A stretch of DNA of 51,223 nt from Methanothermobacter sp. (GTDB taxonomy: Archaea; Methanobacteriota; Methanobacteria; Methanobacteriales; Methanothermobacteraceae): NCBI RefSeq assembly GCF_030055435.1, contig NZ_JASFYG010000002.1, positions 1 through 51,223 on the forward strand. Direction: 5' to 3'. The notes under the pieces are model-generated. The model made no database searches, was not told the DNA's origin, and was given only the letters and a program-made list of their open reading frames with translations. Below are positions 1-51,223 of the stretch, piece after piece; position 1 is the stretch's first letter; each line of letters starts with the position of its first letter. Position numbers and translations under genes: made by a program.

Positions 1-224
1 ACGGATCAGCACCCCAGATAGCCGGAAAAAACATAGCAAACCCCACAGCCATGATACTCACAACAACACTCATGCTAAAACACCTCAACAAAACACAGGA
101 AGCACAGAAAATACAGGAAGCACTGGAAAAAACCCTTGAAAAGGGTCTGGTTACACCGGACCTTGGGGGAAGCCTCGGTACAATGGAAATGGCTGCTGAG
201 ATAGCAAAGAGAATTGAGGGGTGA
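1..224 (+). CDS. leuB: 3-isopropylmalate dehydrogenase-type enzyme, C-terminal end (partial)
   Basis: Only the last 73 codons are present; the gene enters from the left edge and ends at TGA 222-224. The visible residues begin with GSAPQIAGKNIANPTAMIL, the C-terminal nucleotide-binding signature of the NAD-dependent isopropylmalate/isocitrate/homoisocitrate dehydrogenase family. The end of the protein (LGGSLGTMEMAAEIAKRI) also fits. Known family role: oxidative decarboxylation of a 2-hydroxy-3-alkyl dicarboxylic acid, here most likely the leucine pathway step. The close relative AksF (homoisocitrate dehydrogenase, coenzyme B pathway) cannot be excluded from a C-terminus alone. The next gene's GTG start lies 4 bases after the stop, so the two are probably co-transcribed. 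Confidence 0.78.
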   Translation, partial: GSAPQIAGKNIANPTAMILTTTLMLKHLNKTQEAQKIQEALEKTLEKGLVTPDLGGSLGTMEMAAEIAKRIEG

Positions 225-228
225 TCCT

Positions 229-1422
229 GTGCGTACAGAGGACGTGAGGGCCGACATACCACTCCTCAGGGAGAAGGCTTACCTTGATGCTGCAAGCACA
301 ACCCCAACCCCCCTCCCCATTGTGAGGGCAATGACAGAGTACTTTGAAAGATACAACGCCAATACAGGACGAGGGGCGTATTCACTTGCAGTTGAAGCAA
401 CCATGAAACTTCAGGAAGCCCGTAGAAAGGTTTCAGGATTCATAAATGCCTCTGAAGACGAAATAGTATTCACAAAGAACACGTCCGAGGCCATAAACAT
501 TGTGGCAGGCGGCCTCAAATTCAGGAAGGGGGACTCGGTGGTTGTACCCAACATCGAGCACCACTCCAACTTCCTCCCCTGGCTCAGGCTCCGTGAAAGG
601 GGTGTTGATGTAAGGATAGTGAGGGCAGATGAAAATGGCATTGTGGACCCTGCAATGGTTGAGGGGGCTGTCGATGAGACCACGCGCCTTGTAACCATAA
701 CCCACATATCCAATGCCCTTGGTACGGTGCAGGATGTGAAGGAGGTGGGGAGGATCGCCCATGAAAACGGTGCCCTCTACATGATTGACGGGGCCCAGTC
801 CATTGGACATATGAAGGTCGATGTTAGGGAGTTGGGGGCAGACTTTGCAGCCTTCCCTGGACACAAGGGGACCCTGGGTCCGGTGGGGACGGGGTTCCTC
901 TACTGCAGGGGGGAATGCCAGGATGAACTTGAACCATTCATGCTGGGTGGGGGTACCGTCATTGATGTCTCAGAGGATGACTACGTCCTGGAAGAGTTTC
1001 CCTCAAGGTTCGAGGCAGGAACCCTCAACATAGCAGGTTTCATAGGCCTGGGGGCATCCATAGACTACATAAACAGGATAGGAATCCATAAAATCAGAAA
1101 TCATGGCCTGAAAATGACAGAAAAACTCTACAGTGAGGTTTCATCCATTGACAAAATCAGGTGCTATGGTGACCCCCAAAATATTTATGGTATTCTTTCC
1201 TTCAACATAGATAATATGGACCCCCATGACGTTGCAAAGCTACTGGATGAAACCGCCGGTGTCTGTGTTAGAAGCGGCCACCACTGCGCAATACCAGCCA
1301 TGAGGCACCTGGGAGTTCATGAATCCGGTGGCACCGTGAGGGCATCCATACACTACTATAATACAGAGGATGACATTGAGGTCCTTGCAGAAACCCTGAG
1401 GGAAATAGCAAGGATGGGGTGA
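229..1422 (+). CDS. Class V aminotransferase, SufS-like cysteine desulfurase family
   Basis: A 397-residue PLP enzyme of aminotransferase class V. An HH pair (EHHSN) and the D of YMIDGAQS precede the Schiff-base lysine in FPGHKGTLGP (about K213). A cysteine in VRSGHHCA (about C353) matches the catalytic cysteine position of group II (SufS/CsdA) cysteine desulfurases. The likely reaction is removal of sulfur from cysteine to give alanine and a persulfide, but class V enzymes acting on other substrates look alike. The GTG at 229 is chosen because GAGGGGTGAT sits directly upstream; a TTG at 214 would extend it by five residues into the previous gene. It follows the leuB-like gene by 4 bases, and the SD of the next mini-ORF overlaps its stop. 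Confidence 0.82.
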   Translation: MRTEDVRADIPLLREKAYLDAASTTPTPLPIVRAMTEYFERYNANTGRGAYSLAVEATMKLQEARRKVSGFINASEDEIVFTKNTSEAINIVAGGLKFRKGDSVVVPNIEHHSNFLPWLRLRERGVDVRIVRADENGIVDPAMVEGAVDETTRLVTITHISNALGTVQDVKEVGRIAHENGALYMIDGAQSIGHMKVDVRELGADFAAFPGHKGTLGPVGTGFLYCRGECQDELEPFMLGGGTVIDVSEDDYVLEEFPSRFEAGTLNIAGFIGLGASIDYINRIGIHKIRNHGLKMTEKLYSEVSSIDKIRCYGDPQNIYGILSFNIDNMDPHDVAKLLDETAGVCVRSGHHCAIPAMRHLGVHESGGTVRASIHYYNTEDDIEVLAETLREIARMG

Positions 1423-1426
1423 TGGG

Positions 1427-1507
1427 ATGAATAAGGCACAGATAATAGCACTGCTCATAGTAATAATAATGGTATTAAGCACCATTGCAGGCGCACTTGT
1501 GCTCTAA
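1427..1507 (+). CDS. 26-residue single-pass membrane peptide (small ORF)
   Basis: Short ATG-to-TAA ORF of 26 codons. It starts 4 bases after the stop of the aminotransferase and is preceded by GGGGTGATGGG, which is as good a ribosome binding site as any in the window. The peptide is MNKAQ followed by about 20 hydrophobic residues (I, L, V, A, M with one S, T and G), so it would form one membrane helix with a short polar N-terminus. I recognise no family. It lies between the desulfurase-like gene and ribH, with ribH starting 13 bases downstream behind its own AGGAGG. It could be a real membrane microprotein or a translated linker. Confidence 0.5.
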   Translation: MNKAQIIALLIVIIMVLSTIAGALVL

Positions 1508-1520
1508 AAGGAGGTATTGA

Positions 1521-1937
1521 ATGGTAAATGTCAGGATAGGGGCTGTGGTAGCCGAATTCAACTATGACATAACACATATGATGCTTGAACTTGCAAAAGA
1601 ACATGCTAAATTTCTTGAATCTGAAATAACAAAGGTTATAGCTGTTCCAGGGGTATTCGATATGCCTCTCGCGGTTAAGAAGCTTCTCCTTGATGATGAA
1701 ATCGACGCAGTTATCACGCTGGGGGCTGTTATTGAGGGGGCAACGGACCATGACCAGATAGTGGTCCAGCACGCCTCACGTAAGATAGCGGACCTATCAC
1801 TGGAATACGATAAGCCCGTGGCCCTTGGAATATCCGGCCCCGGTATGACGAGGCTGGAAGCCCACCAGCGTGTTGACTATGCAAAGAGGGCCGTTGAGGC
1901 AGCCGTTAAAATGTACAGAAGACTCAACGAAATTTGA
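1521..1937 (+). CDS. ribH: 6,7-dimethyl-8-ribityllumazine synthase
   Basis: A 138-residue protein with the lumazine synthase core. EFNYDIT lies near the N-terminus (substrate-binding aromatic), [14 protein letters not shown] follows, and [13 protein letters not shown] carries the general-base histidine (H77). The reaction condenses 5-amino-6-ribitylamino-uracil with 3,4-dihydroxy-2-butanone 4-phosphate to give the direct riboflavin precursor; in methanogens the ribityl-uracil intermediate also feeds F420 synthesis. The length is typical of the archaeal family. The start ATG has AAAGGAGG nine bases upstream. It is co-directional with the desulfurase-like gene and with mmp11, 18 bases downstream, and may belong to the same transcript. 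Confidence 0.95.
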
Positions 1938-1955
1938 TATTTCTGGAGAACCCCC

Positions 1956-2888
1956 ATGGAGATACTCAGACCATCAGAGCTGAAGGAAAGGTTCAGGGAC
2001 CCCTGGATATCACCCTACACCAAGGTCCTCACCATGGTGGACGGGGATCTCGTTGAGATCCTGGAATACCACCCCTGCATCTCAGGGTCAGAGTGGATGA
2101 TATACCAGTACAGCAGGTCAAGCAAGCTGATAGAGAGGGCCCGGAGGGATGGTAACAGGCACACCTACCTTGCACACACCGGCAAGGCTCCAATAGAACT
2201 CAGGGCGAGTCTCAACGCCGCTGGGATAGAGGAGGTGTCTGTTGAGGGTGACGAGGTCCGCGTTGTGCATGCTGGCCTTGCAGGTGCCGGTGTTGGTGCT
2301 GCAATGTGCCGGGGCATGGCAGAGGGTGTGAAGAGAATTGAACTCTATGAGGTGGGAGGGGGCTCAAAGCCCGGTAGAGCCGCGGTGATAACACCCCGCC
2401 TCGAGAAGGTTGTCCTGGGCATAGATGACACAGACACCCCTGAAAGCGGCGCGACCTGGACCCTTGCCAACAATATGGGTATGGAGATCTCCAGAAGAGG
2501 ATTTGAGTACATTGACCATGTGACAGTTCAGCTATACCCACACAACCCCCGCAAGACACAGAACTGTGTATCGGTTGCCCTTTCCTTCGCGGTGCAGCCC
2601 GGTAAAAGTAATGAACTGGTCCATCTTGCTACAGGTTTTCTTGAAGAGAACACCCTTTCAGATAAAACTTCACTTGCAGTTTTCAGGGGAATAAAGGTTC
2701 CAAAAGAGCTTAAAGAGTATTCAATGATGGCCAAAAAGAGTTTCATGGAAGTCGAAGATGCAGAGGAAGTCGCAGAGTCCCTTGGAATAGATCTCATCGA
2801 GGTAACAGGGGCTCAGGGCAAGATAGGGGCCCTTGCAGCCATCGGCCTCTATGATGATCCAGAAGAAGCTGCAAGAGTATACTACTGA
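1956..2888 (+). CDS. Methanogenesis marker protein 11 (Mmp11)
   Basis: A 310-residue protein. The second half begins with VVLGIDDTDTPESGATW (GIDDTD at residues 155-160), the motif shared by archaeal tRNA-Ile2 agmatidine synthetase TiaS and its relatives. Here a roughly 150-residue N-terminal region precedes it, which matches methanogenesis marker 11, a family nearly confined to methanogens and without an assigned reaction as far as I know. NPRKTQNCVSVAL and ALAAIGLYDDPEEAARVYY complete the C-terminal module. No zinc ribbon or OB domain like those of TiaS follows, arguing against a true TiaS. The start ATG has TGGAGA upstream. Its last 7 bases overlap the convergent glycosyltransferase gene. 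Confidence 0.75.
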   Translation: MEILRPSELKERFRDPWISPYTKVLTMVDGDLVEILEYHPCISGSEWMIYQYSRSSKLIERARRDGNRHTYLAHTGKAPIELRASLNAAGIEEVSVEGDEVRVVHAGLAGAGVGAAMCRGMAEGVKRIELYEVGGGSKPGRAAVITPRLEKVVLGIDDTDTPESGATWTLANNMGMEISRRGFEYIDHVTVQLYPHNPRKTQNCVSVALSFAVQPGKSNELVHLATGFLEENTLSDKTSLAVFRGIKVPKELKEYSMMAKKSFMEVEDAEEVAESLGIDLIEVTGAQGKIGALAAIGLYDDPEEAARVYY

Positions 2889-4585
2889 CCTGAGAACCAT
2901 ATGTTAAGGAATTTCCCCTCAGATGCAGATGCAAACCTCATGTCAGATGACCCCCCTCTTCTGATATCAATTTTTATTATATGGCTTCCATGATAAATTC
3001 TGTAGCTGGAGTCCTCTCCCCTGAACCTTATATTTCTTATAACCTCTCCATTAACGGATACAGTGTATGAACCATTCTTCATGATCCCACTGGCCTCTGC
3101 AACCAGCCGATTGTCAACGTAAACCATGACCTCCGACGCCTGGGACTCATCGTACTGAATTATGATACCGTTATATACCGTCATGTTTGAGCTGGATATG
3201 TTCCTAATTGCATAGACGTTGCTGAATATCTTTCGAAGATTTCCATCCTGGATCACATCCCCCACATTAAGCCCGAGAACCCCCCTCGCACTGGTTGGGA
3301 TCCTCATTATGTTACCCTCGCCGTCACGGGTCCTGTTGAGGGTGTAGGCCTCACCATTCAGCAACACTGTGTCACCATAATTGAGCCCAAGGGTATTTAT
3401 AGCCTCTTCAGGAATTCTTATAGAGTTATTCTCATTTTCAAGTGCGCTGTCAACCCTGTATGGTCCCCTAACATCAAATGTCCTGTTTTCATTGCTCTTC
3501 TTCCATATTATCAGGTTACCTGATGTTGGTTCAATTGATATTTTACCATCGTCCACCTTGACTGCACCCAGCAATGTTGAGATCATTGCAAGAAGGATAA
3601 GGCCAGAGACCAGAATGGGAAAGTGCATGTATATGAATGATCTGGCTGTCTGAAGCTTGCCCTGCGAGCGCCTGAAAACATATATAGATCTTCTTATTAA
3701 GCTTATAAAGTAATAAAGAGCAACTATGGATCCTAAAACCGCTATAATGATCCCGGCTGTTGCTGGTATTGCCCTTATAAAGAATATACTGAATATGCCA
3801 AGTGTTGTAAGTGAAAGACCCAGTATACACATTCTTATGGACTTTCCCATGGTGTCCATCATGGTTATTCTGCCGTACTCAAGTGCCCTGTCAACTATGG
3901 TCCTTACAACCTCATTGGCCACCAGGTTGAGGTCCTTGAGGCTTGCCATGTCATGGTGTATTGTCCCTATATCCACCTCCTTAACTGTGAGGCCAAGGAC
4001 ATCCGCATCAAGTACTATACCAACATCGACCCCATAATCCTCCTCGAATTTCATCTTCTCAAGGGCAGATCTCCTTGCCGCGAACTGTCCGCTTAGTGGC
4101 TGCTCAAATTTTATCTCAGGGAAGAAGAAATTCAGGAGTGGTTTTGCAGTTAGCTCAGTAACCCTCCCTGCCTTTCTCCTGAAGCGTGTTTTTGTGAGAT
4201 CCGCCCTACCCCTGAGGATGGGTCTTATCATCCTCTCAATTTTCTCTGTTGTCATATTCTCAAGGTCAGCATCAACAAAAACCACTATGTCCCCACTGGA
4301 ATGCTTGAATCCCGTCCTCAGGGCAGCGCCCTTTCCGCGGTTACTGGCATGTCTTATGACCCTTGCACCTGCAGCCTCCGCCACCCTGGCAGTGTTGTCC
4401 GTAGACCCATCATCCACCACTATGACCTCACTCACCATTTTAGAACCATTAGCTGCCTCAACAACCCGTGCAACGGTCTTTTCCTCATTGAAAGCTGGTA
4501 TAACCACTGAAACTGTCTGTTCATCTTCCTTCAATGTCTTTAGGGCACACAAAAGGAAGACCAGGATCAGAATAAGCCATGACAT
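2882..4585 (-). CDS. Membrane GT2-type glycosyltransferase with extracytoplasmic C-terminal domain
   Basis: A 567-residue protein. A hydrophobic N-terminal segment (1-18) precedes a GT-A domain at about 24-235. SVVIPAFNEEKTV, VDDGSTDNT (58-65), the metal-binding DAD (105-107) and QPLSGQFAARR (162-172) are visible. The last stretch and the following YGVDVGIV resemble glucosyl-3-phosphoglycerate synthase-like transferases, but dolichyl-phosphate sugar synthases are also possible. Predicted membrane helices lie at about 250-271, 276-297 and 322-342. They are followed by about 220 polar residues containing several NxS/T sequons (NRT, NNS, NIS, NMT, NGS), so the tail is probably outside the cell. 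The start is preceded by AGGTGTAGGG. Likely role: sugar transfer to a lipid or surface polymer; the substrate cannot be read from the sequence. Confidence 0.8.
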   Translation of the reverse strand: MSWLILILVFLLCALKTLKEDEQTVSVVIPAFNEEKTVARVVEAANGSKMVSEVIVVDDGSTDNTARVAEAAGARVIRHASNRGKGAALRTGFKHSSGDIVVFVDADLENMTTEKIERMIRPILRGRADLTKTRFRRKAGRVTELTAKPLLNFFFPEIKFEQPLSGQFAARRSALEKMKFEEDYGVDVGIVLDADVLGLTVKEVDIGTIHHDMASLKDLNLVANEVVRTIVDRALEYGRITMMDTMGKSIRMCILGLSLTTLGIFSIFFIRAIPATAGIIIAVLGSIVALYYFISLIRRSIYVFRRSQGKLQTARSFIYMHFPILVSGLILLAMISTLLGAVKVDDGKISIEPTSGNLIIWKKSNENRTFDVRGPYRVDSALENENNSIRIPEEAINTLGLNYGDTVLLNGEAYTLNRTRDGEGNIMRIPTSARGVLGLNVGDVIQDGNLRKIFSNVYAIRNISSSNMTVYNGIIIQYDESQASEVMVYVDNRLVAEASGIMKNGSYTVSVNGEVIRNIRFRGEDSSYRIYHGSHIIKIDIRRGGSSDMRFASASEGKFLNIWFSGQ

Positions 4586-4722
4586 CCCTACACCTTCTCC
4601 TACTTATGAAGTTCTATTGGTTGAAAACGCTTAAATATTAAGCTATTAAGACGCTTCGGGAGATTCTATTAAATATGAATTGAAATAAATATCTATCCAT
4701 AAATGTAAAGGTGAATCTCTAA
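4586..4722. promoter_or_regulatory. Divergent promoter region between glycosyltransferase and purE
   Basis: This 137-base AT-rich gap separates two divergent genes. GCTTAAATATTAAGC at 4629-4643 is a TATA-like and nearly symmetrical element placed about 50 bases before the leftward start. TATTAAATATGA near 4667-4678 is a candidate TATA for purE, followed by the purE ribosome binding site AAAGGTGA at 4706-4713. Assignments rest on spacing only. Confidence 0.5.
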
Positions 4723-5727
4723 ATGAAGCCCAGAGTTATGATACTCCTTGGAAGTGCATCAGATTTCAGAATAGCTGAAAAGGCCATGGAGATCTTTGAA
4801 GAACTCAGGATACCCTATGACCTCAGGGTTGCCTCAGCCCACAGGACCCATGAAAAGGTAAAGATTATAGTCGCTGAGTCCATAAAGGAGGGTGTTGAGG
4901 TCTTCATAGGTATAGCGGGACTCTCTGCCCACCTTCCCGGCATGATATCTGCTAACACACACCGCCCGGTGATAGGTGTCCCGGTTGATGTTAAACTTGG
5001 AGGACTTGACGCCCTTTTTGCATGCTCACAGATGCCCTTTCCTGCACCGGTTGCAACGGTTGGTGTTGACAGGGGAGAAAACGCCGCGATACTGGCTGCC
5101 CAAATAATAGGGATAGGTGACCCCGAGGTGAGGGAACGAGTCTCTGAACTCAGAAGGGGTTTCTATGAGAAAGTCCGCCGGGATGAGTGCCAGGTCCTAA
5201 ACAGCATAGAGGGGTCATACTACACCCCCCTCGATGTTGAACTGCCAGAGGTGCAGGATAAGGAAAAATCTGGTGAAGAAGAAGCCCCCATGGTATCTGT
5301 GATCCCGGGTAGCTACTCGGACATGAAAATCGCCAAGAAGACAACAATGTTCCTTGAGCGGATGGGTATAAGCTATGACCTCAACGTCATATCACCCATA
5401 AGGTACCCTGATAGGTTCGAGAGGTACCTTGAGCGGATGGAGAATGTTAAGCTCTTCATAGCGATAAGCGGACTCTCCGCCCATGTTACAGGTGCCGTGG
5501 TCGCCCTCACTGACAGGCCTGTGATTGGTGTTCCATGCCCCCTCAAAATGAACGGCTGGGATTCACTCCTTTCCATGATTAACATGCCACCGGGTGTCCC
5601 CGTTGGAACCGTTGGAATCGGTAACGGTGGTAACGCCGCAATACTTGCGGCTGAAATGCTTGGAATATATGACGATAAAATCGAGTCCAGAATAAAGAGG
5701 ATAAAAAGCCGTTCAGTCAAGTTCTGA
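4723..5727 (+). CDS. purE: Double-domain PurE (N5-CAIR mutase / AIR carboxylase family)
   Basis: A 334-residue protein made of two tandem PurE (flavodoxin-like) domains, about 1-150 and 188-334, joined by an acidic linker. Domain 1 has the catalytic signatures LLGSASD (9-14) and VASAHRT (H40), plus [11 protein letters not shown] and ENAAILA. Domain 2 keeps the fold motifs (PGSYSD at 195-200, [23 protein letters not shown]), but the SAHRT equivalent reads SPIRY, so its catalytic histidine is lost. Known role: carboxylation step giving 4-carboxy-5-aminoimidazole ribonucleotide in purine synthesis. Domain 2 is presumably structural, completing the oligomer. Typical single PurE proteins are about 160 residues. 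The start has AAAGGTGA upstream. The UbiD-family gene follows 10 bases later. Confidence 0.92.
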
Positions 5728-5737
5728 TGGTGATTCA

Positions 5738-7009
5738 ATGAGAGAATTCCTTGATAGGCTCAAAGAAGAACCTGTGATAATTGAGGATGAGGTTTCGACA
5801 CGATTTGAGGCTGCAGGTATACTGAGGAGGCATCCCAGGGATGTTGTGATACTGAAGAATGTACGGGAATCAGATATGCCGGTCATATCCGGCCTCTGCA
5901 ATACCAGGAAAAAGATTGCCCTCTCCCTGAACTGCCAGGTCAATGAAATAACCCAGTGCATTGTCCATGCAATGGAAAACCCGACCCCCATCAGAAACTT
6001 TAGGGGCCTTGAGGGTTACACTTCAGAGGATGCCGACCTCTCAAGGTTACCGGTTCTAACCCACTACCAGAGGGATGGAGGCCCCTACATAACGGCAGGG
6101 GTCATATTTGCCAAGGACCCTGAAACCGGCGTCAGGAACGCCTCCATCCACAGGATGATGGTCATATCCAATGACAGGATGGCGGTCCGCATAGTTCCAA
6201 GGCACCTTTACACATACCACCAGCGGGCCGAGGAGATGGGTGAGGACCTTGAGATAGCAGTGGCCATAGGTATGGACCCCGCCACCCTCCTTGCGACAAC
6301 CACATCCATACCAATAGACGCAGATGAAATGGAGGTTGCAAACACCTTCCACGACGGAAAACTGGAACTTGTAAGGTGCAGTGGAGTTGACCTGGAGGTC
6401 CCCCCTGCAGAGATAATACTGGAAGGTCGGATACTCTGCGGTGAAAGGGAAAGTGAGGGCCCCTTTGTTGACCTCACAGATACCTATGACGTTGTAAGGG
6501 AGGAACCTGTCATATCCCTTGAGAGGATGCATATAAAGGAAGATGCAATGTACCATGCGATTCTGCCGGCAGGATTTGAACACAGGTTACTTCAGGGGCT
6601 GCCCCAGGAGCCAAGGATATACAGGGCAGTTAAAAATACGGTGCCCACGGTCAGGAATGTTGTTCTAACTGAGGGGGGGTGCTGCTGGCTCCATGCGGCC
6701 ATCTCAATTAAAAAGCAGAGTCAGGGGGACGGTAAAAATGTTATAATGGCGGCCCTTGCAGCCCATCCATCCCTCAAACATGTGGTGGTTGTGGACGACG
6801 ACATAGACGTTTTTGACCCTGAGGAAATCGAATATGCCGTGGCAACAAGGGTGAAGGGCGATGATGACATATTGATAGTCCCTGGGGCTAGGGGCTCATC
6901 CCTGGACCCTGCAGCACTTCCCGATGGCACGACAACCAAGGTCGGTGTTGATGCAACGGTGCCCCTAGCTGGCGCAGAAAAATTCCAGAGAGTCAGCCGA
7001 TCGGAGTGA
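5738..7009 (+). CDS. UbiD-family decarboxylase, likely anhydromevalonate phosphate decarboxylase
   Basis: A 423-residue UbiD-family protein. NASIHRMMV (N134, R139) matches the prenylated-FMN binding region, and [16 protein letters not shown] (about 235-250) resembles the conserved glutamate-rich active-site segment. Family members remove a carboxylate beside a double bond using prenyl-FMN made by UbiX. In archaea that use the modified mevalonate route, a UbiD homologue of about this size decarboxylates trans-anhydromevalonate 5-phosphate to isopentenyl phosphate. That assignment is an inference, supported by the presence of an aconitase-X protein (the preceding step) at 30.2-31.3 kb. A general UbiD-like decarboxylase is the alternative. 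It begins 10 bases after purE and is probably co-transcribed. Nothing recognisable lies in the 150 bases downstream. Confidence 0.8.
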
Positions 7010-7159
7010 AAGGGCTCCATAAGAATTTATTTTGAATAATGGCCCATTTTCCTACTTTTCTGGCCACAGGAATCTCAGGGATCCAAATCACATTTACAGA
7101 ACAGAATCACCTCCATTCCCCCAAGAATCTCCCGACCTTGAGGCCCAGAATCATGTTAA

Positions 7160-8167
7160 CTAATCTGTTACAACGTCAACAGCGGCTCTGCAGGCTCTGC
7201 ACTTACCATCACTGATACCCACTGTTCTTGTGAGGTAGCCATCCCTTTTTATAAGTAGCTCTCCACAAACCGGACAGTAGGTGTTCTCAGCATCGGTCCC
7301 TGGAAGGTTCCCCACGTACACGTACTTCATACCAGCCTCAAGGGCAAGCTCCCTGGCCCTCATCAGTCTCTCCACCCCTGTTGGGGGCACATCCTGCATC
7401 CTGTAATGTGGAAAGAACCTTGTGAAGTGGAGTGGAACCTCGACGCCGACCTCAGATACCATGAAATTCGCAAGGGCCACTATATCATCATCAGAGTCAT
7501 TGTAACCGGGTATGAGTAGGTTGGTGACCTCTATATGGATACCCATTTCATGCATCCTTATGATGTTCTCGAGGACAGGTTCCAGTCTTGCATCGCATAA
7601 CTCACGATAGAATCTCTCAGACATTCCCTTGAGGTCAACGTTCGCAGCGTCCAGTAGGGGTCCTATAATGTTAAGGGCCTCCTCACTCATGTAGCCATTT
7701 GTAACATAAACCGTTTTGAGGCCCTCTGCCCTTGCACGTTCTGCAGAGTCCACTGTGTATTCAAGCCACATGGTGGGCTCATTGTAGGTCCAGGCTATGG
7801 AGGTGCAGTTACTTCTGAGGGCATTTTCAACCGCCTCCTCCGGTGGGATGTACTTTGTGGGGAAGCCATCTATGCGTGCCTGTGATATGCTCCAGTTCTG
7901 GCAGTACCTGCACCTGAAGTTACATCCAACACTGCCAAGGGAGTAGACAAGGCTGCCAGGGTGAAAGTGGAATAGTGGCTTTTTCTCTATCGGGTCAACC
8001 GCCTCTGAGGATACCTCCCCATAGGTGAGAGAATAGATTTTGTCGTTGCTATTTTCACGTGTAAGACAGTACCCCCTTCCCCCTTCAGGTATCAAGCACT
8101 TTCTACTGCACACCAGGCACCTTAACCTATCATCGGCCTTCTCATAGAGTATGGATTCCTTCCTCAT
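7160..8167 (-). CDS. AmmeMemoRadiSam-type radical SAM protein
   Basis: A 335-residue radical SAM enzyme with the cluster motif CNFRCRYCQNW (C82, C86, C89). An N-terminal Cys group (C17, C20, C24, C34 in CLVCSRKC and RGYC) and a C-terminal pair of CxxC motifs (C298/C301 and C323/C326) suggest extra metal sites. YNEPTMWLEY and DVDLKG-like NVDLKGMSERFYREL match the PflA-related AmmeMemoRadiSam group. In other genomes this family occurs with AMMECR1 and Memo proteins; neither is in this window. The substrate is unknown to me. The start ATG is preceded by GGGGGATACC. thiL lies 17 bases upstream in the same direction, so an operon with thiL, cfbA and the DUF35 gene is likely. Confidence 0.88.
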   Translation of the reverse strand: MRKESILYEKADDRLRCLVCSRKCLIPEGGRGYCLTRENSNDKIYSLTYGEVSSEAVDPIEKKPLFHFHPGSLVYSLGSVGCNFRCRYCQNWSISQARIDGFPTKYIPPEEAVENALRSNCTSIAWTYNEPTMWLEYTVDSAERARAEGLKTVYVTNGYMSEEALNIIGPLLDAANVDLKGMSERFYRELCDARLEPVLENIIRMHEMGIHIEVTNLLIPGYNDSDDDIVALANFMVSEVGVEVPLHFTRFFPHYRMQDVPPTGVERLMRARELALEAGMKYVYVGNLPGTDAENTYCPVCGELLIKRDGYLTRTVGISDGKCRACRAAVDVVTD

Positions 8168-8184
8168 GGTATCCCCCCTGTAAT

Positions 8185-9195
8185 TCAGGGGCGCAGATGT
8201 TCATAGCCCCTCACATGAAGTTTATATGTATCTCCATGTTTATCAACCATTTCAATGGATGGTGACTCTATGACCTCACCTATGATATGCACTTCCATTA
8301 TTCTGGAGAGTTCATCCATTGCATCAGGTGGTGCAGTGAAAACAAGTTCAAAATCCTCCCCATAATACAGGGCAAGTTCCAGTGGATCCACTCCAACAAG
8401 GGATGCTGCCTCTGATACCTGGGAAGGTACAGGTAACTTCACCTCGTGGATCCTCATTCCCACACCGCTGGCAGCCATAAGCTCACCAAGTTCACTTATG
8501 AGGCCATCTGTTATGTCCGTGGCCGAAGACACAAGCCCAGATTCCGCCATTCTGGATGCCTCTTCAACCCTTGCAATGGGTTTCAGGGATTTTTCAACCG
8601 CGACCTCAAATCCATCAGTATCTGCTCCTGATAGAAGAAGTTCTGTGCCTGCAGCTCCAAGCCCAAGGAGCCCCGTAACTGCAATGAGGTCACCTGGCCT
8701 GGCACCGGACTTCATCATCACAAGGTCCTTTCTGACCCTTCCAATGGCTGTACCCCCCATTATTATCTCATCCCCCTCATTGGTATCTCCCCCAATGAGG
8801 GGTGCGCCGTAATAACTGCAGGCCTCCAGGACGCCGCTTATGAGGGAATCGAAGGATTCAAGCTCAAGGTCAGGGAGAGCCATGGAGAGTATGAAACCCT
8901 CCGGTGAAGCACCCATCGCAGCCAGGTCGCTCATGTTCACTGTAACCGTCTTCCATCCCATATCTTGATAACTCATTGTAGGAGGAAAGTGCCTGCTTTC
9001 AATTAGAAGGTCTGAGGTCAGTGCAAGGTACTCCTTGCCCATTTCAAGAAGTGCAGCATCATCTCCAAGACCAAGAAGCTCTGATGGTTTGAAAAATGAG
9101 GCTGAAGTTGATATTATCCTTGAGATGAGTTTCTTCTCGCCAAGTGATGATATTCTATCAGGGGGCATTTTTATCAAAAATAAATTAGAGGTCAT
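8185..9195 (-). CDS. thiL: Thiamine-monophosphate kinase
   Basis: A 336-residue protein of the PurM/ThiL ATP-binding family. Visible motifs are GLGDDAALL (about 42-50), [12 protein letters not shown] (about 59-70), [14 protein letters not shown] (87-100), [16 protein letters not shown] and [11 protein letters not shown]. The enzyme phosphorylates thiamine phosphate to thiamine pyrophosphate with ATP. The ATG at 9195 lies 2 bases after the stop of cfbA and has no separate Shine-Dalgarno; an internal ATG at 9168 (residue 10) is an alternative start and lacks a clear site too. Translation may be coupled to cfbA. Confidence 0.93.
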
Positions 9196-9197
9196 CC

Positions 9198-9629
9198 TTA
9201 AATTGCTGATTTGACCCTGTCCCGGATTATCTCAGCAATTCGCGGATCTGCCCCTAGGGGCTCGGTGTAGATTATCTCACCGTCAAATTCAAATTCTTCG
9301 TGCTCATGTTCATGTTCATGGTGATGATGATGTTCGGTACCATTATCAAGACCCAGAATGTGTGGTATGTCGTGTTTGGTGTGGACTCCATGGGCCAGAA
9401 ATACCGGTGTAACAATGATCTTTTCAACGCCCATCGCTGCGAGTTCATTTATGGCCTCTGGTATTGAAGGCTTGGATATGTTCATGAATCCCACTGCAAC
9501 AGGATGGTCAGCCTCCTTCCTGTAGATATCCGCTATACCGTTTATGACCTCCTCACCGTATGGGAGGCGGCTTCCATGCCCCACAAGAAGAACACCTATT
9601 TTAGGTTTTTGGCTTGAATTTGAATCCAT
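9198..9629 (-). CDS. cfbA: Sirohydrochlorin cobalt/nickel chelatase, short CbiX type
   Basis: A 143-residue single-domain chelatase. [10 protein letters not shown] (H18) and [13 protein letters not shown] (H80) carry the two histidines that bind metal in the short archaeal CbiX proteins. A surface loop at about 99-111 is a run of histidines alternating with glutamate (five H, then EHEHEH), typical of the family and probably a metal-buffering loop. Known role: insertion of nickel into sirohydrochlorin for coenzyme F430 and of cobalt for cobamides. Its first 29 bases overlap the end of the upstream DUF35 gene, and thiL starts 2 bases after its stop, so the three are translationally linked. Confidence 0.93.
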
Positions 9630-9999
9630 ATGATATCACTCCATCTTCACCCTCTTCTCTCACCTTGCGGAATACCATTTCGACCTCGTCACCTATCTCT
9701 ATTGAATCAGGATCGCAGTCAACAATCTGGCTTGTTATCTTCGCACCCTCCTCCAGTTCAACTATGGCCACCACATAGGGGGCTATATCCTTGAACTCGT
9801 CGGTTGGGGTGTTTATCACAGAGTAACTGTGTATCTTTCCCCTCCCGCTGAATTTTAGGTCCTCAAGTTTACCTTTACGCCTGCATTCGGGGCATATTAT
9901 TCTGCTTGGGAAAAAAACATTCCCACACTGGAGACATTTTGAACCTGTAAGATTGTAGCGCTGGGGTATATGGCGCCATGTCCTAACGGTTTCTGTCAT
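9601..9999 (-). CDS. DUF35 OB-fold protein with zinc ribbon
   Basis: A 132-residue protein. The N-terminus has two CxxC knuckles (CLQC at about 22-25 and CPEC at about 37-40), the rubredoxin-like zinc ribbon of the DUF35 family. An OB-fold follows (RGKIHSYSVINTPTDEF, then DIAPYVVAIVELEEGAKITSQIV). Related proteins sit beside thiolase and HMG-CoA synthase genes and hold the acyl-CoA channelling complex; here the neighbours are cfbA and thiL, so the partner is unclear. The ATG at 9999 is chosen because GGAGGTCACATC precedes it; a longer reading to 10032 has no ribosome binding site. Confidence 0.85.
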   Translation of the reverse strand: MTETVRTWRHIPQRYNLTGSKCLQCGNVFFPSRIICPECRRKGKLEDLKFSGRGKIHSYSVINTPTDEFKDIAPYVVAIVELEEGAKITSQIVDCDPDSIEIGDEVEMVFRKVREEGEDGVISYGFKFKPKT

Positions 10000-10092
10000 G
10001 ATGTGACCTCCATAAATGTAATCAGTTTTCATTATCTATCTTGATTCATCATAATTAAATCATATGGTCAGAGGATATTTAAATTCCTTGTG

Positions 10093-10123
10093 CTCCCATG
10101 GGAGTAATAAAGATTCTTATTAC
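10093..10123. repeat. Paired palindromes in divergent intergenic region
   Basis: Two adjoining symmetrical elements. CTCCCATGGGAG at 10093-10104 is a perfect 12-base palindrome. GTAATAA at 10104-10110 pairs with TTATTAC at 10117-10123 around a 6-base loop. They lie about 100 bases before the leftward DUF35 start and about 150 bases before the rightward exported-protein gene. They could be an operator or a bidirectional structure; there is no T-tract to make a clear terminator. Confidence 0.4.
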
Positions 10124-10230
10124 CCCCAGAGTTGATCCATGGGACAATCTGGCTTTTTTTCTATTTCTAATGGTTTATGTGGCCATTGAAACTCCAGAAG
10201 TTCTAATATTAACTTAATATTATTTCAGTA

Positions 10231-10273
10231 ATATTTTTATATTTGTAATACTTAATTTTAATCTGGTGATACA
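10231..10273 (+). promoter_or_regulatory. Promoter and ribosome binding site of exported-protein pair
   Basis: An AT-rich stretch contains TTTTTATATTT at 10234-10244, a candidate TATA about 30 bases before the ATG at 10274. GGTGATACA lies immediately before that ATG, so the leader would be very short. Confidence 0.5.
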
Positions 10274-11176
10274 ATGGATGATAGAGGATATGTGATGGCA
10301 GGTCTCAGCCTTCTTCTCATGGTTCCAGCCATGATACTTGCCATGATGATACTCAGCATCGAGGATTCATCACTGGAAAGGAGTGCTGATAGGTCCCTAT
10401 CCGAGACCATGACAGGGGCAGTGTGGGATATCAGAGACAACATTCCAGTGGTAACAAGGGATGTCCTAAATGAAACTGCACAGGAGGCCATAAACGGTAC
10501 ACTTCCCTCAGAGCTGGATGCCAGAGCCCTTATAAGAGCAGGGGTCCAGGGGCGTCTTGACAGGTTATGCGCTGTCCACAGAAACATGAATCTAAGCTGC
10601 AGAGTGAATTCAGTTGATGGGGCATCCGACGACCCCTTCTGTATTGAGGTTAACTCCACTGTTGATATCAGGGCAGGGAAAATTCATCACACTGAGAACA
10701 TTTCAGTAAGGGTATCCGTTGAGGATCTACCTGATCCCCTACCATTCAGGGTTCTGGGGAGGTTGGAGCACAATGAAACATCAATAGAATATGGAAGGAG
10801 TCTCATGGACCACCTTTCTTCAGGGAACAGGGAAGCCTATGAGGGGGCTTCCGGTCCTTTCCTGATAAGAAGGTGCCCATATGAACCCTACACCATCCAT
10901 GGATCCAGCGGTGTCCTCTACGCCTGCCTCCTAAATGGATACTACCATGAGAGTCATGATGGGTCCTGCTACCTCTGTAGACTGGAGGGAAAAACCTCCT
11001 GTCCCCACCTGGGTCTTGAAACCTTCATAATACCCTCAGGAAATTTTGACGAGGCCCCAGTATCTGTTGACCATGTTCTGTTCACGAGAGCCTACTCCGG
11101 GGAACTCCACAACGTATCAGGATTCATCATATACCTTGACGGGGCCCACAGAAAAAAGTACGGTGTTATACAGTGA
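10274..11176 (+). CDS. Membrane-anchored exported protein, pseudopilin-like (first of pair)
   Basis: A 300-residue protein of no named family that I can identify. The N-terminus MDDRGY is followed by a single hydrophobic helix (about 7-28). The rest is polar, with NxS/T sequons (NET, NGT, NLS, NST, NIS, NVS) and paired cysteines (RRCPYEPY, CYLCR, TSCPH), indicating an extracytoplasmic domain. A short charged head plus one N-terminal helix resembles archaeal type IV pilin-like subunits, although no canonical class III signal motif (QxSxE) is present. The start has GGTGAT. Its stop overlaps the GTG of the next gene (GTGA), so the two are translated together and may assemble together. Confidence 0.7.
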   Translation: MDDRGYVMAGLSLLLMVPAMILAMMILSIEDSSLERSADRSLSETMTGAVWDIRDNIPVVTRDVLNETAQEAINGTLPSELDARALIRAGVQGRLDRLCAVHRNMNLSCRVNSVDGASDDPFCIEVNSTVDIRAGKIHHTENISVRVSVEDLPDPLPFRVLGRLEHNETSIEYGRSLMDHLSSGNREAYEGASGPFLIRRCPYEPYTIHGSSGVLYACLLNGYYHESHDGSCYLCRLEGKTSCPHLGLETFIIPSGNFDEAPVSVDHVLFTRAYSGELHNVSGFIIYLDGAHRKKYGVIQ

Positions 11177-11964
11177 TATTCTCAACAGATTTTCTGCTTT
11201 CCCTCATAATCGTGGCTATTATCGTGGGTATATCTGCAGAACTGATGGACGTGCAGGAGACCCGAATGAATGAAAGATTCAGAGAAACATACACAAGGTA
11301 TAAAGGTGCCACAGCAGCGGATGTTTTCATAAATACTCCTGGAGATCCCGTAAATTGGGAAAAACTTCCTCTAGGCAGCTGCAGGTATCCTGGACTTGCC
11401 GTGCCGGGGAAAAGGGGGGTTATATCATATGAAAAAATCATGAAACTTCGCTCAAAACCGGAATTGGTTGAAAGGACATTCAGGGGATTTCATGTGAGAA
11501 TTGTACTGCGCCCCCTCAACGATAGAATAAGCCCAATAATCATTGGGGATAAGTTAAAGGGGAATGAAATATACGTATTTAGAAGAACCATCAACTGCAA
11601 CTTCCTGTCTGATTATGTTATCAGGCGAGAGGAATGCCTGTGTCCCTCGGGTCATGGTGAAAACTGGACATGCATGAATTTTCGCGTTAATAACTCACTT
11701 GATTACTACCTAATATCAGATGATTGCAGCGGATCATTCATCGTTGACACAGACTGCAACAGAAGCCATGAAGAGATAAAAATCCGGCCGGGAAGTTTAA
11801 AACTGAATTTAACATGTCAGGGCGTGGTATGGATCCATTTACATGGGTGTGGAAGGGAATTAATAATTGCCGGGCTTCCACGCTCTGGAATGGATTACCC
11901 GCTGAAACCTGATTACTTTGAGGTCCAGCCATGCTCCCTCCAGATCTTCATATCCCCATACTGA
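11173..11964 (+). CDS. Membrane-anchored exported protein, pseudopilin-like (second of pair)
   Basis: A 263-residue protein starting at a GTG that overlaps the upstream stop by 4 bases. An N-terminal hydrophobic helix (about 6-23) precedes a polar domain with eight or more cysteines and several sequons (NWT, NNS, NRS, NLT). NTPGDPVNWEKLP followed by YPGLAVPG and ISYEKIMKL resembles a pattern I associate with archaeal pilin-like accessory proteins. It is a family-level impression only. Together with the preceding gene it forms a two-gene unit coding for surface proteins of unknown function. The transporter gene downstream converges on it with a 50-base gap. Confidence 0.7.
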   Translation: MIFSTDFLLSLIIVAIIVGISAELMDVQETRMNERFRETYTRYKGATAADVFINTPGDPVNWEKLPLGSCRYPGLAVPGKRGVISYEKIMKLRSKPELVERTFRGFHVRIVLRPLNDRISPIIIGDKLKGNEIYVFRRTINCNFLSDYVIRREECLCPSGHGENWTCMNFRVNNSLDYYLISDDCSGSFIVDTDCNRSHEEIKIRPGSLKLNLTCQGVVWIHLHGCGRELIIAGLPRSGMDYPLKPDYFEVQPCSLQIFISPY

Positions 11965-12014
11965 CCAAAAGTCCCTCCAGCATTCATTACATGTTCAGAG
12001 GCCTTAATGGTGAC

Positions 12015-13346
12015 TCAGAGTCCTATAACTGCTATTATGGCTATTACAAGACACGTGTTTGCCACAGGGTCTGTCATGCTTGTCGAAAGTGGTATAACTA
12101 TGTTGTCAGGGTCCAGTTCAAGTCTGTAGGATGCTGAGCTCAGATAAAAGCCCACCAGTAGAAGAAATGGGGTCAGAAGGTATCCTGCAAGTGAACTTAT
12201 AAGAACCATCCTCTCAAGTCCAAGGGACCCTATACCAAGGGAAACACTCACAACATGGGCCAGAAGCCCGATTGTTGGATATATGATCAGTGAAAGCACG
12301 GATATTATTCCAAAGTTCCTGAGGGCCTCCCCATGGGGTCTGAGGCTTGCAGGGACTATACCTGAGTGTAGCCCGGAGGAAAGCCTTGCTCCGAGTATGC
12401 TCACAAGGTCTCCACTTTCACCTGAAAACAGCGGCACCAGTGCGAGTATTGCAGGGTTGTCAAGTATAAATGACAGTTTACTGTTTAGGACTATACCCGC
12501 AGTGGTTCCTAGGGCTGAGCAGAGAAGAAGTACGGGCACGCTCTGTCTTATTATCCTTCTGAGGTTATATCTGCCCTTAATTCCCATTGCAAGACCCATA
12601 ATACCCATCAGAATAAACAGGAAAAAGAGTACCCATTCAAAAATGCCGTTCCTTACAGTTTCAAGGATGGCAAGTGCCGCGAATATTGATGGGAGGGTGA
12701 AAAGGTCTCCTGAAGCTGCTATGAGGGGTGTTGTGACGTTATCAGGGTCCCAGCCGTTCTCATAGCTTTTGAGGGATATGAGGACTGTTGCCGGGAGAAG
12801 AACAGCTCCTGATATTATTCCGCCGGCCACAGAGATAACAATGAAATCCATTATTCCCATGCTTCGAAATCCGAAGAGATGGCAGAATATCCAGGCCATG
12901 AATCCGAGGAAAATTGACATGACCACGGTCAGTATTATGGTCGCCTCAATGTTCTCTGTAAGGACATCTGATTTTCGAAGTTCCGGTGAAAGGGTACCTA
13001 TATGCAGACCTGAACCAAGGCGTGAGCCCAGAGCACCGAAGATGTTACCCCTCATGCCTATGGCGCCGGGTATCAGTACAAGGAGTCCTGGATATGACTC
13101 CAGTAGGGGAGACATCTTACCCAGAAATATACCTGCAACAAGGTCCCCCAGGGCACATATGAAGAGTGCGACGAAGCTTTCCCCTATAACCCTTTTAGAA
13201 CCCCTGAAAAAGCTTCCAAAACTCTTGAATAGGTTAAAAGCCCTTACCCATCCCCTTGAGGCCGTTATGGATAAATTCACGGTAAATGTTAGCAGGGACT
13301 GAAGTATGAGCCGAGTCGTCCTCAGTAATCTTCCGGTTATCCTCAT
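12015..13346 (-). CDS. MgtE/SLC41-type divalent cation transporter, duplicated membrane domain
   Basis: A 443-residue, very hydrophobic protein with about ten membrane helices arranged as two similar halves. Each half carries the family signature: [19 protein letters not shown] then GLH in the first, and [18 protein letters not shown] then GLH in the second. This is the integral domain of MgtE/SLC41 magnesium transporters, without the cytosolic N and CBS domains of bacterial MgtE. Likely role: Mg2+ or another divalent cation transport. The ATG at 13346 is preferred because AGGTGAGGTCA precedes it; a GTG three codons earlier is possible. The PhoU/RCK_C gene lies 36 bases upstream and probably supplies the regulatory domain. 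Confidence 0.8.
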
Positions 13347-13382
13347 TGACCTCACCTGCTAACATTTACATCATCTCTGGGA

Positions 13383-13979
13383 CTATTCTATGCTGCATCC
13401 TATATCCTCAAGGGTCATCTCACCCTTTGCAAGTGCGAATAAGAGTTCTGAACCTGCTTCGTTTCCCTTGGCGATGAGGGTATCGTTCTCTGCAAGTACC
13501 GTGTTCCTGTCAGGTCCATAAATCCAGGATTCTCCTCTTCTGATGGCTATAACCCTCATACCTGTTCTGGTTGCAAGTAAAAGGTCTCCCAGTGATTTTC
13601 CTGCCAGCTCTGATCCCTCATCAATTGTCACCCTGACTATTATCTCATCGGACTCCTCCATGACCATCTTGAAGACAGGGTGTGGTTTGATGCCCTTCAG
13701 CACCAGGTCAGCGATATCCTTGGCAGAGTTCGCAATGCTTTCAGCTGCCTCACCCACCTCTAGGAGAGCTGTCAGTTTTTCGGCGTCCTCAACAGATCTT
13801 GCAGCAAGGAGTGACTCCTTTTTTATCTCATAGTTAAGCCTGTTAACCTTGTTTTCAAGTTTTATGACCTCTTCTGCAGCGTCCCTGCTGTTAAACAGAA
13901 GGGCAGAGTATGCAAGATCCACCATCAACTCCGAGAGGTTCTTCATTTCAATGAGAATATCCTTAACACTTTTGGACAA
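13383..13979 (-). CDS. PhoU-like / RCK_C (TrkA-C) regulatory protein
   Basis: A 198-residue protein. Residues 1-100 are helical and PhoU-like ([32 protein letters not shown]). Residues 110-190 form an RCK_C/TrkA-C domain ([41 protein letters not shown]). Such proteins accompany ion transporters and bind small ligands through the RCK_C domain. The start is TTG at 13979 with AGGAGG eight bases upstream; an ATG at 13986 is in another frame and closes after seven codons. The gene lies directly before the MgtE-like transporter on the same strand, so the two probably work as transporter and gating or regulatory partner. Confidence 0.83.
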
Positions 13980-14050
13980 CTTTCATCCTCCTGGGCTGCT
14001 GAAATGATATTGGGTGATTTAAAATAAATATCTTGCTGCGGTGAAATCAG

Positions 14051-15124
14051 TTATTTACTGGAGGCCCCTCCTGAAGCCATGAGGCACTCCCTTCGAAGCT
14101 TGAGAAGTTCCTTCTTCCTATCGGTTAGATCATCTGGTTCTGAAATCAGCCGCTTAAGACCTCTCCTGATGCACTCAACAGCCTCATCGGTGTGTATCCA
14201 TCTGCAATCCTGGCAGCTCCATACACCCTTATCCCGTATCCAGTAGCCCCCTGTGGACCCCTCACCGCATGGATAGAATGGACAGTAACAGAACGCGCAG
14301 TTCTGACCTTCAAAATGGCAGGGATAGAATTCACATTTCTCATCAGGGCCTGAGGATTTGCCGTAAGGATTCTCCTCATAGAACTTCCTTGCAAGTTCAT
14401 GGAGCGGGGCCTCAACAGCGTACCCACGGGGCGTGACCATGTAACCATCCCTTGTGTAGGTTGTAACGTTGCCAACTATGAGGGTGGTGGACATATCCAC
14501 AAGGGATTCATTTAGATCTCCAAGAGCCACAATACTCACCTGTGGACGTCCATTTTCGGTCTTCACCACGCCAACCGGCGTTTCAGATTCAAGTTCAGAT
14601 CTGAGTATTTCAAGAGCCTCCCTGAAGGGTTTCTTCCTCCTCTTTCCCAAGGGGTTATAAAGGGCTATTACAAGTCCCGCTTCTGCAGCTGCCCTGATCT
14701 TTTTTCTTATCTCTGATAGAGGTGTGAGGATGTCACTCAGACTTATAACCGCAAAGTCATGGAGAGGTGCTCCAAGGTGTGATGCTGCATAATTAACCGC
14801 AGTCACGCCAGGTATAACCTCAAATTCAAGTCCCGAATACTTATCAAATACTTGAAAAAAAACATTGGCCATCCCATAGACACCAGGGTCTCCTGAGCTC
14901 ACCAGTGCAACGTTGAGACCCTTACGGTGTTTCTCAACGGCCTTTTCAACTCTCTCAAGTTCGGACCCCATGCCGCTCTTTATTACCTCCTTACCCTCAA
15001 GAAGATCCTCTATCTGTCTTATGTACCTTGAATATCCTATGACGACATCGGATTCTTCAAGGGCCCTGAGGGCCCTAACTGTTATATCATCCCTTGTGGG
15101 TCCAAGTCCTATTATCCTTATCAT
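14051..15124 (-). CDS. cbiH: Cobalt-factor III/precorrin-3B C17-methyltransferase with Cys-rich C-terminal domain
   Basis: A 357-residue protein. Residues 1-250 are a tetrapyrrole methylase with [38 protein letters not shown] and [12 protein letters not shown], matching CbiH/CobJ. This step methylates C17 and contracts the ring in cobamide synthesis. Residues 264-318 are a Cys-rich module (C264, C269, C276, C279, C281, C286, C304, C307, C318) like the cysteine-rich small domain fused to some cobalamin proteins, and may hold zinc or an Fe-S cluster. Most CbiH proteins are about 240 residues. ATG 15124 is chosen for the GAAGGTGTTTTC before it. Confidence 0.9.
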
Positions 15125-15212
15125 GAAAACACCTTCAGTGGATCGGGGGCTTAGATGTGAAGCCACTGCAGCGGATTTCCAAACTGTATGAATTTACCCT
15201 CCCAATTGATAC

Positions 15213-15710
15213 TCAGTAAATCCTGGTTACTGAAATGATTCTAAGGGTCCTGACATCTACCCATACCCCTGATGACCTCGTCTCAGCCCTTGCAGTTGCA
15301 GTTACAGTGAATTGCTCCGTTGGCCTTATGACTATCTGACCACTTCCGGTCTGGTTTTCACGGTAGCCGATCGCTGTTATGTTGATATTGATCTTTTCAA
15401 GTGAGGTATCCTCGGTTGTTGTTGCGTTGAGGGATCGGATGTTTATTCCATCAAGGCCTGTGCGGGCTTTAAGGGCATCTGCAACATCTGCATTGTTTAT
15501 TATCCTTATCTCCTCGGGGCCTCCTGTGATTGTGGAGGTTATATTCTTACCTGAGTCCAGAAATGAGGATACTGTGTCTATCTGCATTTCAATAAGCTTT
15601 TCTATATCCGGTGGCTTAGACGTTACAAGTGTGTATGAACTTATGAGCCCAGCCTCGAAGAAGGCCAGGAATATTATGAGGAACAGGAAGAATTTAATGA
15701 TCCTTGGCAA
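15213..15710 (-). CDS. Single-pass exported protein of unknown function
   Basis: A 165-residue protein that I cannot assign to a family. A basic N-terminus and hydrophobic helix (residues 4-27) act as a signal anchor. The remaining 135 residues are polar, rich in Thr, Ser and Ile, with several NxT sequons (NIT, NAT, NIT, NQT), as expected for a domain outside the cell. The start is a TTG at 15710 with AAAGGTGAT four bases upstream. It lies upstream of cbiH on the same strand with an 88-base gap, and divergent from the PolD small-subunit gene. Confidence 0.65.
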   Translation of the reverse strand: MPRIIKFFLFLIIFLAFFEAGLISSYTLVTSKPPDIEKLIEMQIDTVSSFLDSGKNITSTITGGPEEIRIINNADVADALKARTGLDGINIRSLNATTTEDTSLEKININITAIGYRENQTGSGQIVIRPTEQFTVTATARAETRSSGVWVDVRTLRIISVTRIY

Positions 15711-15846
15711 TGCATCACCTTTTTTCTGTGAATGGACCCAAAGGGTAAACTAATATTTTGATAAAGAATATATGAACTCAATGGAATATTTAACTGTGAA
15801 CCCATTTTAAAGATTTCTGAATTTCCCTAACCAGTTCATGCAGTGA

Positions 15847-17319
15847 ATGATTGAAATGAATGAAATAATAGGAAAATTTGCAAGGGAAGGAATTTTAATA
15901 GAGGATAAAGCATATTTTCGGCTGAAGGAGATGGATGACCCTGCAACGGCTTCCTCAGAGATTATAGTTAAGATAAAGAAGAATGGTGGGGGTAAATTCG
16001 CTCTTCTGACCTCTGAGATGCTTGATGACCTCTTTGATGTGAGTAAGGAAATAGATAAGCCTAAAGAAATAAAGGCACAAGGTCCCATCAATATTCCACG
16101 GGAGAGGGAATTTGACTTCAGGGTCATCAAAGACACCAGTAAGAGATCATATACCAGCGGGGAGATAGGTGACATGATCTCCTACTTCAACAGCAGATTC
16201 AGCTGCCTGAGGGATCTCCTTAAAAGACGCCCTGAACTTAAGAGTCATGTGCCCATTGCTGATCTTCGCGGCGGAGATGATGCTGTGAGCATCATAGGGA
16301 TCATAAATGACATAAGAACCACCAAGAACAACCACAAGATGCTTGAACTGGAGGATGAAACAGGGGAAATAACAGTTGTTGTGCATAATGAAAATCATAA
16401 ACTTTTTGAAAAATCCGAGAAACTCGTGAGGGACGAGGTCATAGGTGTTCAGGGCGCGAAAAAGGGTAGGTTTGTTGTGGCCTCCGAGATCTTCCAGCCT
16501 GGTGTACCAAGAATACAGGAGAAGGAAATGGACTTTTCAGTTGCCTTCATATCCGATGTCCACATAGGAAGCCAGACATTCCTTGAAGATGCATTCACCA
16601 GCTTCATTAAATGGATAAACGGGGACTTTGGAACTGAGAAACAGAGGGATATAGCGGCTGACATTAAGTACCTTGTGGTTGCAGGTGACATAGTTGATGG
16701 TATCGGGATATACCCTGGACAGGAAAAGGAACTCATTATAAAAGATATCCATGAGCAGTATGAGGAGGCTGCAAGGCTTTTTGGAGATATAAGTGATGAC
16801 ATAAAGATTGTGATGATTCCTGGGAACCACGATGCATCGAGGATCGCTGAGCCCCAGCCTGCAATACCCGAGGAATATGCGAAACCACTTTACAGCCTCA
16901 AAAATGTTGAATTTTTGAGTAACCCGTCGATGGTTAGTCTTGATGGTGTAAAAACCCTCATATATCACGGGAGGAGCTTCGACGATATGGCCATGAGCGT
17001 GAATGGACTTTCCCATGAAAGGTCCGATCTCATAATGGAGGAACTCCTTGAGAAGAGACACCTTGCACCTATATATGGCGAGAGGACCCCCCTTGCATCT
17101 GAGATAGAGGACCACCTTGTGATTGATGATGTCCCCCATATCCTTCATACCGGACATGTCCACATAAATGCATACAAAAAATACAAGGGTATTCACCTTA
17201 TAAATTCAGGTACATTCCAGTCACAGACAGAGTTTCAGAAGATATACAACATTGTCCCCACATGTGGCCAGGTCCCGGTGCTCAACAGGGGTGTGATGAA
17301 GCTTCTGGAGTTCAATTAG
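15847..17319 (+). CDS. polB: DNA polymerase D small subunit (DP1), intact exonuclease
   Basis: A 490-residue protein of the archaeal family D polymerase small subunit. An N-terminal helical region is followed by an OB-fold (about 145-225). A calcineurin-like phosphoesterase domain then carries all expected metal ligands: SDVHIG (D237, H239), AGDIVDG (D281), PGNHD (N327-D329), YHG (H374) and TGHVH (H437, H439). An intact site predicts Mre11-like 3'-5' proofreading activity, as known for euryarchaeal DP1. It forms the replicative polymerase with the DP2 large subunit, encoded elsewhere. It lies about 3.5 kb left of the origin array. The ribosome binding site is weak; the ATG at 15856 is an alternative start. 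Confidence 0.95.
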
Positions 17320-17336
17320 TTGAGGCAGGTGATTCC

Positions 17337-17900
17337 TTGAATCCATTGAGGGATGTTGTTAATGTTTCGGTACAGCTCTATAGGAGGGGTCTTGTATCTG
17401 GCATTGGAGGGAATGTTAGCGCAAGGGTGGATGATAGGGTTTTCATAACACCCACAATGGTCCCCCTTGACCGGGTGACACTTAAGAATATTGCAATGGT
17501 TGACCTTGAAGGGAATGTTCTCAGGGGTGGAAGACCATCCTCGGAACTGGAACTCCATCTTGAGGTCTACAGGAGGAGATCTGATGTACATGGTGTGGTG
17601 CATACCCACTCACCATATGCCAGGGCATTTTTAGTTGCCGGGATTGAGATTGAGAAAATGGAGGGCTTCAGGGGGCTCGGAGAGGGAAATCTTCCTGTGG
17701 TACCCTATCATCCCCCTGGAAGCAGGAAACTTGCATCCGCCTGTGCAGAGATGATGGTAAATGAAAATGCAGCTGTCCTTGAAAACCACGGTGTGGTATG
17801 TGCAGGTGAAACTGTTGAGGAAGCCCTCCTCCTTGCAGAGTTCATTGAGGAGCTGGCGAAAACCCGTTTCATTGCTGAGGTCCTTAAATTCATGAAATAG
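17337..17900 (+). CDS. Class II aldolase (fuculose-1-phosphate aldolase-like)
   Basis: A 187-residue class II aldolase/adducin-family protein. E70 in SSELELHLE is the catalytic acid position, and HTHSPYA (H89, H91) with ENHG (H151) are the zinc ligands. GIGGNVSAR is the phosphate-binding loop. Archaeal homologues of this size cleave fuculose 1-phosphate into lactaldehyde and dihydroxyacetone phosphate, and in methanogens have been linked to lactaldehyde supply for F420; the actual substrate here is inferred. The start is TTG at 17337 because GGTGATTCC lies directly upstream; a longer reading from 17262 would overlap polB in another frame. It follows polB by 17 bases and may share its transcript. 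Confidence 0.85.
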   Translation: MNPLRDVVNVSVQLYRRGLVSGIGGNVSARVDDRVFITPTMVPLDRVTLKNIAMVDLEGNVLRGGRPSSELELHLEVYRRRSDVHGVVHTHSPYARAFLVAGIEIEKMEGFRGLGEGNLPVVPYHPPGSRKLASACAEMMVNENAAVLENHGVVCAGETVEEALLLAEFIEELAKTRFIAEVLKFMK

Positions 17901-17915
17901 TTAAATTAACTGTTT

Positions 17916-17989
17916 AAATAGGATATAAAAAACAGGGATTTATTCAGTAGAAACACTTTAAATCAGACAAAATAGGATATAAAAAACAG
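17916..17989 (-). terminator. Tandem T-tract terminators of the UPF0147 gene
   Basis: A 20-base element whose core is GGATATAAAAAACAG (plus strand) occurs twice, at 17916-17935 and 17970-17989. Read on the minus strand each copy gives CTGTTTTTTATATCC. This lies just after the minus-strand UPF0147 stop at 17995, so the copies look like two successive oligo-T terminators of the archaeal type. The exact duplication is visible; the termination role is inferred. Confidence 0.55.
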
Positions 17990-17994
17990 AATAG

Positions 17995-18249
17995 TTATTC
18001 CCTTATGGATTCAAGTTCACTGAGTATTTCCCATACCAGTGTCCTTGCATGTATCGGGATGTTGGGGTCGTTGCTTATCTCATCCAGAATCGATATGACC
18101 GTGCTCGCCCTCACTGTGCTGTCCTCATCAGGGTTGTTGAGGATCTCCTTTGATTCCTCAGCAGCCCTTCTGATGTTTCTTGGGACGCTATTATCTTCCA
18201 TAATGTGCTTTAAAATTTCAGAAACGCGATCAAATGTTTCGTTACTCAT
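17995..18249 (-). CDS. UPF0147 family protein
   Basis: An 84-residue, acidic, fully helical protein matching the archaeal UPF0147 family: [19 protein letters not shown], then [12 protein letters not shown], then [19 protein letters not shown] and [13 protein letters not shown]. Function is unknown. The ATG at 18249 is preferred because GGAGGACCCAAC precedes it; the longer reading to 18303 lacks a ribosome binding site. It lies 74 bases downstream of cbiG on the same strand, and is followed by two tandem T-tracts. Confidence 0.85.
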
Positions 18250-18323
18250 GTTGGGTCCTCCCTGCTGAATTCCTGAAGAATACAGAATAATGTTTATATT
18301 CAATCTGGTTTATATCATTTGGG

Positions 18324-19313
18324 TTAAAAAGTTTTTGGTGTCTCTGAAACCGCCACTGCAACCGCAACTCCTGATGACGTTGTTTTTCTTATAACTAGTT
18401 TTGATCCATTTCCTGCACTTTTAAGAGCCGAAGCTTCACATACGCTCCCAACACCAAATTTTTTGTTGACAAAATCTGAAAATGAGTGTGTATCCTGTGA
18501 TCTGAGCTCATGAAGAGGTATGATTTCCAGGGGGACCCCCAGATTCTCCGCTGCATCAATTATTCCCCTTTCATCCTTCTTCATGTAACCTGTTGCCAGT
18601 GCATCGATCCTCGCTGGGGGTAGCTTCAAGAGACCAAGTGCTTCCACAATTGCACCGGTTACCCTCCTGGATTCAACTCCCCTCCTTGTCCCTATACCCA
18701 CTGAAACCTTGAGGGGAGCCAGTCTCATGACCTCAGAATTGCAGTGGGCCCTTACAATCTCATCTCCATCCCTTATGTACCTGTAGGTTCTGGAAAGTTC
18801 ACCATCAATGAGGGGTTCCAGATTCCTTGAGGAATGCAGCTCCACAGTGTACCCATCCACAATTGAGGAATTGAAGTGCTTCACAAGGTGCCTGTCAAGT
18901 ATCACATAGAAGTATCTTGCTGCGAAGCTGTCAATTCCCACAAGACCATTAACATCAGTTGCTGTTGTTATAACGGGGTTTGCATTGATTATGTCTGCAA
19001 TTTTGAGTGCAAAATCGTTTGCACCTCCTGCATGACCTGAAAGAAGGCTTATAACATTCTTTCCCATTTCATCGATAACTAGAACCCCTGGATCAGAGAA
19101 TTTGTTTTTAATGAGCGGCGCAATCTTTCTCACCATTATACCTGCTGCCATTATACCAATTATCATGTCACTTCTTGAAAACACTTCCCTGAAATCTATA
19201 TCCCTGTGCAGGGCTTCAACTGAGAGAATTGTGGGATCATCCATAAGAGCCTTCTTCAGGGTCTCCCCAAGTTTCCTGCCATTTTCTGTGAGTGTAAGTA
19301 TGCTAAGCCTCAT
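18324..19313 (-). CDS. cbiG: Cobalt-precorrin-5A hydrolase
   Basis: A 329-residue CbiG protein. The N-terminal and central regions include DMIIGIMAAGIMVRKIAPL, DEMGKNVISLLSGHAGGAND and VITTATDVNGLVGIDS. The C-terminal CbiG_C domain starts at VSVGIGTRRG and ends with a GSKLVIRKTTSSGVAVAVA-type strand. The enzyme opens the lactone of cobalt-precorrin-5A and releases acetaldehyde in the anaerobic cobamide pathway. Its ATG overlaps the stop of cbiB by 4 bases, so the two are co-translated. Confidence 0.93.
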   Translation of the reverse strand: MRLSILTLTENGRKLGETLKKALMDDPTILSVEALHRDIDFREVFSRSDMIIGIMAAGIMVRKIAPLIKNKFSDPGVLVIDEMGKNVISLLSGHAGGANDFALKIADIINANPVITTATDVNGLVGIDSFAARYFYVILDRHLVKHFNSSIVDGYTVELHSSRNLEPLIDGELSRTYRYIRDGDEIVRAHCNSEVMRLAPLKVSVGIGTRRGVESRRVTGAIVEALGLLKLPPARIDALATGYMKKDERGIIDAAENLGVPLEIIPLHELRSQDTHSFSDFVNKKFGVGSVCEASALKSAGNGSKLVIRKTTSSGVAVAVAVSETPKTF

Positions 19314-20203
19314 GGCATCACCAGTATTATTCCGGTTGCAGATACAATGAATAGTACTAGGGTTAGAGAACTAAGTTTCAGGGCCTCTTTAAGCTTTTCA
19401 ACTGAAAGTAGATCTCTGGGATCCCCTAGAACATATACTCCTGGTTTTTCCAGCTGAACAGATAGTGCTCCAGCCGCTGCAGCCATCGTAAATCCTGAAT
19501 TGGGACTGGGGGTGCGCCTTGCGTCCCTGAGGAGTATCCTCATTGAATTTTCCCAGTTCATGGAGAGAAAAAATGCTGCAAGAACCATCAAAAGCCCCGT
19601 GAGTCTGGATGGTATGTAGTTCAGTATGTCATCGAGTCTTGCAGGAAACCATCCCAGATCCCTGTTTTCATCATCGAGGTATCCCACCATTGCATCAAGT
19701 GTATTAACGACCCTGTATAGGAACGCCCCTGGGAGTCCAAATAAGATGAAGTAAAAAAGTGGCGCTGTGACAGAGTCTGTGAGGTTCTCTGTGAGTGTTT
19801 CAATAGTTGCTGAGAGTATCTGTTCATCTGTTAGTGTGGTGGTATCCCTGCTTACCAGATAGGAAAGTTTCTCCCTTGCCTCCCAAATGTTCTTATCCAG
19901 TGATTTTCCAACATCCAAGGCAGATGTAAAGAGCATCCTTATGGATATTACAGTTGAAAGGAGTACTGCAGCTATCAAAGTGTAGAGGGGGTCACTCAGG
20001 TAGCCTACGAGGATGGCTGGTGCTGTGAATATCGATACAACCAGTAGAGTCATTATTATTCCTGATATGCGTTTTTTACTGAGTATTCTTTTTGTCCATG
20101 CTATTATTGAACCCATATGTACAACAGGGTGAATTATGGTTGGTGGTTCTCCAATCATGATGTCAATTGAAACTGCAAGTAAGAGGACAGGGATTTCATT
20201 CAT
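19310..20203 (-). CDS. cbiB: Adenosylcobinamide-phosphate synthase
   Basis: A 297-residue integral membrane protein (4-5 helices) of the CbiB/CobD family. Signatures are DIMIGEPPTIIHPVVHMG at the N-terminus, ETLTENLTDSVTAPLFY, and NTLDAMVGYLDDENRDLGW in the middle, with PNSGFTMAAAAGAL toward the C-terminus. It attaches aminopropanol (or its phosphate) to the adenosylcobyric acid side chain. Overlapping cbiG and pointing the same way, it heads a small cobamide operon. The start is preceded by AGGGAAAAC. Confidence 0.94.
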   Translation of the reverse strand: MNEIPVLLLAVSIDIMIGEPPTIIHPVVHMGSIIAWTKRILSKKRISGIIMTLLVVSIFTAPAILVGYLSDPLYTLIAAVLLSTVISIRMLFTSALDVGKSLDKNIWEAREKLSYLVSRDTTTLTDEQILSATIETLTENLTDSVTAPLFYFILFGLPGAFLYRVVNTLDAMVGYLDDENRDLGWFPARLDDILNYIPSRLTGLLMVLAAFFLSMNWENSMRILLRDARRTPSPNSGFTMAAAAGALSVQLEKPGVYVLGDPRDLLSVEKLKEALKLSSLTLVLFIVSATGIILVMP

Positions 20204-20301
20204 GTTTTCCCTTTTTGTTGCGATTCATTATATACCAGTGACATGTAATAATTTCATGATGTTATATATTCATGGATGGATATAATTAGTTGTGTGATAC
20301 C

Positions 20302-20769
20302 ATGCCAGAGAAGAAGATAAAGAAATGGCTTGAGGAGGAGGGTTTTCTGAGGATGGAAGTCCCTGACGAAAACGCCTCGTTCCATTATGTAATAAATTAT
20401 CCAGAGGATCATGTCATTGATATCATTCAGCCTGCTGGAAAGAATGACATGATCCTCATAGCCTGTGCAACCAGTGTTAGCCCCGAGCACCAGTCAGGAA
20501 TACGTGCACTCAGTATGGAGAAAAGGACCGAGTTCATATGGAAGGTTCGTTTTACCCTGAACATGTTTGGAGTTGATTTTCAGCTTGATCACCCAGAAAA
20601 TGTGCTGAACAGCTATCTTGTAACCTCTGAGATATTCTCTGATGGCCTCTCAAAGGACAGGTTGATTTCAAGTATAAAAAATGTTTTCAGGGCTAAACTT
20701 CATGTCATGTGGATGATACAGGAACGCTTTGGCGAGGATAAGCCTGAACACGACAGCATGTATGTGTGA
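20302..20769 (+). CDS. DUF2299 family protein beside the origin
   Basis: A 155-residue soluble protein resembling the archaeal DUF2299 family (KIKKWLEEEGFLRMEVPDEN, YVINYPEDHVIDIIQP, FQLDHPENVLNSYLV). The family fold is suggested to be chaperone-like; the function is unknown. The ATG at 20302 has GTGATACC immediately before it; a GTG at 20290 would add four residues. It is the last gene before the origin array, and the most degenerate origin repeat starts 7 bases after its stop. Confidence 0.72.
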   Translation: MPEKKIKKWLEEEGFLRMEVPDENASFHYVINYPEDHVIDIIQPAGKNDMILIACATSVSPEHQSGIRALSMEKRTEFIWKVRFTLNMFGVDFQLDHPENVLNSYLVTSEIFSDGLSKDRLISSIKNVFRAKLHVMWMIQERFGEDKPEHDSMYV

Positions 20770-20775
20770 GGTTCA

Positions 20776-21051
20776 TTTCCATTGTAACATCTAGGAGGTT
20801 CCTCTTAACACTTTGAGAGATAGATTTCAACTGTAAATCTGTTTTTTGTATCATGACTCTGGGTTTGTGGGACATCTATTTCAAGTGTAAATTAATTCCA
20901 GTACATTTATTTGCATGAGTGAGAGGTGCATTTCAACTGTAATTTACACTTGATATTGATGGACACGTGGGAGAGAGATACATTTCAAGTGAAAATTTTA
21001 TTACGATATTAAATTTTAAAATTAAAAGGTGACATTAACTTCAAGTGTAAA
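20776..21051 (-). repeat. Left half-array of origin repeats
   Basis: Copies in TTTCAAGTGTAAA orientation start at 20776 (TTTCCATTGTAAC, weakest), 20825 (one mismatch), 20879 (perfect), 20931 (two mismatches), 20983 (one mismatch) and 21039 (one mismatch). Start-to-start distances are 49, 54, 52, 52 and 56 bases. Most copies are preceded by a purine-rich segment such as GAGAGATAG, GGGACATCTA, GAGAGGTGC or GAGAGAGATAC, the complement of the pyrimidine-rich tail seen on the right side. A plus-oriented copy, TTTACACTTGATA, sits at 20943-20955 and shares one base with the 20931 copy. Confidence 0.9.
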
Positions 21052-21140
21052 ATTGGACGTTCCTTCCAGATACGCCCAAAAAATTCTCTTCTTTTATATC
21101 AGAATGCATATTCTCAACATAGCAGTAATCAAATCCTGCA
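21052..21140. other. Central spacer of the origin, candidate unwinding region
   Basis: These 89 bases lie between the two half-arrays that face each other. They contain an AT-rich part (AAAAAATTCTCTTCTTTTATAT near 21079-21100, here split: AAAAAATTCTC and TTCTTTTATAT). A second very AT-rich stretch, ATTAAATTTTAAAATTAAAA, lies at about 21008-21027 inside the left array. Either could be the duplex unwinding element; the choice cannot be made by reading. Confidence 0.5.
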
Positions 21141-21399
21141 TTTACACTTGAAATGGATGTCTCCCTCACAACACCCCAGCAGTTTAGGAACCGTTACACT
21201 TGAAATGGATGTCTCCCTCTGTGAGAAGGGAGGAAAAATAATCTGTTACACTTGAAACTTATGTCCCCCATTCACATTCAGGCAAGGTGCAAGGGAAATT
21301 TACACTTGAAATGGATGTCTCACGCCATTATTATGAAAAGGATTGATATTAATAAAAACTTTTATCTAAGAGTTAGAATAAGAAAATTTACACTTGAAA
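21141..21399 (+). repeat. Right half-array of origin repeats
   Basis: Plus-oriented copies start at 21141 (perfect), 21193 and 21245 (one mismatch each, G for first T), 21299 (perfect) and 21387 (perfect). Spacing is 52, 52, 54 and 88 bases. The 13-base core is followed in three copies by TGGATGTCTC and in two by CTTATGTCCCCC or CTTATCACC. The full element is therefore about 25-27 bases with a pyrimidine-rich tail, like the extended origin recognition box of other archaea. Confidence 0.92.
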
Positions 21400-21550
21400 C
21401 TTATCACCATGTTTATCGGGTGATCTAAAGGGGCACTGCCAGTGTTAAAAGGGAACCTCAAAAACCTGAAGTAAATATCATTCCAGTTTTGAGGCCTTTA
21501 AAATAAATTGAAGTAGCAGTTTTCTCTAAAACTTTATTTGAAGTGGTACT

Positions 21551-22699
21551 ATGAACATTTTTGATGAGATAGGGGACAAAGAATCTGTTTTTAAGGATAA
21601 AAAATATCTTGACCACAGGTTTCTGCCTGACAGGCTGCCTCACAGAGAGGAACAGATACGTTCAATAGCCAAGTACTGGGTTGAAGCACTGAATGGAGTC
21701 ACACCACCGGACATAACAATATATGGAAAAACAGGGACAGGGAAAACTGCAGTCGCTAAATTTGCCATGAAACAGCTTAAAGAGGCTTCAAGGGACTGTG
21801 ATGTTAACATAAGGACAGAATATATCCGTTGCACCGATTACACAACAGAATACCAGGTCATAGCAAGGCTCTGCCAGCAGCTTGGTCGCGATGTCCCCTA
21901 CCGTGGCTGGACAAAGGCCGAGATAGTCAACACATTCAGGAACATGTTCAAGAAAAACGCCTTTGGCCAGGACATGATACTACTTGTTGTCCTTGACGAG
22001 ATAGACATACTCCTAAGGAACGATGGTGACGGTCTGCTCTACACTCTCACAAGGACAGATAACGTCTCCATACTATCCATAAGTAACTACGTTGAATTTA
22101 AAAAGTTCATAAAACCACGCGTGAGGAGCAGTCTGAGGGACAGGGAGATAGTCTTCCCACCCTACGGCGCCCAGCAGCTTGTTGATATACTCGAGGAAAG
22201 ATCCAAGCTGTCCTTCAAGGAGGGTGCACTTGATGACGATGTAATACCCCTCTGTGCAGCACTTGCAGCCAAGGAGGAGGGTGACGCAAGGTATGCCCTT
22301 GATCTTCTCAGGACAGCAGGTGAAATTGCAGATGAAAGAGATTCAGATGTGGTAAAGGGGGACTTTGTAAGGGAAGCCAAGGATTACATAGAACACAACA
22401 AAATCACAGACATAATACTGACACTACCCAGCCAGCAGCAGAGGGTCCTTGAGGCAATACTCTACCTCACAAAAAGAAAGGAGGAGATAACCTCAGGAAG
22501 GCTCTATGAGGTCTACAAGGAGATATCAAAGGGTGATTCAGTTTCGTACAGAAGAATATTTGACTTTATAAATGAACTTGAAATGCTTGGACTTATATCA
22601 ACCAACACAGTTTCAAGGGGAAGGGGAAAGGGACGCACAAACATTATAGATCTTCAATGTGAAACTTCCCTTCTGGAGGATTCACTCTGGGGAGTCTAA
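21551..22699 (+). CDS. cdc6: Orc1/Cdc6 replication initiator
   Basis: A 382-residue AAA+ initiator. Walker A is GKTGTGKT (59-66) and Walker B is [12 protein letters not shown] (D149, E150). A sensor segment [19 protein letters not shown] and [15 protein letters not shown] follow. The C-terminal 100 residues form a winged helix ([28 protein letters not shown]) that binds origin repeats. It both recognises the adjacent array and helps load MCM. A TATA-like TTTAAAATAA at 21497-21506 lies about 50 bases before the ATG, between the last repeat and the gene, so the initiator could affect its own transcription. Its last 18 bases overlap the convergent pyrB gene. Confidence 0.96.
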
Positions 22700-23608
22700 T
22701 CTTTCTCTTATGAGCATCTTGAGAAGAGCCATTCTCACAGGCACACCGTAGAATGCTTGCCTGAAATACATTGCCTGTGGAAGAGAATCAACCTCGGGGG
22801 ATATCTCATCTATCCTTGGAAGTGGGTGCATGACGATGAGGTCCCTACCGGCGACCATGTCCCTGTCTATATGATAGGCCCCTCTGATCCTTGAATATTC
22901 CTCTGGGTCTGGAAAGCGCTCCTTCTGTATTCTTGTAACATAGAGGACGTCCACATCATCTATAACATCATCAAGTCTATCAGTCTCTGTAACCTCGACA
23001 CCACTACCTTCAAGGTCATGTATGACACTGTCAGGCATTCTGAGCTCAGGAGGTGATACAAAACTCATTCTAACCCCAAAAACAGCAAGTGCATAGGCCA
23101 GTGAATGCACTGTCCGGCCATATTTCAGGTCCCCCACAAGTGCAACATTGAGGGATTCTATTCTACCAAAGAATCTCTTGATTGTGTAGAGGTCAAGGAG
23201 GGTCTGTGTGGGGTGCTGACCTGCCCCATCACCTGCATTGATAACTGGAACATCCACCAGATCTGATATGTAACGGGCAGCTCCATCAAGGTTGTGTCTT
23301 ATAACAATTGCATCGGAGTAGCCTGCAAGCATCATTGCCGTATCAGTCAGACTTTCACCCTTAGCAGCGGATGTAGCCCCTGTATCTGCAAATCCAACCA
23401 CACTGCCACCCAGCCTTTTCATTGCAGTTTCAAATGAAAGGCGTGTCCTTGTTGATGGCTCATAGAACATCATTCCAAGTATCTTTCCTTTAAGAATGTC
23501 AGATGACCTTTTTCCAGAGGCAACTGGCTCCATCTTTTCCGCTTCTCTCAGAATGAACTCTATATCGTCCTTCTCAAAGTCTTTTATTGAGATAACATTT
23601 TCGAACAT
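22682..23608 (-). CDS. pyrB: Aspartate carbamoyltransferase catalytic subunit
   Basis: A 308-residue catalytic chain. [16 protein letters not shown] (carbamoyl-phosphate site), [14 protein letters not shown] and [10 protein letters not shown] (aspartate loop) are all present. It makes carbamoyl aspartate in pyrimidine synthesis. No regulatory pyrI gene is adjacent. The ATG at 23608 is chosen behind AGAGGGATTTG; the TTG one codon earlier is less likely. Its 3' end overlaps the convergent cdc6 by 18 bases. trmI is 9 bases upstream in the same direction. Confidence 0.96.
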
Positions 23609-23617
23609 CAAATCCCT

Positions 23618-24349
23618 CTACACCTTTCTCATGAATGTGAGGTATCCTGTGTGTCCGACCATTTTGGTCCTGGGGCGTGTACCCTGCTTCCTGACCTCAA
23701 TTTCACGTTCAATTATCTCGGATGTCCTCATATCTGCAAATCCCAGCTTCGAACCAACTTTGTGCAGAATTTTAACTTGTTCAATGTAGGGGTTGTAGAA
23801 AACAGCCCATCCACCTCTAATAAGGGATTCATGCAGATCCTCCATCAGCTCCCAGGGCCCCGGGAGATCCAGGAAGACGAGGTCAAGGTCATGCTCATCT
23901 ATACCCTCCTTTATGTCCCTGTTTTTGACCTCAATATTCTTAAATCCAAATTCTCTGATATTCCTTTCTGCAACCTCTGCAAAGTCCTCCCGTATCTCAT
24001 AGGTTGTAACGTGCCCTGATTCGCCCACAATATTTGCCAGGTACATTGCAACTGTACCTGCACCGGTCCCCGCATCAACAACCCTTGAACCCTTAACTAT
24101 CCCTGTGTATGCACAGATCATCCCTATATCCTTGGGAAGGAGTATGGAGCACCTCCTCTCCATGAGTTCAAGGTAATCTGAGAGGCTGGGTTTAAGGACA
24201 TAAACCTCCCTTCCAAGGTGGGTTCTGAGCACATCCCCTGGTCTGGCCTCCTCTATCATCCGTGCCTGGATGATCCCCATGTCAGTCTGAAAGTCCTCTC
24301 CTTCCTTCAGGAGGTACTTTTTACCCCTTTCATCCATGAGTATACGCAA
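23618..24349 (-). CDS. trmI: tRNA (adenine-N1) methyltransferase TrmI-type
   Basis: A 243-residue class I methyltransferase. An N-terminal beta domain (KKYLLKEGEDFQTDMGII) is followed by the TrmI/GCD14 core with VVDAGTGAGTVAMYLA (SAM site), VTTYEIREDFAEVAERN and LVFLDLPGPWE. Archaeal relatives methylate N1 of A57/A58 in the T-loop of tRNAs. The start is TTG at 24349 with AGGGTGATCAA directly upstream. It sits between hef (11 bases upstream) and pyrB, so the three are likely one transcript. Confidence 0.92.
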   Translation of the reverse strand: MRILMDERGKKYLLKEGEDFQTDMGIIQARMIEEARPGDVLRTHLGREVYVLKPSLSDYLELMERRCSILLPKDIGMICAYTGIVKGSRVVDAGTGAGTVAMYLANIVGESGHVTTYEIREDFAEVAERNIREFGFKNIEVKNRDIKEGIDEHDLDLVFLDLPGPWELMEDLHESLIRGGWAVFYNPYIEQVKILHKVGSKLGFADMRTSEIIEREIEVRKQGTRPRTKMVGHTGYLTFMRKV

Positions 24350-24360
24350 TTGATCACCCT

Positions 24361-26565
24361 CTAATTTTTTTCTGAATCCCTGAATTCTGCTTCAATAACC
24401 TTTCTGATCTCGGATGCTATCCTTTTACCGATTCCCTCCACTTCCATGAGCTCCTTCTCTGATGCGTTCATAACCGCTTCAACCGAACCGAAACTTTCAA
24501 GGAGCCTTCTGGCATACTTGGATCCAATGTATGGAAGTGATTCCACGATGAAGAGCTGCTTTTCCTGGAGGGTGAGGGGTTTCTTATCTGTCCTGATACG
24601 CATGTCAGGTTTTCCCTCCCTCTGTTCCCTCAGGGCTATCCTCCTTATCATTGCAGCCGTATCTGCAGGGGACCTTGTGGGGATTATGGGTATTCCAAAG
24701 TCCACTGCAACTGATGCAAGGGCACCCCTCACAGCGTCGGGGTTCATGAAGCCCGAGTAGAGGTCATCACCCTCTATTATCATCACTGGGCGCTTGAAGT
24801 TTTCCACCATCTCCCTGGCCTGCCGGTAAAGTCTATTATCCATAATTGACCCCAGGAAATCCTGGGTGGTTTTTCTTTCGATAACAGTGTCATCGCTGAC
24901 CTGATAATCACCCACAGAGAGCGTCCTGAGTTCAAAGTCCACCCCAATCTTCCTGAGCTCCCTTAGGACCCTTGAGTTAACCTCCCGTGAATCCACGTAA
25001 ATGAATGGCCTTTCACCATCAGTTTCAGGAAACCCAACGGGTGTTACTTCAATTTTCATGGAACCCCCCCTGAGGTTTTCCTTCATGGTTTTTTCCTTTC
25101 TGATACTTGAGTAATAGTAGGCCTCGTCCCGGGTTTTCTCAGTCATGAGGACCACCATTCTCCCCGATCTTTTTCTTCCGGTCCTCCCCCTTCTCTGTAT
25201 CATCCTTATCTCTGATGGGACAGGCTCGTACATGACCACGAGGTCAACTGAGGGTATATCTATTCCCTCCTCTGCAACACTGGTTGATATGAGAACATCG
25301 TGGTTTCCCATCCTGAATGACTTGATTATATCCCTTTGCTGTTTCTGTGTGAGGCCCTTTTCGCCGCTTCTACTGTTCTGACCATAAAATTTAACGGCGT
25401 TTATACCCTCACGTACACAGCGCTGGTATATCTCTTCAAGGGTGTCACGGAACTGGGTGAAAACTATTACTTTTAAGTCTCCCCCTTCAAGTTCCTTTCT
25501 GAGTATTTCAATGAGCCTGTCAAGTTTTGGGTGTTCAACCCCTGAAACAGAGGCCTTCCTGGTGAGGTACATGGCCCTTGTGAAGTCAGGGTCCATAATG
25601 AGGCTTCTGGCAGCCCTTGTGTTCTTCTTTTTAAGTCGGGTGAGGTATCTGAGGAGCGGATGGATCCCCTGGGTTTCAAGGAGTTCAAGGGCGTGTTCAA
25701 CATTTATTGAGGCTGCTATGAGTGATATGGCCCTGTAGCATGATTTTGGCGGATTTGATGAGCGGGCGATTTTGTTCTGAACACTGCCCCTGGCCTTCAG
25801 GAGGTCCCTTTTACCCACACTCACAGTCTCTATAACTCCAAGGTTCTTGAGCATCTTCAGCCGCGTCTTTAAAACCTTCTTAAGGAGTTCCCTTATCTCC
25901 TCAAGTTCAGGCTTCATCTTGACCCTGACCCATTCTATCCTGATGGGCTTGAGGTAGGGTCTGACATCCGGATCCTTTTCTGTTTTCACAACCACCTCGT
26001 TGAGGAATAGGTTACTGCAAACGGTTTTTATTTTGTCCTCATCTGCACCCGGGGAGGCTGTCAATCCAAGTATAAGGGGGTTTTTCGCGGTCTGCATATA
26101 AGTGGATGCAAGGAAGACGTAGGAGTAGGAACCAACGGCACGGTGGCACTCATCAAATACCAGGAGTGAAACGTCGCTGAGGTCGTACCTCCCGGCGAGG
26201 ATGTCTGATTCTATTGTCTGGGGTGTTGCAGATATGACCCTGGACTCATTCCAGCGCCTCACCCTTTCCTCAGGGTTTATACTCCCTGTGAGTGACGTGC
26301 ATGGTGCGAGGAGGAACTCCCGGAAGCTCTCCTCATGCTGTATGGCCAGCGGTTTGCTGGGTGATAAAATGAGCACCCTGGACCCCCTGTATTTCTGCAG
26401 CCTCTCTGCAGCCACCAGAACGGCAACAATGGTTTTTCCAAGGGCCGTGGGAGCCACTATCATTGAGTTACCCTTCTTTAGGACGTCTGCTGCCAGTAAC
26501 TGCTGGTAGGTCCTCGCCTCGACTGTCCCCGGTTTTATCAGTGGGTGCTCTATGTACCTTGCCAT
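24361..26565 (-). CDS. hef: Hef-type helicase/endonuclease for branched DNA
   Basis: A 734-residue fusion. Residues 1-500 are an SF2 helicase related to FANCM, with APTALGKT (38-45), FDECHRA (DECH 138-141), LTASPG, and QRRGRTGR in motif VI. Residues about 525-660 are an XPF-type nuclease with VDSREVNSR and the catalytic IERKTTQDF. A C-terminal helix-hairpin-helix pair contains LPYIGSKYARRLLESFGS and VEGIGKRIA. Archaeal Hef processes stalled replication forks. Unlike many archaeal XPFs, both helicase and nuclease motifs are intact. A TATA-like TTAAATAAATTG (minus) lies at about 26585-26596, giving a very short leader. Confidence 0.95.
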   Translation of the reverse strand: MARYIEHPLIKPGTVEARTYQQLLAADVLKKGNSMIVAPTALGKTIVAVLVAAERLQKYRGSRVLILSPSKPLAIQHEESFREFLLAPCTSLTGSINPEERVRRWNESRVISATPQTIESDILAGRYDLSDVSLLVFDECHRAVGSYSYVFLASTYMQTAKNPLILGLTASPGADEDKIKTVCSNLFLNEVVVKTEKDPDVRPYLKPIRIEWVRVKMKPELEEIRELLKKVLKTRLKMLKNLGVIETVSVGKRDLLKARGSVQNKIARSSNPPKSCYRAISLIAASINVEHALELLETQGIHPLLRYLTRLKKKNTRAARSLIMDPDFTRAMYLTRKASVSGVEHPKLDRLIEILRKELEGGDLKVIVFTQFRDTLEEIYQRCVREGINAVKFYGQNSRSGEKGLTQKQQRDIIKSFRMGNHDVLISTSVAEEGIDIPSVDLVVMYEPVPSEIRMIQRRGRTGRKRSGRMVVLMTEKTRDEAYYYSSIRKEKTMKENLRGGSMKIEVTPVGFPETDGERPFIYVDSREVNSRVLRELRKIGVDFELRTLSVGDYQVSDDTVIERKTTQDFLGSIMDNRLYRQAREMVENFKRPVMIIEGDDLYSGFMNPDAVRGALASVAVDFGIPIIPTRSPADTAAMIRRIALREQREGKPDMRIRTDKKPLTLQEKQLFIVESLPYIGSKYARRLLESFGSVEAVMNASEKELMEVEGIGKRIASEIRKVIEAEFRDSEKN

Positions 26566-26681
26566 GGTCTTCTATCTGGTGATCAATTTATTTAATGATT
26601 TAATCATGGCATCGGGTGTTAATGAATATGCTGGAGCGAGATGTAAAGTAGAATTAAATTTCTGGTACCCACATGGGGAAT

Positions 26682-26688
26682 AAAAAAA
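26682..26688 (-). terminator. T-tract terminator after the DUF169/TusA-DsrE operon
   Basis: Seven consecutive A residues on the plus strand give TTTTTTT on the minus strand, 22 bases after the stop of the last gene of the minus-strand operon. This fits archaeal oligo-T termination; there is no hairpin. Confidence 0.55.
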
Positions 26689-26709
26689 TAGAAATTAGGG
26701 GACTTAAAG

Positions 26710-27030
26710 TTATGCAAGGAGTGATGCGGCTGCAAGCACCGCCGCTGTGGTCATGGTGCTGAGGTGACATGCGTATAGGGGAGCGGCCTGGAAGTTATCC
26801 CTGAGTACCGGGAAAAACTGGGTGTAGGCTGATATACCCGCCAGGAGCTGGAGGGCCACAGCAGGATAAATGAAATTTCCACCACCCGTCACAAGATTCA
26901 GTCCTGTTGCAATGATCGCAAGGATGAGGACCCCGAAGTGGGGTGCCATCCTCATCCCCATTATACGGAATGTTATGAAACCTGAGGGGATCCCTGCAAG
27001 TAGCAGAGCAAGCACAATAACCTGATACAT
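26710..27030 (-). CDS. Small membrane protein in sulfur-transfer operon
   Basis: A 106-residue, strongly hydrophobic protein with about four membrane segments (roughly 3-22, 30-48, 53-72 and 86-104). I recognise no named family. A central GGGNFIYPAVALQLLAG and FFPVLRDNFQAAPLYACHL with a Cys-His pair are the only notable features. The start has AGGTGATAGG directly before the ATG. It is the last gene of the DUF169/TusA-DsrE unit, 10 bases after the fusion gene, so it may be a membrane partner or a transporter for the same pathway. Confidence 0.75.
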   Translation of the reverse strand: MYQVIVLALLLAGIPSGFITFRIMGMRMAPHFGVLILAIIATGLNLVTGGGNFIYPAVALQLLAGISAYTQFFPVLRDNFQAAPLYACHLSTMTTAAVLAAASLLA

Positions 27031-27040
27031 CCTATCACCT

Positions 27041-27838
27041 CTAGAAGTTCACTACGGCGTACCTGGGGTCGCTGAGGAGTGTTATGAACGTTGCGGCCCC
27101 AGCGATTTTACATCCTTCTGTTATTTTATCTTCTGTGAGCCCCCTGAACTGGGCGCTCATCTCGCAGACATAGACTTTAGCACCCATTCCAATTACCTCC
27201 TCCATGAGTTCATTGAGGGCAGGGAAGGCCGGGTGTTTAACCTTTGCTGCTGCGCCCCTCCTGGCAAGGCTCACACCATCCATCAGAAGGAACACAGTGA
27301 CGTCCTTACCCATGCTCAGGGCGGCCTTTGAGAATATGAATGTGGCGTAGGCCCTCTCCGCATTACCTGTTCCATTGCTCTGAACAACCAGGACCCTGTC
27401 CCTTCCTGTGAATTCCTTTTTCCCAGTTTTTTCTATTTTTTCAAGTATAAGGTGGGTTTTTGATTTTTCTATGACCCTGGCGTTCATTTCAGGGGCTGAA
27501 ACCGCAAGGTCATCGATAACGTCCTCACTTCCGGACTTTATTTTTATCCTCATCCCCGGTTTCATTGATGATAGTTTTTCGCCTACGATTATAAGGGGTC
27601 CAGGACAGGTTTCACCGGTGACGTCCACCTCTTCAATCTCTCCACGTGAAATATAAACCACCACACCATCAGGTCCCTTTTTAGCAGAATAATTCATTCC
27701 GTACCTGGCTGCAACCTTCTGAATCTCTTCATAGTTCTCCCTGAGTATCAGCTGGATGTTTTCCTGGCCATTCTTCAGGATGTTGTCTGTGATTATGGCT
27801 GCAGCGTACCTGTTTACTCCTCTGAGGTTGATCCTCAT
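27041..27838 (-). CDS. TusA-DsrE sulfur-carrier fusion protein
   Basis: A 265-residue fusion. Residues 1-65 look like a TusA-type fold that has lost the CPxP motif (RGVNRYAAAIITDNILKNG). Residues 66-135 are a second TusA domain with the active cysteine in VDVTGETCPGPL (C78). Residues 147-265 are a DsrE-like domain (VLVVQSNGTGNAERAYATF, VTVFLLMDGVSLARRG, GAKVYVCEMSAQFRGL) with C225 in the place of the DsrE active cysteine. TusA and DsrE proteins pass persulfide sulfur between partners, so the fusion likely carries both steps in one chain. ATG 27838 follows GGGGGTAACC; ATG 27850 is an alternative overlapping the DUF169 gene. Confidence 0.87.
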   Translation of the reverse strand: MRINLRGVNRYAAAIITDNILKNGQENIQLILRENYEEIQKVAARYGMNYSAKKGPDGVVVYISRGEIEEVDVTGETCPGPLIIVGEKLSSMKPGMRIKIKSGSEDVIDDLAVSAPEMNARVIEKSKTHLILEKIEKTGKKEFTGRDRVLVVQSNGTGNAERAYATFIFSKAALSMGKDVTVFLLMDGVSLARRGAAAKVKHPAFPALNELMEEVIGMGAKVYVCEMSAQFRGLTEDKITEGCKIAGAATFITLLSDPRYAVVNF

Positions 27839-27840
27839 GG

Positions 27841-28512
27841 TTACCCCCATTTCTCCCTGAATTTCCTCAGGGTATCCACTATTTTCTCAAGTTCCTCTGC
27901 AGGGACTCCAACTGCGAGTTCCTCTGGCTTTATTCCGGCATATTTTCTTGACCCGTTGCATCCCATTGTAATGTTTGGAAGGCCCCTCTGGATGACCGCA
28001 GCAACTGCATCTGCACAGAGTGACTGTATACCTGAGTAGTCCCCTGTGATTCTGCCACCCCTCTCATGGAGGTATGCCTGGCTGAGTCTCAGTGCCTGGG
28101 CAGGTTTGAGTATCAGCACAACCACGTCGGGTTCAAAGTCAGCATCCTCAAGTGGAGCGTACTCTGAGGCATAATATTCCTCATCTAGCATTGGCACCGC
28201 CTTCACGGTTTCATGGGCCGCTTCAGGGGTGCTGTAGTTCCCGAGTTTGTGGTACATGCTCCCATCTGCAAGAGGCGCTGGAAGGCTGCAGAGGCCCATG
28301 GCAGCGGCGCCACCCTTACAGAGGTGTTCCTCTGCTGTCGCATGGCCCTTCATCCCCTTCAATCTGGCCTCCTGTATGAACTCGCAGTGCCTCCTTTTTT
28401 CAAGTCTGGGACCTGATGTTTCTTCATCTGCCTTAACAAGTTTGACAGCCACGGGGCTGCCCTCCATCTGCAGGAGTTCCTTGAGTTCACCCGCGATTTT
28501 TTTGTAATCCAT
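27841..28512 (-). CDS. DUF169 family protein
   Basis: A 223-residue protein with the DUF169 pattern: RRHCEFIQEARLKG (C43), EEHLCKGGAAAMGLCSL (C65, C75), SLCADAVAAVIQRG (C166) and ITMGCNGSRKYAG (C185). The conserved cysteines suggest binding of a metal or thiol chemistry; the function is not established as far as I know. The ATG has GAGGTGGTTGT upstream. It heads a minus-strand operon with the TusA-DsrE fusion and a membrane protein, and lies divergent from a sensor-type regulator. The context suggests a role in sulfur handling. Confidence 0.85.
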   Translation of the reverse strand: MDYKKIAGELKELLQMEGSPVAVKLVKADEETSGPRLEKRRHCEFIQEARLKGMKGHATAEEHLCKGGAAAMGLCSLPAPLADGSMYHKLGNYSTPEAAHETVKAVPMLDEEYYASEYAPLEDADFEPDVVVLILKPAQALRLSQAYLHERGGRITGDYSGIQSLCADAVAAVIQRGLPNITMGCNGSRKYAGIKPEELAVGVPAEELEKIVDTLRKFREKWG

Positions 28513-28528
28513 ACAACCACCTCGACAT

Positions 28529-28543
28529 TATAGTATAACTATA
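28529..28543. promoter_or_regulatory. Palindromic operator candidate in divergent promoter
   Basis: TATAGTATAACTATA is an inverted repeat of TATAGT around a 3-base centre. It lies in the 114-base gap between the DUF169 operon and the divergent HTH regulator. A minus-strand TATA candidate (TTTATAC, at about 28548-28555) is directly beside it, so a bound protein would overlap the DUF169 operon start site. Rightward TATA candidates are at 28562-28573 and 28576-28589. The divergent regulator is the obvious binding candidate. Confidence 0.45.
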
Positions 28544-28626
28544 CAATAAAGTATAAAAAACTTATATTTAAATTTTTCTATAAAGTTATAATTCATGGTT
28601 ATACCATAGGTAAATGGGGTGAGATC

Positions 28627-30135
28627 TTGGAGAACCTTTCTGAAACAGAGAAGCTGATAATGTCCTACCTTGAATCTAACCCGCTAGAGGAGTGCATACT
28701 GGATAAGATAACCAGGGGAATAAACCGCAGCAGGGCAACCGTACTCAAATACCTCCACATCCTGGAGGCAAAGGGGCTTGTGACCTATAAAATGGTAGGC
28801 AGAAGTAAACTCTGGATGCCATCAAAGGATGCAGATGTTAAGACAGTAGAATACAGGGATGAAACCTCAAGGGACTCAGAGATAATAAAGAATGCATCAG
28901 AGATTCACCAGACACTTCTAAGGCTACTAAAACTTGAAAGAAAAATAGATGATCCTGATAAACTGGTTTTCACTGTAAACACACTCCTTGACATAGTTGT
29001 CGCCAATGAATCATTCAGGAGAATGTTTCCTGGAGCCAGAAACCTTGAGGATATAATGGACAGGGAAAGTATAATACTTCTTGAAAGCAAAATGCATGCC
29101 CCTGGTAAAATACAGACGGACCTCAAGGGAAGGGATGGTATAAGGAGAACCTACAGTCTCTTCATAAGCCCTGTAAATAACTTCTGGGTGATCATCGCAA
29201 AGGACATGGCAAGCTCATCATTTTCAAAGAATGAACTTGAAGTCCTACTAACAATCACAAGGCTCAGGACATCATCCGATAGTCTGGAGGACTTTCTTGA
29301 GTCTGCAAGGGAGGAACTTGGAGGAGTTCTGAATGTCAAGCAGATCTCAGTGGTCCTGAGAGATGCATCAGGTTTAAACAGGGTCTATGACCACCCATCA
29401 ACAATTAAACTTGAAGAATTTGATTATTTCATATACAGAAGTATCGAAACACTTGAAACAGTCTCATGGAGCTCGGATAAGGGCCTCATGTTATCTGTTC
29501 CCCTCATAACAGAGGAAAGGGCAAGGGGGGCCATTATACTTGAGGTACCCGATGAGTCCATATCCTCCAGGGCACTTGAAATCGTGGAAATGTTTGCCGA
29601 TGAGGTCTCAGAGTACATTGAAATTGAAAGGCTCAGAAGAGAGAACGAGGAGTTTATAAGAACACTCCTGGCAATGAATAAGGTCTCTGAGATTATAAAC
29701 AGCGATGAGGAAGAGAGCAGAATACTTGAAAAATCAGTTGAAGCGGTTATAGATACCCTTGAATTCGAAATGGGATGCATCTACCTCATGGAAGAGGAGA
29801 AGGAACTCAAACTCAGGGTCCAGAAGAACCTGCCTGAGACCCTCAGCCGGATGTGCATGGCAGGTGTATTCACGGACCTTTTCAGCAGATCAATTGAGGA
29901 TGAGCGGGTAATATATATAACCGCAGAATCCCCTGAATACCGCATGATCCACGATTCAATACGTAAAAATAATATAAGGACAATTTTAATGATCCCAATC
30001 AGGTTTTCAGGAAAAATAATCGGGATACTGAACCTTGCAAGTTACAGTGTGAAGCCCTATAACAGAATAAGCCTTGAAAATATCTCATCCATCGGGCTTC
30101 AGCTTGGAAGTGCCATCAGAAAAATAAAGGGTTAG
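28627..30135 (+). CDS. HTH regulator with PAS-like and two GAF sensor domains
   Basis: A 502-residue one-component regulator. Residues 1-65 are a winged helix (INRSRATVLKYLHILEAKGL, then VTYKMVGRSKLWMP). Residues about 85-190 look PAS-like (LLDIVVANESFRRMF). A GAF domain spans about 195-330. A charged coiled coil (SEYIEIERLRRENEEFIR) follows, then a second GAF domain (about 350-500, with GCIYLMEEE and IPIRFSGKIIGILNLASY). GAF and PAS domains sense small ligands or redox state. The start is TTG at 28627 behind GGGGTGAGATC. Position, opposite the DUF169/TusA-DsrE operon with a shared promoter region, makes that operon its likely target. Confidence 0.85.
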   Translation: MENLSETEKLIMSYLESNPLEECILDKITRGINRSRATVLKYLHILEAKGLVTYKMVGRSKLWMPSKDADVKTVEYRDETSRDSEIIKNASEIHQTLLRLLKLERKIDDPDKLVFTVNTLLDIVVANESFRRMFPGARNLEDIMDRESIILLESKMHAPGKIQTDLKGRDGIRRTYSLFISPVNNFWVIIAKDMASSSFSKNELEVLLTITRLRTSSDSLEDFLESAREELGGVLNVKQISVVLRDASGLNRVYDHPSTIKLEEFDYFIYRSIETLETVSWSSDKGLMLSVPLITEERARGAIILEVPDESISSRALEIVEMFADEVSEYIEIERLRRENEEFIRTLLAMNKVSEIINSDEEESRILEKSVEAVIDTLEFEMGCIYLMEEEKELKLRVQKNLPETLSRMCMAGVFTDLFSRSIEDERVIYITAESPEYRMIHDSIRKNNIRTILMIPIRFSGKIIGILNLASYSVKPYNRISLENISSIGLQLGSAIRKIKG

Positions 30136-30164
30136 AGTGCCGGGTCCTTGATTGTTCCAGACAG

Positions 30165-31346
30165 TTACAATTTAAGGAGATTCATCCAGTCATCATAGAC
30201 TACATCAAGGCCGCACATACCCGGGACATAGTTGGCTGCCTTTGCAGAGTCAACACCAAGGACCTCATAGCCCAGTTCCTCCACAGGAGCCACAACCATG
30301 CAGGTGTCGGATACAACCATCCCACCGGCATCCTCTATCACATCTGTGTAGCCCATACGGTCCGCGGCACTTTTTATGGCTGCAGATGTGCACACCCAGA
30401 GATCACAATCAGCGCCCTTCTTACCCACAAAGGATGCTATCCTTCTTATCTCATCAAGGGAGCAGTGGGGGCATCCAAGGCAGATTAAATCAGGACTATC
30501 AGAGGTTGTGGAAAGTTCCTCACGGGCCTCTGATATATCACCGGCATCCACCCTGATCCTATCATCCACATCCTCCACGGAAGCATCCTGGTACTCAGGT
30601 GTTATGTCATCAACATGGTAGAGTGCAACCGCACCTGATGACGCCATGGCAGCTCCAAGGGCCTTTAGATCCTCGGGCGCTGGTAAACCCCTTAGTTTAA
30701 AGTACGGGACACCCTCCCCTGCAATTCGACCTGTAATGTAACCGAGGGCACCGTAGTCTGCACCTGAGAGGTCACACTCCACCTCAACCAGGAGGGTGGC
30801 CTTCCTGTTTTCATCAAGGTGGTAACCGTATTCAGGTGTCCTTCCGCATATTGCAGCTGCAAGGGCCCCCGGACCGCCCTCCCTGTTTGTCCTGGCACCA
30901 AGAACCGAGTTTGCATAGGAAACCGCAGATGACTCTGACCATGCAATATGGGACCCCTTGAGAGGCACATTCCCTATAAGATATGGTGTACAGGTGCAGG
31001 TGTTCATAACATCCATTGATGAGTAGGCTTCCACTATTCTAAGCTGTCTACTGGCAAATTCCTCTCGAAAACCCATCTCCCTCCATCTCTCCAGGTCCAT
31101 ACCGGCAGGGTTTAGTGTACTCTGGACCCTGACCCTGGCACCACCCTCACTCAGGTCCTCCAGGTATTCAAGGCCGGCGTCCCCTATGGTCTTGTAGGAT
31201 ACACCTGAGATCTGGGCGGATGATATTTCAACCATCCTCTCAGCCCCGTAGATGTCCCCCAGGGCCACCAGTATCTCCATACTCTTCTGGATGGTTTCAC
31301 CTAATTCGCCATCATACATCTTCTCTTCGATTCCATCAAGGTACAT
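30165..31346 (-). CDS. Aconitase X large subunit, likely phosphomevalonate dehydratase
   Basis: A 393-residue protein of the AcnX family. [14 protein letters not shown] (C117, C119), [10 protein letters not shown] (C292, C295) and VVSDTCMVV (C349) would supply the three ligands of a 4Fe-4S cluster. The C-terminus has the [11 protein letters not shown] segment. In archaea the large and small AcnX subunits dehydrate mevalonate 5-phosphate to trans-anhydromevalonate 5-phosphate. I see no small (DUF126) subunit gene in the window. ATG 31346 is preferred because the family starts MYL and GGTGTTGGTT precedes it; ATG 31370 overlaps the upstream stop but lacks a ribosome binding site. It ends the kae1-bud32 gene run. 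Confidence 0.85.
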
Positions 31347-31366
31347 AACCAACACCAAGGTAGCAC

Positions 31367-32743
31367 TCATGATTTAAGCTGTGAACCGGTTATTTCATCC
31401 ACCAGCTGCAGAAAACTCTCCATATCCCTGTAAGGTACCATGGCACCTGCTGCTATGTCATGCCCACCACCTGTACCACCAAAACTGGATGCTGCATCCC
31501 TGAGGGCAGCCCCCAGGTTAACACCCCTCTCAACAGCCGCTCTGGTGGTCCTTGCAGATACCTTCACATGCTGGTCCATCCTTGAAAGACCAAGGAGTGG
31601 AATATTAGGGTCCAGCAGTTTCAGGGAGAGCGATATGCTTGCTATGGTCCCCATAATTCCCTTAAAAACCTTTTCTTCACTGTAAATGTACTGTATATTC
31701 TCCATTACAGTTGAGCCCTCCCTCCTGATCCATGCAAGGCCCCTTATGAGCTCTTCACGGTAGTTTTTCTGGAGTTCAAGGCCCACTTCAAGGGCACCTT
31801 CACCCTCACCGAGGCAGAGACCTATTCCAATACCGTATTTACGGTTCTTTCCACAGGCATCAAGAATCCCTGCAAAATCAGACAGGTCGCCAACTGCTGG
31901 CTGAAGCTCCCTTGAAGTGAAAACCTCACCGAATATATCAGGGTTTATACTTGATAGTTCATCTCTGAGGATGTCTCTCTCCTCAGGTGAGATATCAGCG
32001 TATTTTATTCCATAGGAGACACCTAGACGTTCAAGAAAACCTCTTGAAGCGTCTATGTCACCTGTTAATCCAGGGAGGGGAGGATTGAACGTGTATGCAA
32101 TGGAACGGTAAAGAGGCTCGGTGTATCGTGATGCCAGTTTGAGGTCGCTGTGAACCTGCAGGACACCTGTTTCAATCGCCTCATCCATTATGAAACGGTT
32201 TGCACCTGTGAATCCACCATTGCACTGCATATCACCCAGAGCTCCAACCAGAGCCAGATGTCCTGTATTTCTGCTGATGTTCCTGGTTGCCAGGTAGGCT
32301 GCTCCAGAGGCGCTGAGGTCCCTGCTTCCGTCAAGGCCATGCAGGTGGGGGTTCACGTGTACAACATTTGAATCGGCCTCGAATTCAGAGGGCTGATGAT
32401 GGTCGGCCACTATGATATCACCCTTCAGCCTTGATATCTCATCAATGTATGCGCTTCCCATGTCACAGAAAAAGAAGAGGGAGTACTTCTCCCTTCCAAG
32501 CTTTTTTATGAACTCCTTCCTGAGTCTTGAAAGGATGGAGATGTGGAACTGACCATTTCTTGATGAAATGGCCCGCGCAACAACTCCTGCAGCCGACAGA
32601 CCGTCGGCATCATTGTGGGATATGACCCTGATTATGCTCCCCTTCTCCAGGTGCTCCTCCAGGAGTTTTGAGGCCTCTGATCCCCTCTTTAAAATTGAAT
32701 CGGGGAGTTTACTTAACGAGTAGGGCTGCTTTCTGTGGGTCAT
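31367..32743 (-). CDS. RecJ/GAN-like DHH phosphoesterase
   Basis: A 458-residue DHH-family protein. The motifs are [13 protein letters not shown] (motif I), [10 protein letters not shown] (motif II), [10 protein letters not shown] (DHH motif), VGALGDMQ (motif IV), and a DHHA1 region ending in [16 protein letters not shown]. Archaeal members of this group include GAN, the GINS-associated 5'-3' nuclease of the replisome. The match supports a single-strand exonuclease role in replication or repair. ATG 32743 is chosen behind GGATGGAGAT; it overlaps the uS15 gene by 35 bases, an unusually long overlap. The next gene, aconitase X, starts 20 bases after its stop. Confidence 0.85.
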
Positions 32744-33110
32744 ATCTCCATCCTTCAGGCAGGACACCTTCCCTCACATAGTACTTCACAAGGCGCCTTA
32801 TCTTTGATTCAACAATCTGCAGACCCCTTCTTGTGTGGAGGTCCTTGGGGTGCTCCTTGAGGTGGTCCCTTATGTTGACAGCCTTTCTTATGAGGTTCAT
32901 GAGATCCTCTGGGTATTCAGGCTTCATACCATGTTTTTCCAGTATCTGGGTTATTTTGAGTCCGGTCACGGCCTTAACGCTTGGTATGCCGTGCTGGTCC
33001 CTCAGTATGATTCCTATTCTGCTTGTGGAGTTACCCTCCCTGTATAACTTTACTATAAGATCCTCAATTTCTTCGTTTGAGTATTCAACCCATTCAGGTT
33101 TTATAGCCAT
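32709..33110 (-). CDS. rps15: Small ribosomal subunit protein uS15
   Basis: A 133-residue archaeal/eukaryotic-type uS15. It has an N-terminal extension ([18 protein letters not shown]) and the core [18 protein letters not shown], followed by [20 protein letters not shown], split here by residues of the rRNA-binding loop. It binds the central domain of 16S rRNA. The ATG at 33110 overlaps by one base the stop of the XTP pyrophosphatase gene (TGATG), with GAGGTGATTTG upstream. It lies in a five-gene operon with kae1-bud32, the pyrophosphatase, the RecJ-like gene and aconitase X. Confidence 0.96.
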
Positions 33111-33673
33111 CAAATCACCTCATAATTTTCAATATACCATTCTGCAAATTTCTTAAGGGCCCTGCTCCTGTGTGAAAACCTGTTCTTCTCAGGGGTACTG
33201 AGTTCTCCAAAGCTCCTATCCATACCTTCAGGATAAAACAGGGGGTCAAATGCGAATCCCCTGGTTCCACGCTCCTCAGTACCTATACGTCCTTTCACTA
33301 CGCCCAGAAAAACCTCGGGTTCGGAGTTGGGGGTGCAGAACCCAACAGCCGACCTGAACTCAGCGTAGCGGTCTTCAACATTTTCCATGAGCTTTAAGAT
33401 ACCCTTGTTTCCAATGGTATCCTGTACATAGGCGGAATATGGCCCTGGAAACCATTTGAGGGCCCTTATAAATAGTCCTGCATCCTCTACAATAACAGGA
33501 CCGTCCATGATCCTGGCTGCATGCTCTGCACCGTACCGGGCAACCTCTTCAAGTGTTCCCTGAAGTTCAGGGTAGCCCAGATCAGCATGCTCAAGCTCTA
33601 TTCCAGTATCATGGAGGATCTTTTCTGCCTCAGATAGTTTGTGTTTATTGCCTGTTATAAATGTTACCTTCAA
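33110..33673 (-). CDS. rdgB: XTP/dITP pyrophosphatase (Ham1/RdgB family)
   Basis: A 187-residue nucleotide house-cleaning enzyme. The N-terminal [49 protein letters not shown] and [14 protein letters not shown] are all signatures of the Ham1 family. It hydrolyses XTP, dITP and ITP to monophosphates. The start is TTG at 33673, giving MKVTFITGN and preceded by AGGTGATCACA; the GTG three codons earlier overlaps that ribosome binding site and is unlikely. It is 39 bases after kae1-bud32 and overlaps uS15. Confidence 0.94.
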
Positions 33674-33712
33674 TGTGATCACCTTCAGGTTTTTCTCTTA
33701 TTTTTATAAAAT

Positions 33713-35433
<1,721 letters not shown>

Positions 35434-36504
35434 ATGTTTGATGGACTTAGGATTTATGGATCAGGCGACCACCTGGAGGGGGTTCTTGACAGGGAATCCC
35501 TCTTCATATGTGCAGTTGCAACAACCGAGACATCAAGGATTCCGGGAATAACAGGGGCCGGGGCCGGGCCAGACCTGACTGAATACACACCCGCGGCTGA
35601 TGTTGAACTAATAGTACATGACGCCCCAAGGTGTCTTCCTGAGATACCCCAGACAATTGTGGAGGGTGAATCTGCACCCACACCCGCTGTTATAACGAAG
35701 GCCTCCCTTGAACTGGCTGAGGTACCCTTCATGGTTGCGGATGCAGGGGCCTCGGTGAAACCCGACGTGCCCTATATAAACATCAATTCAGCGCATGGAA
35801 GGGATATAAGAACAGGAAAGGCAGTGGATAACCCTGAAAAAATATATGAGAGGGGATTCATGGTTGGGAGGACGCTCTCGGAACTTACAGAGCACCTTGT
35901 GGTTGGCGAAAGCACACCGGCCGGTACAACAACCGCACTGGGGGTCCTGACGGCCCTTGGTTACGACGCTGATTTCAGGGTCAGCGCAAGTCTCCCTGAA
36001 AATCCCCACAATCTCAAGAGGGATGTTGTAATGGAGGGCCTCAGGAATGCGGGACTTAAGAAGGGTGATTGCCGTGAAGATCCATTCGGGGCCGTTGCTG
36101 CAGTCGGTGACCCAATGATACCCGCCGTTGCAGGTATGTGCATGGGAAGCAGTGTCCCTGTGACACTTGCAGGGGGAACCCAGATGACCGCGGTGTGCGC
36201 CCTAATGAAGGCGATTGATCCTGAATTTGACTTTTCAGACACAGCAATTGCAACAACCATATTCGTTGCAGAGGATGAAACCTCAGATATAAACAGGATC
36301 GCTGAACAGATAGCTGAAATTGACATCTACGCAGTTGACCCCGGCTTTGAGAGGGCATCCCACAGGGGTCTTCACGAGTACCTCAACGGTTCGGTAAAGG
36401 AGGGTGTGGGTGCAGGGGGTGCAATGCTCCTGGCACTTCTTCACGGAATATCTGTTGAGAGCATAAGGAAGAGGGTTGAGGAGCTCTGCAATACAATACT
36501 CTGA
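35434..36504 (+). CDS. cobT: CobT-like nicotinate-nucleotide--base phosphoribosyltransferase
   Basis: A 356-residue protein of the archaeal UPF0284/CobT family. ITGAGAGPDLTEYTPAAD, GESAPTPAVIT, VVGESTPAGTTTALGVL and SVPVTLAGGTQM are visible phosphoribosyl- and base-binding segments. CobT activates the lower-ligand base of cobamides as its riboside phosphate. The archaeal family is more divergent than bacterial CobT and its base is not fixed by sequence. ATG 35434 is preferred because AAGGTGA lies 6 bases upstream; ATG 35428 abuts that ribosome binding site directly. Confidence 0.82.
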   Translation: MFDGLRIYGSGDHLEGVLDRESLFICAVATTETSRIPGITGAGAGPDLTEYTPAADVELIVHDAPRCLPEIPQTIVEGESAPTPAVITKASLELAEVPFMVADAGASVKPDVPYININSAHGRDIRTGKAVDNPEKIYERGFMVGRTLSELTEHLVVGESTPAGTTTALGVLTALGYDADFRVSASLPENPHNLKRDVVMEGLRNAGLKKGDCREDPFGAVAAVGDPMIPAVAGMCMGSSVPVTLAGGTQMTAVCALMKAIDPEFDFSDTAIATTIFVAEDETSDINRIAEQIAEIDIYAVDPGFERASHRGLHEYLNGSVKEGVGAGGAMLLALLHGISVESIRKRVEELCNTIL

Positions 36505-36529
36505 TTAAGGAGGTGATATTCTGCTGGCC

Positions 36530-37168
36530 ATGAGATGGAAGGGTCTGGATGGCATGATACCGGGCCCAGCTATCCTCATGGTAGCAATGCTCCTTTATAT
36601 TTCAGGTTTTTTGCTGGACGCTTCTGGCATGCCACCACCATATGGGTTTCTCAACGGGAATATGGTGGTCCATTTTTCATCCTTTCCTGGCTTCAGGGAG
36701 CAGTTCATTGACTATCTGGGCGCAACGGCTTTCTGGATATTCATATCAAATATCACCCAGGTACTGGTTTTCATATTCACACTGGCAACCACCATTCAGG
36801 TTTTGAAGGTAATTATTTTATCCGGGGCGCTACTCCATAATCTCATATCCATGTGGGGATTCAGGGGGTTTCTGATCTATGCAGGTACGGTGCACCTCCA
36901 CCTTGAGGTTATGGGATGTCTATTCTCACTGCAGGCCGCCAGGGTTTTTATTGGTTCGGTTCTGGAGTCTATTTCAAGAGGATCGGCAGAACCAATGATG
37001 AGTGCGATAAAGGAAAGGCTCCTGTTTCTGATAGTACTGGTAGCTATCATATTCGCAATGGCGGCCATTATCGAGGTTTTCTGGAGCACCTGGTGGGTCT
37101 ATATATTCACAGAGAGACGGGTTTCATGGACCTATTTCCACAGCCATGTTGCCGCTGTGGAGCTGTGA
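36530..37168 (+). CDS. SpoIIM/DUF95-like integral membrane protein
   Basis: A 212-residue protein with about five membrane helices. WIFISNITQVLVFIFT, then VHLHLEVMGCLFSLQAARV and FAMAAIIEVFWSTWW match the spacing of the conserved N, H-x-x-x-E and A-x-x-x-E segments of the SpoIIM/DUF95 family. I rate this likely but not certain. Cellular role unknown in archaea. The ATG at 36530 lies 13 bases after GGAGGTGAT, longer than in other genes here; the in-frame CTG codons at 36521 and 36524 are better placed and a non-standard start is possible. It follows the cobT-like gene by 25 bases. Confidence 0.65.
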   Translation: MRWKGLDGMIPGPAILMVAMLLYISGFLLDASGMPPPYGFLNGNMVVHFSSFPGFREQFIDYLGATAFWIFISNITQVLVFIFTLATTIQVLKVIILSGALLHNLISMWGFRGFLIYAGTVHLHLEVMGCLFSLQAARVFIGSVLESISRGSAEPMMSAIKERLLFLIVLVAIIFAMAAIIEVFWSTWWVYIFTERRVSWTYFHSHVAAVEL

Positions 37169-37376
37169 CTTTAAGTAACTGAAACCTGGACGGGAGTACT
37201 GCTGTGACTATTACGTGTTCTGGATTCTGGCGAGTGCCCTAAGGCTTGGGGCAGCTGTGACTTTAATGTACATGTTAAACTAGATTCTGTTGCAGCTGCA
37301 GAGCCAGTGGGGGTATCAGGTAGCTGTGACTTTAATGTACATGTGGAACTGAATTGGGGTGTCTGTGATTTTACAG
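37161..37376 (+). repeat. Degenerate direct repeats between SpoIIM-like gene and uppP
   Basis: Five related segments beginning (G/T)CTGTGA occur at about 37162, 37201, 37254, 37323 and 37362. The third and fourth share GCTGTGACTTTAA followed by TGTACATGT without a mismatch. The first reads GCTGTGACTTTAAGTAACTGAA and contains the stop codon of the membrane-protein gene, here quoted in two parts: GCTGTGACTTTAA, GTAACTGAA. After the core most copies have AACTGAA or AACTAGATT-like sequence. A perfect palindrome, TGCAGCTGCA, lies at 37291-37300. There is no plausible ORF. Function unknown. Confidence 0.7.
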
Positions 37377-37399
37377 GAAAAAATGAAGATGTGAGCTAA

Positions 37400-38230
37400 T
37401 CAGAGGAGTGACACGCCGAGGACCAGAAGACCCAGTGCAAAGCAGTAGTAGGCAAAAATATAGAGGTCCCTTTCCCTTATGAGCTTCAACAGGAACTTTA
37501 TTGCAATGTAACCTGATACAGCGGATGCCACGAAACCCGCGATCATACTGGCACCCAGGAGGTCCATACCTGCACTGATATCCTTGACCTGGATGAGTGC
37601 AGCCCCCAGTATGGCGGGTATGGATAGAAGGAAACTGTACCTTGCTGCAAGCTCCCTTTCAAATCCAAGGAAGAGACCTGCAGATATGGTTGCACCGGAA
37701 CGGGATATGCCGGGGGCTATTGCCAGTGCTTGGGCACCCCCTATTATGAGGGAATCCCTGACACCCAGTTTTTCAACAGAAAGTTTTTCCCTTATCCTTG
37801 CGCTGATCCTTTCCGAACCCCACAGGAGAAGACCTGTAACTATGAGAAAAAATCCAACAGCCGCTATGCTGCTGAAGAGGGATTCAAAGAAGTCCTTGAA
37901 TAAGACACCGGCAAGGGCGGCTGGGATGGTACCTATGATAACCATCCAGGCCAGCCTCTTAAATGGGTCCTCTTCCATCCCATTCCTGAAATTGCCTCCA
38001 GGAATGTCTCTAAGACTTGAGATGAATGACCTTATCATGTGGACTATGTCACCCCAGAAGTAGGTGACAACAGCCACCAGGGTTCCCACATGGAGTAGGG
38101 TGTCAAATGCAAGGCTGGATTTAACACCCATCATTTGGGGTAGCAGGACAAGGTGGCCTGAGCTGCTTATTGGTAGGAACTCTGTGAGCCCCTGAACAGT
38201 TCCAATTATTATTGCCTGAAGAACATCCAT
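37400..38230 (-). CDS. uppP: Undecaprenyl-diphosphatase (BacA/UppP family)
   Basis: A 276-residue protein with about eight membrane helices. QGLTEFLPISSSGHLVLL near the N-terminus and APGISRSGATISAGLFLG in the second half are the two catalytic motifs of BacA/UppP. The enzyme removes a phosphate from polyprenyl diphosphate so that the lipid carrier can be reused. In pseudomurein-walled methanogens it probably serves wall precursor or glycan carrier recycling. ATG 38230 is used because AAGTGATTTCC precedes it. The 230 bases downstream hold the repeat cluster. Confidence 0.93.
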   Translation of the reverse strand: MDVLQAIIIGTVQGLTEFLPISSSGHLVLLPQMMGVKSSLAFDTLLHVGTLVAVVTYFWGDIVHMIRSFISSLRDIPGGNFRNGMEEDPFKRLAWMVIIGTIPAALAGVLFKDFFESLFSSIAAVGFFLIVTGLLLWGSERISARIREKLSVEKLGVRDSLIIGGAQALAIAPGISRSGATISAGLFLGFERELAARYSFLLSIPAILGAALIQVKDISAGMDLLGASMIAGFVASAVSGYIAIKFLLKLIRERDLYIFAYYCFALGLLVLGVSLL

Positions 38231-38288
38231 GGAAATCACTTATAACTTTTAACTTATAACTTCCAAGTTTTCACTTATAATTGAAAGT

Positions 38289-39209
38289 TTAGAGGTAGGT
38301 TAACCAGCCGAAGCTGTCCTCTGATTCGGCCCTGATTATCCTGAAGAACTCATTCTGCAGCATCTCTGTCACAGGTCCCCTTCGACCTGAACCTATCTCT
38401 ATACCATCAACGGACCTCACAGGGGTTATCTCTGCGGCTGTACCTGTGAAGAAGATTTCATCTGCAAGGTAAAGCATCTCCCTTGTAATAGGTTCTTCAC
38501 GTACAGGGACACCCTCGGCCCTGGCTATCTTCATCACAGAATCCCTTGTTATCCCCTTAAGGAGGGATGAAGATACAGGTGGGGTCTGAAGTTCACCGTC
38601 GGTTACGATGAATATGTTCTCTCCGCTGCCCTCACTGACATAGCCATGGTAGTCCAGCATTATTGCCTCGTCATAGCCATGTCTAACAGCCTCCATCTTG
38701 GCTAGCTGGGAGTTCAGATAGTTTCCACCGGCCTTTGCAAGGTTTGGCATGGTGTTTGGGGCCATCCTCCGCCAGGTTGAAACACCGACGTCAACACCCA
38801 CCTTAAGGGCCTCTGCCCCCAGGTAGGCCCCCCATTCCCAGGCAGCTATGGCAACCTCGACAGGGCAGTTAACCGGGTTAACGCCCATCTCTCCATATCC
38901 CCTGTAGACAACTGGCCTTATGTAGCACTCATCGAGGCCATTCTCCCTGACGGTCTCAATTATTGCCTGGCATATCTGCTCCTGTGTGTAGGGGATCTCC
39001 ATCCTGTATATCTTTGCAGAATCAAAGAGCCTCTTTACATGTTCCCGCAAACGGAAAATGGCGGATCCTTTTCTGTTCCTGTAGCACCTTATTCCCTCAA
39101 ATACTGAGGATCCATAATGCACAACATGTGAAAGTACATGTATAGTGGCGTCTTCCCAATCGACCATTTCACCATTGAACCATATCTTTCCACTGGCTTC
39201 ACATGACAT
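38289..39209 (-). CDS. ilvE: Branched-chain amino acid aminotransferase
   Basis: A 306-residue fold-type IV aminotransferase. [16 protein letters not shown], the Schiff-base lysine in [12 protein letters not shown] (K159), and [10 protein letters not shown] are visible, with [12 protein letters not shown] near the C-terminus. It transfers amino groups to and from the 2-oxo acids of leucine, isoleucine and valine. The ATG has GAGGTTATTCTC upstream. A minus-strand TATA (TATATAAA, plus 39258-39265) lies about 50 bases before the start. The uppP gene is 58 bases downstream. It is separate from the ilvBNC operon 6 kb away. Confidence 0.95.
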
Positions 39210-39283
39210 GAGAATAACCTCAGAATGATATTACACTACCTTAGTTATACTCCAACGTTTATATATTGCCCCCATAACCGGAA

Positions 39284-39296
39284 AAGTTTATATAGG
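39284..39296 (+). promoter_or_regulatory. tRNA-Val promoter TATA box
   Basis: AAGTTTATATAGG contains TTTATATA at 39287-39294, centred about 29 bases before the first tRNA-Val gene. This is the standard archaeal box A spacing for stable RNA genes. The A-rich segment just upstream (GGAAA) is a reasonable BRE. Confidence 0.7.
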
Positions 39297-39318
39297 GTAA
39301 AATTTTAAAGTCACACTG

Positions 39319-39391
<73 letters not shown>

Positions 39392-39416
39392 TCTGATTAT
39401 TGAAGGATCCTGGTGG

Positions 39417-39488
<72 letters not shown>

Positions 39489-39647
39489 CTGGATTTATTT
39501 CATGAATGCAACAGTTAATTTTTCATGAGTTCTTAATGATCATCAATCAAGACCTACCACTTTTCAGAACATTTATCACCGGTGAAAACATAAACTCAAT
39601 AAAGTGTCGAATTTTTTCTTTTCGATGCTGAACTGAGGGGGGTGAGA

Positions 39648-40274
39648 ATGCACAGATTTTTTGTCCTTGCCCTGCTCTTCATGGCAGTGGGGACTGTGAG
39701 TGCCCAGGAAACAGAGGACAATGTACAGATCGCATCAGATCTTGCAGTGGATGCAGAATACCTTGATCTTGATGAAAACATTATAAACAGTGCCTCTGTT
39801 GGATATGAGATCTTTGAGGGAGTGGCAGTCACAAACAATTTACCATCAACTGCAACTGGAGTGAAGGTAACCATCACAAGAAGCAGCAATTATCCCTTTG
39901 AATACCTTGAACATGAGGTATCCTGGGACAATGGGGTCACATGGATCTACAATGACCCATCATACAATCCTTCAACCAGTGAGTGGACTATAGGGAACCT
40001 GCCAGCCGGTGCAGTCTATAAACTCGTTGTACACCAGAGGGCCATTGCAACTGGAACAGCGCAGTTCACGGCAACCATCTCAAGTAATCTGCCTGATATA
40101 AATGCCACCAATAACCAGGATACGGCAACCATCGACGTCACTGAATCATCTGAAGGGTCTGAACAGGTAACAGGAGCAAAAATGGTTCCCATGCAGGAGA
40201 CAGGCGCATCCGAAGGATTACTCGTGGCAGGGATGTTCATCCTTGGCGCGGGGCTGGTTATCTCAAGAAGATAA
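39648..40274 (+). CDS. Secreted, C-terminally membrane-anchored surface protein
   Basis: A 208-residue protein. Residues 1-19 are a signal peptide (hydrophobic FFVLALLFMAVG ending VSAQ). The middle is a beta-rich domain resembling DUF11/adhesin-like surface repeats (YEIFEGVAVTNNLPSTATGV, then LPDINATNNQDTATIDV). A C-terminal hydrophobic helix followed by SRR anchors it. It is a cell-surface protein of unknown role. ATG 39648 is chosen for GGGGGGTGAGA upstream; a GTG two codons earlier lies within that site. A perfect palindrome TCACCGGTGA at 39576-39585 lies in its upstream region. It stands alone between the tRNA genes and a convergent gene. Confidence 0.8.
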   Translation: MHRFFVLALLFMAVGTVSAQETEDNVQIASDLAVDAEYLDLDENIINSASVGYEIFEGVAVTNNLPSTATGVKVTITRSSNYPFEYLEHEVSWDNGVTWIYNDPSYNPSTSEWTIGNLPAGAVYKLVVHQRAIATGTAQFTATISSNLPDINATNNQDTATIDVTESSEGSEQVTGAKMVPMQETGASEGLLVAGMFILGAGLVISRR

Positions 40275-40281
40275 CCATTTA

Positions 40282-40287
40282 TTTTTT
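40282..40287 (+). terminator. T-tract terminator after surface protein gene
   Basis: Six T residues (context ATTTATTTTTTGG) lie 8 bases after the stop of the surface-protein gene. This is consistent with an archaeal oligo-T terminator; no hairpin. Confidence 0.5.
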
Positions 40288-40347
40288 GGATCAGTCAGCT
40301 AATCTTATTATTCAGTTTCAAGTTGCAGAAGTCGATTATTCAGATGA

Positions 40348-41115
40348 CTAGATCAGTATCAGTATGACAAGGAGGAGAAGTGAACTGAAGAACACTATTG
40401 TCCCCTTTATCATTATGACAGCACCGTCATCCTCAACAAAGTAGGGTATACCATAGGAGAGGGAGGCGGCAATCATTATCTTCACGATGCCTGTGATGCT
40501 TGTACCTAGACCTGCGGTCATCTGCAATATGGTTGCAATCAGGAAGGAAACAGCCACAACAGTTATTATGAGTATGATGGTGTTCTGCAGAAGGCCCCTT
40601 ATAATGGGGGTGAGAGGCTGACGTCTTTCTCTCCTTGATAGATCTCCCCGCTGGGACCCTGTGTGAAATATGGTTGATGGAGGACCATATACTTCAACAT
40701 CCTCCTCGCAGTATTCATCCTCTTCCTCCTCTTCTTCAGGAACTTGAATTTTCTTTGAAAACTCCTCAGCAATTTTTATGAGTCCATTCCTGTCTATCAG
40801 CTTCATGTTTCTCTTGACGGCATAGTTTCTGGCCTGGGATGAGAAATCGGATGTTGTAACGATCACTACCTTGGAGGCCTTCAGGGTCTTTGCAGCCATT
40901 TCCATTTCCTTTAAAACGTCCATGCCAACCTTCCAGTTTTCATCATAGTTTTTACAGGCCACCACAACCCCTATATCCCCGAGGGTGGTGGGGAGAATAC
41001 CATATATGTCCACTATGTGCTGGGAGGTTCTGAAATCCTTGTAAACCTTGAAACCAGAATCCTCCATGACTTTGGCGATGAAATCCACGAGTTTCTGCTT
41101 CTTCAATTCCTCCAC
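40348..41115 (-). CDS. Mrr-like endonuclease-fold protein with three C-terminal membrane helices
   Basis: A 255-residue protein. Residues 1-120 resemble the restriction endonuclease-like (Mrr/PD-(D/E)xK) fold: HIVDIYGILPTTLGDIGVV then VACKNYDENW, with D and CxK in the catalytic positions, and KVVIVTTSDFSSQARNYA. An acidic run of about a dozen residues (PEEEEEEDEYCEED) follows. Three membrane helices lie at about 177-199, 205-225 and 232-254. A membrane-bound nuclease-fold protein could act on incoming or membrane-attached DNA, or be non-catalytic. Start: GTG 41115, or TTG 41106, which has the better-spaced GGAGGGTG. No methylase is nearby, so it is not an ordinary restriction system. Confidence 0.75.
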   Translation of the reverse strand: MEELKKQKLVDFIAKVMEDSGFKVYKDFRTSQHIVDIYGILPTTLGDIGVVVACKNYDENWKVGMDVLKEMEMAAKTLKASKVVIVTTSDFSSQARNYAVKRNMKLIDRNGLIKIAEEFSKKIQVPEEEEEEDEYCEEDVEVYGPPSTIFHTGSQRGDLSRRERRQPLTPIIRGLLQNTIILIITVVAVSFLIATILQMTAGLGTSITGIVKIMIAASLSYGIPYFVEDDGAVIMIKGTIVFFSSLLLLVILILI

Positions 41116-41202
41116 CCTCCGGGGTTAGACTTAATAGAGCTATGTTATAAGATATACTTAAAATTTGATATAAATGCTAGTAAAGGATAGAGATGGTTAC
41201 CA

Positions 41203-41979
41203 ATGAAGATTCTCATAACAAATGACGACGGAGTGAACTCATCAGGGATTTTAGCGGCCAGAAAGGCTGTTGAAAACCTTGGAGAGACGATTGTAGTGGC
41301 TCCAGCCACGCAACAAAGCGGTATAGGCCATGCCCTCACCCTCTTTGAACCCATAAGGGTTAGCGAGGTCACCCTCAGGGACGGTTCAGAGGCCTACGCG
41401 GTTTCAGGGACACCAACGGACGCTGTGATAATAGGGATATTCGAGCTGATGGATGAAAAACCTGACCTTGTAATATCAGGGATAAACATGGGCGAAAACC
41501 TTGGAAAATCTGAACTCACCACATCAGGGACAATAGGTGCCGCAATGGAGGCCGCAGTTCATGGTGTACCCTCCCTTGCAGTTTCACTTCAGGTGAAGAG
41601 AGGGGACATCAAGTTTCATGATGGCCATGTGGACGTGGACTTTTCACTGGCATCTGAGCTGACAGAACGGGTTGCATCCATGATACTCAGGAAGGGTCTC
41701 CCTGCTGGTGTTGATTTCCTCAACCTTAACATACCATCACACCCAGCTGGAGATGATATACGTATAACAAGACTTGGGGACAGGATGTACAATGTCCACA
41801 TTAAGAAGAGGCTGGATCCAAGGGGGAGGCCCTACTACTGGATTGATGGTGATCCTGCCGGGATGGACGCCCATGGAACAGATGTTCATACCCTTAAGGC
41901 TGAAAACATCGCAACCCTTACACCGCTATCCCTTGACTGCACAGCACCACTTGACTCAATGAGGGGATGGTTTGATTAG
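41203..41979 (+). CDS. surE: SurE 5'/3'-nucleotidase
   Basis: A 258-residue SurE-family phosphatase. LITNDDGVNSSG (D8, D9), VVAPATQQSGIGHALT, SGTPTDAV and VISGINMGENLG (metal-binding Asn) are all present. The enzyme dephosphorylates nucleoside monophosphates. The ATG has GATGGTTACC upstream. It stands alone, divergent from the Mrr-like gene. The following 175 bases contain only AT-rich sequence and an inverted repeat (TTTCTT/AAGAAA, 42103-42116). Confidence 0.95.
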   Translation: MKILITNDDGVNSSGILAARKAVENLGETIVVAPATQQSGIGHALTLFEPIRVSEVTLRDGSEAYAVSGTPTDAVIIGIFELMDEKPDLVISGINMGENLGKSELTTSGTIGAAMEAAVHGVPSLAVSLQVKRGDIKFHDGHVDVDFSLASELTERVASMILRKGLPAGVDFLNLNIPSHPAGDDIRITRLGDRMYNVHIKKRLDPRGRPYYWIDGDPAGMDAHGTDVHTLKAENIATLTPLSLDCTAPLDSMRGWFD

Positions 41980-42154
41980 GGTGGGATCTTCGATAACTCC
42001 TTGACCACATCCACACTTCTCTAAATATTTTCTTTAGGCGGGTTTAGGAATTACTTTGGTTTCCATGGATCTGGTGGAGATTTGGGTGTAAATTCGGAAA
42101 AATTTCTTTTAAGAAAAGGCCCAATTTTACAATAAAAAACTGGAGAGTTTTAAA

Positions 42155-42472
42155 ATGGAATACACTATCTTTAATGCCACCTTTCCATTAATAGGACTTT
42201 ATATATTAACATATACGCTTTACAGGAATGGCAGGATACGAAGAAGTTTTCATGTGAACCTCTGGAACCTGATCATACTCATTGCCTTCTTGATATCAGG
42301 AATTGGGGGTTTCGTCCTTCTTCTCCTACTGGAGAGCGGTATAAGGTTTTCCCTGAACTCACAGCTTCTCTACTGGCATGTGGAGGCGGGCCTGGCCCTC
42401 GTGCTTGTAACGGTTTTTCACTTCCACTACTACAGAGGCAGCTTAAACAGAATCCTGGGGGTTGGTAAATGA
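42155..42472 (+). CDS. Small three-helix membrane protein, possible heme-binding type
   Basis: A 105-residue protein with three membrane helices (about 6-22, 37-60 and 75-92). Histidines at helix ends (SFHVNLWN, YWHVEAGL, FHFHYY) resemble small membrane b-type cytochrome-like proteins (DUF4405-like), but this is only a pattern match. It is clearly homologous to the C-terminal part of the next gene: RNGRIRRSFHVNLWNLI here, RSGYIRRSVYRRLWNML there, and YWH-E-A in both. The next gene's ATG overlaps its stop by 4 bases (ATGA). The start is preceded by TGGAGAG. Confidence 0.75.
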   Translation: MEYTIFNATFPLIGLYILTYTLYRNGRIRRSFHVNLWNLIILIAFLISGIGGFVLLLLLESGIRFSLNSQLLYWHVEAGLALVLVTVFHFHYYRGSLNRILGVGK

Positions 42473-43173
42473 ACCTGAAGAAAGGATTTAAGTTTCTGAC
42501 TGGAATTTTACCATTCGCAGCCGCAATATCCACTTCCGGCATTTCATGCGCCGCTTCATGCCCCTATGGTCTTGTGAACGACCCCTACCCCGGGCAGTGT
42601 CCGCGGTTCACGGACCTCAACGGTGACGGCATATGTGACCTCTCACAGACAGCAGCCACAACCGATTACGCAGCATCTGACGGGGAATCTTCTTCATCTG
42701 ACCAGAAGGATTCTTTATCCAGTGGTAGCGATGATTACGGTCTAGGAGAAACTTCTGAAATTAGCAGGACGCAGAATCAGACCCCTGAACATAACGTGAG
42801 TGGAGATGTTTCAGACGGTAGCGGTGAGTTCAGCGGCCATGAAACAGATTACCATTTAATACCTGTGAGCCTCATTATAGTGGGTGCGTACCTTCTAACG
42901 CTTTACCTCATGCGCAGTGGCTACATAAGGCGTTCAGTGTACAGAAGGCTGTGGAACATGTTGCTGACTGTGGGGTATGCCGGGACAGGAATTACAGGCA
43001 TACTTCTCCTCATATTCATACGCCTTGGTATAAAAACTGCTATGAATCCATCTGTAACCTACTGGCATGCTGAACTGGCAATTCTGATGGTTATAGGTAC
43101 CCTGATACATGCCCACATCTACTGGAAGCCCTTAAGGGGCATGTTCAGACAGCTGGTGAGGGGTGCATCCTGA
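42469..43173 (+). CDS. Exported membrane protein with Cys/EF-hand-like motif and three-helix tail
   Basis: A 234-residue protein. A signal-like N-terminus (KKGFKFLTGILPFAAAIS) leads to SCPYGLVNDPYPGQCPRF and DLNGDGICDLS. The latter combines cysteines with an EF-hand-like D-N-D-G-D loop and could bind calcium. A Ser/Asp/Glu-rich linker of about 75 residues follows. The last 100 residues hold three membrane helices homologous to the preceding gene, including YWHAELAI and LIHAHIYW histidines. The pair likely form a membrane complex of unknown redox or sensory function. It overlaps the preceding gene by 4 bases. Confidence 0.75.
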   Translation: MNLKKGFKFLTGILPFAAAISTSGISCAASCPYGLVNDPYPGQCPRFTDLNGDGICDLSQTAATTDYAASDGESSSSDQKDSLSSGSDDYGLGETSEISRTQNQTPEHNVSGDVSDGSGEFSGHETDYHLIPVSLIIVGAYLLTLYLMRSGYIRRSVYRRLWNMLLTVGYAGTGITGILLLIFIRLGIKTAMNPSVTYWHAELAILMVIGTLIHAHIYWKPLRGMFRQLVRGAS

Positions 43174-43340
43174 TGGTGAAGCAAATCACCACTGCAGAGT
43201 CCTAATGGGCTTCAGAATTCCCACCCCAACCTTTAAATTTAGGCATCATGTGTGGACTCTCAGGTATTCAAAGGTAAAACTGGATGGGTCAGTGCCAAAA
43301 AATTATCAGTGTTTACCCCCATAGGTATAAGAGTGGTTCC

Positions 43341-43628
43341 ATGAAGAGGCTCCTGTGGTGGCTTATTGCAGCGACACGTGGGGGAGTGAACCGTGCAAGG
43401 ATAATCCGGATGTTACATGAGAGGCCATACAATACCAACCAGCTGGCAGAGGTGCTTAAACTGGATTATAAGACTGTTCAGCATCACTTAAGGGTTCTTG
43501 AGAAGAATAAAATCATAGTATCGTCGGGTGAGAGGTACGGGAGGATGTACTTTCTTTCAGATACAATGGAGGAGAATTACGAGTTATTTGAGGATATACT
43601 GGATAGGATGCAGGGGGTTGATTTATGA
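43341..43628 (+). CDS. ArsR-like winged-helix transcription regulator
   Basis: A 95-residue winged-helix protein beginning MKRLLWWLIAATRGG, the usual start of a methanogen ArsR-like family. NTNQLAEVLKLDYKTVQHHL is the recognition helix region, followed by VLEKNKIIVSSGERYGRMYF (the wing). ATG 43341 is chosen on family grounds with GGTTCC before it; an upstream ATG at 43284 with AAAGGTAAAACTGG would add 19 residues. The stop overlaps by 4 bases the ATG of the following membrane protein, so the two are co-translated. Confidence 0.82.
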   Translation: MKRLLWWLIAATRGGVNRARIIRMLHERPYNTNQLAEVLKLDYKTVQHHLRVLEKNKIIVSSGERYGRMYFLSDTMEENYELFEDILDRMQGVDL

Positions 43629-43942
43629 GGGGGGCCCCTGGACATAATTTCATGGTAGATCCCGGGCTCACATTCCTGGCGATTGTTGTGGGGATTCTGA
43701 ATATGTTCGTCCTCCTTATCCTTCTTGGGGTCTATGTTTCAAGCTACAGGAAGATCCGGTCCAGTTTTACACTTGGACTTATAGGGTTTTCCATGTTGCT
43801 GCTCCTGCAGAACATTATATTCATCATATTCATGCTGATACGGGAGGGTTTCAGGGGACATGGAGTGGGATTTTCTGTTCTCAGTGTTAACCTCTGTCAG
43901 CTTGGCGCGCTTCTGGTTCTACTCAGGATAACCTGGGAGTAG
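43625..43942 (+). CDS. Three-helix membrane protein paired with ArsR-like regulator
   Basis: A 105-residue hydrophobic protein with three membrane helices (about 14-36, 46-68 and 82-101), linked by SSYRKIRSSFTLGL. It matches small membrane proteins often found beside ArsR-like regulators in archaea. The co-translation overlap (ATGA) with the regulator suggests a regulator-membrane partner pair that senses an unknown signal and may control the preceding membrane genes. No enzymatic motif is visible. Confidence 0.72.
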   Translation: MRGAPGHNFMVDPGLTFLAIVVGILNMFVLLILLGVYVSSYRKIRSSFTLGLIGFSMLLLLQNIIFIIFMLIREGFRGHGVGFSVLSVNLCQLGALLVLLRITWE

Positions 43943-44029
43943 CCCTGCAGTTTAACTGAAGGATGGAGGATATGTGAAGTATATATAGGCGAATCATTAT
44001 AGCATTACTAAATCTTTAAGGGGATTCTG

Positions 44030-44236
44030 ATGAAAGGCGATGATAAAGAGTTCAGGGTTAACAAGCAGTTCCTGAAGTTTAAAAACAGGAATGTTCTTCT
44101 AACACTCAAAAACAATGAAGAGGCAAGAGGGAAACTCATATCAATAGATAATTACCTCAACACAGTACTTCAGACTGAAAAGGGTATCAGGTTCATTAAG
44201 GGAACCAAGATAGCGTTCATTGCAATGGATAGTTAG
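44030..44236 (+). CDS. LSm (Sm-like) RNA-binding protein
   Basis: A 68-residue protein with the Sm fold: VLLTLKNNEEARGKLISIDN (Sm1, with the conserved GxL) and GIRFIKGTKIAFIAMD (Sm2). N at NYLN lies at the RNA-contact position. It is shorter at the C-terminus than typical archaeal SmAP1, and probably the second LSm paralogue of this lineage. It likely forms a ring that binds U-rich RNA. The ATG is preceded by TAAGGGGATTCTG. Its last 4 bases overlap the convergent mmp12. Confidence 0.85.
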   Translation: MKGDDKEFRVNKQFLKFKNRNVLLTLKNNEEARGKLISIDNYLNTVLQTEKGIRFIKGTKIAFIAMDS

Positions 44237-45225
44237 ATATCAACCTCTATTCCCAGAATCTCTCTTTTACCCCCATGTATATCACGCGCTATCTGGGCAC
44301 TCCCCATGGAACCGGAGGTTGCATCCAGCCTCTTTACAGGGGCCAGTTCATCCACCATATCAGCAAGTTTTCCGTGGAAATCGTAGGGTTCCCTCATGGC
44401 ACCCATGGATCCGGTGAGAACGATCCCATCAACACGCTCTGAGATGCCTGCAAGCCCCCATATCTCCATGGCTATGGTCATTATCATGGTCTCAAGTGCA
44501 AGGGCCGCTTCCCTCCTTCCCTCAAGGTACATATCAAGGAGTTCATCCCTTGCACGGGATACCCTCGTATCTATGCCGGCTATCTTAACAGCCCCTGCAT
44601 GTGAAAAACACTCGTTGGCAGTTTTTTCACCATCATCTATTTTCCTGAGCATTTCAAGGTCAAGGGGTCCATGTATGACTCCCATGGCACCTATACAGGC
44701 ATCCATAGCACCTCTTATCTTCCCGTCCTGTATGAGCATGGTTACCGTATTGGAGCTTATATCGGAAACTATCATGTTCTCCCAGCCGGTCTCGAGGTAT
44801 GCATTGTAGCATATGCTCACCTTCTCTGGACTTGCATGGTGGGAGTAGGCTGCCCGGAACCTCTCATCAAGACAGGGGGTGTTGCGGTGAAGGCCAGGTA
44901 TCAGTACAGTGGGTATTCCAGAGGACTCTATTTCACTGTAAACGGCTGTCCCACCACCTGTAACCTTACCGGCCCCTCCAATAGAGATGATACCCCTGTT
45001 CTTAACCTGATCAATGGGCTTTATCCTCTTTATACCGTCACCCATTGCATAGGTTATTGCCATGAGTTCTATCTCTTCAGCGGACACCCTTCCTTCAAGC
45101 TCCTCAAGGGCGGAAACCCTCCCAGCGGAGAGTTCCTCCCTCCCTATCTTGAAGTGTTCGACCTCATCCCCAAGGATTGTGAAGGACACACCTGTTGTCC
45201 CATGGTCCATACCCACAAATACCAA
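44233..45225 (-). CDS. Methanogenesis marker protein 12 (Mmp12), ASKHA fold
   Basis: A 330-residue protein with the actin/hexokinase ATP-binding fold. VFVGMDHGTTGVSFTIL is the phosphate-1 loop, MIVSDISSNTVTMLIQDG is phosphate-2, and VLTGSMGAMREP the adenosine segment. It matches methanogenesis marker 12, a conserved methanogen family of unknown reaction. The start is TTG at 45225 because AAAGGTGATTGGC precedes it; a GTG three codons earlier lies inside that site. Its end overlaps the LSm gene convergently. ilvC lies 38 bases away, pointing the same direction from the right. Confidence 0.82.
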   Translation of the reverse strand: MVFVGMDHGTTGVSFTILGDEVEHFKIGREELSAGRVSALEELEGRVSAEEIELMAITYAMGDGIKRIKPIDQVKNRGIISIGGAGKVTGGGTAVYSEIESSGIPTVLIPGLHRNTPCLDERFRAAYSHHASPEKVSICYNAYLETGWENMIVSDISSNTVTMLIQDGKIRGAMDACIGAMGVIHGPLDLEMLRKIDDGEKTANECFSHAGAVKIAGIDTRVSRARDELLDMYLEGRREAALALETMIMTIAMEIWGLAGISERVDGIVLTGSMGAMREPYDFHGKLADMVDELAPVKRLDATSGSMGSAQIARDIHGGKREILGIEVDI

Positions 45226-45272
45226 GCCAATCACCTTTTAAAAAATATAAGATCTTTTATCCGATAGAGGAG

Positions 45273-46259
45273 TTATTTTTCAAGGCCGCAGAGTTTCCTG
45301 AGCTTTGAACCCACCTTCTCTATCTTCAGCTCGCCCTCAAGGGCCCTCATCCTTTTGAGCATCGGGGCACCGGCCCTGTTTTCAAGGGCCCACTCCTTGG
45401 CGAATTTACCGTTCTGAATCTCCTCCAGTATTTTCCTCATTTCCTTCTCTGTTTCATCTGTTATAATCCTCTTCCTCCTTGTAAGGCCCCCGAATTCGGC
45501 CGTGTTACTCACATTGTGCCACATGCCCTGGAATCCCCTCTCGTAGATGAGGTCCACTATCAGTTTGAGTTCATGGCATGTCTCAAAGTAGGCGATCTCT
45601 GGCTGATATCCGGCATTCACAAGGGTTCTGAATGCGGTGTTTATGAGTTCTGTTACACCACCACAGAGCACGGCCTGTTCACCGAAGAGGTCGGTCTCTG
45701 TTTCCTCCTTGAAGGTGGTCTCAAGGACACCTGCACGTGCAAGTCCGCATGCTTTTGCCATGGCAAGGGCCTGTTCAAGGGCGTCGCCGGTTGCATCCAC
45801 CTCAACAGCTACGAGACCAGGTATGCCGAAACCCTCAAGGTAGGTTCTCCTCACCATTGCACCGGGACCCTTGGGGGCCACCATGGTGACGTTTACCCCC
45901 TCGGGGGCCCTTATGTAGCCGTAGTGTATGTTGTAGCCATGTGAGAAGGATATGGTGTTGCCCTCCCTGAGATAGGGTTTTATGGACTGCTCGAATACTG
46001 TCTCCTGTATCTCGTCGGGTATGAGTATGTGTACGATGTCGGCCTCCCTTGAGGCGTCCTCAATTGTCATGACGTTCATACCATCATCATGGGCCTTCTT
46101 CCAGGAGGCTCCACCCCTTCTGAGTCCAACTATAACATCAAGTCCGCTGTCGGCCATGTTCCTGGCCTGGGCTTCTCCCTGACTGCCGTAACCTATGACG
46201 GCTATCTTTTTATCTGCCAGTATCTCCATGTCAATGTCATTTTCATAGTAGATCTTCAT
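45273..46259 (-). CDS. ilvC: Ketol-acid reductoisomerase
   Basis: A 328-residue class I enzyme. The NAD(P)-binding motif is [13 protein letters not shown] (about 22-34). Catalytic-domain segments include [33 protein letters not shown] and [12 protein letters not shown]. It converts acetolactate/acetohydroxybutyrate to the dihydroxy acids of valine and isoleucine synthesis. The ATG has GGAGGTTTTTC upstream. It is the third gene of an ilvB-ilvN-ilvC operon, 62 bases after ilvN. Confidence 0.97.
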
Positions 46260-46321
46260 GAAAAACCTCCTTATCTCTAATTAAAAGGGTCATTAAAAAT
46301 AAAATTTGTGTTCATCTGGAT

Positions 46322-46819
46322 TCAGATGGTTCTGCCACCACGGGACATTGCAGTTGGCCCGGTCCTTGCAAGTTCCTTGATTCCAAAGACCCTCAGGAGC
46401 TCAAGGAAGGCGTCTATCTTCTCTGAGTCCCCGGTGACCTCAACTGTAAGTGCCTCACTGCTCACGTCCACTATCCTCCCCCTGAAGATGTTGGTGTACT
46501 GTATTATCTCTGACCTCTCCTTCTCTGATGGGGCGTGTACCTTAACCATACATAGCTCCCTCTTAACGGTGGATGATGGTTCAAGGTCACGGACCTTTAT
46601 AACGTCTATCAGCTTATTGAGCTGTTTGGTTATCTGTTCAAGCACACGGTCGTCGCCCCTGGCTATTATGGTCATCCTGGCGATTCCAGGGGTTTCAGAT
46701 TCCCCCACAGTGATACTTTCGATGTTGAATCCACGCCTTGTGAAGAGTCCTGCAACCCTCTGAAGGACACCGGGTCTGTGCTCAACAAGGGCACTGATGA
46801 TGTGTGTGTCGGGTTTCAT
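46322..46819 (-). CDS. ilvN: Acetolactate synthase small (regulatory) subunit
   Basis: A 165-residue regulatory subunit. The N-terminal ACT domain (HIISALVEHRPGVLQRVAGL, then FTRRGFNIESITVG) and C-terminal ALS_ss domain (RELCMVKVHAPSEKERSEI) are both present. It binds valine and stimulates the large subunit. ATG 46819 follows the ilvB stop by 1 base with GGTGATTAAG immediately upstream; the GTG three codons earlier lies inside ilvB. Confidence 0.96.
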   Translation of the reverse strand: MKPDTHIISALVEHRPGVLQRVAGLFTRRGFNIESITVGESETPGIARMTIIARGDDRVLEQITKQLNKLIDVIKVRDLEPSSTVKRELCMVKVHAPSEKERSEIIQYTNIFRGRIVDVSSEALTVEVTGDSEKIDAFLELLRVFGIKELARTGPTAMSRGGRTI

Positions 46820-46820
46820 C

Positions 46821-48545
46821 TTAATCACCGTCCGCCTTCACTCCAGAGTATCTTATTTCATGGGGATCCTCCCTTTCAACCCTGTACTCCCCTACTATTT
46901 CGGTCAGACCGCAACCAGGGGGAACCATCGGGAGTATCTCCTCTGGATCTATAACTATATCAAGCAGGGCAGGTTCACCTGATCTTATGGCCCTTGAAAG
47001 GGCTTCAGTGGTTTCACCCGGTTTTTCAACCCTTTCGGCCTCAATTCCGAATGATTCAGCCAGTTTAACAAAATCTGGGACCTCACCGAGGTGTGTATGG
47101 GACATCCTCTCATCATAGAAGAGCCGCTGCCACTGGGCAACCATACCAAGGTGGCGGTTGTCCATGACACATATCACAACGGGTATGTCATACTCCCTTA
47201 TGGTTGCAAGGTCCTGGCAGACCATCAGGAATCCTCCGTCGCCACAGACGGCCACAACGTCGTTCTCTGGAAGAGCAACCTTTGCTCCTATGGCGGCAGG
47301 AAAACCGAAACCCATGGTCCCAAGGCCACCTGATGATATGAATTTTCTGGGGGCTCTTGATGTGTAGAAGTGGGCCATCCACATCTGGTTCTGTCCAACG
47401 TCTGTTGTGACAACGGTTTCATCATCCAAGACGTGGCTTATCTCCTTTATAACCTGCTGGGGTTTCAGAGGCACATCATCATAACTCATCCTTGGCATGC
47501 AGTCAGCCTTGAATTTCTGAACTTGTCTCAGCCACTCATCATCTCTTTCACCGTGTTTTTTGAGTTTTTCTATGATCTCCCTAAGGACATTCCTGGCGTC
47601 ACCGACGATAGGAACATCAACGGCCACGTTTTTACCTATCTCTGCCGGGTCGATGTCCACGTGTATTATTCTGGCATTGGGGGCGAATTCTGCAACATTA
47701 CCGGTTGTGCGGTCTGAGAATCTGCATCCAACCGCTATGAGGCAGTCACACTCATCCACTGTTAGGTTTGCAACCTTGCGGCCGTGCATACCCAGCATAC
47801 CCATGGCCGAAGGATGGTCCTCAGGGAAAGAACCCTTACCGAGGAGTGTGGTGGTCACAGGAGCCTTTATGAGTTCTGATAGCTCCATGATCTCCTTTGA
47901 GGCCCCTGATATTATCACCCCACCACCAGCAAGTATAACGGGCTTTTCTGATCTCCTTATGAGTTCCGCAGCCCTCTTTATCTGGAGCGGGTGGCCCTGG
48001 AGGGTTGGTCTGTAGCCCTGTAGGTCCAGCTCATCAATCGGATCCTGGACCTCCTGTTCCTGTATGTCCTTTGGAAGGTCTATGACAACGGGGCCAGGGC
48101 GTCCTGTCTTTGCTATGTGAAAACTTGCCTTTACCATTGCAGGGATTTCATTTGCATCAGCTGGCTGGAAGCTGTGCTTTGTGATGGGCATGGTTATGCC
48201 TATCATGTCCACCTCCTGGAAGGCATCATTCCCGATGAGGTGGGTGGGGACCTGACCTGCAATTGCAACTATGGGTGAGGAGTCCATGTAGGCTGTTGCG
48301 ATACCGGTTACAAGGTTTGTGGCCCCTGGCCCTGAGGTTGCTATGCAGACCCCCACCCTGCCTGAGGCCCTTGCATATCCATCTGCGGCGTGGGCTGCGC
48401 ACTGCTCATGTCTTACAAGGATGTGCCTGAGTTCGGAATCATAGAGCATATCGTAGAGTGGCAGTAACTGTCCACCGGGGTATCCGAATACGGTGTCTGC
48501 TCCCTGATCCAGAAGTGATCTGATTATTGCCTGGCCACCTTTCAT
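46821..48545 (-). CDS. ilvB: Acetolactate synthase large (catalytic) subunit
   Basis: A 574-residue thiamine-diphosphate enzyme. The N-terminal domain has VFGYPGGQLLPLYDML, LVRHEQCAAHAADGYARA (catalytic Glu) and GVCIATSGPGATNLVTG. The C-terminal ThDP site has CGDGGFLMVCQDLATI and VVICVMDNRHLGMV. It condenses pyruvate with pyruvate or 2-oxobutyrate. ATG 48545 follows AAGGTGTTTCC. A minus-strand TATA (TTTATAAG, plus 48590-48597) lies about 48 bases before the start, giving a leader near 20 bases with no leader peptide or attenuator visible. Confidence 0.97.
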   Translation of the reverse strand: MKGGQAIIRSLLDQGADTVFGYPGGQLLPLYDMLYDSELRHILVRHEQCAAHAADGYARASGRVGVCIATSGPGATNLVTGIATAYMDSSPIVAIAGQVPTHLIGNDAFQEVDMIGITMPITKHSFQPADANEIPAMVKASFHIAKTGRPGPVVIDLPKDIQEQEVQDPIDELDLQGYRPTLQGHPLQIKRAAELIRRSEKPVILAGGGVIISGASKEIMELSELIKAPVTTTLLGKGSFPEDHPSAMGMLGMHGRKVANLTVDECDCLIAVGCRFSDRTTGNVAEFAPNARIIHVDIDPAEIGKNVAVDVPIVGDARNVLREIIEKLKKHGERDDEWLRQVQKFKADCMPRMSYDDVPLKPQQVIKEISHVLDDETVVTTDVGQNQMWMAHFYTSRAPRKFISSGGLGTMGFGFPAAIGAKVALPENDVVAVCGDGGFLMVCQDLATIREYDIPVVICVMDNRHLGMVAQWQRLFYDERMSHTHLGEVPDFVKLAESFGIEAERVEKPGETTEALSRAIRSGEPALLDIVIDPEEILPMVPPGCGLTEIVGEYRVEREDPHEIRYSGVKADGD

Positions 48546-48676
48546 TGGAAACACCTTGAAAATCTATCATTATTATTAATGACATATTTCTTATAAATAC
48601 ATGATAAAGGTAAGTGGTAAGGTTATATAAAATAATATGGAGATTTAACTTTATCAATTTCAGGGAGGATTATCCG
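48546..48676. promoter_or_regulatory. Divergent promoter between ilvBNC and purD
   Basis: An AT-rich 131-base gap. The minus-strand TATA TTTATAAG (plus 48590-48597) serves ilvB. The plus-strand TATA TTATATAAAATAAT (48623-48636) serves purD, about 45 bases before its ATG. GGGAGGATTATCCG is the purD ribosome binding site. Confidence 0.6.
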
Positions 48677-49990
48677 ATGAAAATACTTGTTGTGGGAACA
48701 GGAGCAAGGGAACATGCCATATGCAGTGCACTGGCAGATGAGGCGACAATATACTCTGTGATGGGTAACAGGAACCCCGGCATATCGAGGCTTGCCAGTG
48801 AATTCATGGTTGCTCCTGAGGTTGACACAGAAAGGGTGGTCAATTTCGCATCCAGTATGGGCGTTGATATGGCATTCATAGGTCCCGAGGCACCCCTAGA
48901 GGCAGGGCTGGTCAATGCCCTTGAGGAAGCAGGCATACCCTCGGTGGGGCCCACGAAGGAGGCTGCCAGAATTGAGACAGACAAGTCATTCATGCGCAGA
49001 CTCTTTGAAACTTACAGTATCCCCGGCTCAATAACCTACCGTGTCTTTGATGACAGGGATGAACTTAAGGAATTCATGAATGACTTTGAGGGTGAGGCTG
49101 TCGTAAAGCCGGTGGGGCTCACAGGCGGAAAGGGTGTTAAGGTAGTTGGTGAACACCTCCGGGACAACTCAGAGGCAATCGAATACGCGTGTGAGGTAAT
49201 AGATAATCGTATAGGTGGCCATGCAAGTGTTGTTATAGAGGAAAGGGTTGTTGGCGAGGAATTCACTGTCCAGGTCTTCTCTGATGGCGATCGTATCGTG
49301 CCAATGCCCGCAGTGCAGGACCACCCCCACGCATATGAGGGTGACCAGGGCCCAATAACAGGAGGGATGGGTTCCTACTCAGATTCAGATGGTCTTTTAC
49401 CGTTTCTGACACAGAAGGACTACGATGAGGCAGTTGAGATAATGCAGAAGACAGTCGATGCAATTAAAAGTGAGGCAGGGCCCTATAAGGGAGTTCTATA
49501 TGGACAGTTCATGCTCACAGCCGACGGACCGAAACTTATAGAGTACAATGCACGTTTCGGGGACCCTGAGGCAATGAATGTGCTCCCACTACTTGATTCC
49601 AGCATGCTTGAGATCTGTGAGGGAATCGTGGACGGAAACCTCAGCGGGGCAAGGTTCAGGAACCTTGCAACGGTCTGCAAGTACCTTGTACCCGAGGGCT
49701 ACCCTGATAAGGGGGTTGCAGGTTCTGAAATAAAAATCGAAGAGGATAAGATTGAGGACATGGGGGTTATAACGTACTATGCGTCGGTCAACCAGGAGAA
49801 CAGCGCCATATACACCTCCTCCTCCAGGGCACTTGCACTGGTGGCCCTTGCAGAGGACATATACTCTGCAGAGGAGCTCTGTGAGAGCGCCACAGGATAC
49901 GTGAAGGGAAGGCTTTATCACAGAAGAGATATAGGCACCAGGGAGCTTATTGAGAAGAGGGTGAAGCACATGGAGGACCTCCGGTTCTGA
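48677..49990 (+). CDS. purD: Phosphoribosylamine--glycine ligase
   Basis: A 437-residue ATP-grasp enzyme. The N-terminal [13 protein letters not shown] is the family hallmark. The ATP-grasp region has [32 protein letters not shown] and [18 protein letters not shown]. It makes glycinamide ribonucleotide in purine synthesis. The ATG at 48677 is chosen because GGGAGGATTATCCG precedes it; a longer reading from 48614 would extend into the promoter. argF follows 12 bases later. Confidence 0.97.
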
Positions 49991-50002
49991 GGAGTTGGGT
50001 AG

Positions 50003-50902
50003 ATGAGGCATCTTCTATCTGTATGTGACATGGAAGACGTGGTGGCACTCCTTGACCTTGCAGATGATTACAAGGCAGGAAAAATCCCGGGAAAGATACT
50101 TGAGGGCAGGACCCTTGCCATGATCTTTGAGAAATCATCAACAAGAACCAGGGTCTCCTTTGAGGTTGGGGCATCCCAGCTGGGTGCACAGCCCCTCTAT
50201 CTATCAGCATCAGACCTGCAGCTTGGAAGGGGGGAGCCAATAGCAGACACCGCAAGGACCCTCAGCAGATACGTTGACGGGATCATGATAAGGGCCATAA
50301 GGCACTCAGACGTGGTTGAACTTGCATCGGAGTCTTCTGTACCCGTTATAAATGGGCTTACCGATCTCGAACACCCATGCCAGGCGCTGGCTGACATGCA
50401 GACTGTAAGGGAGAAACTGGGGGACTTCAGTGGTAGACTGGTATTTGTGGGGGATGGTAATAACGTCTGCAATTCGCTGCTCCTAATAACAGCAATGCTG
50501 GGGATGGACATGGACGTTGCATGCCCAGCAGGCTATGAACCCGACCCTGAAATCACTGAAAGGGCAGAGAAAATCGCCAGAAAAAGCGGTTCAGAGATAA
50601 GGGTGCTCCACGATCCTGAGGAAGCAGTTGATGGCGCGGATGTTGTCTACACTGACGTCTGGGTCAGCATGGGCTATGAGGAAGAGGCGGATGAACGCCT
50701 CAGGGTATTCAGGCCATACCAGGTGAACTCAGAGCTCATGAAACTCGCATCCCCCGACGCCATATTCATGCACTGTCTTCCTGCTGTGAGGGGGCAGGAG
50801 ACAACCTCTGAGGTCATCGACGGGCCGCAGTCAGTTGTCTGGGATCAGGCAGAAAACAGGCTACATGCACAGAAGGCGATAATGCACTGGCTCATGGGAT
50901 GA
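50003..50902 (+). CDS. argF: Ornithine carbamoyltransferase
   Basis: A 299-residue enzyme. IFEKSSTRTRVSFEVGA binds carbamoyl phosphate; GLTDLEHPCQALADMQT and FMHCLPAVRG are the ornithine-specific signatures that separate it from aspartate transcarbamoylase. It makes citrulline for arginine synthesis. The ATG has AGGAGTTGGGTAG upstream. It lies just after purD on the same strand, and a Cys-rich mini-ORF follows. Confidence 0.97.
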   Translation: MRHLLSVCDMEDVVALLDLADDYKAGKIPGKILEGRTLAMIFEKSSTRTRVSFEVGASQLGAQPLYLSASDLQLGRGEPIADTARTLSRYVDGIMIRAIRHSDVVELASESSVPVINGLTDLEHPCQALADMQTVREKLGDFSGRLVFVGDGNNVCNSLLLITAMLGMDMDVACPAGYEPDPEITERAEKIARKSGSEIRVLHDPEEAVDGADVVYTDVWVSMGYEEEADERLRVFRPYQVNSELMKLASPDAIFMHCLPAVRGQETTSEVIDGPQSVVWDQAENRLHAQKAIMHWLMG

Positions 50903-50917
50903 TTGAGGGTGTTGCCT

Positions 50918-51037
50918 GTGGTGATGGACTGCTCAGGCAGGCATGAACAGGAGTGCAATGATAAAGGGCTTGAGGATATTTTAGAGGGCTGTTCACATCA
51001 CCCTCCTTATCCAACAATGACGGAATGCCAGACTTAA
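50918..51037 (+). CDS. Cys/His-rich mini-ORF downstream of argF
   Basis: A short ORF of 39 codons (GTG 50918) or 37 codons (ATG 50924) ending at TAA 51035-51037. GAGGGTG at 50905-50911, three bases after the argF stop, is a well-placed ribosome binding site for the GTG. The peptide contains four cysteines and three histidines in 37 residues (from ATG: C3, H7, C11, C23, H25, H26, C35), enough for a small zinc site. I recognise no family. It would be translated from the argF transcript. It could also be chance. Confidence 0.42.
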   Translation: MVMDCSGRHEQECNDKGLEDILEGCSHHPPYPTMTECQT

Positions 51038-51094
51038 ATATATATGTGACGCCCATGAATTTTTCCTGAATACCAGTTTAACCAAAAATTTTAT

Positions 51095-51223
51095 TTACAT
51101 GGTCTCCGGGGCATGTATACCCAGAAGATCCAGGGCATTTCTGATCACGATCCTAACAGAATCAACGAGCCTCAGTCTTGCACCCTCAAATTCAGACCCG
51201 ATGACAGGCGTGGATCTGTAGAA
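51095..51223 (-). CDS. argS: Arginyl-tRNA synthetase, C-terminal end (partial)
   Basis: Only the last 42 residues are present; the gene enters from the right edge and ends at TAA (51097-51095). The visible end ([20 protein letters not shown] then IHAPETM) matches the anticodon-binding DALR domain terminus of class I arginyl-tRNA synthetase, which characteristically ends LLGI-APE-M. It converges on argF and the mini-ORF. The 57 bases between the mini-ORF and argS stops are AT-rich with T-tracts in both directions. Confidence 0.88.

Follow-up and report, generated by a model that had tools for sequence, protein, structure and literature searches.

The window analysed here, the whole stretch, covers positions 1-51223 of contig 2 of a Methanothermobacter sp. 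genome of 1,669,713 bases in total. The listed origin sites are placed between a DUF2299 ORF (20290-20769) and the orc1/cdc6 initiator gene (21551-22699), and the layout along 20776-21399 runs from minus-strand ORB copies through an orientation flip to plus-strand copies. The features of the locus are as follows:

20666..20678, minus strand: outlying ORB-like copy within the DUF2299 ORF (Pfam match); one mismatch, PWM match
20776..20788, minus strand: weak outer ORB copy; three mismatches, passes the 25-nt PWM
20815..20837, minus strand: ORB of the left half-array; one mismatch in the 13-mer, extended motif matched
20869..20891, minus strand: ORB of the left half-array; 13-mer exact, extended motif matched
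20921..20943, minus strand: ORB of the left half-array; two mismatches in the 13-mer, extended motif matched
20943..20955, plus strand: overlapping divergent ORB copy; one mismatch, PWM match
20973..20995, minus strand: ORB of the left half-array; 13-mer and extended motif
20996..21027, no strand: AT-rich DNA separating the two left ORBs closest to the flip; spacer 14% GC, with the 30-mer of lowest stability near the array (20994-21024)
21029..21051, minus strand: innermost left ORB; 13-mer and extended motif
21093..21105, plus strand: probable decayed ORB in the 102-bp central interval, predicted from the eight-genome alignment; about 5 mismatches in 13
21141..21163, plus strand: ORB of the right half-array; extended motif, no mismatches
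21193..21215, plus strand: ORB of the right half-array; extended motif, no mismatches
21245..21267, plus strand: ORB of the right half-array; extended motif, one mismatch
21299..21321, plus strand: ORB of the right half-array; extended motif, no mismatches
21351..21368, plus strand: conserved box AATAAAAACTTTTATCTA found by sequence comparison, BRE/TATA-like; probable orc1 core promoter
21387..21399, plus strand: ORB core lacking the 3' extension, located where transcription is expected to start; probable orc1 operator
21551..22699, plus strand: orc1/cdc6 initiator gene (ORF), 382 aa; Pfam Cdc6_lid (3.6e-29), Cdc6_C (1.5e-22) and AAA

The 13-mer TTTACACTTGAAA occurs 52 times in the window at ≤3 mismatches, compared to 15.1 ± 3.8 expected. 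The extended motif TTACACTTGAAANNNATGTCTC at ≤3 mismatches occurs nine times in the whole window (0.01 expected), with five sites on the minus strand and four on the plus strand, all within 20815-21321 and at no other place in the window. The outermost listed sites, 20776 and 21387, do not match the extended motif, and both pass the 25-nt PWM. An earlier note on this DNA had listed eleven 13-mers, all of which are present at the positions and distances it gave and on the strands these imply; its list was incomplete, however, as the plus-strand copy at 20943-20955 and the minus-strand copy at 20666-20678 (one mismatch each) were overlooked. The former shares one base with the minus copy at 20931, the starts being 12 bp apart, and the counterpart of the latter is PWM-positive in 6/7 other congeners, the seventh (G007) being unalignable there. 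The opposite orientation of the two half-arrays holds as described in that note, but not their 'pointing inward': with the repeat written as TTTACACTTGAAA, each half-array is directed outward, and the choice between the two words is a matter of labelling. GC skew over the window has no clear sign change at the array.

On sequence grounds, 20776-21399 is an ORB-type chromosomal replication origin just upstream of orc1/cdc6 in a Methanothermobacter-like archaeon, in line with the original assignment. The adjacent orc1/cdc6 gene, the several conserved ORBs and their opposite polarity are all traits of archaeal ORB origins. As to a further trait, an AT-rich unwinding region between opposed ORBs, AT-rich stretches are present, but they occur beside the flip and not at the flip. 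The origin is of a known kind, to which the present comparison adds a clade-fixed spacing, kept in relatives, and a conserved promoter-ORB module. The 13-mer is presumably the Cdc6/Orc1-binding repeat of the Methanothermobacter thermautotrophicus origin, and one genome of the comparative set (G005) is taken to be M. thermautotrophicus delta-H. The two origins share the ORB, its place beside orc1, the type of array and the proximal box, and differ in their intervals, which in G005 are 53, 53, 51, 50, 64 (across the centre), 49, 51, 71, 49 and 89 bp.

Statements in two sources describe an origin of this type as experimentally demonstrated in M. thermautotrophicus (PMC4010727, PMC3984812), and Orc1 binding and firing in vivo are reported for this species in passages of reviews. 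One review describes M. thermautotrophicus Cdc6 as binding cooperatively (PMC5333045), and another, in its remarks on higher-order initiator assembly, describes no general need for it in archaea (PMC6742236). Sulfolobus oriC1 and Aeropyrum Ori1 are described as similarly having inverted ORBs, an orc1 initiator and opposite polarity around an opening region (PMC6742236, PMC8287685, PMC12141716). By contrast, these origins have three or four ORBs around one AT-rich DUE, whereas the Methanothermobacter array has long tandem half-arrays and a flip that is not its AT-richest part. Bacterial DnaA-box arrays are alike in their working, being described as having species- and position-specific spacing and an initiator site at the initiator's own promoter (PMC6742236, PMC8203912); the initiator and sites are unrelated, and the autoregulation of the methanogen is a prediction. 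Among the papers listed by a literature search, with subscription papers mostly outside its coverage, none was on how ORBs are spaced or phased in Methanobacteriales.

Orc1 relatives were found in 139/150 genomes of the order, and the upstream DNA was assembled for 132. Outside this set are G014, G015, G031 and G045 (upstream sequence missing or gene partial), G128 (sequence begins at the gene), G092 and G114. At least 10 of the 132 origins are shorter than 1000 nt and were kept in the denominators (G036, G131, G025, G033, G026, G038, G118, G023, G148 and G034). The PWM, derived from the same origins it scores, finds 851 sites of ≥11 bits in the 132 origins, whereas Markov shuffles predict 5.3. 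Clades with seed sites share the consensus TTACACTTGAAA, after which come a short gap and a part rich in pyrimidines; g9 is without seed sites. Genus labels are assigned by inference as Methanothermobacter (g1, eight congeners), Methanosphaera-like (g14), Methanobrevibacter-like (g11, g10 and g7) and other Methanobacteriaceae (g16-g19). As the genomes are related, the intervals are non-independent and the p values are indicative only. Reversal of orientation is widespread: in 108/132 related origins, a plus copy has to its left two minus copies spaced by 44-60 bp. In G023, G024 and G116 (genera g9 and g13), 0, 2 and 0 PWM matches are noted over 847-1400 bp of sequence; these lineages are AT-rich, and their array may have decayed or changed place. 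Abutting or overlapping minus and plus ORBs with starts 8-12 bp apart are noted in many Methanobrevibacter-like origins (49 neighbours in g11 and 8 in g10).

The flip is not the AT-rich centre that the earlier note proposed. The flip spacer has 36% GC, and the AT-rich spacers lie elsewhere, at 20996-21038 (14% GC) in the left half-array and at 21312-21386 (25% GC) ahead of the 21387 site. By calculation, stability is lowest at 20994-21024 and 21346-21376 for 30-mers, and at 21341-21391 and 20978-21028 for 50-mers. Melting at the flip, as was also proposed, is not supported in the genus, where 0/8 origins have their lowest stability at the flip; when the two least stable 40-mers are taken per congener, the left place recurs in 7/8 and the right place in 8/8. 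The flip is the least stable 40-mer in 14/15 scored origins of g14, 31/59 of g11 and 3/4 of g16-g19, and, as in Methanothermobacter, never in g10 (0/11), g7 (0/4) or g15 (0/4). Across the flip, the diverging ORBs are 57, 63, 64, 64, 67, 102, 116 and 118 bp apart in the eight congeners. In 6/7 other congeners, a PWM-positive plus ORB lies 49-50 bp left of the counterpart of the 21141 plus ORB, and the 102-bp flip interval of the window probably hides a decayed ORB near 21093 (54 + 48).

The site nearest to orc1 was considered as an ordinary array member and rejected in that role, since its extension is missing and a conserved box lies upstream. The spacer 21365-21385 is the best conserved between congeners (0.81-1.00 identity, length unchanged), and all eight Methanothermobacter genomes carry an exact copy of the 19-mer AATAAAAACTTTTATCTAA at the origin, with one other match at one mismatch among the eight. 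A relaxed box followed by an ORB core at 32-36 bp is present in 81/132 origins, compared to 0.2 expected in shuffles, and six alternative spacing windows give only 0-9 origins; the consensus for the box derives from the very origins it was searched in, at 31-38 bp only. With this relaxed consensus, the module is not found in g14 (0/17), g10 (0/15), g7 (0/4) or the single origins of g3, g16 and g19, and is also missed in 3/5 g9, 3/5 g15, 5/60 g11 and 1/4 g2 origins. An archaeal TATA box is described as lying about 28 nt before the transcription start (PMC8553660); at this distance the orc1 start would fall inside the ORB, and thus autorepression by Orc1 is the preferred reading. The box and the 21387 ORB together suggest an orc1 promoter with an ORB at its start site, at which the gene may be autoregulated.

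Alternatively, though rather improbably, 21351-21386 acts as the unwinding element or as the binding site, comparable to ucm of Sulfolobus, of a protein specific to the origin, and not as an orc1 promoter. In eight genomes the module is 398-967 bp upstream of orc1, an odd position for an orc1 promoter, and its geometry is kept; of seven of these genomes examined, six have no ATG-started ORF of at least 40 aa in the gap between module and gene and one has a 40-aa ORF. Such distant modules leave some room for an origin role comparable to that of ucm, as do the placement of the box in one of the two least stable 40-mers of 8/8 congeners, its exact occurrence once per genome in the genus, and the description of a comparable motif in the DUE as essential in Sulfolobus (PMC12141716). 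By contrast, the box resembles a BRE/TATA element, and its distance to the ORB fits the spacing from TATA box to start. Among the non-origin matches listed for four Methanobrevibacter-like genomes (≤1 mismatch; G047, G050, G053 and G054), 15/20 end in TTTATATA. Of the non-origin box loci, 19/24 have an ORF start (ATG, GTG or TTG) ≤420 bp downstream, and 5/24 lie within an open frame of >120 codons, both counts being without control. At ≤2 mismatches, genome-wide enrichment of the box over a reversed control is not clear.

The array itself appears to be governed by distance. In Methanothermobacter, 66/84 same-strand intervals of ≤135 bp in the eight congeners are 49-56 bp, and in g14, 61/75 such intervals are 50-56 bp. 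The regular intervals of the 52-bp clades span 48-60 bp, with a mean of 52.1 bp and an sd of 1.83 (133 intervals in 34 runs, selected as 44-60 bp). In g11, by contrast, 122/238 same-strand intervals of ≤135 bp are 47-49 bp. The left pair of g11 is 47 bp in 52/59 origins and the right pair 48 bp in 42/59, all within 47-49 bp (sd of 0.39 and 0.53 bp, respectively), where the pairs were selected as 44-52 bp apart and 59 of 60 origins have them, while the detected centre ranges from 16 to 118 across the 59. By a rough estimate, the modal-length shares of the two pairs are about what the modal share of the centre (22/59) gives when scaled by length; the constraint is visible in the small size of the changes. 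The conserved quantity is a clade-specific site-to-site distance, ~52 bp here and 47-48 bp in the Methanobrevibacter-like clades. Random, non-helical spacing of the same repeats in related origins had been named in the earlier note as what would count against helical phasing; largely in agreement with this, the g11 spacing of 47-49 bp (4.5 turns) is non-helical, but it is not random, and a distance rule survives.

Within the genus, length is retained where sequence is lost. In the comparison with G007, the congener furthest removed, identity is down to 34-54% in four of the five array spacers, while their lengths change by only -3, 0, +2 and -2; thus, length is conserved apart from sequence, with exceptions. 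The fifth spacer (21206-21244) has length changes of -1, +6, +18, +19 and +50 over seven genomes, so that the length rule does not hold everywhere. The flip spacer varies by +1 to +11 in 89 bp within the genus, a contrast with the array spacers that is modest in proportion. The even spacing could also be a relic of tandem duplication of a ~52 bp unit, without present function. The additional ~50 bp ORB unit that G007 carries in its right half-array is consistent with such a relic, as is the slightly greater likeness of adjacent spacers relative to shuffled ones (0.455 vs 0.419, sd 0.047, in the genus; 0.557 vs 0.524 in g14; 0.458 vs 0.436 in g11); yet the strong decay of spacer sequence alongside length held within 3 bp at four of five places, and the two different lengths each held within their own clades, make this origin of the spacing improbable. 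The difference between 52 and 47 bp has no decisive match in Orc1 among 33 aligned proteins (17 vs 16). The substitutions fixed by clade are V68A, R198K, L238M, S332T and L348I, besides which the first residue is outside the matched stretch, and indels occur only near both ends.

A distance rule is distinct from a helical rule, which the earlier note had drawn from intervals said to be nearly all ~52 or 2 × 52 bp, with initiators on one DNA face. The ten intervals of the array have deviations from whole turns (10.5 bp) of -0.33, +0.14, -0.05, -0.05, +0.33, -0.29, -0.05, -0.05, +0.14 and +0.38, with a Rayleigh R of 0.31 (p 0.39). Phase was examined at periods of 10.0-11.0 and 5.25 bp for the full set of intervals, for intervals weighted by clade and for distinct clade-distance pairs, and absolute ORB faces were compared with shuffled intervals. 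Across the 132 origins, helical phasing is weak or absent. The 527 intervals of ≤135 bp give R 0.18, which appears significant if related genomes count as independent, and weighting the clades equally gives 0.22; the 121 distinct clade-distance pairs give R 0.09 (p about 0.34). For the 332 intervals of 45-58 bp, R is 0.27 at 10.5 bp, nominally above chance if independent, and for same-strand intervals of 20-135 bp outside 45-58 bp it is 0.09 (n = 194). The within-run ORB faces of the 52-bp clades have a mean R of 0.660 vs 0.640 ± 0.026 shuffled, a value reached by 23.5% of shuffles, and in this shuffle test successive intervals show no compensation that would hold phase. Face alignment within runs is best at 10.5 among the six periods tried, as follows from the mean spacing of 52. 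Two phase classes (whole plus half turns) were also considered and rejected: at 5.25 bp, R is 0.37 for all intervals and 0.42 at 45-58 bp, falling to 0.07 and 0.19 when only distinct pairs are counted.

Thus, clustering at whole turns is absent in the array and phase is not kept in relatives; with R 0.31, no compensation and clades at 4.5 turns, a common one-face rule is unsupported. The model of the earlier note, in which sites on one helix face follow at five turns per step and an Orc1 filament from each side melts the centre, can draw on the mean of the 52-bp clades near five turns and the best face clustering at 10.5, on the R of the 45-58 bp intervals and on the single-bp tightness in Methanobrevibacter, which could reflect a rotational rule, but is very improbable against the p of 0.39, the non-compensating neighbours, the 47-48 bp clades half a turn off, the R of 0.09 both outside 45-58 bp and on distinct pairs, and a flip that varies from 57 to 118 bp in the genus and is not the least stable stretch.

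The preferred reading of the locus, held at a probability of about 0.62, is that of two outward-reading ORB half-arrays beside orc1 with a clade-fixed distance rule and a separate promoter-ORB module. Orc1 would bind the array in this strain, and the spacing most likely sets the closeness with which neighbouring Orc1 proteins pack (cooperative loading). Packing by distance, through contacts between the proteins, would need no single helical face for all Orc1. Opening of the duplex probably begins in AT-rich DNA beside an ORB, away from the geometric centre. The 21387 ORB would form a separate module at the expected start of a BRE/TATA-like promoter, and Orc1 bound there probably represses its own gene.

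A wider proposal for the Methanobacteriales, advanced tentatively, is that of an inter-ORB ruler with settings of 52 and 47-48 bp, about half a turn apart, for the same ORB core and no obvious matching change in Orc1. If this is true, the contacts between initiators must absorb a turn of ~160 degrees, such that the geometry of neighbouring initiators would tolerate or compensate it, and the promoter-ORB module would tie orc1 transcription to origin occupancy. The proposal bears on whether archaeal initiators act as ordered assemblies or independent loaders, as framed in a review (PMC6742236). The helical-phasing idea, now tested with a mostly negative result, gives way to a checkable rule, in which each clade keeps its own spacing and the two values differ by half a turn. 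The promoter-ORB module is a concrete place to examine initiator autoregulation in methanogens, and a shuttle vector and reporter are described for the methanogens in question (PMC8609365).

Two further observations concern orc1 and its surroundings. An inverted repeat, CCTCAAAA / TTTTGAGG, at 21456-21494 between the last ORB and orc1 is a possible leader hairpin; by eye, it is absent from G002, G005 and G006 and present in G000, G001, G003 and G004. A second Orc1/Cdc6 relative of 28% identity is encoded in the same genome (L002, G000:C2:208475-209527).
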